Source: Actinomyces sp. HMSC035G02
GTDB lineage: Bacteria; Actinomycetota; Actinomycetes; Actinomycetales; Actinomycetaceae
DNA: 64,000 nt
Assembly: GCA_001838165.1 (NCBI GenBank)
Contig: KV835882.1
Span: 1,014 to 65,013 of the forward strand
Reading direction: 5' to 3'
In this document: positions 1 through 64,000 of the stretch, piece after piece
Position numbering within the stretch: position 1 is the first letter of the stretch
How the letters are laid out: each line of letters begins with the position of its first letter
Translations under genes and position numbers: made by a program
The notes under the pieces: model-generated
The model's database searches: none
What the model saw: only the letters and a program-made list of their open reading frames with translations
Told to the model about the DNA's origin: nothing

Positions 1-75
1 CGGGCCCTCCGGCGCCCAGAACACCCGTGGGGCCACACAGCAACACTCCGAAAAGTCATATGAGAAATATGAGAG

Positions 76-95
76 CTTCATAGGTTCTTCATAGG
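76..95 (+). promoter_or_regulatory. 11-bp-period direct repeat upstream of the polyphosphate operon
   Basis: CTTCATAGG occurs at 76-84 and again at 87-95, an exact 11-bp repeat. It lies about 42 bp before the DUF4956 start codon. Direct repeats at 11 bp with a TTCA core are the layout of PhoB/PhoP-family sites, and a phosphate-responsive regulator would suit a polyphosphate polymerase operon. The assignment to PhoP is inferred. Confidence 0.35.
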
Positions 96-136
96 GTCGA
101 GTGGGGAAATTGGTGCATCGACAAAAGGAGACACCA

Positions 137-679
137 ATGACCGCCCTGATTCTGATCGCCATTGACCTGGTCGCTATGGCCGCCCTCGTGTTCGGCCTGT
201 ACTTCCCACGCCACCGCCGCGCTGACCTGGTCGCAGCCTTCCTCGGTGTGAATGTCGGCGTCCTCGCCGTCACGATCATCCTCGCGAACTCGACCGTGAG
301 CGCGGGACTCGGCCTCGGCCTCTTCGGTGTTCTCTCGATCATCCGACTGCGTTCGGATCAGATCTCGCAGACGGAGATCGCCTACTACTTCGCGTCGCTG
401 GCTCTCGGCCTGCTGACGGGTATGTCTTCGGCGGTGACCCCGCTGCTGGGCGGCCTCATCGCGCTGATCCTCGCGGCATTGGCCTTCGGTGACTCGAAGC
501 TGGTCTTCGGTCGCTACACCTCGCAGACCGTCCAGCTGGACCGCGCTATCGCCGATCCCGCCGAGCTGAAGGCAACCCTCGAGCAGCGCCTCGGCGCGTC
601 CGTCGCCTCGGTCAGCGTCGTCAAGCTCGACCTCGTGAACGACCTGACGCTCGTGGACGTCCGCTCGAAGGTCGCCTGA
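137..679 (+). CDS. DUF4956 family membrane protein
   Basis: A 180-aa integral membrane protein with about four hydrophobic segments in residues 1-125 and a soluble C-terminal part. It carries the LSIIRLRSDQISQTEIAYYF stretch typical of DUF4956. The start at 137 follows a strong AAAGGAG site at 124-130. DUF4956 genes are commonly found beside VTC-type polyphosphate polymerase genes, as here with the next gene 69 bp downstream. It may help anchor or couple the polymerase at the membrane, but its biochemical role is not known from the sequence. Confidence 0.85.
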   Translation: MTALILIAIDLVAMAALVFGLYFPRHRRADLVAAFLGVNVGVLAVTIILANSTVSAGLGLGLFGVLSIIRLRSDQISQTEIAYYFASLALGLLTGMSSAVTPLLGGLIALILAALAFGDSKLVFGRYTSQTVQLDRAIADPAELKATLEQRLGASVASVSVVKLDLVNDLTLVDVRSKVA

Positions 680-748
680 CCCGCCAGCCTGCCGGCCCGT
701 CAGCCCACTAGCCAACACCCCCACAGACCACCACCAAGGACACGACTC

Positions 749-1570
749 ATGAACGCCACCCTGAACTCGATTCTCGCCGACCTCGACTCGATCGGCCTCG
801 ATGAACTGAATAAGCGCGCGGCGATGCTGACCCGAGTGGACCGCAAGTACGCGCTGGACGCCGCCACGGCCTCGGCGATTCTGAGCCGCCTCCCTGAGGA
901 AACCCGGGTCCTGCGCATTGGCGGCCAGGTGTCCCAGGGCTACGCCTCCACCTACTACGACACCCCCGACATGGATTCGTACCTGCTGACCGCGCTCAAG
1001 CGCCGCCGCCGCTTCAAGGTCCGCACCCGCTCCTACCTCTCGTCGGGCGCGTCCTTCCTGGAGGTTAAGACCCGCGGCCCGCGCGGCGTGACCGTCAAGA
1101 AGCGTATGCCGATCTCTTGGGACGAGGCCGGGGCCCCTCTCGCGGGTGAGCGCCGCACGTGGGTGGCCGGCAAGGTTGAGAAGACGGGATATGGTCACCT
1201 GGTGCCTGCCCTTGAGCCGGTCCTGGCTGGATCCTACGAGCGCAACACCCTGCTCCTGCCCGGTGGCGTGGGACGCGCGACGGTGGACACCGACTTGAAG
1301 TGGCGCTCGCTGCGCACGGACGGCACCAAGGTTGCTCGCCCCGACCTGGTCATCATCGAAACGAAGTCGGGCGCGACCCCTTCGATCGTCGACCACCTCC
1401 TGTGGGAGGGCGGCGTGCGCCCCGTGAAGATCTCCAAGTACGGGACCGCGATGGCCGCCATGCACCACCTGCCCGCGAACAAGTGGCACCGCACGCTCGA
1501 CCGTTACTTTCACGAATATGTGGAGGTCCCCGAGCTCGCGCACTCCGCGCCCCTCGCGATGGTGGCCTGA
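749..1570 (+). CDS. VTC-domain polyphosphate polymerase family protein
   Basis: A 273-aa cytoplasmic protein matching the CYTH-like VTC domain. The basic and acidic residues that line the triphosphate tunnel are visible: RVDRKYAL near residue 28, the KRRRRFKVRTRSY stretch near residue 88, FLEVKTRGPRG, VKKR and a late IETKSG. VTC-family proteins polymerise ATP gamma-phosphate into polyphosphate. The gene sits between DUF4956 and a secreted beta-helix protein. That set recurs in other bacteria, sometimes with CotH kinases, and suggests a cell-envelope polyphosphate or polymer system rather than the Ppk pathway. Confidence 0.85.
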   Translation: MNATLNSILADLDSIGLDELNKRAAMLTRVDRKYALDAATASAILSRLPEETRVLRIGGQVSQGYASTYYDTPDMDSYLLTALKRRRRFKVRTRSYLSSGASFLEVKTRGPRGVTVKKRMPISWDEAGAPLAGERRTWVAGKVEKTGYGHLVPALEPVLAGSYERNTLLLPGGVGRATVDTDLKWRSLRTDGTKVARPDLVIIETKSGATPSIVDHLLWEGGVRPVKISKYGTAMAAMHHLPANKWHRTLDRYFHEYVEVPELAHSAPLAMVA

Positions 1571-1667
1571 CAGACCTAACACCGGCGCCCGCAGTTTCGA
1601 TAGCACGCGAAACGCAAGCGCTGAGCATAAGAAACACAAGCTTTAATCACACGAAAGAAACAGACAC

Positions 1668-3575
1668 ATGAAAGCCCTGCAGAAAATCTGGACCCCCGCC
1701 CGGACGATCGGCGCGATCGCCCTCGTCGGAACGCTGGCGCTGGGTGCATGCGGCGCCTCGGGCGTGACCTCCTCCGGCTCCGGCTCCACCACGGCCACCG
1801 CGACCGTCGCCGCCGCCGGAACCAACGGCGACACGACCGCGCCGCCCACCGCGGCCGACGCCCTGGCCTCGAACGCGAAGGCCTCCTACGTGAAGGACAG
1901 CGACTGGAAGGCCTCGGACGCCGTCGACGTGACGCTCAGCGGCACGACCGCGACCTCCTCGTCCGACGCCGTGTCCGTGAGTGACGGCGTGCTGACCATC
2001 TCCAAGGCCGGCGTCTACAAGCTCAGCGGCTCCTTCACCGGCAAGGTCGTCGTGGCCGCGGGAGCTGAGGACCTGGTCGTCCTGATCCTCGACAACGCGA
2101 CCATCACCTCGTCCACGGGCGCCGCGATCGAGGCGACCAGCGGTGACGACCTCGTCCTGTCCCTCGAGGGCACCTCGACGATCACCGACGGAACCTACAC
2201 CGGCACGGAGGACGCGAACGCGGCCATCTACGCCGACATGGATCTGACGATCACCGGCTCGGGCACGCTCAACGTGACCTCCGGTGCCTCGGACGCGATC
2301 ACCTCCAAGGACGACCTGTACGTCCTGAGCGGCACGATCAACGCGACCGCCTCGGATGACGGCCTGCGCGGCAAGGACTCCCTGACGATTGCGGGCGGCA
2401 CCGTCACCGTGACCTCCGGCGGCGACGCCCTCAAGTCCGACCAGGACAACGACGACACCAAGGGCTACGTGTCCATCGTGGATGGCACCGTTACCCTGAC
2501 CTCGGGCGGCGACGGCATCGACGCGAACACCGACGCGATCGTCACCGGCGGCACCCTGTCGATCACCTCGGGCGGCGGCGCCTCGGCCGGCAAGCCCTCC
2601 ACGGGCTCGGCCAAGGGCATCAAAGCGCAAACCTACATCATCGTCGACGGCGGCACGACCACCATCGACGCCGGGGATGACGCCATCCACTCCAACGGCG
2701 CGCTGCGCCTGAGCTCCGGCACGATCACCGCCGCCTCCGGCGACGATGGCGTGCACACCGAGGTCGCGGCCGTCCTGGACGGTGCAACCGTGACCGTCAC
2801 GCAGTCGAACGAGGCCCTCGAGGGCGGCCTCATCACGATCTCAGACGGCACCGTCGACCTGACCTCGAGCGACGACGGCATCAACGCCTCGGGCTCGATC
2901 ACTGTCGAGGCCGGCCTGGCCGCAGTCGCCGAGTCCAGCTCGGACTCCGCGACCACCACCGACACCACCACGACCACCACCGAGCAGATGGGCCCCGGTG
3001 GCATGGCTGACGGCGGCGGCTCGATGGAAGACACCGGCGAGCAGCTCACCATCACCGGCGGAACCGTGACCGTCAACGCGAACGGTGACGGCCTCGACTC
3101 CAACGGTTCGCTGACCATCAGCGGCGGCACGACGACCGTCTACGGCCCGGCCTCCGGCGCCAACGGCGCCCTGGACAGCAACGGTGCCATGAGCATCACG
3201 GGTGGCACCGTCATCGCCTTCGCTACCAACGAGATGGTGGAGACGCCGACCAGGACCGACGGCCAGGGCTGGGTCTCCGCCTCGGCGACCGGCTCCGCCG
3301 GATCCACGGTGACGATCACCGACTCCTCCGGTTCGGTTCTGGGCACCTACACCTCGCTCAAGGCCTTCGGCAACGTCATCTACTCGACCTCCGGCATGAC
3401 CAACGGCTCCACCTACACGGTGAGCGTCGACGGCACTGCCACAGAGGCAACCGCCGGCCAGGGCGGCATGGGGATGGGCGGACAGCCCCCGGCCGGCGGT
3501 CCGGAACAGGGTGGCCAGCCGCCGATGGGCGGTCCGGGTCAGGGCGGTCAGCCCCCGGCCGCGCCCCAGGGCTGA
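1668..3575 (+). CDS. Secreted beta-helix carbohydrate-binding lipoprotein (Cthe_2159/DUF4353-like)
   Basis: A 635-aa protein with a lipoprotein signal (lipobox LGAC, cysteine near residue 27). A Thr/Ser/Ala-rich stretch is followed by many short repeats of the type GGTVTVTSGGDALKSD, DGIDAN, DDAIHSNG, DDGVHTE, DDGINASG and GDGLDSNG. This is the pattern of the calcium-dependent pectate-lyase-like beta-helix of Cthe_2159. The last 40 residues are low-complexity Gly/Gln/Pro (GGQPP repeats), possibly wall-spanning. It is the third gene of the DUF4956-VTC operon and probably acts at the cell surface. A strong hairpin follows the stop codon. Confidence 0.8.
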   Translation: MKALQKIWTPARTIGAIALVGTLALGACGASGVTSSGSGSTTATATVAAAGTNGDTTAPPTAADALASNAKASYVKDSDWKASDAVDVTLSGTTATSSSDAVSVSDGVLTISKAGVYKLSGSFTGKVVVAAGAEDLVVLILDNATITSSTGAAIEATSGDDLVLSLEGTSTITDGTYTGTEDANAAIYADMDLTITGSGTLNVTSGASDAITSKDDLYVLSGTINATASDDGLRGKDSLTIAGGTVTVTSGGDALKSDQDNDDTKGYVSIVDGTVTLTSGGDGIDANTDAIVTGGTLSITSGGGASAGKPSTGSAKGIKAQTYIIVDGGTTTIDAGDDAIHSNGALRLSSGTITAASGDDGVHTEVAAVLDGATVTVTQSNEALEGGLITISDGTVDLTSSDDGINASGSITVEAGLAAVAESSSDSATTTDTTTTTTEQMGPGGMADGGGSMEDTGEQLTITGGTVTVNANGDGLDSNGSLTISGGTTTVYGPASGANGALDSNGAMSITGGTVIAFATNEMVETPTRTDGQGWVSASATGSAGSTVTITDSSGSVLGTYTSLKAFGNVIYSTSGMTNGSTYTVSVDGTATEATAGQGGMGMGGQPPAGGPEQGGQPPMGGPGQGGQPPAAPQG

Positions 3576-3588
3576 GGCTTCCTGAATA

Positions 3589-3624
3589 GTGCGCCCCGCG
3601 TGATTGTCGACACGCGGGGCGCAC
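3589..3624 (+). terminator. Terminator after the polyphosphate/beta-helix operon
   Basis: A perfect 14-bp stem pairs 3589-3602 with 3611-3624 around an 8-nt loop. It starts 13 bp after the beta-helix stop codon. No clear T-run follows. Confidence 0.7.
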
Positions 3625-3730
3625 GCTTATACCTGCGCTGCCTCTTCATCGACGAGGCCTCGGCCGGTATCTCACGGTCACGCCGTCACTCGCCACCCCT
3701 GGGATCAGCGCAACTAAACTGGAACCAGAG

Positions 3731-3750
3731 GACGAGGCCCCGGCCTCGTC
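3731..3750. repeat. Palindromic copy of the GACGAGGCC word
   Basis: GACGAGGCC at 3731-3739 is followed, after CC, by its reverse complement at 3742-3750. It lies 22 bp upstream of the RidA start. Single copies of this word recur across the window. Confidence 0.6.
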
Positions 3751-3772
3751 GATCACAACGAAAGGACCCCTC

Positions 3773-4228
3773 ATGCTCCCCTCCGAGAAGCTCGCCGAGC
3801 TCGGCCTCGAACTGCCCGCTGTCGCCACGCCGGTCGCCGCCTACGTGCCGGCCGTCATCGACCGTGGCGTCGTGCGCACCTCCGGCCAGATCCCCGTCGT
3901 GAACGGCGAGCCCGTGTGCATCGGCGCGGTCGGCGAGGACGGTGCGGACCCCGAGGACGCCAAGGATGCGGCGCGCGTGTGCGCCCTCAACGCCCTGGCC
4001 GCGGCGGCCTCCGTCGCGGGCGGCATCGACAACCTCGCGGGCGTCGTGAAGGTCGTGGGCTTCGTGTCCTCGCGCCCCGACTTCTACGGCCAGGCTGGCG
4101 TCATCAACGGCGCTTCCGAGCTGTTCGGCGAGATCTTCGGCAGCCAGCACGCGCGCAGCGCCGTGGGCGTCGCCGCGCTGCCCCTCAACGTGAGCGTCGA
4201 GGTCGAGGCCGAGTTCCTCATTAAGTGA
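3773..4228 (+). CDS. RidA/YjgF family protein
   Basis: A 151-aa protein of the RidA (YjgF/YER057c/UK114) superfamily, closest in layout to the longer YjgH-like branch with an N-terminal SEKLAELGLELP segment. RTSGQIPVVNGE and the C-terminal RSAVGVAALPLNVSVEVEAEFLIK strand match the family core. The Arg of ARSAVGVAALP corresponds to the active-site arginine of imine/enamine deaminases. It likely hydrolyses reactive enamines in the cytoplasm. It is preceded by a GAAAGGA ribosome site and is probably monocistronic. Confidence 0.85.
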   Translation: MLPSEKLAELGLELPAVATPVAAYVPAVIDRGVVRTSGQIPVVNGEPVCIGAVGEDGADPEDAKDAARVCALNALAAAASVAGGIDNLAGVVKVVGFVSSRPDFYGQAGVINGASELFGEIFGSQHARSAVGVAALPLNVSVEVEAEFLIK

Positions 4229-4311
4229 ACGCGCGGGCGTGGCTGAGGCATGCCTACACTGGGTAAGGTTCGCTGAAATGGCCCGTCGGGCCGAAGGATA
4301 AAGGAAAAGAC

Positions 4312-4896
4312 ATGACTGACCGTCAGATGTTCAAGCTGGTCGACGCCAACACCGTCCCCTCCGAGGGCGGCGGCTGTGGTTGCGGCTGCGGTGGCGAGGG
4401 TAAGAAGGCGCGCGCCGAGCAGGCTCCCGAGCAGGTTCCCGCCGAGCATGCCGGTTGCGGCTGCGGTGGCCAGGACCACGCTGCCGAGGCCGCCGAGGCT
4501 CCCGCCGAGCACGCCGGTTGCGGCTGCGGCGGACACGACGCCCCCGCCGAGCGTCCCCACGAGATGGCCGCCGAGCCCATCGCCTCCACCGCGGGCGGCT
4601 GCGGCTGTGGTGACGGTGCCCCCTCGGCGGGCAACGTCCACGCTGGCGGCGCCGGCGTCATCCACCGCCCCGGCGCGGACGAGCTGGTCATCCACTCGAT
4701 CCCTCGCGTCGTGCGCCACGCGGTCCTCTTCGCGGCGGTCGACAACCTGCCCGTCGGCGAGAACATCCAGATCTGCGCGCCCCACCAGCCCGAGCCGCTG
4801 TTCGCGCACCTGCAGGACTCCGAGCAGCACTACCGCGTGGAGACCCTCGAGGTCGGCCCCGTGGATTGGCGCTACCGCATCACGCGTCTCGCCTGA
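4312..4896 (+). CDS. DUF2249 protein with N-terminal Cys-Gly-Cys-Gly repeats
   Basis: A 194-aa protein. The C-terminal 75 residues (from about VIHSIPRVVRHAVLFAAVDNLPVG to DWRYRITRLA) match DUF2249, a small domain often linked to nitrogen-oxide or redox stress proteins. The first 110 residues hold four CGCG blocks (GCGCGCGG once, HAGCGCGG twice, GGCGCGDG once) separated by Ala/Glu/His-rich spacers. The Cys and His density suggests metal or Fe-S binding, which is inferred. A TACACT -10-like box lies near 4255, the ribosome site is AAAGGAAAAG, and a 17-bp-stem terminator follows. Confidence 0.8.
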   Translation: MTDRQMFKLVDANTVPSEGGGCGCGCGGEGKKARAEQAPEQVPAEHAGCGCGGQDHAAEAAEAPAEHAGCGCGGHDAPAERPHEMAAEPIASTAGGCGCGDGAPSAGNVHAGGAGVIHRPGADELVIHSIPRVVRHAVLFAAVDNLPVGENIQICAPHQPEPLFAHLQDSEQHYRVETLEVGPVDWRYRITRLA

Positions 4897-4907
4897 GGCG
4901 CTTTGAC

Positions 4908-4964
4908 ACGACGAGGCCGTGGCCGACTCTCGCTTCTCCGCGGGACTGGCCACGGCCTCGTCGT
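4908..4964 (+). terminator. 17-bp perfect hairpin containing GACGAGGCC
   Basis: Stem 4908-4924 pairs perfectly with 4948-4964 around a 23-nt loop. It begins 11 bp after the DUF2249 stop codon. Each arm contains the ACGACGAGGCCGTGGCC word, so the repeat family seen elsewhere is used here as a terminator-like hairpin. Confidence 0.65.
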
Positions 4965-5015
4965 ATGTGCGCCCGTTTCGGTGTCCATTCGCATGCCTGG
5001 GAGCGTCCGACCCGG

Positions 5016-5021
5016 TACCGT
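5016..5021 (+). promoter_or_regulatory. -10 box of a leaderless SRPBCC gene
   Basis: TACCGT lies 6 nt before the ATG at 5028, and there is no Shine-Dalgarno site. This is the layout of a leaderless transcript. Confidence 0.5.
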
Positions 5022-5027
5022 TGGTGT

Positions 5028-5507
5028 ATGAGCTTCTTTGACATGACTTCTGACGCCGACGTTGAGGACGACCTGGATCGCGTCGAGACCGACGTGGTCG
5101 TGGACTGCGACATTGAGGCCGCGTGGGCGCTCGTGTCGGAGCCGGGCTGGTGGGTCAACGACGGCCCGCTGGGTGACCACGAGGTGAGCCTCGGGGACGA
5201 CGGCATCTATCGCGTGAGCGACCCGGACGCTGGCGACTGGCTGATCGAGAAGGCCGACGAGGATCCGATGGATGTCGTCGCCTTCCGCTGGTACCCGCTG
5301 GCCGATGACGAGCTGCCGGACGAGTACGCGACCCGCGTCGAGGTCTCCCTGTCCGAGGAGCGCGGTGGCGTCGCCATCCACGTCGAGGAGTCGGGTCTAG
5401 CGTCGGTCTCCGACGACGAGGCCGAGGCCCGCCAGGCGTACGAGGATGCGATCGGCATGTGGGAGCAGGTCCTGCTCGCGGCGAAGAGCTACCTCGAGGG
5501 CCGCTGA
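5028..5507 (+). CDS. SRPBCC/AHSA1-like family protein
   Basis: A 159-aa acidic protein. VVDCDIEAAWALVSEPGWWVNDG near residue 20, a central set of strands and the C-terminal helix YEDAIGMWEQVLLAAKSYLEGR match the START-like SRPBCC fold of the AHSA1/polyketide-cyclase group. These proteins bind hydrophobic ligands or act as co-chaperones; the ligand cannot be told from sequence. The ATG at 5028 was chosen because a TACCGT -10 box sits 6 nt upstream and the family N terminus begins soon after. Confidence 0.7.
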   Translation: MSFFDMTSDADVEDDLDRVETDVVVDCDIEAAWALVSEPGWWVNDGPLGDHEVSLGDDGIYRVSDPDAGDWLIEKADEDPMDVVAFRWYPLADDELPDEYATRVEVSLSEERGGVAIHVEESGLASVSDDEAEARQAYEDAIGMWEQVLLAAKSYLEGR

Positions 5508-5606
5508 GCGTCTGAGTTTCCGAGCTCCTGGCACTTGCCGGTGTCAGGGACGCTTTATCGTGTTGGCCTGCGGCATTCCGTCGTTTCGATCTGGATCTCG
5601 CCCCGA

Positions 5607-5720
5607 AATTTCGCACGTAATTCCCCCGCAGGTGTTTTAACTTTTGAAGTCAGAACGTTGAAATTCTGCGGTTTCTGGGGTGTTGTTGTGTATGGCCGTC
5701 AGGGAATTACGTGCGGAATT
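5607..5720. repeat. 114-bp inverted-repeat element, copy 1
   Basis: Its terminal arms 5607-5624 and 5703-5720 are 18 nt each and complementary except for one position that would be a G-U pair in RNA. The interior holds GTTGAAATTC and an upstream near-complement TTTTAAC. The second half (about 5654-5720) is nearly identical to copy 2, while the 5' interior differs. Possible identities are a small structured RNA, a bidirectional terminator or a MITE-like element. Confidence 0.75.
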
Positions 5721-5814
5721 GGTGAATGCGGGGACGGTGGTGCGGCGTAGGCTGCGGGTCATTGGCAATGGGCCGCCGGAGGTTCGCCGCGGTTGTGCTT
5801 GTGAGCGTGGGTGT

Positions 5815-5915
5815 TACACCCGATCCGTAGGCAGTGCACCCGATCCGTAGGCAGTGCACCAGTTCTGATCGGGTGCAGCGTCCCGTAAGAGGTGCAGTGT
5901 CCCGTAACGGGTGCA
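5815..5915. repeat. Inverted box array A (3+3 TGCACC boxes)
   Basis: Forward boxes TACACC 5815, TGCACC 5835 and TGCACC 5855 are spaced 20 bp apart. Reverse boxes GGTGCA start at 5872, 5891 and 5910, 19 bp apart. Two forward units (5817-5836 and 5837-5856) are identical 20-mers. The box sequence is conserved across the dyad but most of the spacer is not, which favours protein-binding sites over a hairpin RNA. Confidence 0.7.
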
Positions 5916-5971
5916 GTGCCGGGTATAGGAGTTACTGCGCGGACCATGGTGGAGCTTGTGACTCCGAAGCG

Positions 5972-6076
5972 TTGCACTAGTTGAAGGAGCAATGCACTAG
6001 ATGGGGGAGTATTGCACTGGATAGTAGCTAGTGCAATGCCCTGCTAAGTAGTGCAATGCTGGCGAAAGTGGTGCAA
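5972..6076. repeat. Inverted box array B (3+3 TTGCACT boxes)
   Basis: Forward boxes start at 5972 (TTGCACT), 5992 (ATGCACT) and 6012 (TTGCACT). Reverse boxes start at 6030 (AGTGCAA), 6050 (AGTGCAA) and 6070 (GGTGCAA). Spacing within each half is exactly 20 bp. The array at 35932-36036 has the same geometry and clear sequence similarity. Confidence 0.75.
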
Positions 6077-6145
6077 TGCCTCCCGGTGCCGAATGGTGGG
6101 CGAGCCGCATTGGCGCGTGCAGCGAGTGGGTGTCGGCATCTCCGA

Positions 6146-6259
6146 AATTTCGCACGTAATTCCTCCGCGCGTACTTCAAGATTTTAAGTTAGAACGTTGA
6201 AATTCTGCGGTTTCTGGGGTGTTGTTGTGTGTGGCCGTCAGGGAATTACGTGCGGAATT
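6146..6259. repeat. 114-bp inverted-repeat element, copy 2
   Basis: It has the same length and orientation as copy 1. Its arms are 6146-6163 and 6242-6259. From about 6190 to 6259 it matches copy 1 almost base for base. The 5' interior differs but keeps a TTCAA that can pair with the downstream TTGAA. Together with copy 1 it brackets the two box arrays. Confidence 0.75.
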
Positions 6260-6372
6260 GATGGGGCTGCCGGGTCTATGCTGCTGCGTGCCCGGATGTC
6301 GCGCGCCCGGATGCCGAGCACAGTGTCTCGCCTACCGCGCCGCGCGTGCCGTGCTTGGGTGCCCCGCCGAGC

Positions 6373-6855
6373 CTACTCCGCGTGCTCGGCCTGTCGCGCC
6401 GCCGCCTCGCGTGCCGCCTTCTTGGCGCGGGCGTGCGCCTCGACCTCCTCGGGGGTGAGGGGGCCCTGCGTGGTGCCTTCGCTGCCGTCGGTGCGCTCCC
6501 ACGAAATGGCGAGGCTGTCGCGCGCGCCGAAGCGCGCCAGGTGGATGCCGACGATGAATTCGAGGCGATCGGCGCGCTCGGGCTCCGTGCGCAGCTCGAG
6601 CCGCAGATCAGACGCCGACGCGATCACGTCGAAGCGCCCCAGAACCGGACCTTCGCGGTCGAACAGCAGGTATCCGCTGCCCGCCTCCTCGTCCCACGAG
6701 CCCGTGATCTTGTGTGCCATGTGGCTGACGAGCTGCTTGCCGTAGCGCGCGGCCCGCTCGGTGGGAATGGTAGCCACGGAGATCAGGGGGTACGAGGCCT
6801 CGGCCGTTGAGGGGGTGGTGGTCTCGCCCGTCGAAGGCGTTGGATTCTGCGTCAT
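6373..6855 (-). CDS. DUF2218 domain-containing protein
   Basis: A 160-aa protein. From about residue 25 it reads ISVATIPTERAARYGKQLVSHMAHK, then a glycine-containing turn, LLFDREGPVLGRFDVIASASDLRLELRTE and LEFIVGIHLARFGARDSLAISWE, which is the DUF2218 domain. The C terminus is a charged Ala/Glu/Arg-rich helix. DUF2218 genes are often near iron-related genes in actinobacteria, but function is unknown. A -10-like TAGGTT lies 6 nt before the start, suggesting a leaderless transcript. It converges on the SRPBCC gene across the repeat region. Confidence 0.8.
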   Translation of the reverse strand: MTQNPTPSTGETTTPSTAEASYPLISVATIPTERAARYGKQLVSHMAHKITGSWDEEAGSGYLLFDREGPVLGRFDVIASASDLRLELRTEPERADRLEFIVGIHLARFGARDSLAISWERTDGSEGTTQGPLTPEEVEAHARAKKAAREAAARQAEHAE

Positions 6856-7016
6856 AAGGCAAACCTAACTTGAATGCGCTGCCTGTGCCATGCGTGGCTC
6901 TGGATTCGGCCATGAGTGTACCCGTGCGGTAGCGTTGGATAGTCAAGCGCGTCGCGAGAGCGCGCAAAGGCCGCGCAAAAGCGCCCCCGGTACGGGAGCT
7001 GGCGGAAGGAACAACG

Positions 7017-8486
7017 ATGACAGTTGAGAACGTCGAACACGGTGAGCCGCATCAGAGTGGTGAAAAGCTTCAGCGCACGCTGAAAAACCGCCACATTCAG
7101 CTGATCGCCATCGGTGGTGCGATCGGTACCGGCCTGTTCATGGGATCGGGTAAGACGATCTCCGTCGCAGGCCCCTCGATCCTGCTGGTCTACATGATCA
7201 TCGGCGCGGTCCTGTTCCTGTTCATGCGCACCCTCGGCGAGCTGCTGCTCTCCGACCACAAGTACGCGACCTTCGCGGACATCGCTCGCGACCTCATCGG
7301 CCCGTGGGCCGGGTTTGTGACGGGATGGACGTACTGGGCGTGCTGGGTGGTCACCGGCGTCGCCGACATGATCGCGATCACCGGCTACACGCACTTCTGG
7401 TGGCCGGACCTGCCCGCGTGGATCCCCATCGGTGCGACGACTCTGCTGCTCTTCGCCCTCAACGCGATGACGGTCAAGGCCTTCGGCGAGACGGAGTTCT
7501 GGTTCGCGCTCGTCAAGATTGTCGCGATCGTCGCGCTGGTCCTCGTCGGTTTCGGCATGGTTGCCATGGGCACGGTTGACGAGGAGGGCGCCGCGGCCGC
7601 GGTCTCGAACCTGTGGAGCCACGGCGGCTTCTTCCCGACTGGATTCACCGGCTTCCTCGGCGGTTTCCAGATCGCCCTCTTCGCGTTCATTGGCATCGAG
7701 ATGGTCGGCACGACAGTCGCCGAGACCGACGACCCGGACAACACCCTGCCCAAGGCCGTCAACTCCATCCCTGTTCGCATCATGCTCTTCTACGTGGCGG
7801 CGCTCGCGGCCATCATGATGGTGACCCCCTGGGATCAGGTGAGCCCCGAGAAGTCCCCCTTCGTCACGATGTTCTCGCTGACCGGCCTGGGTGCCGCGGC
7901 GACGATCGTTAACCTGGTGGTCCTCTCCTCGGCCGCCTCCAGCGCGAACTCCGGCATCTACTCGACCTCGCGCATGCTCTACGGTCTGGCCCGCCAGGAG
8001 CAGGCACCCGGCGTCTTTGCCCGGCTCTCCAGCCACCACGTGCCCCTCAACGCCCTGTTCCTGTCGTGCGTGTGCCTGCTGTCGGGCATTGTCATCATGG
8101 GTATGGGTGGTTCGATCTCCGCGGCGTTCACGCTCGTGACCTCCGTGTCGGCCACGCTGTTCATGGGCGTGTGGGTCGTCATCGTCGTGTCCTACCTGGT
8201 GTACCTCCACAAGCACCCGCAGCTGCATGCGGCCTCCAAGTTCAAGGCGCCCGGCGGCGCGATCAGCGCCTGGATCGTCCTGGCTTTCATGGGCTGCATG
8301 GGCGTCATCCTGGCGATGTGGGACGATACCCGCCCCGGCCTCGTCTATTCCCTCATTTGGATTGCGTTCATCGTGGGCGCGGCCTTCGCGAACCGCCATT
8401 TCCTGCTGCGTCGCGCGTCGCGCGGGGTCCTCGGCGACGGGGGCACGGGCGAGGGTCCGCATAGCGGCCCCCACCTGCATGAGTAG
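7017..8486 (+). CDS. Amino acid permease, APC superfamily (CycA/AnsP-like)
   Basis: A 489-aa, 12-TM-type transporter. The N-terminal LKNRHIQLIAIGGAIGTGLFMGSGKTI motif is diagnostic of the AAT family of amino-acid/proton symporters. It is followed by GEL, an SANSGIYSTSRMLYGLA segment near residue 305 and the usual spacing of membrane helices. Substrate choice within the family (D-Ala/D-Ser/Gly, aromatic, Asn) cannot be read reliably. The start follows a GGAAGGA ribosome site at about 7004. It is monocistronic, as the next element is a riboswitch. Confidence 0.85.
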   Translation: MTVENVEHGEPHQSGEKLQRTLKNRHIQLIAIGGAIGTGLFMGSGKTISVAGPSILLVYMIIGAVLFLFMRTLGELLLSDHKYATFADIARDLIGPWAGFVTGWTYWACWVVTGVADMIAITGYTHFWWPDLPAWIPIGATTLLLFALNAMTVKAFGETEFWFALVKIVAIVALVLVGFGMVAMGTVDEEGAAAAVSNLWSHGGFFPTGFTGFLGGFQIALFAFIGIEMVGTTVAETDDPDNTLPKAVNSIPVRIMLFYVAALAAIMMVTPWDQVSPEKSPFVTMFSLTGLGAAATIVNLVVLSSAASSANSGIYSTSRMLYGLARQEQAPGVFARLSSHHVPLNALFLSCVCLLSGIVIMGMGGSISAAFTLVTSVSATLFMGVWVVIVVSYLVYLHKHPQLHAASKFKAPGGAISAWIVLAFMGCMGVILAMWDDTRPGLVYSLIWIAFIVGAAFANRHFLLRRASRGVLGDGGTGEGPHSGPHLHE

Positions 8487-8521
8487 CGCAATGAATACCA
8501 AGTGACTATGCTCACTAGAGT

Positions 8522-8616
8522 GCCACGGGAGCTCGAAGCGAGCTGAGAGGGGACCACCCCCGACCGTAGAACCTGATCCGGATCATACCGGCGTAGGAAG
8601 GCTCTTCCCTCGTGGC
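8522..8616 (+). ncRNA. TPP (THI-element) riboswitch
   Basis: The conserved THI parts occur in order: CTGAGA at 8543, GAACCTGATC at 8569-8578 and CCGGCGTAGGAAG at 8588-8600. The closing P1 helix pairs GCCACG 8522-8527 with CGTGGC 8611-8616. It ends 30 bp before ykoE and so should turn the transporter operon off when thiamine pyrophosphate is plentiful. Confidence 0.95.
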
Positions 8617-8646
8617 CGCCGTGCAACACGAAGGGAGTATTTTCGC

Positions 8647-9246
8647 ATGGCATCCACTGCTCCGTCCCTCCGCTGGAGGGTCATTGACATCGTCACCGCC
8701 GCTGTCCTGGGCGTCGCTTGCGGCCTCATTTTTGTCGTCTGGAACCAGGTGGGCGGCGCGAGCTATGAGTTCCTCAAGACCATCGGCCCCGGTGTGGGTG
8801 GCCTGGTGACGGGCGTCTGGCTGCTGGGCGGAACGCTCGGCGGCTACGTCATCCGCAAGCCCGGCGCCGCGTTCTTCGTCGAGCTGATGGCCGCGACCGT
8901 CTCTATGGCCTTGGGCTCCCAGTGGGCCGTTGAGACCATCTACTCGGGTCTGGCCCAGGGCCTCGGCGCGGAGGTCGTCTTCGCCCTGGTCGCCTACCGC
9001 CGCTTCAACGCGACGATCGTGGGCGCTGCGGGCGCCGTGTCCTTCGCGTTCGAGTGGGTCCTCGAGCTTTTCCTCTCCGGCCACATCGAGAAGGGCCTGC
9101 TCTACAACGCGATCTACCTCGTGTGCGGCATGGCGTCGGGCATCGTCCTGGCCGGCCTGCTCGCGTGGGCGCTGACGAATGCGCTCGCAAAGACGGGTGC
9201 CCTGGATCGCTTCGCCTCCGGCCGTGGAGCGCGTGAGCTTGTCTGA
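8647..9246 (+). CDS. ykoE: Thiamine/HMP ECF transporter substrate-binding component YkoE
   Basis: A 199-aa membrane protein with about six hydrophobic segments, the same size as Bacillus subtilis YkoE. The LRWRVIDIVTAAVLGVACGLIFVVWN start and the GGLVTGVWLLGGTLGGYVIRKPGAA segment fit the YkoE family, the S component that binds a thiamine precursor. It lies directly under a TPP riboswitch with a GGGAG ribosome site at 8633. The downstream ATPase gene overlaps its 3' end, which implies translational coupling. Confidence 0.9.
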   Translation: MASTAPSLRWRVIDIVTAAVLGVACGLIFVVWNQVGGASYEFLKTIGPGVGGLVTGVWLLGGTLGGYVIRKPGAAFFVELMAATVSMALGSQWAVETIYSGLAQGLGAEVVFALVAYRRFNATIVGAAGAVSFAFEWVLELFLSGHIEKGLLYNAIYLVCGMASGIVLAGLLAWALTNALAKTGALDRFASGRGARELV

Positions 9247-11623
9247 TTTCGAATCCATGGACGAGGCCCACTCCGCCTCCTCCCGCCCCGCTTCCTCTCC
9301 GGACGGCCAGGTGCCGCTGGGTGAGGGGGCGGGCGCGCGCGTGTGCGCGCGCGGCTGGGGATGGCGTCACGCTGGGCGCAAGAACGCCGCGCTGTCGGGT
9401 GTTGATCTCGATATCGCGCCAGGCGAGCGCGTGCTGGTGCTGGGCCCGTCCGGGTCGGGCAAGTCGACGCTCATGGGCGGCTTGGCCGGCCTGCTGGGCG
9501 GCGCCGAGGAGGGCGAGGCCACCGGCACGCTCACCGTTGACGGCGTCGCTCCGGCCGAGGCGAGGGGCCGCGTGGGCCTGCTCATGCAGGACCCCGAGGC
9601 CCAGGTGGTCCTCGCCCGGGTGGGCGACGACGTGGCCTTCGGCATGGAAAACATGGGGGTCGCGCGCGAGGAGATCTGGCCGCGCGTCGAGAATTCGCTC
9701 GAGGCCGTGGGCCTGAGCGTCCCCCTCGATCATTCGACGACGGAGCTGTCGGGCGGGCAGAAGCAGCGCCTGGCCCTGGCGTCGATCCTCGCGATGGGCC
9801 CGGGCCTGCTGCTCCTGGACGAGCCCACCGCGAACCTGGACCCGAGCGGCGTCGCCGAGGTGCGCGCCGCCGTCGAAACCGTCGTCGAGCGCACGGGCGC
9901 GACCGTGGTCGTCGTCGAGCACCGTGTCGACGTGTGGGCCTCCCTCGTGGATCGCGTCATCGTGGTCGCGGACGGCGCGATCGCCGCCGACGGCCCGCTC
10001 GACGAGGTCCTCGCACAGCAGGGAGATGCCCTGCGTGAGCGCGGCATCTGGCTTCCCGGCGACGACGTCGCCGCCGAGGTCGGCCCCGCCCCCGAGGTCC
10101 CCCCGGCCTCGTCTGATGCCACCCCGATCGCCCGTGTCACCGACCTGACGATCGGCTATGACGCGTCCGCCCCTGTGCGCAGCGGCATCGACCTGACGAT
10201 CGAGCGCGGGGTCTCCACCTGTATCGTTGGCGTTAACGGTGCTGGAAAATCAACCTTTGCCCTGACGCTCGCGGGTCTCCTGCCGCCCCTGGAGGGCGCC
10301 GTCGAGGTCGAGACCTCCGACGGTACGCGCGGCGATCCGCACGAGTGGTCGAGCAAACAGCTCCTGGGGCGCATGTCCATGGTCTTCCAGGAGCCCGAAT
10401 ACCAGTTCCTGGCCGCCACCGTCGCCGAGGAGCTCGCGATCGGCCCGCGCGCCGCCGGCATGACTGACGAGGAGATTGCCCCCCTCGTCGACGAACACCT
10501 CGAGGCCCTGGGCCTCACCAAACTCGCGCGTGCCAACCCCATGACGCTCTCTGGCGGCGAAAAGCGCCGCCTGTCGGTGGCGACCGCGCTCATCAGCGCC
10601 CCCGAGCTGCTCATCCTCGACGAGCCGACTTTCGGCCAGGATCGCGGCACGTGGCTCGGCCTCGTGCGCCTCCTGCGCGCCGCCCTCGAGCGCGGCGTCA
10701 CCCTGGTGTCGATCACGCACGACCCCGCGTTCGTGGCCGCGATGGGCCAGTGCGTCGTCGACCTCGGGCAGGTCGGCACGCGTGGCGCAGCCCCCGAGGA
10801 TTCGACGGACGAGGCCGGGGCCGCCCCCGCCGGTAACGTTCGCGATCGGGGGACGAAGCCCGGTGCCCGAGGCCTCCTCGCGCGCACGAATCCCGTCGCC
10901 CGCGTGCTCGCCCTCCTGGTCGCAACGACCCCCCTGCTGATCACGATTGACCCGGTGAGCGCGGGAGTGGCACTCGCCCTCGAGCTCGCGCTCATGCCCC
11001 TGTCGGGCGTGTCGGCGCGCAGCTTCTTCCTGAAGGCGACACCGCTGCTGCTGGCCGCGCCGCTCGGCGCACTGTCCATGCTGCTCTACGCCTCGCCGGG
11101 CGGAACCGTGTACTGGCAGTTTGGGCCGGCCGCGATCTCGGACCACTCGATGTGGCTGGCGCTGGGCATCGGCCTGCGCATGTGCGCGATCGTCCTGCCT
11201 GCGATTGCTCTGCTCGACCGCATCGATCCGACCGACATGGGCGACGGCCTCGCGCAGATCCTGCACCTGCCCGCCCGTCCCGTGCTGGCGGCGCTCGCGG
11301 GCGCGCGCATGACCTCGCTGATGGCGGCCGACTGGAAGGCCCTCGAGCGGGCACGCCGTGCGCGAGGTGTTGGTGACTCCTCGCGCATCCGTTCCTTCCT
11401 GCGAGGCTCCTTCTCGCTGCTCGTGTTTGCGCTGCGACGCTCCGGCAAGCTGGCCACCACCATGGAGGCTAGGGGCTTTGGTGCGGCAGGTAAGAGAACG
11501 TGGGCGCGCGTCTCGCGCCTGCGCGCCGCCGACGCCGTCCTCATGGTTGTCGCCATCGCCCTGCCCGCGATCGCGCTGGCCGCGAGCATCTGGGCGGGCA
11601 CCTTCGCCCTGGTGGGCCGATGA
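9233..11623 (+). CDS. Fused ECF transporter: two ATPase domains plus EcfT (YkoD-YkoC fusion)
   Basis: A protein of about 796 aa carrying two ABC ATPases and a transmembrane EcfT domain. ATPase 1 has GPSGSGKST, LSGGQKQRLALAS and LLLLDEPT. ATPase 2 has GVNGAGKST, LSGGEKRRLSVAT and LLILDEPT. The remaining 250 residues are membrane segments with the EcfT coupling-helix region (GARMTSLMAADWKALERARRARG). In B. subtilis, ykoD (tandem ATPases) and ykoC (EcfT) are separate genes. The start is uncertain: GTG 9233, with a nearby GGAG, or ATG 9257. It powers thiamine/HMP uptake with YkoE. Confidence 0.85.
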   Translation: MSLSDFESMDEAHSASSRPASSPDGQVPLGEGAGARVCARGWGWRHAGRKNAALSGVDLDIAPGERVLVLGPSGSGKSTLMGGLAGLLGGAEEGEATGTLTVDGVAPAEARGRVGLLMQDPEAQVVLARVGDDVAFGMENMGVAREEIWPRVENSLEAVGLSVPLDHSTTELSGGQKQRLALASILAMGPGLLLLDEPTANLDPSGVAEVRAAVETVVERTGATVVVVEHRVDVWASLVDRVIVVADGAIAADGPLDEVLAQQGDALRERGIWLPGDDVAAEVGPAPEVPPASSDATPIARVTDLTIGYDASAPVRSGIDLTIERGVSTCIVGVNGAGKSTFALTLAGLLPPLEGAVEVETSDGTRGDPHEWSSKQLLGRMSMVFQEPEYQFLAATVAEELAIGPRAAGMTDEEIAPLVDEHLEALGLTKLARANPMTLSGGEKRRLSVATALISAPELLILDEPTFGQDRGTWLGLVRLLRAALERGVTLVSITHDPAFVAAMGQCVVDLGQVGTRGAAPEDSTDEAGAAPAGNVRDRGTKPGARGLLARTNPVARVLALLVATTPLLITIDPVSAGVALALELALMPLSGVSARSFFLKATPLLLAAPLGALSMLLYASPGGTVYWQFGPAAISDHSMWLALGIGLRMCAIVLPAIALLDRIDPTDMGDGLAQILHLPARPVLAALAGARMTSLMAADWKALERARRARGVGDSSRIRSFLRGSFSLLVFALRRSGKLATTMEARGFGAAGKRTWARVSRLRAADAVLMVVAIALPAIALAASIWAGTFALVGR

Positions 11624-12213
11624 GCGGCCTGACCTGGGAAGACGTGAGCGGGGGAGTGGGCCTGCGGGTCACCGTCCCCGTCACGATGGGCCCCGATGAG
11701 GCCGCCCGCGAGCTCGCCCCCCGCCTGAGTGCCCTGGCGGGGGAGCGGGCCACGGCCTCGTCTGGGGAGGTGGGCACGCGCCCCGGCGTCCCGGTCGTCA
11801 CGATCGACGGCTACTCCGGCTCCGGGAAGTCCACGCTGGCCGCCGCGCTCGCGCCCCTCCTGCCAGGCTGGCAGGTCCTGCACCTCGACGACTGGTACCC
11901 CGGCTGGGACGGCCTCGAGGCCGGAGCCGACATCGCGCGGCAAATCGCCGCCGACCTGCGGGGAGGGCGTGCCTCCTCCTACGAGGCCTGGGACTGGGAG
12001 AACAGCATAACCGGGGCGACGATCCGCGTGCCCCTCGCACCGACCATCATCGAGGGCTGCGGTGCCATCGAGGCCGAGGCCGACCTCACCATCTGGATCG
12101 CCGACCCCGGCGAGGACGAACGCCGCAGCCGCGCGCTCGCGCGCGACGGACAGACCTACGCGCCACACTGGCGGCGCTGGGCCGACCAGGATCTGGGGCG
12201 CTCGATACACTAG
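11620..12213 (+). CDS. P-loop kinase, uridine-kinase-like
   Basis: A 197-aa protein with a Walker A motif (GYSGSGKSTLAAAL near residue 68), then VLHLDDWYPGWDGLE, which matches the DDFY-type substrate motif of uridine kinase-like enzymes. The middle (RASSYEAWDWE) and the IIEGCGAI strand also fit. Its ATG overlaps the stop of the ECF fusion gene (ATGA), so it is the last gene of the TPP-controlled operon. A role in phosphorylating the imported pyrimidine or thiazole moiety is attractive but inferred; the family more often acts on nucleosides. Confidence 0.65.
   Translation: MSGLTWEDVSGGVGLRVTVPVTMGPDEAARELAPRLSALAGERATASSGEVGTRPGVPVVTIDGYSGSGKSTLAAALAPLLPGWQVLHLDDWYPGWDGLEAGADIARQIAADLRGGRASSYEAWDWENSITGATIRVPLAPTIIEGCGAIEAEADLTIWIADPGEDERRSRALARDGQTYAPHWRRWADQDLGRSIH
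12206..12211 (+). promoter_or_regulatory. -10 box of a leaderless cardiolipin-synthase-like gene
   Basis: TACACT lies 6 nt before the ATG at 12218, inside the end of the preceding kinase gene, and no ribosome site is visible. Confidence 0.45.
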
Positions 12214-12217
12214 GCGC

Positions 12218-13741
12218 ATGCTGCCGCCGCCTCCCGTACCCCCGCTGTGGGGGTGGCTCCTTGTCGGGGCCATCGATTTCGTGATCCGCGTTGTCGCGCT
12301 TGGTGTTGTTCCCAAGCACCGGCGCGCGTCGACGTCGACCGCGTGGCTGCTGCTGATCTTCCTGTGGCCGCTCCTGGGCGTGCCCCTCTACATCATCTTC
12401 GGTTCGTGGTGGGCGATGGGCCGACGCCTCGACGACGACCCCGAGGCCAGCCAGCTGGTCGACGCCATCGTGGCCGGCTCGACCGCGCCCAATCCCGAGA
12501 ACTACGAGGCGCCGGACGGGCCCGACGGCCTGCCCGCGGGCTCGGACGATGACACTGCCTCGATCATGCGCCTGGCGGGCAACCTGAGCGGATTTCCGGC
12601 CTCGGCGGGGTGCGTCGGTCGCCTCTACAACGACACGGCCGAAACCTTTAGGGCGATGGCCGCCAGCATCGACGCGGCGACCCACCACGTGAACGCCCTG
12701 TACTACCAGACCTCGTGGGACGAGTACACGGCCCCCTTCTACGAGGCCCTCGAGCGCGCGGTCGCCCGCGGCGTCACCGTCCGCCTGCTCGTCGACCATC
12801 ACGGCATGCGCACGATCCCCGGCCACAGGGACTTCCGCCGGCGCCTGAACGCCATGGGCATCGAATGGCACGAGATGCTGCCCTTCGCCCCGCTGCGCGG
12901 GCAGATTCGCCGCCCCGACCTGCGCAACCACCGCAAGATCCTCGTCATCGACGGGCGCGAGGCCTACGTCGGCTCCCACAACCTCGTGGCCCCCGACTAC
13001 GACACCCCGTCGTACGCGAAGGCCGGCATGCTCTACGACGACACGAGCGTGTCCGTCACCGGTCCCATCGTCGCGCAGATCCAGGCGGTCTTCGCCGTCG
13101 ACTGGTACTACGCGTGCAAGGAGATCCTCACCCCCGCGGTCCTCACTCCGCCCGCCGCGGAGGATGCGGCAGAGCGCGAGGGGGAGCAGGCCTCGGCGAT
13201 GCAGATCATCCCGTCGGGCCCCGCGTTCAAGGGCGAGCCGAACCTGCGCGCGTTCATCCACATGATCTCCTCGGCGCGCACGCACGTGTCGATCACGAGC
13301 CCGTACTTCATCCCCGACGAGGCCCTCATGACCGCGCTGACGAACGCCGCGCTGTCGGGCGTCGAGGTCGAGCTCTTCGTCTCCGAGCAGTTCGACCAGT
13401 TCCTGGTCGGCCACGCGCAGCGCTCCTACTACGGGCCGCTCCTGAAGGCGGGCGTGCGCATCCACCTGTACCACAAGCCGCGGATGCTCCACTCGAAGTA
13501 CATGATCGTCGACGGGAGCCTGTGCATCATCGGATCGTCCAACATGGACGTGCGCTCCTTCGACCTCAACTACGAGATCGTGCTCGTCGCCGACAGCTCG
13601 CGCCTGGTCGAGATGATGCACGGCAATGATGACCGCACGCGCGAGAAGTCTCGCGAGCTCACCTACGAGGAGTGGCGCGCCCTGCCGTGGCACGTCCATT
13701 ACATCGACAACGTGTGTCGACTGGGGAGCTCGCTCCTGTGA
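12218..13741 (+). CDS. cls: Cardiolipin synthase / phospholipase D family protein
   Basis: A 507-aa protein with two N-terminal membrane helices (about residues 8-30 and 42-62, the latter FLWPLLGVPLYIIFGSWW), the PLDNc layout of bacterial Cls. Both HKD motifs are intact: HRKILVIDGREAYVGSHN and HSKYMIVDGSLCIIGSSN. Cls condenses two phosphatidylglycerols, or PG with PE, into cardiolipin at the membrane. The start at 12218 is the first with a correct N-terminal helix and has a -10 box at leaderless spacing. Confidence 0.85.
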   Translation: MLPPPPVPPLWGWLLVGAIDFVIRVVALGVVPKHRRASTSTAWLLLIFLWPLLGVPLYIIFGSWWAMGRRLDDDPEASQLVDAIVAGSTAPNPENYEAPDGPDGLPAGSDDDTASIMRLAGNLSGFPASAGCVGRLYNDTAETFRAMAASIDAATHHVNALYYQTSWDEYTAPFYEALERAVARGVTVRLLVDHHGMRTIPGHRDFRRRLNAMGIEWHEMLPFAPLRGQIRRPDLRNHRKILVIDGREAYVGSHNLVAPDYDTPSYAKAGMLYDDTSVSVTGPIVAQIQAVFAVDWYYACKEILTPAVLTPPAAEDAAEREGEQASAMQIIPSGPAFKGEPNLRAFIHMISSARTHVSITSPYFIPDEALMTALTNAALSGVEVELFVSEQFDQFLVGHAQRSYYGPLLKAGVRIHLYHKPRMLHSKYMIVDGSLCIIGSSNMDVRSFDLNYEIVLVADSSRLVEMMHGNDDRTREKSRELTYEEWRALPWHVHYIDNVCRLGSSLL

Positions 13742-14592
13742 GTGCTCCCGACAACGAGGCCGTGGCCGGGCGCGCGGACACCACTCCTTCGTGGCCTCAG
13801 AACGTGGATCGTGACACGATGTCGAACACTGTGTCCGCCTCCCTCGACGTGAATCCTTTCGTCGGGGAGGGAGGTGCCTACGACTCAGTGCGCCCGGCCT
13901 ACCCGGACGAGGCCGTGGCCGCGTTGATCGACGCTGCGCGGCGCGCGCGGGGTGCCCATGCGACGGGGCAGGGCGGCCCGCTGCGCGCCGCCGACATCGG
14001 CGCGGGCACCGGCAAGATGAGTGAGCTCCTGGCTCGCGCCGGTTTCCTCGTCGACGCGGTCGAACCCTCCGAGGCGATGCGCGCCCAGGCCTCGTCTGTC
14101 GACGGCGTGACGTGGCACGACGGCCTCGCGGAGGAGACTGGGTTAACGAACGATCTGTACGATATCGTCGTGTTTGCCCAGTCCTGGCATTGGGTGGACG
14201 AGGCGCGTGCGGGCCTCGAGGCCGCCCGAATCCTGGCGCCCGGGGGCGCGCTTGCGATCGTGTGGAACCAGATGGCCGTGTCGATCCCGTGGGTGCATCG
14301 CCTGACGCGCATCATGCGCTCAGGCGACGTGCACCGTCCCGACAGGCCGCCCACGCCGGGCGGAGGCTTCGCCCCGATGGCTCTCACCCAGATCGCGTGG
14401 GAGGACCGGATGACCCCCGAGGAGATCCTCACCCTGGGCACGACCCGCTCCTCGTACATTCGTTCGTCGGAGGCCGGGCGCGAGCGGATGCAGGCGAACT
14501 TGCGCTGGTATCTCTACGACCACCTCGGCTACGCGCCGGGGGAGCTGGTCACCATCCCGTACGCGACGCTCGTGTGGCTCACCCACCTGTGA
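13738..14592 (+). CDS. Class I SAM-dependent methyltransferase
   Basis: A 284-aa protein with Rossmann motif I AADIGAGTGKMSELLARAGFLVDAVEPSEAMR, motif II DIVVFAQSWHWVDEARAGLEAARILAPGGALAIVWNQ and the C-terminal region of the UbiE/YcgJ-like methyltransferases. The substrate is unknown. The GTG at 13738 overlaps the cls stop and has GGGGAG 9 nt upstream; ATG 13819 is an alternative start without a good ribosome site. The 3' 79 bp of this gene are duplicated at 14974-15052. Confidence 0.8.
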   Translation: MSAPDNEAVAGRADTTPSWPQNVDRDTMSNTVSASLDVNPFVGEGGAYDSVRPAYPDEAVAALIDAARRARGAHATGQGGPLRAADIGAGTGKMSELLARAGFLVDAVEPSEAMRAQASSVDGVTWHDGLAEETGLTNDLYDIVVFAQSWHWVDEARAGLEAARILAPGGALAIVWNQMAVSIPWVHRLTRIMRSGDVHRPDRPPTPGGGFAPMALTQIAWEDRMTPEEILTLGTTRSSYIRSSEAGRERMQANLRWYLYDHLGYAPGELVTIPYATLVWLTHL

Positions 14593-14612
14593 GGGCGGGG
14601 CCGCTGCGTGAG

Positions 14613-14942
14613 TCAGCGGAAGGAAATCTCTTTCTCGGTCTTGTTATCGAACCATCGCCGACGTCCGTCAGGATCGACGACGAGTTGAATGTCGGAGCCG
14701 ATCGGCAGGTCGTAGATGCCGATGCAGGCGGGCTCAAGGTTGCACAGCTCGTTGAAGTCAACGACGGTCATGTTTTTTGGATCATCCAGGTACTCGGCGG
14801 TGTCGCGGTCGGATAGCACGCGCCAGCCGGAGTCCTGAGGGGCGAAGGGTTCCTCGCGGGTCAGCCACTTGATGTTGCCTGTGCGCTCAACAATCTTGCG
14901 AGAGGCGATGGCCGCGCCGGCGTTGTTAATGAACGTGATCAT
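14613..14942 (-). CDS. DUF2185 (Imm33-like) protein, candidate immunity protein
   Basis: A 109-aa protein. WLTREEPFAPQDSGWRVLSDRDTAEYLDDPKNMTVVDFNELCNLEPACIGIYDLPIGSDI matches the DUF2185 pattern (DSGW, EY..DP.N, LP.GS). This family has been described as an immunity protein of polymorphic toxin systems. The ATG at 14942 was chosen because the family begins there (FINNAGAAIASRKIVE); upstream in-frame sequence reads through a duplicated methyltransferase fragment. It lies downstream of an ADP-ribosyltransferase-like gene on the same strand, which supports a toxin-antidote pairing. Function is inferred. Confidence 0.75.
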   Translation of the reverse strand: MITFINNAGAAIASRKIVERTGNIKWLTREEPFAPQDSGWRVLSDRDTAEYLDDPKNMTVVDFNELCNLEPACIGIYDLPIGSDIQLVVDPDGRRRWFDNKTEKEISFR

Positions 14943-14973
14943 GCGTGTTCCTCTGTGTGTTTCTCGCTTCCGG

Positions 14974-15052
14974 TACGACCACCTCGGGTATGCGCCCGGG
15001 CAGCAGGTCACCATCCCGTACGCGGCGCTCGTGTGGCTCACCCACCTGTGAG
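14974..15052 (+). pseudogene. Duplicated 3' end of the methyltransferase gene
   Basis: These 79 bp align to 14515-14593, the end of the methyltransferase including its stop codon, with about six mismatches. The fragment still encodes YDHLGYAPG..VTIPYA.LVWLTHL. It lies between the ART-like and DUF2185 genes, in the opposite orientation to both. After the stop it forms a hairpin, GCTCaCCCACCT / AGGTGGGcGAGC. It is a relic of a duplication or a recombination scar. Confidence 0.85.
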
Positions 15053-15078
15053 AGGTGGGCGAGCCGCGCCGTGGAACG

Positions 15079-15591
15079 TCAGTGAATGGGCTCCAGGAAC
15101 CTATCCGAGGATCCCTCAGGCATGGGGAGCGGGCGCTCCCGCGCGGCACGCAGAGCGGGGTCGAGGACGGCCAGGACCGGATCCCAGGTGCGCAGCGGAT
15201 GAGCGATCGTGAATCCAGCGGAGTCGCTGTTCAGAACGATCTCCTCGTAGACCTGGATCGTCACGCCGTTGTACTCGTGAGCGACGTGCTGAAGGAAGTA
15301 GGAGTTCGGGAGGTAGGTGACCTCTTGGAGGTTGAAGTTGGGAGCCCCCTGAAGGATCGGCGTGAGGTCGCGCCCGTTGGCGCCGACCACGATGGCGACC
15401 TCCGGCCGCGCCAGGTTGTTCGTCGCGATCTCGAGGCTGTGCGTCGTGGCGGTGAGCGCCGGCGAGCCGACGACTCGCACGCGGTCCACCGTGCGATCGA
15501 CGTAGCCGCGGAAGGTGATCTGCGGCTTGGGGGGCAGCTTGTTGAGGACCTCGAGGAGCCCGCGGGTCTTGTCGGCGTAATTCTCGGTCAT
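15079..15591 (-). CDS. Small ADP-ribosyltransferase-like protein (candidate toxin domain)
   Basis: A 170-aa protein whose pattern fits the ART fold: ITFRGY near residue 25 (catalytic Arg), SPALTATTHSLEIATNN (the STS-like strand), AIVVGANGRDL, then NLQEVTYLPNSYFLQHVAHEYNGVTIQVYEEI, which matches the E-V-(x)-(x)-P-x-(S/T)-x-F ending of arginine-type ADP-ribosyltransferases. No signal peptide or delivery domain is seen. The ATG at 15591 has AGGAAG upstream. The DUF2185 gene follows downstream. The assignment is by motif only; no family name was certain. Confidence 0.5.
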   Translation of the reverse strand: MTENYADKTRGLLEVLNKLPPKPQITFRGYVDRTVDRVRVVGSPALTATTHSLEIATNNLARPEVAIVVGANGRDLTPILQGAPNFNLQEVTYLPNSYFLQHVAHEYNGVTIQVYEEIVLNSDSAGFTIAHPLRTWDPVLAVLDPALRAARERPLPMPEGSSDRFLEPIH

Positions 15592-15837
15592 CGGTCTTCC
15601 TGGCTTGTCGGGGGCGCATCGTGGGTCCGTCGCGCCATTGTCTGAACCGGCCTCGATGGTGACGAAGTCGATGGTGATGTGCTCACGGTAACCGATTGTG
15701 CTCCGGTGAGCGACACCGAACGATCGCGGCGGTGTGTGGTCGCCGGGGCGAGGCGATGGAAGTCGTCGAGTGTCGGGTCCCCGAGTGCGGGGGAGTCCGT
15801 GCCTCGTGCCGCTCCTGAACGGGTGGGCCGCGCCTGG

Positions 15838-15843
15838 CACAAT
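15838..15843 (+). promoter_or_regulatory. -10 box of the Abhydrolase_9 gene
   Basis: CACAAT lies 7 nt before the ATG at 15851, the leaderless spacing seen at several genes here. It favours 15851 over the in-frame ATG at 15842. Confidence 0.4.
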
Positions 15844-15850
15844 GGGGTCC

Positions 15851-17572
15851 ATGGGTGTGTCGTTTCTGGGAGTGATCGCTGCCCTCGCCATGTACGCGGT
15901 GAGCGTGGCACCATCGCTGATGGCGCGCTCGTGGGCGTGGCACGCGGTCGCCTCGGGCGTCCTCGTGTCTTGCGGGTACGTCGCGGGCGTGGTCGTCCAG
16001 AACGTGGGTGCCCGCGTCATCGCCATGACCGGCCTGACGATCCGTGCATCCGAGCCCGTCGAGATCGGCTTCCGTGTCTGCATCGCGGCCCTCTTTGCTA
16101 TCTGGTGGCTCTACGCGGTCATCCAGTCCTACCGCCGGTCCCGCGTCGCCGCCAGGCTCGTGAACATGCCGGGGGAGACCTTCGGCGAGTACCTCCTGGG
16201 CACGGCCGGCACGGTCGTCATCGCCTGGTGCCTCATCGCAATCGTGGCTGGCATGAATCGCGTGGGCCGCATGCTGATCGGGGCGCTCGGCGGCTACATG
16301 CCGCGCCCGGCGGCGGTCGTTGTGGGCGGCGTGATCTTGGCCGTCATCGTTTTCTTCCTAACGTCCAACGTGATCCTGCGCGGCGGAATCGGCTTCTTCC
16401 GTCACCGCGCCGAGCAGATGAACACGCGTACCGCGCGCGGCATTTTCAAGCCGTTCGTGCCCGAGCGCTCCGCATCCCCGGCCTCGCCCGTCACCTGGGA
16501 ATCCGTCGGCGGTCAGGGGCGCGTCTTCCTGGGGCGCGGCCCCTCGCGTCTCGACATCGCCCAGGTCTGCGGCGGCGAGGCCATGGAGCCGATCCGCGTC
16601 TACTCGGGCATGCCCACGGGTGGGGCTGGTATCGAGCAGGCTGCGGCGACTGTAGTCGCCGAGCTGCGCCGTACGGGTGCCTTCGATCGAGCCGTCATCC
16701 TCATTGCCGCGTCAACCGGCTCCGGCTGGGTCGACGAGTGGCAGGTCCAGCCCCTCGAGTTCCTGACGCGCGGCAACTGCGCCACCGCCTCGCTCCAGTA
16801 CTCCTACGTGCCCTCGGCCCTCAACTGGCTGACCGGCCTCGAGCCGGCGCAGGAGGCCTCGGCCGCGCTCTTCCGGGCGGTGCGCGCCGAGCTCGACACC
16901 ATGGACGAGGCCGACCGACCCGCGCTCTTCGTCTGCGGCGAATCCCTGGGTGCTTTCGCCTCGCAGTCGGTGTTCTCCTCGGTCGAGGAGGCGCTTTCCC
17001 AGGTGGATGGGGCCCTGTGGGTCGGCACCCCCGCCTTCACGCCGATGCACGCCGAGCTGACGAGCGCCCGCCACAAGGGCAGCCCCGAGGTCGCCCCCGT
17101 CGTCTACAACGGTCGGCGCGTGCGCTTCGTGAACGAGCCATCCGACCTGCGCACCGACCTGTACGGGCGCGAGCTGGGGCCGTGGGGCTTCCCGCGCTTC
17201 GTTTACGCCCAGCATGCCTCCGATCCGGTCGTGTGGTGGAACCGGAAGCTCCTGTGGACCCAGCCGGATTGGCTGCGCGAGCGGGCGGGCCGCGACGTTT
17301 CTCCCTTCGTCGAGTTCACGCGATTCGTCACCTTCATTCAGGTTCTCGCCGACCTGCCCGTCGCGGGCACCGCCCCCGGCGGCCACGGCCACACCTACAA
17401 CGAGGAGCTGATCCCCCTGTGGCGGGCGATCCTCGGCTTCGATCGCCTCTTCGACGAGGCCCCGACCCACCCGCGCTTGGCCGCCCTGGATGGTGAGTGG
17501 GTCGATGAGGAGATGGTGGAGCGTATCGGCATCGTCGTGCGGGCGAACCTGGAGCTGTCGGACCGACAGTAG
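15851..17572 (+). CDS. Membrane alpha/beta-hydrolase, Abhydrolase_9 (PF10081) family
   Basis: A 573-aa protein. Residues 1-185 hold about five membrane segments (the N-terminal domain usually paired with PF10081). The catalytic part begins near residue 225 (GRVFLGRGPS) and has the nucleophile elbow CGESLGAF with Ser365, followed by LWVGTPAFTPM and a late HTYNEELIPLW with the likely catalytic His. Substrates of this actinobacterial family are uncertain; lipid or cell-wall esters are plausible. It is divergent from the ART/DUF2185 pair. Confidence 0.8.
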   Translation: MGVSFLGVIAALAMYAVSVAPSLMARSWAWHAVASGVLVSCGYVAGVVVQNVGARVIAMTGLTIRASEPVEIGFRVCIAALFAIWWLYAVIQSYRRSRVAARLVNMPGETFGEYLLGTAGTVVIAWCLIAIVAGMNRVGRMLIGALGGYMPRPAAVVVGGVILAVIVFFLTSNVILRGGIGFFRHRAEQMNTRTARGIFKPFVPERSASPASPVTWESVGGQGRVFLGRGPSRLDIAQVCGGEAMEPIRVYSGMPTGGAGIEQAAATVVAELRRTGAFDRAVILIAASTGSGWVDEWQVQPLEFLTRGNCATASLQYSYVPSALNWLTGLEPAQEASAALFRAVRAELDTMDEADRPALFVCGESLGAFASQSVFSSVEEALSQVDGALWVGTPAFTPMHAELTSARHKGSPEVAPVVYNGRRVRFVNEPSDLRTDLYGRELGPWGFPRFVYAQHASDPVVWWNRKLLWTQPDWLRERAGRDVSPFVEFTRFVTFIQVLADLPVAGTAPGGHGHTYNEELIPLWRAILGFDRLFDEAPTHPRLAALDGEWVDEEMVERIGIVVRANLELSDRQ

Positions 17573-17944
17573 GGCGCCTGCGGCGTGCCGTGGCATGTTT
17601 GTCGAAGTCGCAGGCCTGCTGCGTATCTGTTTGTGTTAGTTTGCGACGGTATTTACCGTGTCAAATGAATTCTGTATCATCCAGAATTTCAGTCTTTTAA
17701 GAGGGTTGTCGGTGAACATGTGTGCTTTTGTCACGGAACATATGTTCAGTGGTCAGTGAATGTGTTGAAATCCCGCTGACAAGAGGGTTGAGAGTTTCCT
17801 TATTTCGCCTCGTAATACCTTGTAGCTACTGAATGGTAAGTCAGTAAAGCATTGCTAGGTATCTGGTTTCGCAGTATCGTGCGAATTGCGAGCACGTAAC
17901 CTAACCGCGCGGTATAGCTCGCCTGAATCAACATTGGAGTGAGC
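17573..17944. promoter_or_regulatory. AT-rich 372-bp upstream region with three palindromes
   Basis: No gene is seen. Three dyads lie within about 100 bp: ACGGTA-TT-TACCGT at 17646-17659, AATTCTG/CAGAATT at 17668-17688 and GAACATATGTTC at 17736-17747. The region is far more AT-rich than its surroundings. It likely contains the regulated promoter of the surface protein at 17945; the binding proteins are unknown. Confidence 0.5.
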
Positions 17945-19792
17945 ATGTCATACACATTTCACAGGGCGTGGATAGCGGCCCTGGCGACCGGCGCGATGGC
18001 AGCGTCCGGCGTCGCCTTCGGCGCTCCCGCCCTGGCAGCAACCCCCGCGCCCGACGCGGATGGTCCGATGATCTCCGACCTCGCCACCACCAGTGAAGGT
18101 ATTGGCGGTCAGGTCACCTTCTCCGTCGTCGACAATCCCGGCCTGTCCAGCATCGACCTGCGCGACCCGGCGTCCGACGCGATTTTCTATCGTCGCGTCG
18201 TCGACTTCCCCGGCAACGTCACCGCTGACGGGAAGCATCACTACACGTTCACCATCAAGTTCTCCGATATCCAGGCCGCCTGGGCCAAGGCCGGCCACAC
18301 CGACGCCCTGCCTGCGACCGTTAAGCTCGTCGCATGGGGCAGTGACGGCATGCCGTCCAAGCGTGCCGACGTCGCCATCGAACCCGTTGCGTTGACGTCC
18401 CTCGACTTCGGTATCGAGTCAGGAAAACTCGATCTGTACGTTGGCCAGCAGACGAATATCGGCGTCACGCGCATGCCGGAAAATGCCAACATGACGAAGG
18501 TCAATTGGTCCGGCGACGACATTGACGTCCTCAACGTTGATGAGAAGTCAGGCCTCGTGACTGCCCAGAAGGAGGGCTGCTCGGATGTGAGGGCTGTCGC
18601 CGACTACATGGATCCGAAGGTCTTCGACCCAGTGATGGCCAGTGTCCAGGTCTGCGTCAGCGAGCTGGGCAAGGACGAGATTGCGCTCAATCACCTCCGC
18701 GTGGACATGGAGGAGGGTGAGACTGTTACCCTCAAGCCGTTGCTTCCCAAGAAGTTCAAGGACGCCACCCTGACCTGGAGCCTGGAGTATGACGGCGCGG
18801 TCATCCTGAAGGTGGCCGAGGATGGTAAGAGTGCGATGATCACCGGCGGCAACGTTGTTGATTGGGATCAGGTGAACCTGACCGCCACCCTGCCCGATGG
18901 AACCTCGGCAACGGCGACGACAATCGCCGTTGTGAAATCCGTGAAGCAGGACGCGAAGGCACCTGCTCCGTGGGTTGATCCGCAGCCTGCTCCCGATCCG
19001 CAGCCTCAGCCGGATCCTCAGCCTGCACCGGACCCGCAGCCTCAGCCGGATCCTCAGCCTCAGCCGGATCCTCAGCCTGCTCCGGATCCGCAGCCTCAGC
19101 CGGATCCTCAGCCTGCTCCGGACCCGCAGCCTGCTCCGGACCCGCAGCCTGCTCCCGATCCTCAGCCCGCTCCCGCCCCGATGGGCGCCTGGGTGATGGA
19201 CTCGGTCGGCTGGTGGTACCGCAACGCTGACGGCACCTACCCGATGAGCACCTCCATGGTGATTGACGGACGCACCTACCGCTTCGACGGACGCGGCTAC
19301 ATGCGCACAGGCTGGGTCATGGACGGTGGCGCCTGGTACTACCACGACGCCTCTGGCGCTCAGCTCACCGGCTGGCAGATGGTCCGCGGCACCTGGTACT
19401 ACCTGGGTGACAACGGCCTGATGCGTACCGGCTGGGTCATGGTCGACGGCACCTGGTACTACCTGCACGGTTCCGGTGCGATGGCCACCGGATGGGTCAA
19501 CCTGGGCGGCACGTGGTTCTACCTGCATGGCTCGGGCGCGATGCTCAGCGGTTGGCAGATGATCGGTGGCTCCTGGTACTACCTCGGCTCGGACGGCGCC
19601 ATGCGTACCGGCTGGGTCATGGTCGATGGTGTCTGGTACTACCTGCACGGCTCGGGCGCGATGGCCACCGGCTGGCTCAACCTCGGTGGTGCCTGGTACT
19701 ACCTGTCTTCCTCGGGGGCCATGGTGACCGGCACGCAGATGATCAACGGCCGTATGTACACCTTCGACGCCTCGGGTATGTGGATGCCGTGA
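17945..19792 (+). CDS. Secreted Ig-like protein with proline linker and choline-binding-like repeats
   Basis: A 615-aa protein. A signal peptide ends at about ALAA (residue 31). Next is an Ig-like domain (GPMISDL...FYRRVVDFPGNVTADGKHHYTF) homologous to the C-terminal domain of the two subtilases downstream, then two Big2-like segments (about 155-335). A PDPQPAPDPQPQ linker follows (about 345-410), then about ten 20-residue GWWY/GTWYYL repeats of the cell-wall/choline-binding type. It is probably anchored non-covalently to wall polymers. ATG 17945 has GGAG 5 nt upstream. Confidence 0.8.
   Translation: MSYTFHRAWIAALATGAMAASGVAFGAPALAATPAPDADGPMISDLATTSEGIGGQVTFSVVDNPGLSSIDLRDPASDAIFYRRVVDFPGNVTADGKHHYTFTIKFSDIQAAWAKAGHTDALPATVKLVAWGSDGMPSKRADVAIEPVALTSLDFGIESGKLDLYVGQQTNIGVTRMPENANMTKVNWSGDDIDVLNVDEKSGLVTAQKEGCSDVRAVADYMDPKVFDPVMASVQVCVSELGKDEIALNHLRVDMEEGETVTLKPLLPKKFKDATLTWSLEYDGAVILKVAEDGKSAMITGGNVVDWDQVNLTATLPDGTSATATTIAVVKSVKQDAKAPAPWVDPQPAPDPQPQPDPQPAPDPQPQPDPQPQPDPQPAPDPQPQPDPQPAPDPQPAPDPQPAPDPQPAPAPMGAWVMDSVGWWYRNADGTYPMSTSMVIDGRTYRFDGRGYMRTGWVMDGGAWYYHDASGAQLTGWQMVRGTWYYLGDNGLMRTGWVMVDGTWYYLHGSGAMATGWVNLGGTWFYLHGSGAMLSGWQMIGGSWYYLGSDGAMRTGWVMVDGVWYYLHGSGAMATGWLNLGGAWYYLSSSGAMVTGTQMINGRMYTFDASGMWMP
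18962..19182 (+). repeat. Tandem Pro-Gln-Pro-Asp coding repeats
   Basis: Short units encoding PDPQPAP and PDPQPQ alternate about a dozen times, from GATCCGCAGCCT-like DNA units. They form the proline-rich linker of the surface protein and are a likely site of length variation between strains. Confidence 0.8.
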
Positions 19793-19822
19793 TCTGATAT
19801 CCGCCTACCGCCAGGCAATACT

Positions 19823-19860
19823 CCGGGCCCGGGAACGCAGCAACGCGCTCCCGGGCCCGG
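19823..19860 (+). terminator. Terminator of the Ig-like/CW-repeat gene
   Basis: A 16-nt arm at 19823-19838 pairs with 19845-19860, with a single A-C mismatch and a 6-nt loop. A near-identical hairpin follows the second subtilase. Confidence 0.75.
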
Positions 19861-20012
19861 CGCGTTAGACACTTCAGCTGCGCTTCACGTATCGGTAAGC
19901 AATACCGTGATTGTCATGGGGGTCGCGTGAGGTATGTTGTGAGGAGACGGCTGGTACACCGACGTACCGGGTGCCACTGGCACTCCGTCCCCCAACATAT
20001 CGGAGAAGGCTT

Positions 20013-23000
20013 ATGTCAACGAAGAAACCGGCTGCCCTCCTCGCTTTCGTCGGCGCGTGCGCGCTCGCGGTCACCGGGCCGGCCACCCTGGCCTCGCCCG
20101 TTCCCCCGGGCCCGTCCGGCGTCCGTGATGGCGCAGCGGCCTCCCTGCCCGCGGGCGACATCGACACTGCGCTGACCTCGAAGAGCGGGCAGTCCGCGCC
20201 CTCCTCGACCGACGCCGAGGCGGACCCGGCGCGCGTCGTCGGAGTCATCGTCCAGCTCGAGGATGGCGCGTCCCGCGAGGGTGCGATCAGCGAGATCAAC
20301 GAGGCCGTGGCCTCCCTCTTCCCCGGCGCCTCGGCCCAGGTGGAGCGCGAGTATGACAACGTCATGACGGGCTTCGCCCTCAAGGCCCCCGTCGGTGCGC
20401 TTGATGCGATCCGCCGAGCCCCGGGCGTGCAAGCCGCGTTCCTCGAGCGCGAGGGTCGCGTCAGTGATGTGGCCACGCCCGATGCCGAGGGCGGCATCGA
20501 GTCCACGCAGACCGGCGGGCAGGACCCCGCCAACCTGAGCGCCCACCTCATGATGCACATCGACCAGGTCGCCCAGAAGGGCGAAGGAAAGGTCATCGCC
20601 GTCATCGACACGGGCGTCGACATGGCGCATCCGGCGTTTACGGGCGAACTCGCGGGAACGCCGCCGCTCACCCCGCAGAAGGTCGCCGCGATGACCGCGC
20701 AGCTGGGTGAGGGCAAGACCGGCGTCTACGTCTCGCAGAAGTTCCCCTTCGCCTACGACTACGCGGATGGCGACAACGACGCGTCGCCGTCGAAGACCCC
20801 GTACGCTTCCCACGGGACGCACGTCGCCGGCATCGCCTCCGGTAACGCCGACAAGATCGTCGGCACCGCTCCGAACGCACAGGTGATCGTCGCGAAGGTG
20901 ACGCGCAGCGAGGACGACGCGCTGCTGGACTCGGCGCTGCTCGCCTCCCTCGACGACATGCTCGTCCTGCATCCCGACGTCATCAACCTGTCGCTCGGCT
21001 GGACGGCCGGCATGGATAACGAGGCTGACTCGGTGTACGCGACCGTGTACAAGAAGCTGCAGGAAGCGGGCATCACCGTCAACGCGGCCTCGGGCAACGC
21101 CTTCTCCACCGGGTACGGCAACAACTCCGGCAAGGGCCTGCCCTACGCCTCGGACCCCGACTCCTCGGTCATGGACGAGCCGGCCACGTATTCGTCGGTG
21201 GTTGCCGTCGCCTCGGTCGAAAACGCCCTGCTTCGTAACGCCTTCACCGTCAATGGGAAGGACATCGGATACCAGCGTGCGCGTGGCCTCAACGGTGAGA
21301 AGGTCGCCTTCTTCTCCGACCTGCCCGCCGGCACCTACGAGTACGTCGACGCCGGGTTCGCCTCCGAGGAGGATGCCGCCGCGCTCAAGGCGAAGTATCC
21401 GGACGGCCTCGCCGGCAAGATCGCGCTCGTCTCTCGCGGCAACATGACCTACCAGAAGAAGGTCGAGAACCTCTACGACCTCAAGCCCGCCGGAATCGTC
21501 GTCTACAACAACGTGTCGGTCGGATCCCTCATCGCCATGAATCTGACGACGCAGGACATGCCCGCCGCGTTCATCTCCCAGGCCGACGGCCAGGCCATGC
21601 TGGACGCCCCCGAGCACAAGCTCACGATCACCGAGGGCCAGGTCCTGCCGCAGTCCACCATCTACGAGGCGTCGGAGTTCTCCGCGTGGGGCGTGTCCCC
21701 GGACCTGCGCCTCAAGCCCGAGATCGCGGCCCCCGGTGGCGAGGTTTTCTCGTCGATTCCGGGCGGGGCGTACGAGCAATCCTCGGGCACGTCGATGGCC
21801 ACGCCACAGATGGCCGGCGTCAGCACGATCGTCCTGCAGCGCGTCCAGTCCGACCCGCTGTTCGCGTCGATGAGTGCACGCCAGAAGGCCGACGTGGTCC
21901 AGAACCTCATCATGGGCACGGCCCGTCCGCTCACCGATGCGGCCCAGACGACGGGCGCGCTGTACTCGCCGCGTAAGCAGGGCGCGGGCCTCGTCGACGC
22001 CCTGGCTGCGACGACCTCGTCCGTGTACCCGACGGTCGTGGGCGCGCCCGAGCAGTCCCGGCCCAAGGCGGACCTGGGGGACGGCACGAAGGGCTGGCAT
22101 TTCGACGTCACGCTCCACAACCTCTCCGGTGTTCCGGCCACCTACGAGCTGAGCTCGCAGGCGCTGTCGGAGATCGTGGATGGCGGCTTCTTCACGCAGC
22201 ACTCGTCGGATTGGCGAGGCAAGGGCGTGGAAATCACGTACTCGGGCGCCGCATCCGCGTCTGCCGAGGGCGCGACGGTGACGGTCCCTGCGAGCGGCGA
22301 GGCCACCGTCGGTATCGACGTTGTGCCCGGCAGTGAGTTCGCCTCCTACGTCGCGGAGAACACGCCCAACGGCACGTTCCTCGACGGTTTCGTGCGCTTC
22401 GCGTCGCGCACCGCGTCTCAGCCCGACCTCGCCGTGCCCTACCTGGGTTTCTACGGCGACTGGGGTAAGGTGCCCATCTTCGACGCACTCGCCTCGGACG
22501 GCGGAGCGCACACCCGGGCCTCGGCCATCGTGAACGGCAAGACCGGCGACTCCCTCGGCTACAACCCCCTCGTCAAGGCGGCTGACCGCACCGGGAACCC
22601 CAACCCGCAGCGCTACGTGATCTCCAGGTCCACGGCCTCGGGTGCCCCGACGATCCTCGAACCCCGCACGGGCACGCTGCGCAGCGTCCACTCGCTGACC
22701 AGCACCTACGCGAACGAGGCCGGGGAGACAGTGTTCTCGGTGACCAACCATCGGAACTGGAAGTCCCTCTACCAGACGAGCACCGAGGAGAACACCTGGG
22801 TCGAGGCCTACCACGAGTCCACGTCCTTCGATGCGAACGCGGATCCCTTCGCGCAGCTGCCCGACGGCGCCTACACGCTGCGGATCGCCGCATCCAACGA
22901 CGGCCCGTCGCGTGCCGAGCAGTCGATCTCCTACGATTTCCGTCTCGACACCGCGGCCCCCGTCATCTCTGATCTGGTCTACTCCGGAAAGGATGAGGGC

Positions 23001-23822
23001 TTCGTCGTCACCTTCGACGTCACCGATGACTCGCCGCTGGCGGCGGTCGACCTGCACGACCCGGCCGACGGGTTGTGGTTCTACCGCCACGTCTTCACCG
23101 AGGACGAGGGCAGCGTCGGCGCCGATGGCCGCTACACGTACCACGTGGAGATTCCGATGAGCGTGATCCAGCAGGCGTGGACCGACCAGGGCGGCACCGG
23201 CGACGTCATCGCCAACCCGTACATCCTCGCGTGGGACTACGGACTCAACCCCTCCGAGATCTTCCCGATCGACCTGCCTAGCGGTAACCCGGGCACGCCC
23301 AGCCCGTGCGTGAGCCCCGAGGGCGGCCACTGGGCGAAGGATGGAGTGGGCTGGTGGTACGTCTGTGCCGGAGGTAAGCAGTACCTCAAGGGAGGCTGGT
23401 TTACCATCAACGGTTCGGACTACCTGTTTGGTCCCTCGGGTTACATGGCGACCGGATTCCTCAAGCGCGCCAACGGTGACTGGGTGTACGCCGACCAGGA
23501 TGGTGCCCTTGTGAGCGGCTGGGTGCGTGACGGTGGTCAGTGGTACTACCTGGATCCGGCCACGAAGACTATGAAGACCGGGTGGCTCGCCGACGGAGGC
23601 TCGTGGTACTACCTCACCGCTTCCGGCGCGATGGCTATTGGCTGGGTCAACGACGGTGGAACCTGGTACTACCTGAACGCCTCGGGCAAGATGGTCACCG
23701 GATGGCTCAATGTGGGTGGTGCCTGGTACTACCTGGGACCCGATGGCGCAATGTTCACCGGCACCCACGTGATCAACGGACGCACCTACGTCTTTGACAC
23801 AAGTGGGGCTTGGGTTGGCTGA
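20013..23822 (+). CDS. Cell-wall-bound subtilisin-like protease 1 (S8) with I9, PA and CW-binding repeats
   Basis: A 1269-aa secreted serine protease. The signal peptide (1-27) is followed by an inhibitor I9 propeptide (about 70-150) and an S8 domain with Asp199 (VIDTGVD), His267 (SHGTHVAG) and Ser594 (SGTSMATP). A PA domain lies between the His and Ser motifs (about 415-550). Fn3-like and Ig-like domains follow, then about seven WYYL-type cell-wall-binding repeats from residue 1100. The layout recalls lactocepin/C5a-peptidase enzymes with choline-type anchoring instead of LPXTG. The start has GGAGAAGG upstream. Confidence 0.92.
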   Translation: MSTKKPAALLAFVGACALAVTGPATLASPVPPGPSGVRDGAAASLPAGDIDTALTSKSGQSAPSSTDAEADPARVVGVIVQLEDGASREGAISEINEAVASLFPGASAQVEREYDNVMTGFALKAPVGALDAIRRAPGVQAAFLEREGRVSDVATPDAEGGIESTQTGGQDPANLSAHLMMHIDQVAQKGEGKVIAVIDTGVDMAHPAFTGELAGTPPLTPQKVAAMTAQLGEGKTGVYVSQKFPFAYDYADGDNDASPSKTPYASHGTHVAGIASGNADKIVGTAPNAQVIVAKVTRSEDDALLDSALLASLDDMLVLHPDVINLSLGWTAGMDNEADSVYATVYKKLQEAGITVNAASGNAFSTGYGNNSGKGLPYASDPDSSVMDEPATYSSVVAVASVENALLRNAFTVNGKDIGYQRARGLNGEKVAFFSDLPAGTYEYVDAGFASEEDAAALKAKYPDGLAGKIALVSRGNMTYQKKVENLYDLKPAGIVVYNNVSVGSLIAMNLTTQDMPAAFISQADGQAMLDAPEHKLTITEGQVLPQSTIYEASEFSAWGVSPDLRLKPEIAAPGGEVFSSIPGGAYEQSSGTSMATPQMAGVSTIVLQRVQSDPLFASMSARQKADVVQNLIMGTARPLTDAAQTTGALYSPRKQGAGLVDALAATTSSVYPTVVGAPEQSRPKADLGDGTKGWHFDVTLHNLSGVPATYELSSQALSEIVDGGFFTQHSSDWRGKGVEITYSGAASASAEGATVTVPASGEATVGIDVVPGSEFASYVAENTPNGTFLDGFVRFASRTASQPDLAVPYLGFYGDWGKVPIFDALASDGGAHTRASAIVNGKTGDSLGYNPLVKAADRTGNPNPQRYVISRSTASGAPTILEPRTGTLRSVHSLTSTYANEAGETVFSVTNHRNWKSLYQTSTEENTWVEAYHESTSFDANADPFAQLPDGAYTLRIAASNDGPSRAEQSISYDFRLDTAAPVISDLVYSGKDEGFVVTFDVTDDSPLAAVDLHDPADGLWFYRHVFTEDEGSVGADGRYTYHVEIPMSVIQQAWTDQGGTGDVIANPYILAWDYGLNPSEIFPIDLPSGNPGTPSPCVSPEGGHWAKDGVGWWYVCAGGKQYLKGGWFTINGSDYLFGPSGYMATGFLKRANGDWVYADQDGALVSGWVRDGGQWYYLDPATKTMKTGWLADGGSWYYLTASGAMAIGWVNDGGTWYYLNASGKMVTGWLNVGGAWYYLGPDGAMFTGTHVINGRTYVFDTSGAWVG

Positions 23823-23855
23823 TCTGAGCTAATCCGCACCTGACGGTGCTCTTCT

Positions 23856-23897
23856 CCGGGTCCCGGAACGTTGCTATGTAAGCGTTCTCGGACCCGG
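23856..23897 (+). terminator. Terminator of subtilase 1
   Basis: Arms 23856-23870 and 23883-23897 pair with two mismatches around a 12-nt loop. The stem sequence (CCGGGTCC..GGAACG) resembles the hairpins of the neighbouring paralogous genes. Confidence 0.65.
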
Positions 23898-24053
23898 AAT
23901 GATTCTGACAGTAAAATATTGTCCAATCGTTTCCCAATGTGAAACAAAGTTTGTCATATGCGTTCTTTGCGCTATTTTGACAGTGGTGGCCGGTACGACG
24001 GAGTCCCCTCCGCCTGCCAACACGGTCGCCCGTCGACACATTGGAGTACGCAC

Positions 24054-27000
24054 ATGACAACGAAGAAACCAGCGGCGTTCCTCGCGTTCGCCGGTGCCTG
24101 CGCGCTCGCCCTGACAGGGCCCGCGACACTCGCAGCGCCGCCCTCGGACACCCACCCCGCTCCCGGTGCCACGGCCTCGTCCCTGCCCGTGGGCGACATC
24201 GACACCGCTCTCACCTCGAAGAGCGGACAGACCTCTCAGCCAGACCAGGTCGCGCCGGCCGCCGACCAGGACCCCTCCGCGATCGTCGGCATCATCGTGC
24301 AGCTGCACGAGGGCGCGGACCGCGCGGCAACCCTCGCTTCCATCAACGAGGCCGTGGCCGGCGCGTTCCCCGGCTCTTCCGCCCAGGTGGAGCGCGAGTA
24401 CGACAAGGCCGTGCAGGGCTTCGCGCTCAGCGCCCCCGCCGGCTCGCTCGACGCGATCCGCGCGGTGAGCGGCGTCAAGGCCGCATTCCTCGATCGCGAG
24501 ACCCGCGTCGAAGACGCCGACGACCAGGTCGCGGGAGAGGGCGCGACGAACTCCTCGCGCATCTCCACCCAGGACCCCGCAAACCTCAGCGCGCAGCTGA
24601 TGATGCACGCCGACCAGATCACCCAAAAGGGTGACGGCAAGGTCGTCGCCGTCATCGACACGGGCGTGGACATGACGCACCCGGCGTTTACCGGCGCGCT
24701 TGGCGGAACGCCTGCGCTTTCAGCGGACAAGGTAGCGTCCTTGACCCCCCAGTTGGGCAATGGCAAGACCGGCGGCTACGTGTCGGAAAAGTTCCCCTTC
24801 GCATACGACTACGCGGATAACGACCCGGACGCCTCGCCGACCGGCGAAGCTGGATCGCACGGCACGCACGTCGCCGGCATCACCGCGGGCAACGCGGGCG
24901 AAATCGTGGGCATCGCCCCCGACGCGCAGATCATCGTCGCCAAGGTCGCCCGCAGTGTCCAGGGTGACATCACGGATTCCGCACTGCTCGCCGCCCTCGA
25001 CGACATGGTTGTCCTGCACCCCGACGTCGTGAACCTGTCGCTTGGCCAGCTCGGAGGCATGGACAACGAGGCCGACTCGGTCTACGCGACCGTCTTCAAG
25101 AGTCTGCAGGACGCTGGCATCACCGTGAATGCGGCAGCCGGCAACCACCACACGGCCGGGTACGGCAACCTGTCCGGCAAGAACCTGCCCTTCGCCTCCG
25201 ACCCCGACTCCTCCACCCAGTGTGAGCCAGCGACCTACTCGTCCGTGGTCTCTGTCGCCTCGGTCGATAACTCGCTGGCACACAGCGCCTTCACCGTCGG
25301 CGACCGCGATGTTGCCTACCAGCGCGCCGGTGGTACCGACGGCCAGAAGATGCCCGACCTGTCCGACCTGACGGGCGGTCCCTTCGAGTACGTCGACGGC
25401 GGCATTGGCTCGGCCGAGGATGGCGCTGCGCTCAAGGCCAAGTACCCCGAGGGCCTCGCGGGCAAGATTGTGCTGGTCAAGCGAGGCTCCCTCACCTTCC
25501 AGGCCAAGTTCAACAACATTGCAGACTCTAAGCCCGCAGGCTTCATCCTCTACAACAACGTGCCCGGCGACTCGCTCGTGGTCATGAGCCTGGCGACGGA
25601 CGGCGTGCCTGCTGCGTTCATCTCGCAGGCCGACGGCGAGGCCATGCTGGCCGCCGACGACCACCACCTGAGCGTCGCCCCCGGCAAGGTCGTGCCCCCG
25701 AGCTCGAAGTACTCCATGTCGGCCTTCTCTTCGTGGGGCGTCACCCCGGACCTGCGCCTCAAGCCCGAGGTGAGCGCCCCCGGTGGCAACATCTACTCGG
25801 CAGTGCCCGGCGGCACCTACGAGTTCAAGTCCGGCACCTCGATGGCAACCCCGCAGATGGCGGGCGTCAGCGCCGTCGTCCTGCAGCGCGTCCAGAACGA
25901 TCCGCTGTTCGCGTCCATGAGTGCGCGCGAGAAGATCGACGTCGTCCAGAACCTCATCATGGGCACGGCGGCCCCCATCGTCGACCCGCTCCAGGACACT
26001 GGCGTCTTCTACTCCCCGCGTAAGCAGGGCTCGGGCCTGACGAACGTCCTGGCTGCCACGACCTCGTCCGTGTACCCGACGGTTGTGGGCGCGCCCGAGC
26101 AGTCCCGCCCCAAGGCGGACTTGGGGGACGGCACGAAGGGCTGGCACTTCGACGTCACGCTGCACAACCTGTCCGGTGCCGAGGCCTCCTACGAGCTGAG
26201 CTCGCAGGCGCTGTCGGAGATCGTCGAGGGTGGGTTCTTCACCGGCCGCTCCGCCGATTGGCGAGGCAAGGGCGTGGACATCGCCTACTCCGGTGCGGCC
26301 GTGAGCGGCACCGATGAGGGCGCGATCATCACCGTTCCCGCGAACGGCGAGGCGACCGTGGGCGTGGACGTCAAGCCCGGCGCCGACTTCGATGCCTCCG
26401 TCGCACAGAACACGCCCAACGGCACCTTCCTCGACGGCTTCGTGCGCTTCACCTCGAAGACCGCGTCCCAGCCTGACCTGACCGTGCCCTACCTGGGCTT
26501 CTACGGCAACTGGGGTAAGGCACCCATCTTCGACGCCCTCGCCTCCGAGGATGGCGCCCACACGCTCGCCTCCTGGGTCTACAACGGCACCACTGGCCAG
26601 CAGCTGGGATACAACCCCCTGGTCAAGGACGCTGATCGCGTCGGCCTGCCCAACGCGAGCAAGAACGTCATCTCCCGCTCGGACGCCTCGGGTGCTCCCA
26701 CGGTCCTGGAGCCGCGCACGGGCACGCTGCGCAGCGTCCACACGATCAACGCCGCGTACACGAACGCTGCCGGGGAGAAGGTCGCGTCCTTCACGCGATT
26801 CATGAACTGGAAGTCCGGGGTGGATCCCTCCACCGGCAAGATGACCTGGCTCGAGCAGGGACACGATCCGATGTCCCTGGACGCGCGCGCAGACGCGTTT
26901 AAGAACCTGCCCGATGGCGCGTACAAGCTGACGCTGTCCGCGCACAACGACGGCCCCTCGCAGGCCGAGCAGTCGATCTCCTACGAGTTCCGGCTCGATA

Positions 27001-27872
27001 CTGCTGCGCCTGTCGTCTCCAACCTGGAGTACAAGGGCGAGGGTGCCGACACGGTCCTGTCCTTCGACATCACGGACGCGTCGGCGCTGGCCGCGATCGA
27101 CCTGCACGACCCGGCCGACGGCCTGTGGTTCTACCGCCACATCTTCACCGATAACGAGGCCACGACCGCGGCGGACGGCACGCGCGCCTACCACGTTGAG
27201 ATCCCCTTCAAGGACATCGCCCAGGCATGGACCGACCAGGGTGGCTCCGGTACTGTCATCGCCCACCCGTACCTGCTGGCCTGGGACTACGGCCTCAACC
27301 ACTCCGAGGCCCTGACCCTGAACCTGCCCAGCAACAACACCGGTACCGTCGACCCGTGCGCGAGCACCGAGGGCGGCCACTGGACGAAGGACGCGGCCGG
27401 CTGGTTCTACACCTGCGCCGACGGTAAGAGCTACCTCAAGGATGGCTGGTACACGATCAACGGCTCGGACTATCTGTTCGGCCCGTCGGGCTACATGGCG
27501 ACCGGCTTCCTCAAGCGCGCCGACGGCCAGTGGGTTTACGCGAACGAGTCCGGCGCCCTCGTGGGCGGATGGGTGCGTGATGGCGGCTCCTGGTACTACC
27601 TCGATCCGGCCACGAAGGTCATGGCAACCGGCTGGGTCGCCGACGGCGGCTCGTGGTACTACCTCACGGGATCCGGTGCGATGGCCATCGGCTGGGTCAA
27701 CGACGGTGGCTCCTGGTACTACCTGAACGCTTCCGGAAAGATGGCCACCGGCTGGCTCAACCTCGGTGGTGCCTGGTACTACCTGTCTCCCTCCGGTGCC
27801 ATGTTGACGGGCACCCAGGTCATCAACGGACGCACCTACGTGTTCGACGCCAATGGCATCTGGGTCGGCTGA
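24054..27872 (+). CDS. Cell-wall-bound subtilisin-like protease 2, tandem paralogue
   Basis: A 1272-aa protein collinear with protease 1 over its full length. Signal peptide MTTKKPAAFLAFAGACALALTG, I9 propeptide (about 75-155), Asp202, His269 and Ser596 are all intact, as are the PA domain, Fn3/Ig-like regions and C-terminal GWVADGGSWYYL repeats. Some stretches are nearly identical at DNA level to the first copy (22022-22110 against 26062-26150), which points to a tandem duplication with later divergence or gene conversion. TTGGAG lies 7 nt before the ATG. Differences near the active site may give different substrates. Confidence 0.92.
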   Translation: MTTKKPAAFLAFAGACALALTGPATLAAPPSDTHPAPGATASSLPVGDIDTALTSKSGQTSQPDQVAPAADQDPSAIVGIIVQLHEGADRAATLASINEAVAGAFPGSSAQVEREYDKAVQGFALSAPAGSLDAIRAVSGVKAAFLDRETRVEDADDQVAGEGATNSSRISTQDPANLSAQLMMHADQITQKGDGKVVAVIDTGVDMTHPAFTGALGGTPALSADKVASLTPQLGNGKTGGYVSEKFPFAYDYADNDPDASPTGEAGSHGTHVAGITAGNAGEIVGIAPDAQIIVAKVARSVQGDITDSALLAALDDMVVLHPDVVNLSLGQLGGMDNEADSVYATVFKSLQDAGITVNAAAGNHHTAGYGNLSGKNLPFASDPDSSTQCEPATYSSVVSVASVDNSLAHSAFTVGDRDVAYQRAGGTDGQKMPDLSDLTGGPFEYVDGGIGSAEDGAALKAKYPEGLAGKIVLVKRGSLTFQAKFNNIADSKPAGFILYNNVPGDSLVVMSLATDGVPAAFISQADGEAMLAADDHHLSVAPGKVVPPSSKYSMSAFSSWGVTPDLRLKPEVSAPGGNIYSAVPGGTYEFKSGTSMATPQMAGVSAVVLQRVQNDPLFASMSAREKIDVVQNLIMGTAAPIVDPLQDTGVFYSPRKQGSGLTNVLAATTSSVYPTVVGAPEQSRPKADLGDGTKGWHFDVTLHNLSGAEASYELSSQALSEIVEGGFFTGRSADWRGKGVDIAYSGAAVSGTDEGAIITVPANGEATVGVDVKPGADFDASVAQNTPNGTFLDGFVRFTSKTASQPDLTVPYLGFYGNWGKAPIFDALASEDGAHTLASWVYNGTTGQQLGYNPLVKDADRVGLPNASKNVISRSDASGAPTVLEPRTGTLRSVHTINAAYTNAAGEKVASFTRFMNWKSGVDPSTGKMTWLEQGHDPMSLDARADAFKNLPDGAYKLTLSAHNDGPSQAEQSISYEFRLDTAAPVVSNLEYKGEGADTVLSFDITDASALAAIDLHDPADGLWFYRHIFTDNEATTAADGTRAYHVEIPFKDIAQAWTDQGGSGTVIAHPYLLAWDYGLNHSEALTLNLPSNNTGTVDPCASTEGGHWTKDAAGWFYTCADGKSYLKDGWYTINGSDYLFGPSGYMATGFLKRADGQWVYANESGALVGGWVRDGGSWYYLDPATKVMATGWVADGGSWYYLTGSGAMAIGWVNDGGSWYYLNASGKMATGWLNLGGAWYYLSPSGAMLTGTQVINGRTYVFDANGIWVG

Positions 27873-27916
27873 CGTGCGGCTCTTCTGAATCACTGATTCG
27901 CTGATTCACGAGGCCG

Positions 27917-27953
27917 GGGCCCGGGAACGCTCACTGCGAGCGCTCCCGGGCCC
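27917..27953 (+). terminator. Terminator of subtilase 2
   Basis: A 16-nt arm at 27917-27932 pairs with 27938-27953, with one A-C mismatch and a 5-nt loop, followed by TTTCTC. It is almost the same hairpin as at 19823-19860. Confidence 0.8.
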
Positions 27954-28066
27954 TTTCTCATGCCTGTACGATTGCCGCATCCCCGGCGGCCGCTGCGGTA
28001 TGTTGGAAGCAGCGACACATCGCGATGTCGCCTCGTATCTGCGTCGAAGGTAGGGGAGAGCAGTCC

Positions 28067-28534
28067 ATGAAGAAACCAGCCGTTTTCCTGGCCGGGGTGG
28101 GCACGTGCGCGCTCGCGGTCGCGAGCTGCTCTCCCGCCTCCACGACGACGTCCTCGCGGCAGTCCAACCCGGGCAGCGACTCGGCCCAGTCCGCGCCGGG
28201 TACCACGGCCTCGCCGACGATCGACCCCGACACGGCTTTGACATCGAAAAACGGGCAGAGCGGCCCAAGTGCGCAGTCCGGCAGCCAGGACGGAGACACC
28301 TCTGTCGTCGTCATCGTTCAGCTCGAGGAGAGTGCCGACGGCGAGGCGACCCTCGCCTCGATCAACGAGGCCGTGGCCGCGTCCTTCCCGGGCACCTCCG
28401 TCTCCGTGGAGCGGGAGTATCGCAACGCCCTGCGCGGCTATGCGCTGCGCGTGCCTGACGGGTCGCTGGACACGATTCGCGCGGTGAGCGGCGTCCAAGC
28501 GGTGTACCTGGACGGCAACAACCGCCTCCACTGA
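28067..28534 (+). CDS. Orphan I9-type propeptide/inhibitor lipoprotein
   Basis: A 155-aa protein matching only the N-terminal part of the two upstream subtilases. The signal peptide carries a lipobox-like AVASC (Cys21), unlike the proteases. TIDPDTALTSKNGQS and the I9 fold (VVVIVQLEESADGEATLASINEAV to SGVQAVYLDGNNRLH) align with their propeptides; no catalytic domain follows. It ends cleanly with a stop codon and has its own GGGGAG ribosome site, so it looks like a gene rather than a fragment. A membrane-tethered inhibitor or foldase for the neighbouring proteases is the inferred role. Confidence 0.75.
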   Translation: MKKPAVFLAGVGTCALAVASCSPASTTTSSRQSNPGSDSAQSAPGTTASPTIDPDTALTSKNGQSGPSAQSGSQDGDTSVVVIVQLEESADGEATLASINEAVAASFPGTSVSVEREYRNALRGYALRVPDGSLDTIRAVSGVQAVYLDGNNRLH

Positions 28535-28603
28535 GACGGAACCCGGCTGCCTCGCGCCGGGGCACGTGACAGCCGGATACCGATTGCGTCAGCGGGGCGT
28601 TCC

Positions 28604-31600
28604 CTAGATCAGGTCTCTCTTCTCCATGTACTTCATGGCCAGCCAGCCAAACGGGATGCGGCCGTAGAAGGTGACGAGACGGTAGAGCAGAGCCGTCGCG
28701 ATGGCGACCGACGAAGAGATGCCCGCGACTGTCAGGCCCGAGGTCAGCGCCGTTTCGACGGTACCGATACCGCCCGGTGAGGGAATGAAGGAGCCGGCCG
28801 CGTTCGCCGTCAGGTAGGTGAGCGACACCGTGGAGAAGTTCAGCGAACCACCCATGGCGAGCAGCGCCGTCCAGAATGAGCCCACGTAGCCGATGTTCAT
28901 CAGCAGGTTACCGCCCAGGACCGCAGCGAGGCGACGAGGCTGACCGACGATCCACAGGAGGCGCGGATAGACCTGCTGCCAGGTCGGCTGAATCTTCGAC
29001 CAGATCCAGCGGCGCACCTTCGGTACGGCGACGATGACGCCGACTGCGACCATGACGAGCGCGACGACACCAAGGATCGTGCCGTAGGGGACCGACACGG
29101 ACAGCGATGATCCTGCGATCACCATGACGAGTAGCAGGAGGATGATCGTGACGAGAGCCTGAGAGATCTGCATGAGCGTCACCGTCGTCACCGCCATGGC
29201 GGTGGGAACGCGGCGCTTGCGCAGGTAGCGCAGGTTGAGGGCAGCGGGGCCCACGCCGGCGGGTGCCACAATCGTGATGATCGAGGCCGCGACCTGGGCG
29301 ATGAATGTCTCCCTGAAGGGCAGCTTCTCGGGCGACAGGGCAACAAGGGGGACCGCGGAACCGACCCAAATGAGGCAGGCGAGCACCGCAGAGGCGAGCA
29401 TCCACCACAGGTTCGCGCTCTTGACCGTGGTGACGATGTCGCTGAAGTTCAGCGAGCCGAGGACGATGAACACGGCGATGAACGCGATCGCGACCGTAAG
29501 GATCGTGCGCGGGCGGAATCGCTGCAGGTCGGCGGTGGGCGCGGTCTCGGCCTCGGAGTCTCCCACGAGGGCGGCGCGCAGGTCGCCCAGCAGGTCGGAA
29601 CGGCGCAGGCGCTGATTGATCTGTGCGGGAAGGACAGGCTTCTGGATAACGGGGGCACACGCGATCAGCGTCTCCTCACCGACGCAGCGTCGACCGGCCT
29701 CGAGCGCGCGTTCGGGGCCCACGGCAAGCGCGGTCAGGACCAGCATCTGTGCGATGTCGATCGACTGATTAAGCTCGGTCGTGGCGACCTCGCCCGAATC
29801 CCAATCGAGGAGCCACACGTCCGACGACTCATCGACGACGACCGCCTCGGGGGTGAGAGCGCGGTGCGAAATGCCGCGCGAGTGGGCGAACTGCAGCTGC
29901 TCCCACGCGCGGTCCAAGACCTCATCCGTTGCGTCCTCGCCGAGCTCCGTCAGCGGAGTCGTCGGCGGCAGCGCGGACATGACCATGATGATGGAGTCCG
30001 CGGAGGAGGCGATGCCGATCGGCTCCTGCGTGAACACGCCGGCGCGCAGCGCCTGCAGCGTCGTGAAGGATGAACGCTCGGCCTGCGCCTTGAGCGAGGG
30101 GGAGACCCATCTGCTGATGCCGCGCAGACGCAGGTTGTTCCACATCTCGACGAGCGTTCCGGTCAGCTCCTGGCCTGGATCCATGGCGATGATCTCGTAG
30201 GCCAGGCCCGTGTCGCTCCACGCCTGGTAGTGGCGGTGGTAGTCCTGGTTCGGGCGGCGCGTGACCGTGACGCCCATGTCGCCCAGATCGGCGGGCATCT
30301 GGGTGAGCTGGCCGCGCGAGTTCTCTGCTACGGCCCACGTGGCTAGCGGCTCCTCGGTCGTGTCGAGGTCGGTGCGCACGATCCGTGAGGGCGTGATGCC
30401 GATGCTGAGAAGACCCTCGACGAGCTTGGCACCCTTTGCCCTCTGGTCGTCGTAGCCCATGACCCACCGCGAGCCGGAGCCGAAAGCGCGCCCCAGGAAC
30501 ACGGAGATGAAGGCGACAGGCAGGGTCATCGAGGAGCGCAGAACGCCCAGAATGAGAATGATCCACAGGCCCGTCCAACCCCACTTGATTGCCTTCATCG
30601 ACTGGGCCTCGCCTGCGGAGGTGAACAGGGCACACAGGGTGACGATGACTAAGTTGATGGCGATCACACTGCCGGTCTGCGAGCCCTGCGTAGCTATCGC
30701 GCGGTCCACGCTCAGCGGTGCGGTGAGGTAGGAGGGCAGTAGCCCGGTCAGGACGGCAATGATCCATCCGCCGACCGCCGCAACGACACTGGTAACGAGG
30801 GCCTGGATGATCGCCTGGAGGCGCTTGCGCAAGGCGAGGGAGACGATCACGAGGATCGGCGTGATCAGGATGATGAGGCCCTCGACCAGGCTGACGGGCA
30901 GGATCAGGATCTTGCGGATGAGCTGGAATTGTAGGACGTCCATGGTGACGCCGTGTGTAGTGGCACTGGCCACCGAGCCGATCGTCCAGATGATGAGGAT
31001 CGCGATGAGGGAGAGGACGACGTCGACGAGGTCTTCGCGGCGGCGACGCACGCTCAGGATGCGGTCCGCGATGTAGACGGGGCGCTGTAGGCGCATGCGG
31101 CGTATGGGCAGGTTCGCGGCGATTTCACCGGTCGCCGGAGACGGAGTGGACTCGACGTCCGTGTCCTTTTCGTCGGTGGTGGCCTCTGCGTCGGTCTCCG
31201 TGGTGGCCTCCGGCGCGCTGTCCTCGGGCTCGTCGGCGGGTTCCTCGGGGCTGGTGGCGGCGTCATCGGTCGTGGGCGCGGGCGGGGGCAGGAGGGGATC
31301 CGCCGCGCTCTCGTCATTCGACGACGAGGCCGGGGTTCCCTGGTCGGCGTCCGCGTGGCTGGGAGGAATGCTGGGCGGCATGGCTACGGGCGCTGTTGAA
31401 GCATCGGGCGTGACGACGGGCTCCATGACCTCGGTGCGCGCCTCCGAGGAAGGAACCTCCGGGGGCGGGGGAGCCTGCGGGGGTGCCCCGGCCTCGTCGA
31501 TCATCCCCATGAGGGCATCCACCCCGGATGCCGAGGGGTCGGCGGAGGAACTGGGGACGAAGAGGATGTTCGTGTCCCCGACCGGAGAGCCGTCGTGTGA

Positions 31601-31618
31601 ATCCTTGCGCTTCCTCAT
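28604..31618 (-). CDS. Flippase-like (LPG-synthase TM) protein with embedded kinase-like domain
   Basis: A 1004-aa membrane protein. Residues 1-165 are disordered and Pro/Glu/Thr-rich. Six or so helices follow (about 190-385), then a soluble region with HSRGISHRALTPEAVVVD and VWLLDWDSG, resembling the catalytic and DFG-like loops of protein kinases with a non-canonical HRA in place of HRD. The C-terminal 300 residues are the lysylphosphatidylglycerol-synthase-like flippase core, including AGVGPAALNLRYLRKR and ANAAGSFIPSPGGIGTVE. It likely moves a lipid or modifies the envelope. Start 31618 follows a TAGGAT -10 box by 7 nt. Confidence 0.8.
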   Translation of the reverse strand: MRKRKDSHDGSPVGDTNILFVPSSSADPSASGVDALMGMIDEAGAPPQAPPPPEVPSSEARTEVMEPVVTPDASTAPVAMPPSIPPSHADADQGTPASSSNDESAADPLLPPPAPTTDDAATSPEEPADEPEDSAPEATTETDAEATTDEKDTDVESTPSPATGEIAANLPIRRMRLQRPVYIADRILSVRRRREDLVDVVLSLIAILIIWTIGSVASATTHGVTMDVLQFQLIRKILILPVSLVEGLIILITPILVIVSLALRKRLQAIIQALVTSVVAAVGGWIIAVLTGLLPSYLTAPLSVDRAIATQGSQTGSVIAINLVIVTLCALFTSAGEAQSMKAIKWGWTGLWIILILGVLRSSMTLPVAFISVFLGRAFGSGSRWVMGYDDQRAKGAKLVEGLLSIGITPSRIVRTDLDTTEEPLATWAVAENSRGQLTQMPADLGDMGVTVTRRPNQDYHRHYQAWSDTGLAYEIIAMDPGQELTGTLVEMWNNLRLRGISRWVSPSLKAQAERSSFTTLQALRAGVFTQEPIGIASSADSIIMVMSALPPTTPLTELGEDATDEVLDRAWEQLQFAHSRGISHRALTPEAVVVDESSDVWLLDWDSGEVATTELNQSIDIAQMLVLTALAVGPERALEAGRRCVGEETLIACAPVIQKPVLPAQINQRLRRSDLLGDLRAALVGDSEAETAPTADLQRFRPRTILTVAIAFIAVFIVLGSLNFSDIVTTVKSANLWWMLASAVLACLIWVGSAVPLVALSPEKLPFRETFIAQVAASIITIVAPAGVGPAALNLRYLRKRRVPTAMAVTTVTLMQISQALVTIILLLLVMVIAGSSLSVSVPYGTILGVVALVMVAVGVIVAVPKVRRWIWSKIQPTWQQVYPRLLWIVGQPRRLAAVLGGNLLMNIGYVGSFWTALLAMGGSLNFSTVSLTYLTANAAGSFIPSPGGIGTVETALTSGLTVAGISSSVAIATALLYRLVTFYGRIPFGWLAMKYMEKRDLI

Positions 31619-31625
31619 GCCGCCT

Positions 31626-31631
31626 ATCCTA
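31626..31631 (-). promoter_or_regulatory. -10 box of the flippase-like gene
   Basis: On the minus strand TAGGAT lies 7 nt before the ATG at 31618, consistent with a leaderless mRNA. The divergent DedA gene starts 75 bp away. Confidence 0.45.
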
Positions 31632-31692
31632 TATTCGCGGTCAACAAAGGTAGGGTTAGGGTGATACATTCCCGGCAGAAAAGGGCCCTATC

Positions 31693-32358
31693 GTGACCTG
31701 GTCGACACTCGTGACCGCATCGGATCCGTCGATGCTGCACACCGTTATCGAGTGGTTTAAAAATCCCGAGACGCTACTCAAAGCTATGGGTCCGTGGGCG
31801 ATGGTCGGCATCCTGCTCATTGTCCTCATCGAGTCGGGTGTCCTGTTCCCGGTGCTGCCCGGTGAGTCCCTGTTGTTCACTGCAGGCCTGCTCCACGACC
31901 GCCTCGGCCTGCACCTGCCGACGCTCATCCTCCTCGTCGTCGTCGCGGCCTTCATCGGTGCACAGATCGGCTACTTCCTGGGCGCCAAGTGGGGGCGCCG
32001 CTTCTTCAAGCCCGACGCTCGCATCCTCAAGACCGCGCATCTGGAGAAGGCGGAGCACTACTTCACGAACTACGGCGGCCGCTCGCTCGTCATCGGACGT
32101 TTCATCCCCTTCGTGCGTACCTTCATCCCGATCGCCGCAGGCATGGCCCGCTACCCCTACCCGAAGTTCCTGGCCTTCAACACGCTCGGTGCCACCGTGT
32201 GGGGCGCGGGCTTCATCCTCGTGGGTGCGCTCCTGGGTAACGTCCCCTTCGTGCACGACAACCTGACGCTCATCCTCGGCGTCATCATCCTCGCGTCGGT
32301 CCTGCCCGTCATCATTGAGATCGTGGGCAAGCGCCGCGCTGCTTCCGACAAGGAGTAA
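31693..32358 (+). CDS. DedA family membrane protein
   Basis: A 221-aa protein with the DedA/VTT signature: FPVLPGESLLFTAGLL, an E/G-containing amphipathic region, FFKPDARILKTAHLEKAEHYFTNYGGRSLVIGRFIPFVRTFIPIAAGMARY and a conserved GATVWGAGF helix. DedA proteins are thought to flip phospholipids or undecaprenyl phosphate and to support the proton motive force. The start is GTG 31693. The next gene begins 3 bp after the stop, so the two form an operon. Confidence 0.88.
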   Translation: MTWSTLVTASDPSMLHTVIEWFKNPETLLKAMGPWAMVGILLIVLIESGVLFPVLPGESLLFTAGLLHDRLGLHLPTLILLVVVAAFIGAQIGYFLGAKWGRRFFKPDARILKTAHLEKAEHYFTNYGGRSLVIGRFIPFVRTFIPIAAGMARYPYPKFLAFNTLGATVWGAGFILVGALLGNVPFVHDNLTLILGVIILASVLPVIIEIVGKRRAASDKE

Positions 32359-32361
32359 TCC

Positions 32362-34638
32362 ATGCTGGCCTGGTGGATGCTGCTCCCGACCCTGCTGGTC
32401 ATGATGGTCGCCCTGGTCTTACCGGGGTTCATGTGGCTGCGGGCGGGAGGACGCTCGTCGCTCGTCGCGATCGGTGCGGCCCCCGCGTTCACCTTTGGCC
32501 TGATCGCGATCCTGTCGGTCGCCTACCCGGCTCTCGACATTGAGTGGGAGCCCTCGACGGTGCTGCCGATCCTCGGTATGAGCGCCCTGGGAGGCGCCGG
32601 CGCGTGGAGCCTGAGCTTCTTCCGCCGCAGCAACGACGGGTTTTCTCTGAGGGGAGTTCCCCTGCGCGAGGCGATCGGCGTGCGCAAGCCGATTGGCGGA
32701 CGCCAGGCGGCGATCCGTGCGGCCACGTGGGGAGCGATCCTGGTGGGCTTTGTCCTCGCGGCGCTGCCCCTCGTGATGAGCGCGGCCCCATCGAACCCGG
32801 TCCAGCAGTGGGATCCGACGTTCCATCAGAACGGCGTGCACGCGATCCTGTACGGCAAGAATGCCAGCCCCTTCGGCGGCCTCCACGAGCTGTACGGCGG
32901 CCGCAACGTCTACTATCCGACGGGCTGGCACGCCTTCGTTGCGCTGTTCGCGCGCTACGACTCTGTCGTCCAGGCCTCGAACGTGTCCTCGCTGGCGCTC
33001 ATGGCCGTGTGGGTGATTGGCCTGGCGGCGCTCGTCTCGGTGCTGACCGCCTCGCGCAGCGCGATCATGGCGGCACCCATCATCGGCGGCATGCTGCTCA
33101 ACATGCCCGCCGACGCACTCACTATGTACAACCAGTGGCCCAACTCGACGGGCACCGCTCTGGTGCCGGGTCTGGCAGCCATCGCGATCGTCGCGGGACG
33201 CCGACTTGTCACCGACCTGCGTGCGGGCGATGGGCTGCGTGCGGTCATGCGCCGTATTCCGCAGGCGATATTCCTCCTCATCGGCGCCATCGGCCTCGTC
33301 GGCGCGCACCCGAGCGCCGCCTTCTCGATCCTCGCGTTCCTGATCGCGCCGCTTCTCGTCTCCCTCGCGTCCCTCGCCCGACGCGCCTACGGTCGCGGTG
33401 GACGAGGCCAGCTCGTCGCCCTGGCGTGGGGTGCCCTCGCGCTTGTCGTTGTCGCGGCGCCGCTCCTCGCGCTGTCGTCGTCGAAGATCCGGGCCATGGG
33501 TAGCTACAACCGCAAGGGTAGCAACTGGGGCGAAGCCTTCATGCACGCCTTCCTGCCCTACCCGCCCTTCTCGAACACATCCGGCAACATTCAGTGGACG
33601 ATCGTCCAGTTCATTCTCCTGCTCGTCGGCGTCGCGGCGACTGCGCGCCTGTACCTGCTGTTCCGTCGCCCGGATCCCCTCGAGCTTGCCGCCGCGCGCG
33701 CCGGACTCACCGATGACGTGGATGTGGACGCGGAGGAGGGTGCCCTGGCCTCGGCTGACGAGATCGAGGAGTCCGAGGAGGAGGCGCAGCCCCTGCCGTT
33801 CTGGCCCCTGTTCTCCTACGTGATCCTTGGGGCCCTCACCGCTCTGGCATACTCGCCCGACTCGGCGTTGCGCAGCTACCTGTTGGCCCCCTGGTACAAG
33901 GACGCCCGTCGCATCATGGGGGTCGAAGACATCGCGCTGACCATCCTCATGGCGGTCGGTGTCGCCGCCATCGTTCGCGTCATCCACGCCGCGTGGACAA
34001 AGTCCCTGCAGCGGATACTCGCCGAACGCGGAGCCGACGACAACATCGAGGCGCCGCGCTGGCCGATTCAATTCTCGGTTGGCCTGCTCGTGCTGGTCCT
34101 GTCGGGCTTTGGTGCAATCGACGCGCGAAACACGGCGGTCGCCCAGGTGTACGACCCTGCGCACCTGGGCAAGCCCGGTATGGCCACCACCGGTGAACTC
34201 GCCATGCTGCGCCGCATGAAGTACACGACCGCCCCCGACGCGCTCATTCTGGGCGACCCGATCGCGGGCGCGGCCTACTCCGAGATGATCGGCGGACGCA
34301 AAGCGGTATTCCCGCAGCTGAGCACGGCTAATGCGGACGTGGTCTCGCAGAAGCTCCTCATCCAGCATTTCCACGATATCGGGACCGACCCCGAGGTCTG
34401 CGAGGTTGTGCGCAGGCTCGGCATCACGCACTTCTATGAAGAAGAAGACGGCTACTACTACAACTTCTCGCGAGCGTCCCGTCACCCGGGCCTCTACAAC
34501 GTCGACACGTCCAGCGGCTTTGAGCTGGTCGACGCGGGCGGCACCGCGAAGCTGTGGAAGATCACCGCGTGCGGCGATGTGACGCCTGGCGGCGGGCGCG
34601 AGGCCTTCGTGACCGGCGTGACCGGCGACCGCGACTGA
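32362..34638 (+). CDS. Large polytopic membrane protein, DUF6541 type
   Basis: A 758-aa protein with about twelve or more predicted membrane helices and a final extracytoplasmic domain (about 590-758). YGGRNVYYPTGWHAFVALF near residue 180 resembles the acceptor-side loop of GT-C glycosyltransferases. DUF6541 proteins of this size are actinobacterial and of unknown activity; a role in polyprenyl-sugar-dependent wall or glycan synthesis is inferred. It is translationally linked to dedA, 3 bp upstream. An acidic Glu-rich loop lies around residues 450-475. Confidence 0.65.
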   Translation: MLAWWMLLPTLLVMMVALVLPGFMWLRAGGRSSLVAIGAAPAFTFGLIAILSVAYPALDIEWEPSTVLPILGMSALGGAGAWSLSFFRRSNDGFSLRGVPLREAIGVRKPIGGRQAAIRAATWGAILVGFVLAALPLVMSAAPSNPVQQWDPTFHQNGVHAILYGKNASPFGGLHELYGGRNVYYPTGWHAFVALFARYDSVVQASNVSSLALMAVWVIGLAALVSVLTASRSAIMAAPIIGGMLLNMPADALTMYNQWPNSTGTALVPGLAAIAIVAGRRLVTDLRAGDGLRAVMRRIPQAIFLLIGAIGLVGAHPSAAFSILAFLIAPLLVSLASLARRAYGRGGRGQLVALAWGALALVVVAAPLLALSSSKIRAMGSYNRKGSNWGEAFMHAFLPYPPFSNTSGNIQWTIVQFILLLVGVAATARLYLLFRRPDPLELAAARAGLTDDVDVDAEEGALASADEIEESEEEAQPLPFWPLFSYVILGALTALAYSPDSALRSYLLAPWYKDARRIMGVEDIALTILMAVGVAAIVRVIHAAWTKSLQRILAERGADDNIEAPRWPIQFSVGLLVLVLSGFGAIDARNTAVAQVYDPAHLGKPGMATTGELAMLRRMKYTTAPDALILGDPIAGAAYSEMIGGRKAVFPQLSTANADVVSQKLLIQHFHDIGTDPEVCEVVRRLGITHFYEEEDGYYYNFSRASRHPGLYNVDTSSGFELVDAGGTAKLWKITACGDVTPGGGREAFVTGVTGDRD

Positions 34639-34720
34639 CGCTCGGCCTCTGAACCCGCGCGATTGGCCACAATGCACCCTCTGCCCTGAAACGAGGCCGC
34701 GGAGCGAGCGCCGCTCTCGT

Positions 34721-34726
34721 TACCCT
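34721..34726 (+). promoter_or_regulatory. -10 box of leaderless pheA
   Basis: TACCCT lies 7 nt before the ATG at 34734, with no ribosome site between. Confidence 0.5.
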
Positions 34727-34733
34727 TGACACC

Positions 34734-35741
34734 ATGACGACGAACATTCCCGGCCCCGCGCCCCTCGGTGACAAGCTTCGTATCGCCTTCCTCGGTCCGT
34801 TCGGCACGTTCACCGAGCAGGCCGTCCACCAGGTCGCTCCCGCCGGCGCGATCCTCATGCCGATGACGAGCGCCCCGCAGGCGCTCGCGGCCGTGCGTCG
34901 AGGCGAGGCCGACCGCGCCGTCGTCCCGATCGAAAACTCCATCGAGGGCGGCGTGAATGCGACGCTCGATTCCCTCTCGCACGGCGACCCCCTCGTCATC
35001 GTCGCCGAGATGCACGTGCACGTTGTCTTCCAGCTGGCCGTCCTGCCGGGTACGCGCCCCGAGGATATTCGCCGTATCGGCACCCACCCCCACGCGTGGG
35101 CGCAGTGCCGCGGCTGGGTCGAGGAGACCTTCCCCGGCGCGATCCACGTGCCCGCCACGTCGACTGCCGCCGCCGCAGAGCTCCTCTCGGACGGAGACGC
35201 GTCCTTCGATGCTGCCCTGTGCAACGCGGTCTCGGTCAACACCTACGGCCTGGAGGCCCTCTTCACCGACGTCGCCGACAACCCGGGCGCGATCACCCGC
35301 TTCGTCTTGGTGGCCCGCCCCGGCGTGGTGCCCCCGCCGACCGGCGCGGATAAGACGACCATTCAGGTGGCGCTGCCGGTCAACGAGTCGGGCGCCCTGC
35401 TGACCCTCCTCGAGCAGTTCTCGGCGCGCGGCGTCGACCTGTCCCGCATCGAGTCGCGCCCGAGCGGCGACGGCCTCGGCAATTACACGTTCAGCATTGA
35501 CATCGTCGGCCACATCCGTGAGGAGCGCGTCCAGGCGGCCCTCGTCGGCCTACACCGCTACTCGCCGGAGGTCCGCTTCATGGGCTCCTACCCGCGCGTC
35601 GACGGCGTGCGCGCCTCGGTCGCCCCCGGGACGACGGACGAGGCCTTCCGCGCGGGTCGCGCGTGGGTCGCGGACCTGCTGCACGGCGGGGACGGCACGG
35701 GTGAGTCCACGGGTAGCGCGCCGTCCTGGCCGCTGGCCTGA
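34734..35741 (+). CDS. pheA: Prephenate dehydratase
   Basis: A 335-aa enzyme converting prephenate to phenylpyruvate in phenylalanine synthesis. The N-terminal PDT domain begins IAFLGPFGTFTEQAV and contains VVPIENSIEGGVNATLDSL and the later AALCNAVSVNTYGLEAL. The C-terminal ACT domain (NESGALLTLLEQFSARGVDLSRIESRPSGDGLGNYTFSIDIVGH) holds the ESRP element that binds phenylalanine for feedback control. No chorismate mutase domain is present, as is usual in actinobacteria. The gene stands alone and is followed by the second box-array region. Confidence 0.95.
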   Translation: MTTNIPGPAPLGDKLRIAFLGPFGTFTEQAVHQVAPAGAILMPMTSAPQALAAVRRGEADRAVVPIENSIEGGVNATLDSLSHGDPLVIVAEMHVHVVFQLAVLPGTRPEDIRRIGTHPHAWAQCRGWVEETFPGAIHVPATSTAAAAELLSDGDASFDAALCNAVSVNTYGLEALFTDVADNPGAITRFVLVARPGVVPPPTGADKTTIQVALPVNESGALLTLLEQFSARGVDLSRIESRPSGDGLGNYTFSIDIVGHIREERVQAALVGLHRYSPEVRFMGSYPRVDGVRASVAPGTTDEAFRAGRAWVADLLHGGDGTGESTGSAPSWPLA

Positions 35742-35781
35742 CGCGCCAGGTTTATTGACGCTCCGCGGGATCGTATCGCGG

Positions 35782-35846
35782 GATTCAACCTGATCGGGAA
35801 GATTCCACCCGATCAGAAGGGGTTGAATCTTCCCGATCGGGTGTAA
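35782..35846. repeat. 2+2 box array forming two alternative hairpins
   Basis: Forward boxes TTCAACC 35784 and TTCCACC 35803 are 19 bp apart; reverse boxes GGTTGAA 35821 and GGTGTAA 35840 are 19 bp apart. Hairpin one pairs 35782-35798 with 35808-35815 plus 35821-35829, leaving GAAGG bulged. Hairpin two pairs 35788-35805 with 35825-35842 (17 of 18). They cannot form together. Confidence 0.65.
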
Positions 35847-35931
35847 TACCTCATCGGTAACAAGCGTCGTCGTGGAATGTGTCGCCGACAGTGCCTCCTG
35901 CCAGTGTTCAATGGGCGCAGACTCTGCAGTA

Positions 35932-36036
35932 CTGCACTAGATGCGGGAGCAATGCACTAGTTGTGGGGGCATTGCACTGCCTGCTATCTGGTGCAATGCC
36001 CTGCTAAGTAGTGCAATGCTGTGCGAAGTAGTGCAC
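35932..36036. repeat. Inverted box array, second locus (3+3 TGCACT boxes)
   Basis: Forward boxes start at 35932 (CTGCACT), 35952 (ATGCACT) and 35972 (TTGCACT). Reverse boxes start at 35990 (GGTGCAA), 36010 (AGTGCAA) and 36030 (AGTGCAC). The 20-bp steps and the 18-bp step across the dyad equal those at 5972-6076, and GTGCAATGCCCTGCTAAGTA is shared exactly. Confidence 0.75.
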
Positions 36037-36088
36037 TGCTATTTGGCAACAAGCTCGTGCGCGGCACGCGCCGCGTAAGGAAGCGGGC

Positions 36089-37408
36089 TTAGCCCGGCAG
36101 CAGCTCCATCCACGTGCGTTCGGCGGGGACAGCGATGTCGAGGGCACCGGCCTGCATGCGAACATGCATGGTGTGCGCGAGGCCGATAGCGTCGCCGTCC
36201 ACCTGGCACACCTGGGCCTCCTCGGCCGTGACGGATGCGCCCTTCGCCTGGCGGAACGCGACCTTGCCGGTCGAGACGGGCAGGTTGATCGGGCGCAGGC
36301 CGATGAGCTGGCCGAGCATCTTCCAGGTCACGTCCGCCCAGCCGAGCAGGCCGGCGTGCGCGTCGACCGCAATGACGTCAATGAGTCCGTCGGAGAGCTC
36401 CGCGTCGGGGGCGAGGACCAACATCTTCATCTCGCCCGCGTTCGCGAACATGACGGAACGCGCCTCGACGCGGGTGATCTCATCCGCGGGTGAGCGCGGG
36501 GGTTCCGCGCTCGCCGAGGCGGCCTCGTCCAGGGCCTGGCCCGCGATCTGGTCGCCGACGCCCAGGGGGTCCGCTACTCGAGCGGAGGGGGAACGCAGGG
36601 TCAGGCGCGCCTTCATGCGCGGCACGCCCATCGCGCCCAGGCCGGCCCACACGTAGGCGATCCAGCCGATCCGCTTCTTCAGCTCGGGGTTCGTGTCCGC
36701 CATTGTTGCGCCGTCGTAGCCCATGCCCGCGACAACGAGGCACGCGTATTCGTCCGCGCGCGGCTCGATCGACGAGGCCGGTTCCTCCTCGCTCTGAAGA
36801 GTGACCTCGGGGTGCAGAGCAGCCCGTGCGGCGAGGCGCAGCCCGCCCTCGGCGGGCTGATCGGATTCCTGCGTGGCATCCTCGACGCGCACCCACGCCA
36901 GGTCGACGGAGCGGTGGTTGCGGTCGAGAGCGATGGCGAGGGCCGCTTCGGGGTCGTCCGGGATGGACAGGTTGCCGGCCAGGACGTTGCCGGTGCCCAC
37001 GGGGATGATGCCCATGCGCACGCCGGATCCTGCCATGCCGGCGGCGACGGCACGCACGGTCCCGTCTCCGCCCGCGGCGATGACGACGGAGGCTCCCTCC
37101 TCAAGGGCGCGTACGGCCTGCCCGGTGCCCGGATCCTCGCGGGTGGTCTCGCGCCAGTGCACGTGGTCGATGCCCAGTTCCTTGGCCTTGCGGTTGATGC
37201 GGTCCTTGAATGCCTGGGGATCCTCGTGCTTGGAGGGGTTCATGATGATCCAGGGGCGCGGCCGTCCACGCGTCGGGTCGTCCACGGAGGCGGGAACCGC
37301 GAGGGCTTGGCGGCGGCGATGCCTGCGAGTCAGGGCTGTTGTGAGGCGCGCGACCCCAATCGCTCCGGCTCCGGCGACGGCGGCGAGTACCCACGGTGTT
37401 GCGTCCAT
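36089..37408 (-). CDS. Diacylglycerol kinase / lipid kinase family protein
   Basis: A 439-aa protein of the DAGK catalytic family (DgkB/YegS type). It has an N-terminal membrane helix, PWIIMNPSKHED, the nucleotide-binding motif VIAAGGDGTVRAVAAGMAGSG (about 110-130) and IIPVGTGNVLAGNL. The domain is split by a longer-than-usual Glu/Ser/Ala-rich insertion around residues 300-325. Members phosphorylate diacylglycerol or a related lipid at the inner membrane face. Start 37408 follows a minus-strand TACGCT -10 box by 6 nt. Confidence 0.85.
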   Translation of the reverse strand: MDATPWVLAAVAGAGAIGVARLTTALTRRHRRRQALAVPASVDDPTRGRPRPWIIMNPSKHEDPQAFKDRINRKAKELGIDHVHWRETTREDPGTGQAVRALEEGASVVIAAGGDGTVRAVAAGMAGSGVRMGIIPVGTGNVLAGNLSIPDDPEAALAIALDRNHRSVDLAWVRVEDATQESDQPAEGGLRLAARAALHPEVTLQSEEEPASSIEPRADEYACLVVAGMGYDGATMADTNPELKKRIGWIAYVWAGLGAMGVPRMKARLTLRSPSARVADPLGVGDQIAGQALDEAASASAEPPRSPADEITRVEARSVMFANAGEMKMLVLAPDAELSDGLIDVIAVDAHAGLLGWADVTWKMLGQLIGLRPINLPVSTGKVAFRQAKGASVTAEEAQVCQVDGDAIGLAHTMHVRMQAGALDIAVPAERTWMELLPG

Positions 37409-37434
37409 GGGCTTAGCGTATCCCGCTTTATGCC

Positions 37435-37587
37435 TGTGGACGGGTTGTGAAGTGGCTTTTCGTTGCACTTCGTGTCATACGTGTCGGCCTGACGTGTGCT
37501 CGTTGCCATCTTGTCCACACGGTTATGCACCAAAGGTGGATAACTTTCAGGGTTTTGAGGACCTCATGGGTGTAGTTTGTGTATAAC
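37435..37587. promoter_or_regulatory. Cluster of DnaA-box-like words between the lipid kinase gene and serS
   Basis: TTGTCCACA (37511-37519) and TTATGCACC (37523-37531) lie on the plus strand. TTATCCACC (37535-37543), TTATACACA (37579-37587) and CCGTCCACA (37435-37443) lie on the minus strand. All are exact or one- to two-mismatch forms of the DnaA consensus TTATCCACA / TTGTCCACA. Titration, replication control or regulation of serS are the inferred options. Confidence 0.45.
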
Positions 37588-37649
37588 CCTGACCTGCTGT
37601 GTTGAATTCACAGTTGGGGCGGTAGGGGACACGGCGCGCCCACCTGGCA

Positions 37650-37655
37650 TAGGAT
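37650..37655 (+). promoter_or_regulatory. -10 box of leaderless serS
   Basis: TAGGAT lies 7 nt before the ATG at 37663. Confidence 0.5.
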
Positions 37656-37662
37656 GGGACGC

Positions 37663-38940
37663 ATGATTGATGTGCGTGCCCTGCGTGAAAACCCCGAACC
37701 CGCCCGCGCCTCCCAGCGTGCCCGCGGAGCGAACCCCGGCCTCGTCGATGAGATTATCGAGGCCGATGCCGCCCGCCGCGAGGCCCTGCAGGCTTTCGAG
37801 ACGCTGCGAGCCACCCAAAAGGAGGTCTCTAAGTCTGTGGGTCGCGCCTCCAAGGAGGAGCGTCCGGCGATCCTGGCTCAGGCTAAGGAGCTCGCCGAGC
37901 AGGTGAAGGCCGCCGAGGCCGCCGCCAACGCCGCCGACGCCGAGGCGGACCGCCTCGCGCGCCTCCTGCCGAACCTCGTTCTCGACGGCGTGCCCGTCGG
38001 CGGCGAGGAGGACTTCGTGGTTCTGCGCCACGAGGGACCCGCCCCCCGCGACTTCGCGGCCGAGGGCTTCGAGCCCCAGGATCACCTCGCGCTCGGCGAG
38101 GGCTTGGACGCGATCGACACCAAGCGCGGCGCGAAGGTCTCCGGCGCCCGCTTCTACTACCTCAAGGGCATCGGCGCCCGCCTCGAGCTGGCCCTCATGA
38201 CGATGGCCATGGACCAGGCGCTGGCCAACGGCTTCGTGCCGATGATGACCCCGACCCTCGTGACCCCGCAGGTCATGGGCGGCACCGGCTTCCTCAACGA
38301 GCACTCCGACGAGATCTACTACCTGCCCGCCGACGACCTGTACCTGACGGGCACGTCCGAGGTGGCCCTTGCCGGCTACCACGCCGACGAGATCCTCGAC
38401 CTGTCGGGTGGCCCCAAGCGCTACATGGGCTGGTCCACCTGCTACCGTCGCGAGGCCGGCTCCGCGGGCAAGGACACGCGCGGCATCATCCGCGTCCACC
38501 AGTTCAACAAGGCTGAGATGTTCAGCTACTGCCGCCCCGAGGACGCCGCCGAGGAGCACCAGCGCTTCCTCGCGTGGGAAGAGGAGATGCTGGCCAAGGT
38601 CGAGCTGCCCTACCGCGTCATCGACACGGCCGCCGGCGACCTGGGCACTTCCGCCGCCCGAAAGTTCGATTGCGAGGCCTGGCTGCCCACCCAGGAGCGC
38701 TACATGGAGGTCACCTCGACCTCGAACTGCACGACGTTCCAGGCGCGCCGCCTCGGCATTCGTGAGCGCCGCGAGGACGGCGTGACCGCGGTCGCCACCC
38801 TCAACGGCACGCTGGCCACGACCCGCTGGATCGTCGCGTTCCTCGAGAATCATCAGCAGGCGGACGGCTCGATCTACGTGCCCGAGGCCCTGCGCCCCTA
38901 CCTGGGTGGACTCGAGGTTCTGACCCCGGTCGCTCGATGA
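37663..38940 (+). CDS. serS: Seryl-tRNA synthetase
   Basis: A 425-aa class II aminoacyl-tRNA synthetase charging tRNA-Ser. The N-terminal [10 protein letters not shown] and the coiled-coil arm (about 30-100) are typical. Motif 2 ([28 protein letters not shown]) and motif 3 ([21 protein letters not shown]) are complete. ATG 37663 was chosen over 37654 because the family starts MIDVR and the -10 spacing fits. The following HAD gene overlaps its stop by 4 bp. Confidence 0.97.
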
Positions 38941-39854
38941 GCCAAGAGCGCTTCCTGACGGTCCCCTCCACCGGGGAAGTCGCTCGCCCCTTCGAGGTTC
39001 TTCTCGACGAGGCCTCGGCCGCCCTGCCCGCCGACTTTCCGACGTCGGCGGGCCAGGTCCTGGTCGCGCTCGACATCGACGGCACGATCCTCACCCCCGC
39101 GGGGGCGACCCCGCGCGTCCTTGAGGGGATCCACGGCCTCGCCGCCGCGGGCGCCCACGTGCTCATCGCCTCGGGTCGCGCGCTCGAGGGCGTGATTCCC
39201 GTTCTCGATGCCTTGGAGTTCACGGATGGGTGGGCGCTGTGCAATAACGGCGCGACCCTGGTGCGCGTGAGCGGCGGGGCGTGCGAGATCGTCGAGGAGC
39301 GCACCTTCGTGCCCGGCCCGATCCTCGAGGAGATCGCCTCGGCCGTGCCCGGCTCGGTGTTCGCATCGATGCCGCACCCCAACATCCTGCTCTCCGCTCC
39401 CTTCCCGAACAACGAGATCGAGGGGAGCGATCACCGCATCGTATCGATGGAGGAGCTCGCCTCCACGCCCACGCCGAAGATCGTCGTGCGCGCCGCCGAC
39501 ATGGATCGCGAGGAATTCGACCGGATCCTGTCGTCTCTGGACGTGTCGCGCACCCACGAGGTCTTCGTTGGCTGGACGTCGTGGGCGGACATCGAGCCGC
39601 TCGGGGTGACCAAGGCGAGCGGCCTGGAGTCCCTGCGTCAGCGCCTCGGACTGCCCTCATGTGGGACCGTCGCCGTCGGTGACGGCACCAACGATATTGC
39701 GATGATCGAGTGGGCGGCCTTCGGCGTTGCCATGGGCGGGGCCTCCGACGAGGTGCGCGCCCATGCCAATCACGTGACGGCCGCCGTCGAAAATGACGGC
39801 GCCGCCGCCGTCATGCACGCGATCATGCGCCGCTGCGGGGTCGCGGCCCGCTGA
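38937..39854 (+). CDS. HAD-superfamily (Cof-type) phosphatase
   Basis: A 305-aa protein with HAD motif [11 protein letters not shown] (near residue 43), a Cof-type cap domain in the middle, a conserved Lys (TKASGLESL) and motif [15 protein letters not shown] near residue 245. Such IIB-type enzymes dephosphorylate sugar phosphates or nucleotides in the cytoplasm. The ATG overlaps the serS stop (ATGA), so it is co-translated with serS, a pairing common in actinobacteria. The 3' end overlaps the convergent hydrolase gene by 32 bp. Confidence 0.88.
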
Positions 39855-40992
39855 GCCAGTCACCCATGATCGCGAAGACGCGGTCCAGATCACCAACCTG
39901 GCAGTGCTGGGCCATGCCTGGGTCCTCGGCTTCGTGGAAAGCGTGCACGTCCAGCGAAGCTGCGCCCGCGAGAATGCGGCGCACATCGGACAGGCGCTCA
40001 AAGGGAACGTACTGGTCCGCGTCGCCCGCCATCACCAGGCAGGGCTGGTGGATCATGCCCGCAAGGGGCTCCATCGTGTACGCCCCCAGCGCCCGCAGGA
40101 CGTCGCTCGGCTTATCCAGTCCCGTCAGCTGGCGCGCCTGCTGCAGTTTCCACGCGAGGTCCGCGCTCGCGTGGGTTGCGACGGACATGGTCGCGTCGAA
40201 GAGCCATGCGGGACGGGCGCGCTCGACAATCGAGGCCGCGAGCGGGCGGATGGACGCGGGCAGGGGTAGTGTCAGCCCGTCCAGTAGCCGGTACATCATG
40301 TCGAACGCAATCACGTGGCTGATGCGCGGCATGTGGGCGGCCGCGCGCATGACGAGGTAGCCGCCGAAGGAGACCCCGAGGGCGGCCGCGCTGTCGAGGT
40401 CAAAGTAGTCCAGGACGGCGGTCGTTGGGAGTTCCCAACGCGGCTCCAGAGGCATGCCCGCCAGGGCGGTGTGTCCCTGTCCGGGTCCGTCGAAGGTAAT
40501 GATGTCGAAGGGGCGGCAGGGGAAGTACTCGGCGAACGCCATGATCTCCTCCGCGTATCCGTCGAAGCCGTTCATCATGACGAGGGTGGAAGGCGCGTCG
40601 GGGAAGCGGGCACGATCGTCAGGATCCGCCTGCCAGTGGATCGCCGTCAGTGAGCCATCTGTGTAGGGGATTGTGTGTCGGCGCATCGCCAGGTGAGCGT
40701 GAGAGGCGTCGAAGTTACGCGATGCTGCGTCGATGAAGTGCCGCTTTCGCTGGTCGTGCTCGGGCAGGTAGAAGGCGGCCAGAAAGTAGAGTCGCCACGC
40801 GGCCGCCGCGTCCCCCTCGGCATCGAAGCGAGCCGCCATGCGCCCGGCGAACTGCGCGATCTGGGAAGCGGAACGGATGCGGGCAAGGGTACTCGTCGTC
40901 AACCGATCCATTCCAGGCCGGTCCAGAATCGGTCCGAGGTAACGGTTGAGCTGCAGGTCAAATTGGCGGTTGCCGGTGTATTCGTTGAACAT
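39823..40992 (-). CDS. Alpha/beta hydrolase family protein
   Basis: A 389-aa cytoplasmic protein with TLVMMNGFDGYAEEIMAFAEYF, ITFDGPGQGHTALAG and the nucleophile elbow ALGVSFGGYLVMRAA (Ser208), then a late VMAGDADQYVPFERL with the acid residue and FHEAEDPGMAQHC with the His. It resembles the FrsA/2,6-dihydropseudooxynicotine hydrolase-like group. It is divergent from a TetR gene 127 bp away, with a GAAC-GTTC dyad in between, so it is a likely regulatory target. Confidence 0.82.
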   Translation of the reverse strand: MFNEYTGNRQFDLQLNRYLGPILDRPGMDRLTTSTLARIRSASQIAQFAGRMAARFDAEGDAAAAWRLYFLAAFYLPEHDQRKRHFIDAASRNFDASHAHLAMRRHTIPYTDGSLTAIHWQADPDDRARFPDAPSTLVMMNGFDGYAEEIMAFAEYFPCRPFDIITFDGPGQGHTALAGMPLEPRWELPTTAVLDYFDLDSAAALGVSFGGYLVMRAAAHMPRISHVIAFDMMYRLLDGLTLPLPASIRPLAASIVERARPAWLFDATMSVATHASADLAWKLQQARQLTGLDKPSDVLRALGAYTMEPLAGMIHQPCLVMAGDADQYVPFERLSDVRRILAGAASLDVHAFHEAEDPGMAQHCQVGDLDRVFAIMGDWLSGPRPRSGA

Positions 40993-41038
40993 GCATCGAA
41001 CGTATCGCCCGCCTACGTGCGGTGGAGCACACAATAGC

Positions 41039-41051
41039 GAACCGAATGTTC
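41039..41051. promoter_or_regulatory. Candidate TetR operator 1
   Basis: GAACCGAATGTTC is a dyad with GAAC and GTTC half sites. It sits between the divergent hydrolase and TetR genes. The surrounding 25 bp resemble a second copy at 41768-41780. Confidence 0.5.
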
Positions 41052-41119
41052 GATACCGGACGGAGCGACCGCTATGCGTAGGATAAGCCTATCGATAGTG
41101 GAAAAATGATCGGAGAGAT

Positions 41120-41719
41120 ATGTTCCTGCGGAGTGCGGATAAGCACGGGCGTGAGGCAGAGAAGAACCTGGATCTGCGGATCCGGAAGACGCGCCGGGCG
41201 ATCCGCTCCGGCCTCGTGAAGGCGTGCCAGGCCAAGCCGTATGCGCACGTGAGCGTCACCGACATCTGCGCCGCGTCGATGGTGTCGCGCACGACCTTCT
41301 ACGACCACTACACCGACAAGGACGCGCTGCTCGCCGAGGTCGTGTCCTTCCTTCTCGAGGAGATCACCCCGGCGCTCGAAGGCCTGTGGTTCGCCGAAGA
41401 GCGTGACGCCCGCGCCGTCGCCCGCCACCTCGCCGACGTGTACGCGCGCAACGGCAATGCCCTGAAAACTCTGCTGGCTATCCGCGTGGGCGGCGACGGC
41501 GACCTGCACGAGCAGCTTTATCGCACGTGCTGTTCGGTATTTACCGATTGGGCGCGTGGGCGCCTAGACGACGAGGTGCTACCCCTGGCTGCGGATGTCT
41601 ACGCCTCGGTCGTGCTCACCTTCATTGAGCGCAGCGCCACCAAGCCCCTCACGGACAAGGAACTCGCCGCGATCGATCGCGCCCGCGAGCTCTTCATCGA
41701 GGGCTTCGGCGTGCAGTAA
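41120..41719 (+). CDS. TetR/AcrR family transcriptional regulator
   Basis: A 199-aa regulator. The N-terminal HTH reads RKTRRAIRSGLVKACQAKPYAHVSVTDICAASMVSRTTFYDHYTDKDALLAEV (about 22-75), the TetR_N pattern with the FYDHYTDKD helix end. The C-terminal domain is the TetR_C_7/33-like effector part and has no clear ligand. A GAAC-GTTC dyad precedes the gene, and another lies between this gene and the FGGY kinase. That suggests self-control and control of both neighbours. Confidence 0.88.
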   Translation: MFLRSADKHGREAEKNLDLRIRKTRRAIRSGLVKACQAKPYAHVSVTDICAASMVSRTTFYDHYTDKDALLAEVVSFLLEEITPALEGLWFAEERDARAVARHLADVYARNGNALKTLLAIRVGGDGDLHEQLYRTCCSVFTDWARGRLDDEVLPLAADVYASVVLTFIERSATKPLTDKELAAIDRARELFIEGFGVQ

Positions 41720-41767
41720 GTCGCCGTGGGAAACAGCAGGATTCTGCCTTATTTAGTTCGCAATAGT

Positions 41768-41780
41768 GAACAGTATGTTC
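41768..41780. promoter_or_regulatory. Candidate TetR operator 2
   Basis: GAACAGTATGTTC shares half sites and 13-bp length with the dyad at 41039-41051, and the flanks CAATAG on the left and GTA/ATA on the right are similar. It lies about 100 bp before the FGGY kinase. Confidence 0.5.
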
Positions 41781-41878
41781 GGTAGCTGAGTGTCGGCCAC
41801 TACCCGCTTGAGCGCAAAGGTGTTATCGTTAACGCAATCCCGGCCCCGGCCTCGTCAATGAAGACCCAAGGAGCACAC

Positions 41879-43477
41879 GTGAGCACCGACCCCCGCGCCG
41901 CCATCGCCTCCGCCGACACCGCGCTCGGCATCGAGTTCGGCTCGACCCGCATCAAGGCCGTCCTCATCGGCCCCGACCACGAGGTGCTCGCCACCGGCGG
42001 CCACGGGTGGGAGAATCACCTCGAGGGTGGCCTGTGGTCCTACACTCTCGACGAGGTCGTCGCTGGCCTGCAAAGCGCCTACGCATCCCTGGTCGCTGAC
42101 GTGCGCGAGCGCTACGACGTCACTCCTGTGTCGTACGGCTCGATCGGTATCTCCGCGATGATGCACGGGTACCTCGCCTTCGACGCCGACGACAACCTGC
42201 TGGCGCCCTTCCGCACGTGGCGCAATACCAACACGCGCCGCGCGGCGGATGAGCTGACCCGCCTTTTCGGTTTCAACATCCCCCTGCGCTGGTCGATTGC
42301 GCACCTGCACCAGGCGGTCCTCGACTCCGAGGAGCACGCGCCGCGCGTCGCCCGCCTGACGACCCTGGCCGGCTGGGTCCACCGCCAGCTGACGGGCCGG
42401 CACGTCCTGGGCGTCGGCGACGCCTCGGGCATGTTCCCGATTGACTCCGAGAGCGGCACATACGTTGAGTCCTACCTCGATCAGTACGAGGCCTTGGTGG
42501 CCGACCGGGTCCCGTGGCGCCTGCGCGACGTGCTTCCCACGGTGCTGAGCGCCGGTGAGGACGCGGGCACGCTCACCCCCGAGGGCGCGGCCCTCATCGA
42601 CCCGTCCGGCACGCTCCAGCCCGGTATCGCGCTGTGCCCGCCCGAGGGCGACGCGGGCACCGGCATGATCGCGACCAATGCGATCGCCCAGCGCACCGGC
42701 AATATCTCGTGCGGCACCTCCGTCTTCCTCATGGCCGTCCTCGAGCGTTCCCTCACCGAGCTGCACACCGAGATCGACATGGTGACGACGCCCGACGGTT
42801 CGCCCGTCGCAATGGTTCACTCGAATAACGGTGCGTCCGAGATCGACGCGTGGGTCGGCTGGTTCGCGGACTTCGCGCGCCTTGTTGGTGCCGACGTGAG
42901 TGTCCCGGTGATCTACGACGCCCTCTACAACCACGCGCTCACGGGCGAGGCTGACGCGGGCGGCGTCATGGTCTACAACACGCTGTCCGCCGAGCCGCTC
43001 GTCGGCCAGGAGGCGGCGCAGCCGGTGTTTACCCACACCGCCGATGCGCGCGTGAGCCTGGCCAACGCCGTGCGCGCCCAGCTCATGAGCATTTTCGCGG
43101 CCGTGCGCATCGGTGTCGACATCCTCGCCGGCGAGGGCGTGCGCCTCGACTCGCTCTTCGCCCACGGTGGCCTCTTCAAGACGCCGGGCGTCGCCCAGCA
43201 GATCCTCGCCGACTCGCTCAACATTCCCGTCTCCGTGGGCGACACAGCGGGTGAGGGCGGCGCGTGGGGCATCGCGGTCCTCGCGCGCTACCGCGCCGTT
43301 CTCGCAGGGGACGAGGCCACGCCCGCCCTGCCGGAGTACCTTTCCGAGCGGGTCTTCGCGGGCGCGTCTGTCTCCACCCTCGAGCCCACCCCCGAGGGTG
43401 TGGCCGGATACGAGCGTTTCCTCGACGCCTACCGTGCGGCCCTGCCGGGCGTGGAGGTTATCGCCCGGGCCCGGTAA
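41879..43477 (+). CDS. FGGY-family carbohydrate kinase (xylulokinase-like)
   Basis: A 532-aa sugar kinase of the FGGY fold. The phosphate-1 motif ALGIEFGSTRIKAVLIG opens the protein. The central GNISCGTSVFLMAVLE and the C-terminal LFAHGGLFKTPGVAQQILADSLNIPVSVGDTAGEGGAWGIA contain the adenosine-binding and FGGY signature-like regions. The family covers xylulose, ribulose, glycerol and similar substrates; sequence alone does not decide, and no sugar transporter is adjacent. GTG 41879 has AAGGAG 5 nt upstream. A TetR-type dyad lies in its promoter region. Confidence 0.82.
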   Translation: MSTDPRAAIASADTALGIEFGSTRIKAVLIGPDHEVLATGGHGWENHLEGGLWSYTLDEVVAGLQSAYASLVADVRERYDVTPVSYGSIGISAMMHGYLAFDADDNLLAPFRTWRNTNTRRAADELTRLFGFNIPLRWSIAHLHQAVLDSEEHAPRVARLTTLAGWVHRQLTGRHVLGVGDASGMFPIDSESGTYVESYLDQYEALVADRVPWRLRDVLPTVLSAGEDAGTLTPEGAALIDPSGTLQPGIALCPPEGDAGTGMIATNAIAQRTGNISCGTSVFLMAVLERSLTELHTEIDMVTTPDGSPVAMVHSNNGASEIDAWVGWFADFARLVGADVSVPVIYDALYNHALTGEADAGGVMVYNTLSAEPLVGQEAAQPVFTHTADARVSLANAVRAQLMSIFAAVRIGVDILAGEGVRLDSLFAHGGLFKTPGVAQQILADSLNIPVSVGDTAGEGGAWGIAVLARYRAVLAGDEATPALPEYLSERVFAGASVSTLEPTPEGVAGYERFLDAYRAALPGVEVIARAR

Positions 43478-43489
43478 CGAGGCCCGGGC
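43463..43489 (+). terminator. Hairpin spanning the FGGY kinase stop codon
   Basis: GCCCGGGCC at 43463-43471 pairs with GGCCCGGGC at 43481-43489. The TAA stop lies in the loop. Confidence 0.45.
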
Positions 43490-43541
43490 CCGCTGACGAG
43501 GTGTGGGGCCGGACCCTGCGCAGGCGCATGTTTACCCAAAA

Positions 43542-43654
43542 ATGTCGCACGTAATTCCCCTCGATATATTTCAAGTTTTAAAATCAGATCGTTGAAATTC
43601 CGGGCAATTCTCGATACCTAATAAAAGGTAGGGGAACCAAATTACGTGCGACAT
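43542..43654. repeat. 113-bp inverted-repeat element, copy 3
   Basis: Arms 43542-43556 and 43640-43654 are perfect 15-bp complements (GTCGCACGTAATT core). Both arms differ from copies 1 and 2 in a way that keeps pairing. It shares TTTCAAG..TTTTAA and GTTGAAATTC with the others, but the second half is different and carries its own TACCT/AGGTA hairpin. It lies between the FGGY kinase and DUF5926 genes. Confidence 0.75.
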
Positions 43655-43726
43655 GTGGGGAGGCACGGGCTGGGGTGAGTGGACCGGCTCGCCCAGCCCC
43701 CACCTCGTCGATTGAGCGAAACCCGC

Positions 43727-43732
43727 TACGAT
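43727..43732 (+). promoter_or_regulatory. -10 box of the leaderless DUF5926 gene
   Basis: TACGAT lies 7 nt before the ATG at 43740. Confidence 0.5.
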
Positions 43733-43739
43733 TACTCCC

Positions 43740-44621
43740 ATGGGTAAAGCTAGCCGCCGTAAGAAGGTCACCGATCCCGCCAAGCTCAAGGCGTATCGCC
43801 CGCCGATCCCCTTCGTCGCGCGCCCCTACGAGGGTCTGCCGAAGGAGATCGAGCTGGTCGCCATGCGCGAGCTCATCCCGGCGGCCACGCTGACCGCACG
43901 CACCGACGCCGACCACGGCGCCGTCGAATTCGACTTCGTCACTCTCCTGCCCGAGGGCCACCCCGCGATGGTGCGTCCCGACGGCCGCATCCTCGTTGCG
44001 CTGCAGACCCGCTCGAACTCCGCGGACCTCAGCCACGACGCGGGCGCCGCGCTGCTCGCGGCCATCGCCGCGAAGGAGGCGGGCGACGAGGGTGTCATCT
44101 CGGTCGACGTGCGCGAGCCTTCCGAGCGTCTCCAGGACATCGTCGACGCAGACAGCTTCACGGACATGAAGCTCGAGGAGGACTTCTCCTTCTGGTTCGA
44201 CCCGGCCGAGGAGATCGACGAGTCGACGCGTCGCGCCCTCGAGCAGAACCGCGACGAGATCATCCCGACCGAGCCCGTGCCCGGCGTCCCCGGCGCGTAC
44301 TGGTGCGAGATGAACCGAAACTTCGTGCGTTTCCTGACGGACAACGACGAGGCCAAGCTCTTCGACGCGCTCGCCCGCCTGGCTGCGCGCGGCGAGGCCA
44401 ACGTCGGCGAGGGCTCGCGCTACGTGGGTTCCTTCCGCGCGTGCGGCCTGATCGTCCCGGTCTTCGAGCTGCCCGAGGGTGCCAGCGCTGCCGACGTTGC
44501 GCCCGGCACGCAGGCCCTTGCCAAGGCTCTCGAGGAGGCCCTGAAGGTCACTGAGCGCCTGGATGACAAGGAACGCCGCGCACGTCAGGGCCTCGTCTCC
44601 CGAGCTGTGACGATCCGATAA
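43740..44621 (+). CDS. DUF5926 family protein
   Basis: A 293-aa acidic cytoplasmic protein starting MGKASRRKK, the conserved lead of the actinobacterial DUF5926 family. It contains PFVARPYEGLPKEIELVAMRELIPAAT and FWFDPAEEIDESTRRALEQNRDEIIPTEPV. The basic tail-like N terminus hints at nucleic-acid or ribosome association, but no function is established. Its neighbour in many actinobacteria is a GT2 glycosyltransferase, as here. Confidence 0.8.
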   Translation: MGKASRRKKVTDPAKLKAYRPPIPFVARPYEGLPKEIELVAMRELIPAATLTARTDADHGAVEFDFVTLLPEGHPAMVRPDGRILVALQTRSNSADLSHDAGAALLAAIAAKEAGDEGVISVDVREPSERLQDIVDADSFTDMKLEEDFSFWFDPAEEIDESTRRALEQNRDEIIPTEPVPGVPGAYWCEMNRNFVRFLTDNDEAKLFDALARLAARGEANVGEGSRYVGSFRACGLIVPVFELPEGASAADVAPGTQALAKALEEALKVTERLDDKERRARQGLVSRAVTIR

Positions 44622-44664
44622 GCACATTTTTACCTGTCGTTTAGATAGGTTTGTCTCTCACATT

Positions 44665-44700
44665 ACGGGCGGCGGGGCGCGATTGCGCCCCGCCGCCCGT
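44665..44700 (+). terminator. Perfect 16-bp hairpin between DUF5926 and GT2
   Basis: Arm 44665-44680 pairs fully with 44685-44700 around a GATT loop. It should end DUF5926 transcription. Its last base is also the first base of the GT2 -10 box. Confidence 0.75.
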
Positions 44701-44705
44701 AGACT
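44700..44705 (+). promoter_or_regulatory. -10 box of the leaderless GT2 gene
   Basis: TAGACT lies 7 nt before the GTG at 44713. It touches the preceding terminator stem, so the -35 region would be inside the hairpin DNA. Confidence 0.45.
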
Positions 44706-44712
44706 GTTAGTC

Positions 44713-45561
44713 GTGAACTATCCCGCCGGATCTCGAGGTTCCCAGCCGCAGCGCGTCGCCGCCGTCATCGCTGCACACAACGTCGGACGCGCCGTCGCGG
44801 CCACAGTGCGCGCGTGCCGCGCGATACCCAGCGTTGACCTCCTCATTGTCGTCGACGATGGTTCCACGGATGATACCGGGCGTGCCGCTCGGGCCGCCGG
44901 CGCCGTCGTCGTGCGTCACTCCGTCGAGCGTGGGCGCGCCTCGGCGATCGAGACCGGCGTGAAGGTCGCCGCCATGCGAGACCGTCCCGACGGGCCGCCC
45001 CGCCACATCCTGCTTCTCTCTCCCGACCTCGGCGAATCCGCGGTCGAGGCCACCGCCCTCGTCGAGGCCGTTTTTGCTCGCCAGGCCGACATGGCGATCG
45101 CCGTGCCCGCGACTGGCCGCGAGTACTCCGGCTACGGGCCGGGCGTCGCCCGCAGGCTCATCCGCCGCAAGACCGGCTGGAACTGTCACTACCCCCTCAG
45201 CTACCAGCGCTGCCTGACGCGTGAGGCCATCGATGCGGCCATGCCGTTCAGCGGCCGCTACGTGCTCGAGGCCGCCATGACCATCAGCGTGCTGCGCGCC
45301 GGTCTGTCCGTCATGGAGGTCCCCTGCAACTTCGCGCACTCGGGCGCGGACCGCTCGCTCGGCTCGCTCAATCGCCCGGCACGCATGTTCGACGCCGTGC
45401 GCGCCACGGTTAGCCAGCTCTTCCACTCCGACGCGCGCTCGAAGCGCCGCGCCGACCACGAACAGGGGATCGGCGTGCCCTACCCGGTCCCGGCCTCGGC
45501 CCGCGACGAGGCGGAGGCCACCGATCCTTCCGACGCGCGCCGCACGGAGATGGTCGGGTGA
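44713..45561 (+). CDS. Family 2 glycosyltransferase
   Basis: A 282-aa cytoplasmic glycosyltransferase of the GT-A fold. The start AAVIAAHNVGRAVAATVRACRAIPSVDLLIVVDDGSTDDTGRAARAAGAVVVRH is the classic GT2 nucleotide-sugar site. The DXD-like position reads SPDLG, and no membrane helix is seen. This resembles the glucosyl-3-phosphoglycerate / dolichyl-phosphate transferase-like actinobacterial GT2s; the donor and acceptor are unknown. GTG 44713 fits a -10 at leaderless spacing. DUF2079 overlaps the stop (GTGA). Confidence 0.8.
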   Translation: MNYPAGSRGSQPQRVAAVIAAHNVGRAVAATVRACRAIPSVDLLIVVDDGSTDDTGRAARAAGAVVVRHSVERGRASAIETGVKVAAMRDRPDGPPRHILLLSPDLGESAVEATALVEAVFARQADMAIAVPATGREYSGYGPGVARRLIRRKTGWNCHYPLSYQRCLTREAIDAAMPFSGRYVLEAAMTISVLRAGLSVMEVPCNFAHSGADRSLGSLNRPARMFDAVRATVSQLFHSDARSKRRADHEQGIGVPYPVPASARDEAEATDPSDARRTEMVG

Positions 45562-47060
45562 AGGGCCCGGATCGATTAGTCGTCGGTCGCCTGGTGGCGA
45601 CCTGGTGGCTGCCCACCCTCATCGCCTGCGCGGTCGGCGCGCTCTACGTGTGCTACTCGGTGGCGCAGTGGCGCGCGCTCGTCGCTCCTTCGTGGGACCT
45701 GGGCATCTTCACCGAGGCCGTCCAGGCGTATTCGCGCTTCGAGGCACCCATCGTCCCCATCAAGGGGCCGGGATACAACCTGCTGGGCGATCACTTCCAC
45801 CCCATCCTGGCGCTCCTCGGTCCGATCTTTCGGCTCTTCCCTTCGGCGTTGACCCTCCTCGTCGTCCAGGACCTGCTGATCGCCGTGTCGGTCCTGCCGA
45901 TCGCGCGTCTCGCGCAGCGCCTCCTCGGCCGTGGCGGCGCCCTCCTCGTCGGGCTTGCCTACGGGCTGGGGTGGGGGCTGCAGGGCGCGGTCGGCGCCCA
46001 GTTCCACGAAGTCTGCGTGGCCGTCCCGCTGCTGGCGTTCGGAGGCGTCGCCTTCGTCGAGCGGCGCTGGGGTGCGTGCATGGCGTGGCTGGCGCCCCTC
46101 GTCCTTGTCAAGGAGGATCTCGGGCTGACGGTGTTCATGGCAGGTCTCGCGATCGCCTGGCGCCGCCGACGCGAAGGACGGTCTGCTGTCCTGCGGTCAA
46201 TAGCCTACGCGCTGTTCGGTATCATCGCGTTTGTGCTGACGGTGAAGGTGCTGCTCCCGGTGATGAACCCGGCGGGCACGTGGGCCTACTCCCTCGATGG
46301 GGCCGCGACCGGGGCGGGCACGCCGACCGGAGGAACCACCGCAGCGCACGCAATCCCCTCCCTCTGGGATATTTTGACGACCCCCTCTGTCAAGCTTGTG
46401 ACCCTCATCGTCCTGGCGGCCGGTGCCGGCTTCGTGGGCACGGCCTCCCCGTGGTTCGCGCTGGTAGCGCCGACGCTCGCGTGGCGCTTCGCGGGCTCGG
46501 TCGAGGCCTACTACGGCTGGAACTCGTGGCACTACAACGCAGTGCTCGTCCCCATCGCGGCGTGCTCGCTGCTGGACGTCATCGACCAGTGGCTCGCGCC
46601 CGAGCGCGCTACCGCCGAAACCGGCGCGGAACCCGGCGACGAGGCCTCGGCCTCGTCGAACCTGGGCTGGCGCGTTGCGGCCTGGGCGGTTGCGTGTGTG
46701 CCCGCTGCGTCGCTGGCTCTCACGGCCTCGTCGCTGCCGCTGTGGCACCTGCCCGAACTCAAGGAGGACCCGCGCATGGCCGCAGCCCTCGGCGCGCTCG
46801 ACGCGGTGCCCGAGGGGGTGAGCGTCGAAACCGATACGACGCTGCTTGCGCGTCTCGTGCCCGGTCGTGAGGTCTACTGGGTGGGAACGACTGGCACCTT
46901 GGATACCCCTCCGGAGTATGTCGTTATCGACGCGCGCTCCTACGCGTGGGGCGACCAGCAGGTCGATGCCGAGTCGTGGGGGAGCGCCGCCCACCCCGGC
47001 CACACCTACGAGACCGTCTACTCCAAGCAGGGCTTCCGCGTCGCGCGCCGCACCTCGTAA
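45558..47060 (+). CDS. DUF2079 membrane protein
   Basis: A 500-aa polytopic protein with about ten hydrophobic segments. SWDLGIFTEAVQAYSRFEAPIVPIKGPGYNLLGDHFHPILALLGPIFRLFPSALTLL is the DUF2079 signature, including the DxG and GDHFHP motifs close to the GT-C catalytic loop. It probably transfers a sugar from a lipid carrier at the outer membrane face, which is inferred. The GTG start overlaps the GT2 stop, suggesting that the GT2 supplies its lipid-linked substrate. Confidence 0.82.
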   Translation: MKGPDRLVVGRLVATWWLPTLIACAVGALYVCYSVAQWRALVAPSWDLGIFTEAVQAYSRFEAPIVPIKGPGYNLLGDHFHPILALLGPIFRLFPSALTLLVVQDLLIAVSVLPIARLAQRLLGRGGALLVGLAYGLGWGLQGAVGAQFHEVCVAVPLLAFGGVAFVERRWGACMAWLAPLVLVKEDLGLTVFMAGLAIAWRRRREGRSAVLRSIAYALFGIIAFVLTVKVLLPVMNPAGTWAYSLDGAATGAGTPTGGTTAAHAIPSLWDILTTPSVKLVTLIVLAAGAGFVGTASPWFALVAPTLAWRFAGSVEAYYGWNSWHYNAVLVPIAACSLLDVIDQWLAPERATAETGAEPGDEASASSNLGWRVAAWAVACVPAASLALTASSLPLWHLPELKEDPRMAAALGALDAVPEGVSVETDTTLLARLVPGREVYWVGTTGTLDTPPEYVVIDARSYAWGDQQVDAESWGSAAHPGHTYETVYSKQGFRVARRTS

Positions 47061-47065
47061 TACGA

Positions 47066-47104
47066 GAGTGCCGCGCAGCCGGACGCCCCGGCCACGCGGC
47101 ACTC
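47066..47104. terminator. Bidirectional terminator between DUF2079 and copA
   Basis: GAGTGCCGCG 47066-47075 pairs with CGCGGCACTC 47095-47104. It sits between two convergent genes and can serve both strands. Confidence 0.6.
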
Positions 47105-47119
47105 ACGCCGTTTGTGCGG

Positions 47120-49675
47120 CTACTTCGCGGCGCGCAGGCGCAGCGAGTTGAGGACCACGAACACCGACGAGCATGCCATCGCGGCGCTCGCCAGCATGGG
47201 GGAGAGCAGCCCCGCGATCGCCAGCGGCACCATCAGCACGTTGTAGAAGAACGCCCAGAACAGGTTCTCCTTGATGATGCGCAGCGTCCGGCGCGACACT
47301 CGGATCGCGGTCGCCGCCGACGTCAGCGACGAGTTCATGAGCGTCATGTCCGCGACCTCGATCGCCACGTCCGTGCCCGAGCCCATCGCGATGCCCAGGC
47401 CCTTCGCGCTCGCCTGCGCGAGGGCGGCCGCGTCGTTCACGCCGTCGCCCACCATCGCGACCGTACGGCCCTCGGCTTGTAGATCGGCGACAGTGTTGCG
47501 CTTGCCGTCGGGCAGGACTCCCGCGATGACGCGCTCGATCCCGACCTGATCCGCGACGTGGCGGGCCGCCGCCTCGTTGTCGCCGGTCAGTAGGATCGGC
47601 TCGATGCCGAGCTCGCGCAGCTGGGCGATCGCATCCGCGGAGGACTCCTTGACCGTGTCGCGCACGATCAGCGCGGCGATCGCGCTGCCCTCGACGCGCT
47701 CGGGGATCACCAGGGACGAGGCCTGGGCCCCCTCCCGCTCGCCCGCAGACGGGGTGGTGCCCGGCTGGGTGGGGGTACCGGTATCCCCACCCGCGCTGCC
47801 GCCAGCCGCGGGTGCGCCGTCGGCGGTCGCGGCCTCAGAACGGGAGGTGACGGTGCCGGAGTAGCCGGCGGCGCTCACGACGGCCTCGAGCTCCTCGTCG
47901 CTGTGAGGGGCGGTGAGCGTGATGCGAGCGGATTCGGTGGCGAGGTTGACCTCGGCCTTCACGCCGTCGAGCTTGCCGAGCTTGCGCTCGACGCGGCGCA
48001 CGCAGGATGCGCAGGTCATGCCGCCCACGCTCATGGTGAGCGTCGCGAGGGGCAGCTTGGCGTCGGGGCCGGGCAGGACAATGTGCGTGTGGGCCTCGGG
48101 CATGGGGGTGACGGCCTCGGTGGTCGCCACTCGGCCGAGCTGCGGTGCGAGGGCTGCGACGACGGCGGAGGCGCCCGAGGCCTCGGCCTCGCGCACGGCG
48201 TCGAGGAGGGAGGAGGGCACGTCGATGCCCAGGGAAGCCAGCCACGACGGGCGACCGACCAGCACGCCGCCCTGGGAGGTGATGCCGACGACGCCGAGCC
48301 CGGGCTGGTTCGCGAAGGCCGTCACGGGGACGAGCGACAGGCCGCGGTCCGCGGCACCCGACGTGATGGCGCGGGCGACGGGGTGCTCGGAGAGGGACTC
48401 GACGGAGGCGGCGAGGGACAGGGCCGAGGCCTCGCCAGCTCCGGGCGCGACCGCGACCGACTCGAGGGACATGACGCCCGTGGTGACCGTGCCCGTCTTG
48501 TCCAGCAGCATCGTGTCGATCGAACGCGTCTGCTCGAGAATTTCCGCGTTCTTGATGAGGATGCCCAGCTGCGAGGCGCGCCCCGACCCGACGAGGATCG
48601 CGGTGGGTGTGGCCAGGCCGAGCGCGCACGGGCACGCCACGACCAGAACGGCGACGGCAGCCGTGAACGCGGCCTGCACGCCGCCGCCCGCGAGCAGCCA
48701 GCCCCCGAGCGTCAGCAGGGAAACGACGATGACGATCGGCACGAACACCCCGGAGATCTGGTCCGCGAGTCGCTGGACGGGCGCCTTGCCTGCCTGGGCC
48801 TCGGCGACCATGCGCCCCATCTGCGCGAGCGTCGTGTCCGAACCGACGCGCGTGGCGCGCACCAGCAGGGATCCCCACGTGTTGACGGTCGCACCCGTCA
48901 CCGCGTCGCCGGGGGCGGCGTCCACGGGCACCGACTCGCCCGTCAGGAGCGAGGTGTCCAGGGCGGAGGAACCCTCGACGATGACGCCGTCGGTCGCCAC
49001 CTTCTCGCCCGGGCGCACCGTGAACAGGTCGCCGACCTGCAGGGACGAGGCGGGCACGACGCTCTCGGAGCGCTCGCCGGTCGCGGGGTCGACGCTCACG
49101 AGTGTCGCCTCCTTCGCGCCCATGCTCAGCAGCGAGCGCAGCGCGTCGCCCGCGCGGTAGCGTGCGCGCGCCTCCATGTAGCGTCCCGTCAGCAGGAACA
49201 CGACGATCATGCACGCGCCCTCGAAGTAAATCTCCGCGTGGCCGGCGTGCGCCGCGCGCGGGATCAGGCTCATCTGCATGCGCATGCCGAGCATCCCGGC
49301 GCCGCCCCACAGCAGCGCCCACCAGCTCCACAGCGTCGAGGAGATGACGCCGAGCGAGACCAGCGTGTCCATCGTCGTCGAGCCGTGGCGACCCGCCGCG
49401 AAGGCCGCCCGGTGGAAGGGCCACGCGCCCCACGTCACCACCGGGATCGAGGCCACCGCGACGACCCACTGCCACCCCGTGAACTGCCAGGCGGGCACCA
49501 TCGACAGAACCATCGCGAGGATGCCCAGCGGCGCGGAAACGATGAGGCGAGCCCGCAGGTCGGCGGCGTGGGCGCGTGTACCCTCACCGACCTGGGGGGT
49601 CGGGGCCGAGGCCGGGGTGGCCTCAGGAGCAGAAAGGGTGGCCGGGGGAGTGGTCGTCATGGAGTCAGTGGACAT
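47120..49675 (-). CDS. copA: Copper-translocating P-type ATPase with internal HMA domain
   Basis: An 851-aa P1B ATPase. CPC (348-350), the phosphorylated Asp392 in DKTGT, TGES and GDGVND (743-748) are present. Residues 1-40 are a Thr/Pro-rich tail with no metal-binding domain. Instead a complete HMA domain (GMTCASC, Cys555 and Cys558; about 544-615), followed by a Gly/Thr/Pro linker to about 655, is inserted in the nucleotide-binding domain between ASAVVAAL and VEGSAIAALIVRDTVKE. It exports Cu(I). GGAGG precedes the ATG, and a CsoR-type box overlaps the promoter. Confidence 0.93.
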   Translation of the reverse strand: MSTDSMTTTPPATLSAPEATPASAPTPQVGEGTRAHAADLRARLIVSAPLGILAMVLSMVPAWQFTGWQWVVAVASIPVVTWGAWPFHRAAFAAGRHGSTTMDTLVSLGVISSTLWSWWALLWGGAGMLGMRMQMSLIPRAAHAGHAEIYFEGACMIVVFLLTGRYMEARARYRAGDALRSLLSMGAKEATLVSVDPATGERSESVVPASSLQVGDLFTVRPGEKVATDGVIVEGSSALDTSLLTGESVPVDAAPGDAVTGATVNTWGSLLVRATRVGSDTTLAQMGRMVAEAQAGKAPVQRLADQISGVFVPIVIVVSLLTLGGWLLAGGGVQAAFTAAVAVLVVACPCALGLATPTAILVGSGRASQLGILIKNAEILEQTRSIDTMLLDKTGTVTTGVMSLESVAVAPGAGEASALSLAASVESLSEHPVARAITSGAADRGLSLVPVTAFANQPGLGVVGITSQGGVLVGRPSWLASLGIDVPSSLLDAVREAEASGASAVVAALAPQLGRVATTEAVTPMPEAHTHIVLPGPDAKLPLATLTMSVGGMTCASCVRRVERKLGKLDGVKAEVNLATESARITLTAPHSDEELEAVVSAAGYSGTVTSRSEAATADGAPAAGGSAGGDTGTPTQPGTTPSAGEREGAQASSLVIPERVEGSAIAALIVRDTVKESSADAIAQLRELGIEPILLTGDNEAAARHVADQVGIERVIAGVLPDGKRNTVADLQAEGRTVAMVGDGVNDAAALAQASAKGLGIAMGSGTDVAIEVADMTLMNSSLTSAATAIRVSRRTLRIIKENLFWAFFYNVLMVPLAIAGLLSPMLASAAMACSSVFVVLNSLRLRAAK

Positions 49676-49678
49676 AGG

Positions 49679-49693
49679 TACCCTCCGGGGGTA
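49679..49693. promoter_or_regulatory. CsoR operator upstream of copA
   Basis: TACCC-TCCGG-GGGTA is a 15-bp dyad 4 bp upstream of the copA start and overlaps its GGAGG ribosome site. It closely resembles known CsoR boxes of copZA operons. Confidence 0.7.
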
Positions 49694-49711
49694 TGTATCA
49701 GACGAAAGGAA

Positions 49712-49741
49712 ACGAGGCCAGGGAAAGTGTCCCGGCCTCGT
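49712..49741 (-). terminator. Hairpin after copZ built from GACGAGGCC
   Basis: ACGAGGCC-A-GGGA at 49712-49724 pairs with TCCC-GGCCTCGT at 49730-49741 with one bulged A. It separates copZ from copA. Confidence 0.55.
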
Positions 49742-49760
49742 CAGTGAGGCGTGGAAATCC

Positions 49761-50006
49761 TCAGAAGTCGCGCGAGATGCCGACCAGCTTGAAGCCGGCC
49801 TCGGACACCGCGTCGCTCAGCGCAGCGTCGTCCAGGGGCGTGTCAGTCAGGACCGTCACCTTGGAGGTGGCGCCCGAGTTGAGGATCACGTCGACGTTCT
49901 TCACGCCGGGGATCTCGCTCAGCTCCTCGCTGACGCTCATCACGCAGTGGCCGCAGGTCATGCCGTCGACGGACAGTTCAATGGTGCGATCGATCTCGGT
50001 GGTCAT
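49761..50006 (-). CDS. copZ: Copper chaperone CopZ-like HMA protein
   Basis: An 81-aa single HMA domain. ELSVDGMTCGHCVMSVSEELSEIPGVKNVDVIL carries the GMTCxxC Cu(I) site, and the fold continues to the end (AALSDAVSEAGFKLVGI). It delivers Cu(I) to CopA, which lacks an N-terminal domain here. It starts 15 bp after csoR ends, with an AAGGAG ribosome site, so csoR-copZ are co-transcribed. Confidence 0.9.
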   Translation of the reverse strand: MTTEIDRTIELSVDGMTCGHCVMSVSEELSEIPGVKNVDVILNSGATSKVTVLTDTPLDDAALSDAVSEAGFKLVGISRDF

Positions 50007-50021
50007 GATGTCTCCTTGTTG

Positions 50022-50312
50022 TTAGGACTTGATGAGGCGCGCGATGGCCGCGGCCGCCTCGTCGACTTTGGCCTGCGCGGCCTCGTCGGATTCGCGCGCC
50101 GCCGTGACGACGCAGTGATTCATGTGGTCTTTGAGCAGGTTGACCGCAACCGAATCGAGCGCGGACTGCACGGCGGATACCTGCGTGAGGATGTCGATGC
50201 AGTACTCGCCCTGCGAGATCATGCGCTGCAGGCCGCGCACCTGGCCTTCGATGCGGCGCAGGCGCGCGAGATGATTCTCGGTGTTGCCGTGGTAGCCGTG
50301 TTCGTTGCTCAT
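50022..50312 (-). CDS. csoR: Copper-sensing repressor CsoR
   Basis: A 96-aa all-helical metal-responsive repressor of the CsoR/RcnR family. LARLRRIEGQVRGLQRMI is the DNA-contacting helix. The Cu(I) ligands Cys-His-Cys are present (EYCIDILTQ and HMNHCVV). The ATG at 50312 was chosen because residues upstream have no family match and a 15-bp box (50324-50338) lies just before it. It represses the csoR-copZ and copA promoters until copper binds. Confidence 0.93.
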   Translation of the reverse strand: MSNEHGYHGNTENHLARLRRIEGQVRGLQRMISQGEYCIDILTQVSAVQSALDSVAVNLLKDHMNHCVVTAARESDEAAQAKVDEAAAAIARLIKS

Positions 50313-50323
50313 GGAAGTGATGG

Positions 50324-50338
50324 TACCCCTAGGGGGTA
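50324..50338. promoter_or_regulatory. CsoR operator upstream of csoR
   Basis: TACCC-CTAGG-GGGTA is a 15-bp dyad 12 bp before the csoR start. It has the same outer halves as the copA box. Confidence 0.7.
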
Positions 50339-50458
50339 TGGGTGTCAAGGGGGTATCGCCAACACGTGCTGTGGGGGTGGCGACACGCATCCCTCAATGC
50401 GGCGCACCCAGCCCCGGCCCGCCGTAGGGTGGAGGCAGCACACAGGTAAGGAGGGGAC

Positions 50459-51940
50459 ATGAAGCGACGCCCGCGTCGGCGCTACCGCGCGATCCGCCGC
50501 GTCCCCCAGGCCTACCCCGGCCTCTACCTGCGCCTCAAAGTCGCGCCCATCGTCCCTGCCCTCGCGGCCACGGTCGCCGTCGGTGCGCTCGCGGACATCT
50601 CCGCCATGCCGCAGGATGTGCGCGCCCGCGCGCGCTCCCTCTCCGACGACATGGGAACCGTGATCAGCGAAAAATCGCAGCGCATCTTCTTCGATACCCC
50701 CGGCCTCGACACCCTCCTCATCCGCTCCCTCTCACATGTCGCGCGGCGCACCGCGACCGTGGGGCGCGCATGGGCGCGAGCGGTCGTCGCCGTCGGCGCG
50801 GACAAGGACGGGCGCATGGCCCGCATGCTGCCCCTTATCCCCAGGCGTGGATACGACGCCCTCATGACCGGCATGCTGACGATCGGCACGGCAGTGGGTG
50901 CCCTGCGCGGCGGCGAAGTCCACGTCGCACTCCTGCGCGACTCCGACGCAGACCCCGCGTTCCAGGACCCGCTGCCCGGCCACCCCGAGGCCCAGATCCG
51001 CCGCGTCGATGCACCTGCGCGGCTCTCCGACATGTGCGCCGACATCGACGAGCTCTACTGGTCGCGCACGATCGGCCCGGCCGTCAAGATCACCCGCGTC
51101 GGCGACGGCGAGGCCCGCCGCTGGCTCCTGAGTCTGGTCGGCACCGAGTCCATGACGTGGCGCTCCACGAACAACCCGGCCGACGTCGAGACGAACATCC
51201 GACTCATGCTGGGCCTGGAAAGCGCGATGAGCGTCGGCGTCGTGCGCGCGTTGCACGCCGCCATGGAACGCGACGGCGTGCCCGCCGAGCGGTGGCCGCG
51301 CGAGCCCGTCCTCATCTGCGGCCACTCCCAGGGCGGGATCGTCGCCGCCGCCCTCGCCTCGGTCCCTCCCGACGAGGCCGGGGTCAACGTCGCCGGCATC
51401 CTGTCCACGGGCGGCCCGAATCGGCGCATCCGCGTGCGCCCCGACGTGGTGACCGTCGCCGTCTACCACGATCAGGACGTCATGCCGAGCCTCGACGGCT
51501 CGCCGGACCGCGCCCCCGACCGGCGTGTCACCGTCGGACGAAGCCTCGTGAGGCCTCGTACCCGCCCCCTCTACTACGCGCACTCCTCCTCGACATACAC
51601 CGAGACCGTGCGCCTCCTCGAGCGCAAGGTCCGCGTGACCCCGTGGGGGCGGATGGCCTCGTCGATGGCGGCCCTGCAGGATTTCCTGCCCGCGCCGGAC
51701 GAACCCACGCGCGTCATGCACTACGAGATCTGGCAGGACATCCTGACCCCGACCGCCGAGAGCACGTGGGACGCGGTCGCCGCACTCGAACGCGGCGGCT
51801 CCTACGAACCCGCCACCTACCCGATCGACTACGCGGTCACGGCCCCCCGCCTGCCCCGCGTCGCCCGAGCCCGGCGCCGCGCGGCCCTCCCGGCGCGCAT
51901 CGCTTCCGCCCTCTCCTCCCTCAGAAAGGACAGGTCATGA
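50459..51940 (+). CDS. Alpha/beta-hydrolase-fold protein (GHSQGG type), basic N terminus
   Basis: A 493-aa protein. It begins with MKRRPRRRYRAIRR, then a membrane-like segment (VAPIVPALAATVAVGALADIS). The hydrolase core has VLICGHSQGGIVAAALASV (Ser290), then AGILSTGGPNRRI, VAVYHDQDVMPSLDG with the acid, and YYAHSSSTYTETV with the His. This order resembles lipase-class / PGAP1-like enzymes and the protein at 58206. No classical signal peptide is seen. It forms an operon with the next gene (ATGA overlap). Substrate is unknown. Confidence 0.7.
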   Translation: MKRRPRRRYRAIRRVPQAYPGLYLRLKVAPIVPALAATVAVGALADISAMPQDVRARARSLSDDMGTVISEKSQRIFFDTPGLDTLLIRSLSHVARRTATVGRAWARAVVAVGADKDGRMARMLPLIPRRGYDALMTGMLTIGTAVGALRGGEVHVALLRDSDADPAFQDPLPGHPEAQIRRVDAPARLSDMCADIDELYWSRTIGPAVKITRVGDGEARRWLLSLVGTESMTWRSTNNPADVETNIRLMLGLESAMSVGVVRALHAAMERDGVPAERWPREPVLICGHSQGGIVAAALASVPPDEAGVNVAGILSTGGPNRRIRVRPDVVTVAVYHDQDVMPSLDGSPDRAPDRRVTVGRSLVRPRTRPLYYAHSSSTYTETVRLLERKVRVTPWGRMASSMAALQDFLPAPDEPTRVMHYEIWQDILTPTAESTWDAVAALERGGSYEPATYPIDYAVTAPRLPRVARARRRAALPARIASALSSLRKDRS

Positions 51941-52584
51941 CCGACCCCAACGCCCCCCTGCGCGAGGTGCGCCGATGGATGCGCGTCTCGACCCCCGTCA
52001 ACAAGGCGGCCTCCGCGGGCCTGCGCGGTCGGCTCCCGCAGATCGCCGGGCCCCTCATGATCGGCGCGCTCGGCGTGGGTGCGCTGGGCGCGGGCATCGC
52101 GTGGCGCGCCCTGTCCTCGACGAGGGGCACCGGGCGCACCCAGCGCTTCGTGGACCTCGCGACCGCCGCGTTAGACTCCGGCTTCCCGCTTCGCTCCGAC
52201 GAGGGTGTGGCCGACGAGGGTGCGGCCCGCGTGCCGCGCCGCGTCGTCCACGTCGAGGTTGGCGAGGGCTTCGGGCGCCCCTCCCTCGTGTCCATCGACA
52301 TCGTTGTGGCCTCCTCGGATGCGCTGTCCGAGCGCGAGGTGGCGACGCGCGCCCTCGACGCGATCACCCGAGCGACCTGGAACAATCCCGAGATGGCGCC
52401 GGTCAGCGTGCGCGCACGAGTCCTCGCCGCCCACGACGAGGCCGGCGATCTCGAGGCTCCCGGCGCGCAGACCGACACCGTCGTCGACATGAGCGCCCTC
52501 GGCTTCACCGACGAGATCGCGCGCCCCGACGAGCTTTACGACCGCTACGGCGCGCCCGAGTGCGACCCCGCCTGGAGGCCGTGA
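51937..52584 (+). CDS. Hypothetical protein with one membrane segment
   Basis: A 215-aa protein of unknown family. A hydrophobic stretch (PLMIGALGVGALGAGIAW, about 39-56) divides a basic N-terminal part from a soluble acidic domain with VVHVEVGEGFGRPSLVSIDIVVASSDALSEREV. It overlaps the preceding hydrolase stop by 4 bp with an AAGGAC ribosome site, so the two products probably work together, perhaps as a membrane partner of the hydrolase. No motif allows a firmer statement. Confidence 0.6.
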   Translation: MTDPNAPLREVRRWMRVSTPVNKAASAGLRGRLPQIAGPLMIGALGVGALGAGIAWRALSSTRGTGRTQRFVDLATAALDSGFPLRSDEGVADEGAARVPRRVVHVEVGEGFGRPSLVSIDIVVASSDALSEREVATRALDAITRATWNNPEMAPVSVRARVLAAHDEAGDLEAPGAQTDTVVDMSALGFTDEIARPDELYDRYGAPECDPAWRP

Positions 52585-52716
52585 CCGGCAGGCGAAAGTC
52601 GGCCTCGTTCCTGTGACGAGGCGGGGTGTCCCACCCCTTGGGGGCGCTGTTGTTCGCCTTGTGACCGTTTGGTAGGGTCTGGCTTAACAGCACCGAAGTG
52701 ACGTCGAAGGAGCATC

Positions 52717-53067
52717 ATGGCTGGTGATCTTGTCATCGAAGAAGGGGACCTCGAAGTCCTGCGTGACCGCACGAGAGATCTGTCCGGCAGACTGCAGTCG
52801 GTGACCGTCGCGACGGCGGGCGACTACATTTCCTCCGGGGTTGGCGGGAGCCCCCTCGCAGGACAGGGACGCAGCGCCGGCGAGACGATCGACGAGGCGG
52901 TCATCGCACTGACGCGTGACCTGGACGATTTCTCCCAGTCCGTGAACGACTCGATCAACGCCTACAACGCAACCGAAAACAAAGCGACGGTGAGCTTCCA
53001 GCACACTGACCACGGCGGCCCGGCGATGACGATGGATGACCTGCGACGCATGATGGAGGAACAGTAA
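52717..53067 (+). CDS. Small helical protein, WXG100/ESAT-6-like partner
   Basis: A 116-aa acidic protein, mostly helical with a central Gly/Ser-rich turn (SSGVGGSPLAGQG) and a long second helix (IDEAVIALTRDLDDFSQSVNDSINAYN). The size and hairpin form resemble the small partners of type VII secretion substrates, but no WXG motif is present. AAGGAG precedes the ATG. Its stop overlaps the start of the DUF1023 hydrolase by 1 bp (TAATG). A chaperone or co-secreted partner role is inferred. Confidence 0.6.
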   Translation: MAGDLVIEEGDLEVLRDRTRDLSGRLQSVTVATAGDYISSGVGGSPLAGQGRSAGETIDEAVIALTRDLDDFSQSVNDSINAYNATENKATVSFQHTDHGGPAMTMDDLRRMMEEQ

Positions 53068-54749
53068 TGGCAACCTGGGCGGACATTCAGAGCTGGGAGC
53101 TCAGCCACGTGGAGGAGGCCGAGGACCTCATTGAGGCCGAGGTGCGCGAGGCGCGTGAGATCATCGCCGACCTCGAGCACGCCGCGAACGACATCCGATC
53201 TCAGGGCGAGGCACCTGACCGTATGCGCCAGCGGCTCACCGAGATCCAGGACAAGCTGGACTCGCGCCTCAACGAACTCACCGAATACGCGCTGGCGACC
53301 GCGGAGCTGCACGGGTACGTGAGTCGGGTTGTGGCAAAGCGGAAGTCTGCATGGGAGGTCGCGGCGGAGATCGGTGCTGAGATCTATGAATCTGGCAGGG
53401 TTCTTGCGGATCTGCCTTCTGGGCCCGAATACCCTGCGGTGCTGGGCAAGTATGAGGAGATACGTTGCTCTATCTCTGATGCGATTGCGATTGCGACCGA
53501 GGCGGAGGATTCCGTTGGACCCCGATATAAGGCTCTGGCTGACGGGCAGTACGCTATGTCCGAGGGACGCCACTCGGCGTCTGCGGGCTTGGCCGACGAC
53601 GCCGACCCCTCGTGGAGTCCCGAGGAGGTCTCCGTGTGGTGGGCGCTCCTGTCGGAGACCGAGCGCGAGGCGCTTATCAACAAGGATCCCGAAAAGTACG
53701 GCAATCTCAACGGTATCGACATGGCGTCGCGAGTAAAGGCGAATGAGCTTGCGTTGAATGGGTACTTCGACGCCGCGGGAAATCGTATTCCGGGACTACT
53801 TGAGAAAGCACAGAAGGAGTACGACGAAGCGAAAGCTGCATATGAGAAGGATAGGGATGCATTCTGGGGTAACCCGTATAGAGTTGATGCAAGCCTTGAA
53901 CGCTATCGCAATGCTGAAAATAAACTGAATGATCTCAAAGCCGTCAAAGAAGCCCTTGGTGGTAATTCAGATATCTCACTTGTTGCTCTTGAGTTTGGTG
54001 AACGTGGAGAAAACGTGCGTGCGGCGCTCGCTATTGGAGATGTCGATAACGCAAAGCATGTAACGACCTTCGTTCCGGGTATGACCACGTCTTGTCGTAA
54101 GAGTACTGACCTCAACTTGAGGTACGCGCGTAACTTGATCGACGCAGCGGAGCACGCGGGCGGTGCAGAAAAAGGAAGTGTCGCAGCGGTCGCGTGGATG
54201 GGGTACGAAGCGCCGCCGGGTCCAGAGACAGGGGACCTGTCTGTCGCGTCTCCAGGCAAGGCACAGGCCGGAGCTGAGAAGCTGAACGGCTTCCTGACAG
54301 GAATCCACTCGTGGCGCTCAGAGCGGGGAATGGATGTGCACCAAACTCCGGTCACGCATTCCTATGGGTCCCTGACGGGCGGCTTCGCGATGCGTGATAT
54401 TGGAGAGGGCGTCGTCGATGACTTCGTGTACACGGGTTCCCCGGGCTCAGCGGTGAATTCTGTCGGGACGCTGGGGGTAGACCCCGAACACACGTGGGTA
54501 TCGGCGATTCCGCTACACGACGAGGTGCAGGGGATGGGGCTCGATGGTTACTTCGGTCGCGACCCCAAGGAGCTCGAGGGAATCGGGCACCTCTCGGGTG
54601 ACGCGACCGGGGGAGACGGATACAACTCAGATCCAAACGCCGGCAAATATGCGAATCACTCCGCGTATTTCTATAAGGCGAAAGATGGCCAGCATAACAA
54701 CTCTCTTGACGACATCGGTGAGGTCATAGCGGATAAGAAGGGGCGGTAA
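53067..54749 (+). CDS. DUF1023 alpha/beta hydrolase with helical N terminus
   Basis: A 560-aa protein. The first 290 residues are helical and coiled-coil rich, with a W-x-x-L motif pair (EEVSVWWALLSETEREALINKDPEKYGNLNGI near 200) typical of actinobacterial DUF1023 proteins. The hydrolase domain has KHVTTFVPGMTT, VAWMGYEAPP, THSYGSLTG (Ser432), a GSPG strand and NAGKYANHSAYF with the catalytic His. The central part (about 53700-54200) is clearly more AT-rich than the ends. It is probably exported with its small partner; the substrate is unknown. Confidence 0.75.
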   Translation: MATWADIQSWELSHVEEAEDLIEAEVREAREIIADLEHAANDIRSQGEAPDRMRQRLTEIQDKLDSRLNELTEYALATAELHGYVSRVVAKRKSAWEVAAEIGAEIYESGRVLADLPSGPEYPAVLGKYEEIRCSISDAIAIATEAEDSVGPRYKALADGQYAMSEGRHSASAGLADDADPSWSPEEVSVWWALLSETEREALINKDPEKYGNLNGIDMASRVKANELALNGYFDAAGNRIPGLLEKAQKEYDEAKAAYEKDRDAFWGNPYRVDASLERYRNAENKLNDLKAVKEALGGNSDISLVALEFGERGENVRAALAIGDVDNAKHVTTFVPGMTTSCRKSTDLNLRYARNLIDAAEHAGGAEKGSVAAVAWMGYEAPPGPETGDLSVASPGKAQAGAEKLNGFLTGIHSWRSERGMDVHQTPVTHSYGSLTGGFAMRDIGEGVVDDFVYTGSPGSAVNSVGTLGVDPEHTWVSAIPLHDEVQGMGLDGYFGRDPKELEGIGHLSGDATGGDGYNSDPNAGKYANHSAYFYKAKDGQHNNSLDDIGEVIADKKGR

Positions 54750-55435
54750 TGAGTCGGAAACGGCTGGTCATGCTACTGGGCGCCGCCTGCGCTTCGTTGC
54801 TTTTGTCGGCGTGTATTCCGAGCCTGCCGGATGATGCTGAACTGTATTTTGGTCGCAGCAGTGGGAGTATCCCGATCTCCGAGGGGCAGACGACGGAGGT
54901 TCACATCAGGGATACCCTGCCCCGGTATCTGGGCATCATCGAGGAGGTCGTCGTCGAGTCCGGTGGCGTGCTAGGAGTCAGTGGCAAGAATCGAGTTGAC
55001 GGTTGCGCAACGACGGACACGACCGACATGGAAATCCAGTGGATGACGATGTATATTCCTGCGATCGATTATGAGGATTTGCGTCGGATAGTTGTCGAGG
55101 GGGCGCAGCGTAACGGCTTCGGATATTCGTGGGATCCGGTACGCAGAGATAAACTCAACCTTCGCACGGTTACTGTCGGGGATGGCTACGGGAATAGTCT
55201 GAGTTTCTATCACCACGAGGCTCTGGACCGCGTTATCATTGATTTGTATTCGGGGTGTATGTTCCCGTCCCAACCTCTCGATCCGGACACCCCGCGGTGG
55301 TCATATCCGCTGCCTAGCCTTGAAGAAATGTTTCCGAATCTGACAATCGTGCAGGCCTTTGACGATAATGGTGACGAGAATCCTGAGTTGCGTCCGCAGT
55401 CGGGGGGGCAGTCCGGAGCGCAGTCGGGGGAATGA
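54749..55435 (+). CDS. Lipoprotein 1 downstream of the DUF1023 gene
   Basis: A 228-aa protein with a lipoprotein signal (LLLSAC, Cys22). The mature domain is a mixed alpha/beta fold of about 180 residues with two conserved-looking cysteines (DGCATT and YSGCMF). The tail is low-complexity (PQSGGQSGAQSGE), shared with the next gene. It starts 1 bp into the preceding stop (TAATG), so it is co-translated. Base composition is more AT-rich than surrounding housekeeping genes. An immunity or surface partner role is possible but unsupported by motifs. Confidence 0.6.
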   Translation: MSRKRLVMLLGAACASLLLSACIPSLPDDAELYFGRSSGSIPISEGQTTEVHIRDTLPRYLGIIEEVVVESGGVLGVSGKNRVDGCATTDTTDMEIQWMTMYIPAIDYEDLRRIVVEGAQRNGFGYSWDPVRRDKLNLRTVTVGDGYGNSLSFYHHEALDRVIIDLYSGCMFPSQPLDPDTPRWSYPLPSLEEMFPNLTIVQAFDDNGDENPELRPQSGGQSGAQSGE

Positions 55436-56112
55436 ACATGGCAAAGAAATGGACCCCGGCACGCGTGGGTGCGTGGTGCGTCGTGGTGGTGGCCGTGTTG
55501 GGTGGGTGTCATGCAGCCAAGTCACGCGATGCTGAGTTCGTTCCCTTTCCTCAGCGTGTGAGCATTGAAGAGTACACGAGCCGTCAGCTGCTGGAGACAT
55601 CGAGTATGGCTGTGCAGGTGGCCGCCGAGACCGGTGGTGAGCTGACGGTGATGGGCCTGCCGTACGTACAGGTGTGTGGCAGTGGTGATACCCAGGGGTA
55701 TCGGGTGGTTGGTTACACCACGGTGGCTCCGTCGATGTCCTTTGAAGGGCTTGAGAAACTGGTGACAGAAAACAAGCCCGATTGGGCGGTGGCCGTGCAG
55801 GTTGATGAGGAATTCGGCAGGGATGGCACTCGGGGTATTCAGCTGATCGACAACTATGGTGGCCTTGCTGAGTTCAAGTTTTCGGAGGACTCTATCGCCG
55901 TGAGGTCGCGCTCCGCGTGTTTGCCGACGGATAAGCCCCTGGATGATCCGGGTCAGTTCGTTCTGCCGTCGGTGGAGGAGGCGTTCCCGGGCGTGCACGT
56001 GACGGTCAGTGACAACACGGATCCGAACCTGCACCCGGTCCCCACGCTCACCCCGGGCGCTCACGTCACCCCCCAGTCCGGCGCCCAGAGCGGCGCCCAG
56101 TCGGGCTCGTAA
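55432..56112 (+). CDS. Lipoprotein 2, paralogue of lipoprotein 1
   Basis: A 226-aa protein with lipobox VLGGC and a fold outline like lipoprotein 1: an early VQVCGSGDTQG cysteine loop, a late RSACLP cysteine and the same SGAQSGAQSGS ending. The ATG at 55432 overlaps the previous stop (ATGA); ATG 55438 is an alternative start. Paralogous lipoproteins stacked behind a candidate secreted hydrolase resemble arrays of immunity genes. That parallel is inferred. Confidence 0.6.
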   Translation: MNMAKKWTPARVGAWCVVVVAVLGGCHAAKSRDAEFVPFPQRVSIEEYTSRQLLETSSMAVQVAAETGGELTVMGLPYVQVCGSGDTQGYRVVGYTTVAPSMSFEGLEKLVTENKPDWAVAVQVDEEFGRDGTRGIQLIDNYGGLAEFKFSEDSIAVRSRSACLPTDKPLDDPGQFVLPSVEEAFPGVHVTVSDNTDPNLHPVPTLTPGAHVTPQSGAQSGAQSGS

Positions 56113-56152
56113 CCCCGCCCCGGCCTCGTCGATACAAGGCAGAAACGGGAAA

Positions 56153-56188
56153 GGCGGCGAGGCGCGGACCAACCGCGCACCCGCCGCC
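56153..56188. terminator. Hairpin between lipoprotein 2 and purB
   Basis: GGCGGC 56153 and GCGCGG pair with CCGCGC and GCCGCC 56183-56188 around a short AACC-type loop. It lies between convergent genes. Confidence 0.5.
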
Positions 56189-56202
56189 CCAGCCGATAGG
56201 GC

Positions 56203-57660
56203 TCAGGCCTCCCAGCGTGCCAGGCGCTCGGACATGCCGATGTAGGTCGCGGGGGTCAGCGCGAGGAGGCGCTCCTCCACCTCGGCCGGAAGGCCCAGGC
56301 CCGCGATGAACTCACGCATGTCGCGCTCACCCACCTCGTGACCGCGCGTCAGCTCCTTGAGGCGCTCGTACGGGTTCGCCATGCCGGTCGCACCCGCGAT
56401 CGCGGCGGCGCGCATCGCCTGCTGGACGGCCTCGCCGAGTACCGCCCAATTCGCATCCAGATCGCGGGCCATACGAGCCGCGTTGATCTCGATGCCATCC
56501 AGGCCGCGCACCAGGTTGTCGTAGGCCAGCACCGCGTGACCGAACGCGACGCCCACGTTGCGCTGCGTCGTCGAATCCGTCAGGTCGCGCTGCATGCGGC
56601 TGGTCACCAGCGTCGAGCCCAGGGAATCCAGCAGCGCGTTTGACACCTCCAGGTTCGCCTCCGCGTTCTCGAAGCGGATCGGGTTGACCTTGTGCGGCAT
56701 CGTCGACGAGCCCGTCGAGCCCTGCGCCGCCAGGTTCTGGTGGAAGTAATCCATCGAAATGTACGTCCACGCGTCCGTCGCCAGGTTGTGGGCGATGCGG
56801 CCCGCGCGCGCCACGTCCGCATACAGCTCTGCCTGCCAGTCGTGCGACTCGATCTGCGTGGTCAGCGGGTTCCACGTCAGGCCCAGGCCCTCCACGAAGG
56901 AGCGCGCCAGCGTCGGCCAATCCGCGCCCGGCACCGACACGACGTGCGCTGCCCACGTGCCCGTCGCGCCGTTGATCTTGCCCAGGTACTCCGTGGCCTC
57001 GACGCGCTTGATCTGGCGCGACAGACGGTGCGCGAACACAGCCATCTCCTTGCCGACCGTTACGGGGGTCGCCGGCTGGCCGTGCGTGTGCGCCAGCATC
57101 GGGACGGCCGCCCCGGCCTCGGCGAGGCCGCGCAGGCGATCCAGGAGCGCGCGGATCGCGGGCAGCCACACCTGCTCGGTCGCGGCCTTGATGGTCAGCG
57201 CGTACGCCAGGTTGTTGATGTCCTCGGAGGTGCAGAAGATGTGGACGACCTCGCGCAGGGACGGCAGATTCGTGCCCTCACCCAGCTTGTCGGAGGCCGC
57301 CTCGAGGTATTCGCCGATCAGGTACTCGACGGCCTTGACGTCGTGGCGGGTAACGGCCTCGAACTCGCCCAGGCGCTTGATGTGGTCGGCGCCGAAGTCG
57401 CGCGTCAGGGCGCGCAGGTAGTCGCGCTCGGCGTCGGTCAGCGTGGGCGCGCCCGGCAGGACCGAGTTGTCGAGCAGGAAAATCAGCCACTCGATCTCGA
57501 CGTGCACGCGCGCGCGGTTCAGACCCGCCTCGGACAGGTAGTTCGCCAGGGGCGCGGCCACTGCGCGGTAGCGGCCGTCCAGCGGGCTGAGCGGTTCACC
57601 CCCGCCCGCCAGGTCCGAATAGCCGTGGGCAGTGGAGAACAGTGTCATCGTGTCGCTCAT
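56203..57660 (-). CDS. purB: Adenylosuccinate lyase
   Basis: A 485-aa fumarase/aspartase-superfamily enzyme that cleaves SAICAR and adenylosuccinate in purine synthesis. LSPLDGRYR opens the mature family match, HTHGQPATPVTVGKEMAVF holds the catalytic-loop His, and the signature GSSTMPHKVNPIRFENAEAN is intact (about 290-310). This is the longer branch that begins LSPLDGRY, as in Escherichia coli. Start 57660 (MSDTMTL) or 57648 (MTLFS) are both possible. The gene is embedded between two hydrolase cassettes. Confidence 0.95.
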   Translation of the reverse strand: MSDTMTLFSTAHGYSDLAGGGEPLSPLDGRYRAVAAPLANYLSEAGLNRARVHVEIEWLIFLLDNSVLPGAPTLTDAERDYLRALTRDFGADHIKRLGEFEAVTRHDVKAVEYLIGEYLEAASDKLGEGTNLPSLREVVHIFCTSEDINNLAYALTIKAATEQVWLPAIRALLDRLRGLAEAGAAVPMLAHTHGQPATPVTVGKEMAVFAHRLSRQIKRVEATEYLGKINGATGTWAAHVVSVPGADWPTLARSFVEGLGLTWNPLTTQIESHDWQAELYADVARAGRIAHNLATDAWTYISMDYFHQNLAAQGSTGSSTMPHKVNPIRFENAEANLEVSNALLDSLGSTLVTSRMQRDLTDSTTQRNVGVAFGHAVLAYDNLVRGLDGIEINAARMARDLDANWAVLGEAVQQAMRAAAIAGATGMANPYERLKELTRGHEVGERDMREFIAGLGLPAEVEERLLALTPATYIGMSERLARWEA

Positions 57661-57778
57661 ACCCCTATCTTCCCAGAACGAGGGGCCATCGGGACGCAGA
57701 GTCCGCTCGGCGGTTCGTGGCGTGGGTAACGTACGAGGCCTGGGCCGGGCGGGTGGGCGCGTGACGTCCCCGGGCGTG

Positions 57779-57817
57779 TCGTCCACAGGGGTGGGTTGCG
57801 TCGGGCGCTTATCCACA
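57779..57817 (+). promoter_or_regulatory. Two DnaA-box-like words
   Basis: TCGTCCACA (57779-57787) and a perfect TTATCCACA (57809-57817) lie 30 bp apart between purB and the small WXG-like gene. Confidence 0.35.
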
Positions 57818-57903
57818 GGTTGCATCGGGCGGCTGGTAGCGGGGGAGCGGGCGGGCGTAACGTGCGAGGACAAGCAACGCTTCTTCCAGCGACGGGAGAC
57901 ACC

Positions 57904-58209
57904 ATGATCCTCGATCCGACCAGCCCAGGCCTGTCCCTCCACGCCGCCCAAGGCCTCGTCGACGGTCTGCGCGGGGTGCTCGCTGGCGCGACATGCCCGC
58001 AGTGGACGGGAGTGGGAGGCGACTCCTACCGGGCGCGCTGCGGCGAGGTTGTCGCCGGCGCTCAGGCAGTCCTCGACCAGATCCAGCAGGCCCTCGACCT
58101 CGTCCCAGCCTTTGACGCGGAGCGGACGCAGGGCCTCGCGCGCAGCCTCGCCGAGTCCGCCGAATCAGCCGTACTTCATCCCGAACTCGTCATGCTGGGA
58201 GCGTGGTGA
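57904..58209 (+). CDS. Small WXG100-like protein
   Basis: A 101-aa protein with a helix-turn-helix outline and WTGVGGDSYRARCGEVVAGAQAVLDQI. W-x-G-x-x-(x)-(x)-Y is the W-x-G turn of ESAT-6/WXG100-type proteins with a following hydrophobic helix. GGGAGA lies 5 nt before the ATG. It overlaps the next hydrolase gene, repeating the small-protein-plus-hydrolase layout at 52717-54749. Confidence 0.65.
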   Translation: MILDPTSPGLSLHAAQGLVDGLRGVLAGATCPQWTGVGGDSYRARCGEVVAGAQAVLDQIQQALDLVPAFDAERTQGLARSLAESAESAVLHPELVMLGAW

Positions 58210-59894
58210 CCGTGGCTTTCGATCCGAACCGACACGTGTCCGTGTCCTCGGGCTCCTTCAGCGTGGACGTCAACGAGCTGTGCGCCATGCATACCCTCGT
58301 CACGTACGAAGAGAACCTCTCGATCGGACCCGCGCGCCTCGCGCTCAACGCTGCCCTCGCCGAGGCAGACCTGGCCTCGATCTTCGCCCCGGAGACAGCG
58401 GCCGGCCTTATAGGCGCGATCAGCGCCGCCCTGAGCGCCCTCGACGCCCTTGAGTCCAGCGTCGACGACCTGAGATGGAAGATACAGGACGCGGCCCTCA
58501 CCTACGCGGACGCGGAGGCCGGCGCTTCCCTGTGGGAGGCCGTACCCGGCAGCCCGTTGGGGACGCAGCTCAGTTGGCGAAGTCTCGGAGCGTTCGCCCT
58601 CTTCCCAGGCGGCGCGCTGGCCACCGGTGGCGTGGCGCTCTACCACGGGGCCCAGGATGCGTCGGTGCGCGCGGGGGTCCCCTGGCTGCCCGCGGTTCTC
58701 ATGCCCGGTCTGTCAGCGCTGGTCGCGGAGAAAGACCTGCGGAACACCGCGATCGACGGCGTCTCCTTCGCTCTGCATGGGGACGAAGAGTCCGGGGCAT
58801 TGTTCCAGCGTGACCTCGGCAGGTTCGCCCTCGACGTGAATTCCATGCCCGCGTTCCGAGGCGTCGCGCAGTCACTGGCCGGGCAGGGGGTGAGCCAGGA
58901 CCTGAACTCGACCTCGACACAGCCCGCGTCCGGTATCGCCGCGCTCGCTGCGCCCTGGGTGGCCGCCCTGTATAACCGCTTTGGTTGCGGGCACGGAGCC
59001 AGCTACGGGGTCGCTGTGCGGGGAACGGACGGGAAAGCGCGCGTCCATCACAGTGAGGCCGCCGCACACATCCCGTCCGGCACCCTCGACGCACGCACCC
59101 AGTCCGCGCTCGCGGCCATGCCCGACGCGGCACCCGACACCCACTACGAGGGCGTCGCCACCAGTGCCGACACCATCGAGCACATCGTCGACATGCACGG
59201 GGGCGATGCTGACAACGGAGAGATCGCCATCGAGGAACACGTGACTGTGGGGGAGGATGGCACGACGACCCGCTCGTGGACCGTCGACATCCGAGGCACC
59301 CAATCGTTTGCCATCGGGCAGTCGGGCCCTCAGGACATGACGACCAACCTGCAGGGCGTGGCGGGAATGGCCTCGGATCAGCTCGACGCGATCATGGAAG
59401 CCATGGAGGCGGCCGGCATCCCGCCCGAGGAAGCCGTCGAGTTTGCCGGCCACTCGCAGGGCGGCATCATGGCGGCTCAACTGGCCGCCGACCCCGCCGT
59501 GCGCGCACGCTACAACGTCGTCTCCGTCGTTACCGCCGGCTCGCCCACGGCGACGGTTGCACCCAGCGACGTGCCCGTCCTCTCCTACGAAAACTCGGGC
59601 GACATCGTTCCCGGTCTGGACGGGAACGCGACCCGCGGGGACAACGTGACGACCGTCAGGTTCCACGACTACGAGGCCGCGGCTCACCCCGAAGATCCGG
59701 TTCCCTCCTCGCACAGCGCGCCGCTGTACGTGGATGAAATCAGAAGCACCCTGGACGCCGCCCGGGCCTCGTCCGATCCGGGCCTGAGCGCCCTGGCGGC
59801 CGCCGAGGCCCGCCGCACCCAGGCGCTCGGCCTCACCCAGGACACGCAGACCACCATCCACCACTATCAAACGAGGCGCATCACCCAGGGGTAA
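58206..59894 (+). CDS. Alpha/beta-hydrolase-fold protein (GHSQGG type) with helical N terminus
   Basis: A 562-aa protein. The N-terminal 130 residues are helical (ARLALNAALAEADLASIFAPETAAGLIGAISAALSALDALESS). A glycine-rich hydrophobic segment (FALFPGGALATGGVALYHGA) follows. The catalytic region has VEFAGHSQGGIMAAQLAADPAV (Ser417), VTAGSPTATV, YENSGDIVPGLDGN with the acid and SSHSAPLYVDEI with the His. It resembles the protein at 50459 in this half. GTG 58206 overlaps the preceding stop, and GTG 58203 is an alternative. An exported lipase-like effector is a reasonable but untested idea. Confidence 0.7.
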   Translation: MTVAFDPNRHVSVSSGSFSVDVNELCAMHTLVTYEENLSIGPARLALNAALAEADLASIFAPETAAGLIGAISAALSALDALESSVDDLRWKIQDAALTYADAEAGASLWEAVPGSPLGTQLSWRSLGAFALFPGGALATGGVALYHGAQDASVRAGVPWLPAVLMPGLSALVAEKDLRNTAIDGVSFALHGDEESGALFQRDLGRFALDVNSMPAFRGVAQSLAGQGVSQDLNSTSTQPASGIAALAAPWVAALYNRFGCGHGASYGVAVRGTDGKARVHHSEAAAHIPSGTLDARTQSALAAMPDAAPDTHYEGVATSADTIEHIVDMHGGDADNGEIAIEEHVTVGEDGTTTRSWTVDIRGTQSFAIGQSGPQDMTTNLQGVAGMASDQLDAIMEAMEAAGIPPEEAVEFAGHSQGGIMAAQLAADPAVRARYNVVSVVTAGSPTATVAPSDVPVLSYENSGDIVPGLDGNATRGDNVTTVRFHDYEAAAHPEDPVPSSHSAPLYVDEIRSTLDAARASSDPGLSALAAAEARRTQALGLTQDTQTTIHHYQTRRITQG

Positions 59895-59924
59895 TGCGCC
59901 TCGACGGAGAGGGGAACCAATACG

Positions 59925-60311
59925 TCAGTCCCGCTTGTCCTTCTTATCCCGCAGGATGCCCGAGACGATCGAGGACACCACGGAGGTGATAACCGCGCCG
60001 AACAGGCAGGACCAGAAGCCGCCCGTCGTCATGGGGAACCCGAGCGACGTGGACAGCCACCCCGTCAGCGCGAACAGCGCAGAGTTCGTCACCAGGGCAA
60101 ACAGGCCGAAGGTCAGGAGGTACAGGGGGAACGCCAGAGTCGTCACCACAGGCTTGATGATCGAGTTCACCGCCGTGAACACCAGGGCGACGGCCGCCAG
60201 AACGATGACGGTTTGCGAGGTCGACGACGACTCGATCGAGATCGACGAGACCACGCGGGTCGTCACCCACAGGCCGGCCATCGTGGCCAATAAACGAGCA
60301 ATAAAGTCCAT
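59925..60311 (-). CDS. YvlD/phage-holin-4 family membrane protein
   Basis: A 128-aa protein with four membrane helices. VLAAVALVFTAVNSIIKPVVTTLAFPLYLLTFGLFALVTNSALFALTGWLS is the core of PF04020 (YvlD, phage holin family 4 superfamily 2). The family is chromosomal in many Gram-positives and linked to envelope stress rather than phage lysis. Start 60311 has GGAG and an AAGAAT -10-like box close by. It is divergent from hisC. Confidence 0.85.
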   Translation of the reverse strand: MDFIARLLATMAGLWVTTRVVSSISIESSSTSQTVIVLAAVALVFTAVNSIIKPVVTTLAFPLYLLTFGLFALVTNSALFALTGWLSTSLGFPMTTGGFWSCLFGAVITSVVSSIVSGILRDKKDKRD

Positions 60312-60376
60312 TTCTCCATTCTTGCGCAGTGGGATGATGCTTGCACGGTCCAAGTCCATGGGATAGGACTACACAC

Positions 60377-61441
60377 ATGACCAACCTGCGCATCCGTCCC
60401 GCCGTCGCCTCCCTGCCTCGCTACGTCCCCAGCAAGGCCGCGCCCGACGCCGTCAAAATCTCCTCCAACGAGATGCCGACGCCGCCCAGCCCCGCGGTGC
60501 TCGAAGCGATCGCCCGCGAACTCGAGACGATCAACCGCTACCCCGACCTGACGGCTGCGCCCCTGCGCGAGGCCCTCGCCCAACGCTTCGGCGTCGGCGC
60601 CGACCAGGTGTGTGTGGGCACCGGTTCCTCTGCGATCCTCGTCGCGGCGCTGTCCGCTGTCTGCCAGCCCGGCAGCCAGGTCGTCTTCCCCTGGCGCTCC
60701 TTCGAGTCCTACCCGATCGCCGTTCCTTCCGTGGGCGGCGACCCCGTGCCGGTCGAGCTCCTCCCGGATGGCACCCACGACCTCGACGCCATGCGCGCCG
60801 CGATCACGCCCGACACCGTCGCCGTCATCGTCTGCTCTCCCAACAACCCGACCGGCCCCGCCCTCACCTACGAGGAGATCGCCGGCTTCGTCGCCGACAT
60901 CCCCGACGACGTCATGATCATCGTCGACGAGGCCTACATCGACTTCGCGACCAAGCCCGGCGTGCGTACCGCGGTCCCCCTCATCGAGGAGTACCCCAAC
61001 GTCATCGTCATGCGCACCTTCTCCAAGGCTCACGCCCTGGCCGGCGTGCGCGTCGGCTACGCCATCGGCGATCCCGAGGTGATCGGCGCGATCCAGGCCC
61101 TCCTCGTCCCCTTTGGTGTCAACTCACTCGCCCTGGCCGCTGCCCTCGCCTCCCTGAAGGACGCCGAGGGCGTGCAGCGCGCGGTCTCCGAGATCATCGC
61201 CGAGCGCGAGCGCATTATTCCGGCCCTGCGCGACCTCGGCTACGACATCCCAGACAGCCAGTCAAACTTCTACCTGATCCGAGGCGATGTCTACGGCCTC
61301 GTCGAGGCATGCGCGCGCGTCGGCCTCATCGTGCGCCCCTTCCGCGTGGGCGTGCGCGTCTCGGTCGGCTCGCGCGAGCAGAACGACCGCTTCCTCGCGG
61401 TGGCCGCCGAATTTGCGCGCACCGAGGGGATCGGCGCGTAG
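60377..61441 (+). CDS. hisC: Histidinol-phosphate / aromatic aminotransferase
   Basis: A 354-aa PLP enzyme of fold type I. SSNEMPTPPSPAVLEAIARELETINRYPD opens the HisC family match. GTGSSAILVAAL binds the cofactor phosphate, SPNNPTGPALTYEEI and IIVDEAYIDFA follow, and the Schiff-base Lys lies in MRTFSKAHALAGVRVGYAIG. HisC and the aromatic aminotransferase Pat/HisC2 are hard to separate by eye; no his genes are adjacent, which leans towards HisC2/Pat. ATG 60377 follows TAGGAC at leaderless spacing. Confidence 0.85.
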   Translation: MTNLRIRPAVASLPRYVPSKAAPDAVKISSNEMPTPPSPAVLEAIARELETINRYPDLTAAPLREALAQRFGVGADQVCVGTGSSAILVAALSAVCQPGSQVVFPWRSFESYPIAVPSVGGDPVPVELLPDGTHDLDAMRAAITPDTVAVIVCSPNNPTGPALTYEEIAGFVADIPDDVMIIVDEAYIDFATKPGVRTAVPLIEEYPNVIVMRTFSKAHALAGVRVGYAIGDPEVIGAIQALLVPFGVNSLALAAALASLKDAEGVQRAVSEIIAERERIIPALRDLGYDIPDSQSNFYLIRGDVYGLVEACARVGLIVRPFRVGVRVSVGSREQNDRFLAVAAEFARTEGIGA

Positions 61442-61509
61442 AGGGCCGTACGCGAATGGGCGCGCCCGACACAGCGGACGCGCCCATACACCCACCTAGG
61501 TGGAGCGGC

Positions 61510-62412
61510 TTACGGGATCAACAGGGAGACGATGAGGAGCAGCGACCAGCCGAGCTCGCTATAGCCGATGAGCTTGGGAGAGAAGGGGCGTGCGCGGGTC
61601 CGGTTCAGCGTCGGCATTACCCACGCGCGCGCGGTCAAGCACGCCCACATGAGGACAGGCCAGATCGTCAGCGCGCCGAACCACCATGCGACAGCCGCGC
61701 ACAGCGTGAACGCAGCATGCAGCAGCGTGGAACCCATCGCCCAGCGCGGGTCCTTGCGGCCTCGGATCATCGAACGAACCAGCGGAACTGTGCCGATGTA
61801 GTGCAGGCCGAACGCAGCGCACGTCGCCCACGCGTGGAGCGTCACCGTAGCCGGTGAACCGTCTGCGATCGCCAGCGAGAACGCCACGGGACCCATGATG
61901 TTACCCGCCAGGATCGAGGCCGCACGGGCGCCCAGGGAGCGCTCGCGGCCCTTCCACACGAGGAAAAGCGCGGATGTGGCCAGGGGTGCGAAGGCGATCG
62001 CCCACCACAGTAGCTGTGGGCGTAGTGCCAGGAGGGTGGCGCCGGGGAGCGCCGCGAGCACGCCGTAGGTCAGGACCGCGGGGGCAATGCGAGAGCGGCG
62101 CTTGGCGGGCGTCTTCACCCAGAGACATACGGCGGAGAACATCTGGAATGCCATCGCCCACGCCACCAGCATGAGGACGACCATCCACGAGAAAGTGAAG
62201 GACAGCGCCCACCCGAGCAGCGGCGGGAACGCCATCATTGTCCACGCGCCGTGCTGGTCGGAGATCCAGCCGTCGCGGGCAAGCTTACGCATGCGGGGAT
62301 TGTTGTGGTGGCGCGGCTTCGGATGTCCCTGAGGTCGCCCCGATGCGTGGTCGTGGGAGCTCACCGGGGTGTGTTCGGGCGTTGAGTGAGTCTGCGGCGC
62401 TGCACTATGCAT
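61510..62412 (-). CDS. YwiC-like family membrane protein
   Basis: A 300-aa protein. A His-rich leader of about 45 residues precedes WISDQHGAWTMMAFPPLLGW, the conserved DQHGAW motif of YwiC-like proteins, and about eight membrane helices follow. The family is common in actinobacteria and of unknown function, sometimes linked to nitrate/anaerobic genes in Bacillus. A minus-strand TAAGCT -10 box lies 6 nt before the ATG. A GC-rich tail overlaps no neighbour. Confidence 0.8.
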   Translation of the reverse strand: MHSAAPQTHSTPEHTPVSSHDHASGRPQGHPKPRHHNNPRMRKLARDGWISDQHGAWTMMAFPPLLGWALSFTFSWMVVLMLVAWAMAFQMFSAVCLWVKTPAKRRSRIAPAVLTYGVLAALPGATLLALRPQLLWWAIAFAPLATSALFLVWKGRERSLGARAASILAGNIMGPVAFSLAIADGSPATVTLHAWATCAAFGLHYIGTVPLVRSMIRGRKDPRWAMGSTLLHAAFTLCAAVAWWFGALTIWPVLMWACLTARAWVMPTLNRTRARPFSPKLIGYSELGWSLLLIVSLLIP

Positions 62413-62513
62413 AGCCTTAGCTTAGTGAAGTAGGCCTGTGAGGCTCAATACTGGGAGGGTCACAACGTGAGACTGAAGCGGGAAAAATTCAACAATCGGT
62501 GAAATATGGGGGC

Positions 62514-63497
62514 ATGTCCACATCAGACACAGTTACAACTCAATCCCCCGTCCTTTCCTCCGAAGACCGAAGTGCGCGCATTGCCGTCACGGTCTTCCCG
62601 CTGCTGATCCTGGCGGCCTTCGCGATCGCCATGATCACGCCCGACACCTTCAAGCCGCTGGCTCCCGGCGTTAACTGGGCGCTCGGCGTCATCATGTTCG
62701 GCATGGGCCTGACCCTGACGCTGCCCGACTTTGGGCTTATCGTCAAGCGTCCGCTGCCCGTGCTCGTGGGTGTTGTCGCCCAGTACGTGATCATGCCCCT
62801 CGTCGGTTGGGCCCTGTGCTACGTGTTTGGTCTGCCCGACGCGGTCGCGGTCGGCGTCATCCTCGTCGGCTGTGCGCCCGGTGGTACGGCCTCGAACGTG
62901 ATCTCCTACCTGGCAAAGGCGGACGTCGCCCTATCGGTCACCATGACTTCGATCTCGACGCTGCTCGCACCCCTCATGACGCCGCTGCTCACCGCCTGGC
63001 TGGTGGGTAACCGCATGCCGGTTGACGGTGCGGCCATGGCGAAGAACATCCTCCTGATGGTCCTCGCCCCCGTCCTGGGCGGCTTCCTCGTGCGCTACAT
63101 TGCGGGCAAGTTCGTGGAGAAGATCCTGCCGGTCCTGCCCTGGATCTCCGTGCTGGGCATCTGTTACGTGCTCCTGGTCGTCGTGTCGGGTTCCGTCGAC
63201 AAGATCCTGACCTCCGGCGCTCTCATCATCGCCGTGGTTATCTGCCACAACCTGCTCGGCTACTTCTTCGGCTACCTGGCCGGACGCGTCGGCCGCGGCT
63301 CCGACAAGGCTGCGCGCACGACCGCGATCGAGGTCGGCATGCAGAACTCGGCGCTGGCCGCGACGCTGGCGAAGACCCACTTCGCCGCCACCCCGGAGAC
63401 CGCGCTCCCGGCCGCCGTGTTCTCCGTGTGGCACAACCTCTCCGGTGCGCTGCTGGCGATGTTCTTCCGCCGCTGGAAGAACGGCGGACAGGCCTAA
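62514..63497 (+). CDS. Bile acid:sodium symporter (BASS) family transporter
   Basis: A 327-aa, about 10-TM protein. VNWALGVIMFGMGLTLTLPDFGLIVKRPLPVLVGVVAQYVIMPLVGWAL and VGCAPGGTASNVISYLAKADVALSVTMTSISTLLAPLMTP are the BASS core, and EVGMQNSALAATLAKTHFAATP is the conserved second-repeat motif with the Na+ site. Bacterial members carry small organic anions such as pantoate or keto acids more often than bile acids. ATG 62514 was chosen by the GGGGG spacing; 62499 is an alternative. A strong terminator follows. Confidence 0.88.
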   Translation: MSTSDTVTTQSPVLSSEDRSARIAVTVFPLLILAAFAIAMITPDTFKPLAPGVNWALGVIMFGMGLTLTLPDFGLIVKRPLPVLVGVVAQYVIMPLVGWALCYVFGLPDAVAVGVILVGCAPGGTASNVISYLAKADVALSVTMTSISTLLAPLMTPLLTAWLVGNRMPVDGAAMAKNILLMVLAPVLGGFLVRYIAGKFVEKILPVLPWISVLGICYVLLVVVSGSVDKILTSGALIIAVVICHNLLGYFFGYLAGRVGRGSDKAARTTAIEVGMQNSALAATLAKTHFAATPETALPAAVFSVWHNLSGALLAMFFRRWKNGGQA

Positions 63498-63559
63498 ATG
63501 GACGAGGCCGGGGCGGGGTGAGCACTGATCTCCGTGTCCGGTTCTCAACTGAGTAGATG

Positions 63560-63599
63560 ACGAGGAGGGGGCGGCCCGCAGGGGTTGCCCCCTCCTCGT
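63560..63599 (+). terminator. Terminator after the BASS transporter
   Basis: ACGAGGAGGGGGC at 63560-63572 pairs perfectly with 63587-63599 around a 14-nt loop. Confidence 0.75.
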
Positions 63600-63752
63600 A
63601 TCGAGCGGTGAGGCCATCACGCTCGTACGTGATTCGTGCAGTGGAATGTGTCAATAATGCACGAATGTTCATTGATAGCGAGGAAATTAATGGCGTGAAA
63701 ATGCGATATGATTCGCGGGTACCCATCACAAATACTCGAAGGAGTAACCCTC

Positions 63753-64000
63753 ATGAAAAAGCGTCTTCTGACGGTCGCCCTCGTCGCGCTGCTGCCCCTG
63801 AGCCTGGCCGCCTGCGGTGGACAGTCCAAGCAGGCTGCGTGCCAGATCATCAATGACAAGGCTGTCAAGGCAATTGATGGCCTGGATCCGAGCAACACGG
63901 AAGACATGATCCAGGGCATGACCAACGTCGCGACCGTCCTGAAGTCTGACGAGATTACCAACAAGGATGTGAAGGCTGCTGCGGTGGCTGCGGGCGATAG
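63753..64000 (+). CDS. Lipoprotein, truncated by the window end
   Basis: The first 82 codons of a secreted lipoprotein: signal MKKRLLTVALVALLPLSLAAC with lipobox LAAC (Cys21), then GGQSKQAACQIINDKAVKAIDGLDPSNTEDMIQGMTNVATVLKSDE. The frame is open to the last base. An AAGGAG ribosome site lies 10 nt before the ATG, and the preceding 100 bp are AT-rich, as for a regulated promoter. No family is recognised from this part. Confidence 0.75.
   Translation, partial: MKKRLLTVALVALLPLSLAACGGQSKQAACQIINDKAVKAIDGLDPSNTEDMIQGMTNVATVLKSDEITNKDVKAAAVAAGD

Follow-up and report, generated by a model that had tools for sequence, protein, structure and literature searches.

The window, which is the whole 64-kb stretch of DNA that was analysed, contains two loci at which mirrored arrays of short TGCAC boxes lie between convergent predicted genes. 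The coordinates of the arrays, their tags, the flanking genes and a companion element (element D) are presented in Table 1. The modules are ordered A-B on the plus strand at the first locus and B-F on the minus strand at the second, where a subtype F module stands head to tail with a third TGCAC array that is absent from the first-pass annotation of this DNA. The left flanking gene of the first locus has an orthologue in 11 of the 11 relatives searched.

Table 1. Positions of arrays, tags, companion elements and flanking genes in the window
Feature	Position	Strand	Description	Basis
Left flanking gene	5028..5507	+	convergent with right flanking gene	gene prediction
Element D, copy 1	5603..5724	.	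about 120 bp, 18-bp inverted ends AATTTCGCACGTAATTCC	
Lead of module A	5787..5803	+	CCGCG N6 CTTGTG, 5' of first box	
Array A	5814..5916	+	subtype A	direct reading and pattern search
Tag of module B	5955..5960	+	CTTGTG	
Array B	5972..6076	+	subtype B	direct reading and pattern search
Element D, copy 2	6142..6263	.	90 percent identical to copy 1	
Right flanking gene	6373..6855	-	convergent	gene prediction
Subtype F module	35784..35864	-	TTCAACC boxes beside one TTACACC box, CTTGTT tag	
Third array	35933..36053 (boxes 35933-36035)	-	subtype B, CTTGTT tag	

Direct reading and pattern search resolve array A into TTACACC at 5814, TGCACC at 5835 and 5855, and inverted GGTGCA at 5872, 5891 and 5910. 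Counted from box positions 5815, 5835 and 5855 and, for the inverted boxes, 5873, 5892 and 5911, the steps are 20 and 20 bp in the first half and 19 and 19 bp in the second. Array B has TGCAC at 5973, 5993 and 6013 and inverted GTGCA at 6031, 6051 and 6071, with all four steps at 20 bp. The third array contains three boxes and three inverted boxes at steps of 20, 20, 18, 20 and 20 bp. Searching the 64-kb window for six mirrored boxes, with no more than one mismatch tolerated in each, returned arrays A, B and 35933-36035. In 100 Markov-simulated windows, boxes spaced at 18-22 bp never formed a run of three or longer, and four-box matches numbered 5 at 3 places in the window versus 0 in 100 dinucleotide shuffles. 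By direct reading, by these searches and by comparison with the simulated and shuffled windows, arrays A and B are real, lie where they had been annotated and stand far above chance.

The annotated geometry of the boxes was retained, and the first box of array A was corrected from TGCACC to TTACACC. TACACC is a frequent box variant: in the oral modules described below it makes up 37 of the 212 boxes in proximal position and 92 of the 295 in distal position. The single identical pair of 20-mers reported inside array A is present. The two arrays do not stand alone as a pair; both are modules of a family with several subtypes that is dispersed between genes. The copy numbers given for this family were taken from relatives of the window and not from the window's own genome.

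The A-B pair is flanked by the two copies of element D, and a further copy is found at 43541-43654. Element D also adjoins arrays in relatives, where its ends can alternatively be GCACGTAATT or GCATGCAATT, and the two ends of a single copy can differ in end type.

Anatomy and turnover of the oral modules

The modules of the oral form, in relatives of Schaalia odontolytica, share one plan: a CTTGT tag stands to one side of a series of boxes spaced at 19-20 bp, which is followed by a second, inverted series with equal spacing. By their boxes, the modules were sorted into four related subtypes: A (TGCACCCGATC), T (TTACACC), B (TGCACT) and F (TTCAACC). The frequency of the tag was tested apart, since the module parsers demanded it. 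Among 45 distinct oral arrays, CTTG[TCA] occurs on exactly one side in 40, on both sides in 1 and on neither in 4, mostly 17-19 bp from the outermost box, and the tag is often preceded by CCGCG. A control word was found on either side in 8 of the 45 arrays, and CTTG[TCA] at 40-54 bp out in 1 of 45.

The subtypes are arranged in tandem, head to tail, with a spacing that is commonly about 148, 168 or 188 bp (137-199 bp seen). Their order varies; L181, for instance, has A-T-B-F, and L174 has T-B-A-A. In 104 oral modules with exact boxes, the number of proximal boxes ranges from one to five (two in 58 modules), as does that of inverted distal boxes (three in 70). About nine boxes were counted by eye in one relative (L212).

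Comparison of orthologous loci revealed both presence and absence of arrays. Both genes of the third-array pair were found in 8 of 11 relatives. Five of the eight carry F-B, F-B, T-B, T-F-B-T and B-T modules (window order), and three have a region of approximately 70-86 bp without arrays, which is hairpin-like by eye in G001 and G159. At the A/B locus, 8 of 11 relatives carry arrays and 2 have a short intergenic region or none; in G005 there is no array within the stretch read, and the second gene was not found. A canonical-looking terminator of the upstream gene stands ahead of the arrays in 7 of the 8 array carriers, as judged by eye. Empty and filled orthologous sites look by eye like replacement and not clean insertion. 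The unit number changes between orthologues by whole 20-bp units, and boxes are only slightly better kept than spacers (differences of 0.15-0.19 and 0.21-0.22, respectively).

Dispersed copies, tandem clusters, optional occupancy of orthologous sites, unit numbers that shift by 20-bp steps and a CTTGT tag at one end would also be expected of selfish, non-autonomous repeats of the REP/MITE type, which survive where they are least harmful and have no host function. In PMC3733652, REPs are described as dispersed in intergenic regions, chiefly where the neighbouring genes are convergent or co-directional, and 3' of coding regions, with inverted units in clusters; a selfish origin is proposed there for REPs and a chromosomal role for BIMEs. 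The arrays resemble REP/BIME elements in being dispersed and intergenic with inverted units in clusters, and they are filed here with the extragenic repeats. They differ in that REP/BIME units are palindromes of 20-40 bp, whereas the arrays are fixed 19-20-bp lattices of short boxes whose sequence changes between lineages while the plan is kept. The REP/BIME tag GTAG/CGTC lies at the foot of the palindrome, whereas the oral modules have CTTGT instead; no GTAG/CGTC tag was apparent on visual inspection of array-bearing regions of Pseudonocardia nigra (P. nigra).

The search for a Y1 transposase counts against the selfish reading: the Y1 (RAYT-type) family PF01797 was detected in none of 14 genomes and in 5 of 14 controls. 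A rolling-circle transposon, which the CTTG tag had brought to mind, was rejected after no Y1 or Y2 transposase was found; the Y2 family PF04986 (IS91-like) was absent from the 14 genomes, and its controls were negative too. The CTTGT tag is confined to one side in the 40 arrays noted above, and matching inverted ends on both sides, as in MITEs, were not seen. We consider a purely selfish origin unlikely.

Fixed spacing, exchange of boxes and distribution

The spacing of the boxes is rigid. In the 104 oral modules, which were collected with TGCAC/TACAC boxes, include orthologues and were permitted steps of 19-21 bp, the proximal steps are 20 bp (87) or 19 bp (21), the distal steps are 19 bp (140) or 20 bp (51), and none is 21 bp. 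The centre distance is identical in 103 of the 104 modules, though 14-21 bp was permitted. Hexamers repeated in both arms of the oral loci occur only at steps of 19, 20, 38 and 40 bp among the 13-40 bp tested. The oral loci had been selected by a 20-bp TGCAC pattern, and independent box classes were therefore needed. For the GGATAGGTT class, which was not selected by the TGCAC pattern, 35 of 35 neighbours within 8-32 bp are 19 bp apart. Neighbouring TTCAACC boxes are 19 bp apart in 14 of 14 cases, and TTACACC boxes 19 bp (7) or 20 bp (9). The reversed arm order was not encountered in the neighbour analysis of these three classes.

Searches that were less dependent on the pattern gave the following results. 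A scan of P. nigra with arm gaps of 7-32 bp yielded the 20-bp geometry 75 times and other geometries 25 times among 100 of the 110 matches listed, with 20 for the control. A sequence-blind scan of 320 kb from two oral genomes returned 13 mirrored repeats, 7 with a step of 19 or 20 bp and the rest with steps of 38-42 bp. Applied to 400 kb drawn from a further 20 actinobacteria, the same scan yielded four candidates (steps of 12, 15, 19 and 24 bp), of which only the 19-bp one looks array-like; in 80 kb of Pseudonocardia G230 it yielded no candidate.

The plan recurs with GGATAGGTT boxes, with CACGTGGCGC boxes in Propioniciclava, and at single loci with TTGGACC, CTCGCAGC and GCACACACC boxes. The Propioniciclava arrays came to light through an excess of control matches. 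The reversed control (CACGT boxes) was compared with the three-box pattern in G005 (23 versus 9), G014 (76 versus 3) and G001 (6 versus 8), and the excess in G014, which is Propioniciclava soli, led to mirrored CACGTGGCGC arrays (L355-L374). In 20 stretches of this genome, whose selection pattern prescribed a single 20-bp step, the distance between same-orientation neighbours is 19-20 bp in 57 of 76 cases and 39-40 bp in 10. The arms follow one order in 16 of 16 flips, and the centre is 45 bp in 9.

A box exchange at a corresponding gene end was observed downstream of a lexA-like gene (named by eye), which is followed by a TGCAC array in P. nigra and by a mirrored 20-bp GCACACACC array in Pseudonocardia G240. 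The latter array also lies between convergent predicted genes. A TGCAC array after the lexA-like gene was present in 1 of 30 genomes read, out of 56 Pseudonocardia genomes with a match. A sequence-blind scan of 213 kb from 58 loci, which were located through two proteins encoded next to arrays in P. nigra, returned two mirrored arrays, both with a step of 20 bp: the GCACACACC array of G240 and a CTCGCAGC array that directly follows a predicted stop codon. The remaining loci contain neither array, and the element is therefore optional.

Several related repeats were noted. The TTGGACC array is in another Actinomycetaceae genome. The GGATAGGTT boxes form a separate dispersed class (L158 4109, L163 2990, L164 3838, L168 4238, L173 4109, L255 15693 and L257 4166). 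S. odontolytica has mirrored TCGCCC boxes at 41-42-bp steps, twice the usual value (L265 8115 and 17037, L267 19652). An oral relative contains mirrored CCGCTAATG / AATAGCGGG boxes at steps of about 20 bp (L262 18340-18520); tandem 20-bp GGGCCCGCTAAT units related to this array are present in G005, and similar 20-bp repeats in G001. The lexA-like gene of one Pseudonocardia genome that lacks a TGCAC array at that position is followed by a near-perfect palindrome of about 60 bp (L306). Pseudonocardia sp. TRM90224 (L240-L251, L011, L027) carries other dispersed intergenic hairpins beside its arrays, e.g. ACTTTCGTCC...GGACGAAAGT.

The distribution of the TGCAC form was determined with a four-box pattern over genomes of 84,980 species, which gave at least 120 stretches. 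By record title, the listed stretches comprise 58 from Pseudonocardia/Pseudonocardiales, 9 from Modestobacter, 25 that are Actinomycetaceae-like and 28 others; the analysis drew mainly on the 92 stretches of the first three groups. A crude test identified 11 of the 120 listed stretches as plain tandem repeats, and some more of the 28 others were so judged by eye. The three-box pattern matched 14 of 14 genomes opened, from 2 matches in the poorest to 62 in Pseudonocardia sp. TRM90224, counts in which one mirrored array may appear on both strands. Matches were obtained in 23 of 213 genomes of the S. odontolytica family and in 17 of 62 of the genus Pseudonocardia. The former comprise an A+B group, to which close relatives of the window belong, another in which the boxes are TGCACGACC, and a few isolated matches that look unrelated; G001-G005 are close to the window, with 98-99 percent identity in one protein. 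A class-wide sample gave matches in 2 of 394 genomes, P. nigra and one plain tandem repeat, and the TGCAC form is therefore patchy and rare across Actinobacteria. Recurrence in other genomes had been predicted in the first-pass annotation, and arrays with TGCAC boxes were found in Pseudonocardia, Modestobacter and other Actinomycetaceae. The geometry and the recurrence of the arrays are solid.

A Geodermatophilaceae genome has an array with an A-type word, TGCACCCGATTCGT, close to oral subtype A (L038 2167-2228). Two proteins in the records Xylanimonas cellulosilytica 352_XCEL (L017) and Sanguibacter keddieii 250_SKED (L009) are 96-99 percent identical to those of the window. The same two proteins of Schaalia odontolytica are 95-98 percent identical to the window, and because of this agreement in protein identity the names of the two records are doubtful and probably wrong.

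Folding, conservation and placement relative to genes

The mirrored halves could act as RNA, pairing into an extended hairpin, interrupted by internal loops at regular intervals, which would end transcription or shield the 3' ends of mRNA. On either strand, arrays A and B and the third array form more stable folds than shuffled sequences (z of -3.8 to -6.6), and the Modestobacter arrays read by eye as long, near-perfect stems. The fold energy is no independent proof, since any inverted array of boxes must fold. A fold that matters would be expected to make partner boxes covary. Partner boxes of oral subtypes A and B are no more alike than shuffled ones, and subtype T has a weak excess. In 24 P. 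nigra arrays the spacer match is 0.639 versus 0.615 expected and the centre match 0.597 versus 0.597; the centres are all of one length, though 16-20 bp was permitted. The spacer match in Pseudonocardia sp. TRM90224 is lower than the shuffled level. In pooled Pseudonocardia genomes the arms match above the shuffled level, 0.577 versus 0.479 (52 arrays) and 0.587 versus 0.528 (21 arrays); this excess is what RNA pairing would produce and counts against a DNA lattice, but it may come from the mixing of species-specific sequence. Rfam returned matches only below the gathering score.

The conservation of TGCAC itself is partly built in, as the loci were found by a TGCAC pattern. Among the pattern-free bases beside TGCAC in P. 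nigra, an A after the core is conserved at 96-100 percent and a C three positions before it at 90-98 percent; mid-spacer bases are conserved at 38-79 percent. That box-flanking bases are kept while mid-spacers vary is also difficult to account for by selfish repeats.

Gene placement was assigned with a home-made, frame-aware gene finder, and some arrays share one intergenic region. The results are as follows. The 36 oral arrays lie between convergent (19), co-directional (16) and divergent (1) genes, usually hundreds of bp from a stop codon. For Pseudonocardia the corresponding numbers are 29, 27 and 2, with 1 array inside a gene and 6 at a contig edge; the background at those loci is 62, 197 and 65. 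In Modestobacter 8 of 8 placed arrays are convergent and 1 is at an edge, with some of the loci orthologous. The 22 Propioniciclava arrays are convergent (8), co-directional (7) and divergent (7) against a background of 18, 30 and 19, which is no 3' preference. Two of three arrays in Actinomyces glycerinitolerans lie between divergent predicted genes. The convergent placement that the first-pass annotation had considered therefore holds for about half of the oral arrays and is above background in Pseudonocardia, but it does not hold in Propioniciclava. Divergent promoters are avoided in the oral clade and Pseudonocardia, as selfish repeats would also do, and not in Propioniciclava, L188 and L190.

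A close association with gene ends was found in P. nigra, where 16 of 25 arrays are convergent, 7 co-directional, none divergent, 1 inside a gene and 1 at an edge. In 15 regions of 72-106 bp between convergent genes, the array takes up nearly all of the space, and the median distance from the stop codon to the outermost core is 10 bp. Any signal for the end of these transcripts has to lie within the array or within the genes. TTTT is present in 0 of 50 outward 20-nt flanks, which are slightly T-rich (0.168 versus 0.130).

This position right after the stop codon is shared with intrinsic terminators, as is the inverted repeat, and would suit an RNA hairpin. The arrays differ from intrinsic terminators in their conserved box sequence, in mid-spacers without covariation and, in P. 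nigra, in the missing T tract. Together with the rigid length of the centres, the lack of an Rfam family at threshold and the arrays between divergent genes, these differences make an RNA function improbable. Rigid spacing, variable spacers and opposite boxes without covariation within a genome disfavour RNA pairing, and a DNA-binding protein that reads each array from both sides, as first suggested from arrays A and B, remains the best fit to the same three features. The arrays are likely to be a DNA lattice for a sequence-specific DNA-binding protein.

Such a lattice of protein sites could serve the chromosome, for example in gyrase action, nucleoid folding or domain borders, as proposed for BIMEs, and the geometric evidence of DNA binding applies equally to this role. 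The oral clusters are large, far from stop codons and often behind terminators, and the Propioniciclava arrays are indifferent to gene orientation, as such a role would allow. The P. nigra arrays abut both stop codons, closer than a purely architectural site needs, and the patchy occurrence between close species argues against an essential chromosomal role. The abutting stop codons also count against selfish repeats. A chromosomal function is given a low probability.

Proposed mechanism and relation to known systems

Bacterial transcript ends are usually ascribed to RNA hairpins or Rho, and to our knowledge dedicated DNA-bound terminators are known mainly from phage stoperators. In the mechanism proposed here, the array would be a lattice of sites recognized by a putative DNA-binding protein in a sequence-specific manner. 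With direct boxes spaced by about two turns of the helix, several copies of the protein would come to lie on nearly one face of the DNA, where they may bind cooperatively. The reversed second half would present the same face to RNA polymerase arriving from either side. At gene 3' ends the lattice could then form a barrier in both directions, at which the transcripts of adjacent genes are ended or kept apart, by analogy with phage stoperators set back to back.

This combination of a protein lattice with a two-way transcription barrier at gene 3' ends is put forward tentatively, with a probability somewhat below even. A barrier would be our best guess for the clades with arrays at gene ends. It is less sure in Propioniciclava, because of the absence of a 3' preference, and for the oral tandem clusters, because these often stand behind an ordinary terminator. 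If transcripts do end at lattices, bacterial chromosomes would have a third mode of termination, and the lattices could be used as compact two-way insulators. Under the same condition, box exchange at constant geometry would also allow a direct test of how a protein co-evolves with dozens of its sites.

A broader proposal is that the arrays represent a new class of chromosomal element in Actinobacteria, in which mirrored 19-20-bp lattices are bound by a lineage-specific protein and stop polymerase in both directions without an RNA hairpin. The plan would stay constant as box and protein are exchanged jointly, in sister species even at one and the same gene end. The oral subtypes would have diversified in tandem clusters. 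This proposal is speculative and, taken as a whole, rather doubtful.

Among known systems, the stoperators of cluster A mycobacteriophages have sites of similar form. According to PMC9283540, the L5 repressor recognizes asymmetric sites of 13 bp, which are located in short intergenic spaces, are oriented with transcription and are proposed to halt elongation. The P. nigra box of about 13 bp (consensus GACCGTGCACACC) is of similar size and likewise a short asymmetric site in short intergenic spaces. The L5 stoperators, as described there, follow the direction of transcription and belong to a phage genome, whereas the arrays are phased, mirrored lattices on chromosomes with one to several sites per arm, and the matching repressor is putative. 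A description of this plan was not found in the open literature, to which the search was limited; subscription papers were outside its scope.

Iteron arrays of plasmid replicons also have boxes at steps of about 20 bp. The present arrays differ in being mirrored and in having many chromosomal copies. Iteron-like control of a plasmid, one of the first suggestions for arrays A and B, is unsupported in view of these copies, the lack of a common flanking gene family and a plasmid collection without a match. No linked gene or replication initiator was recognized by eye among the 25 largest clusters of neighbouring proteins; these consist of orthologues or of broad families, ABC ATPases among them. 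The phage and plasmid collections gave no match, and a viral scan gave 2 stretches. Near-identical TTGCACT arrays with 20-bp steps are present in a viral contig (L001 10745-10807, minus strand) and in a Planktothrix plasmid (L018 4548-4611).
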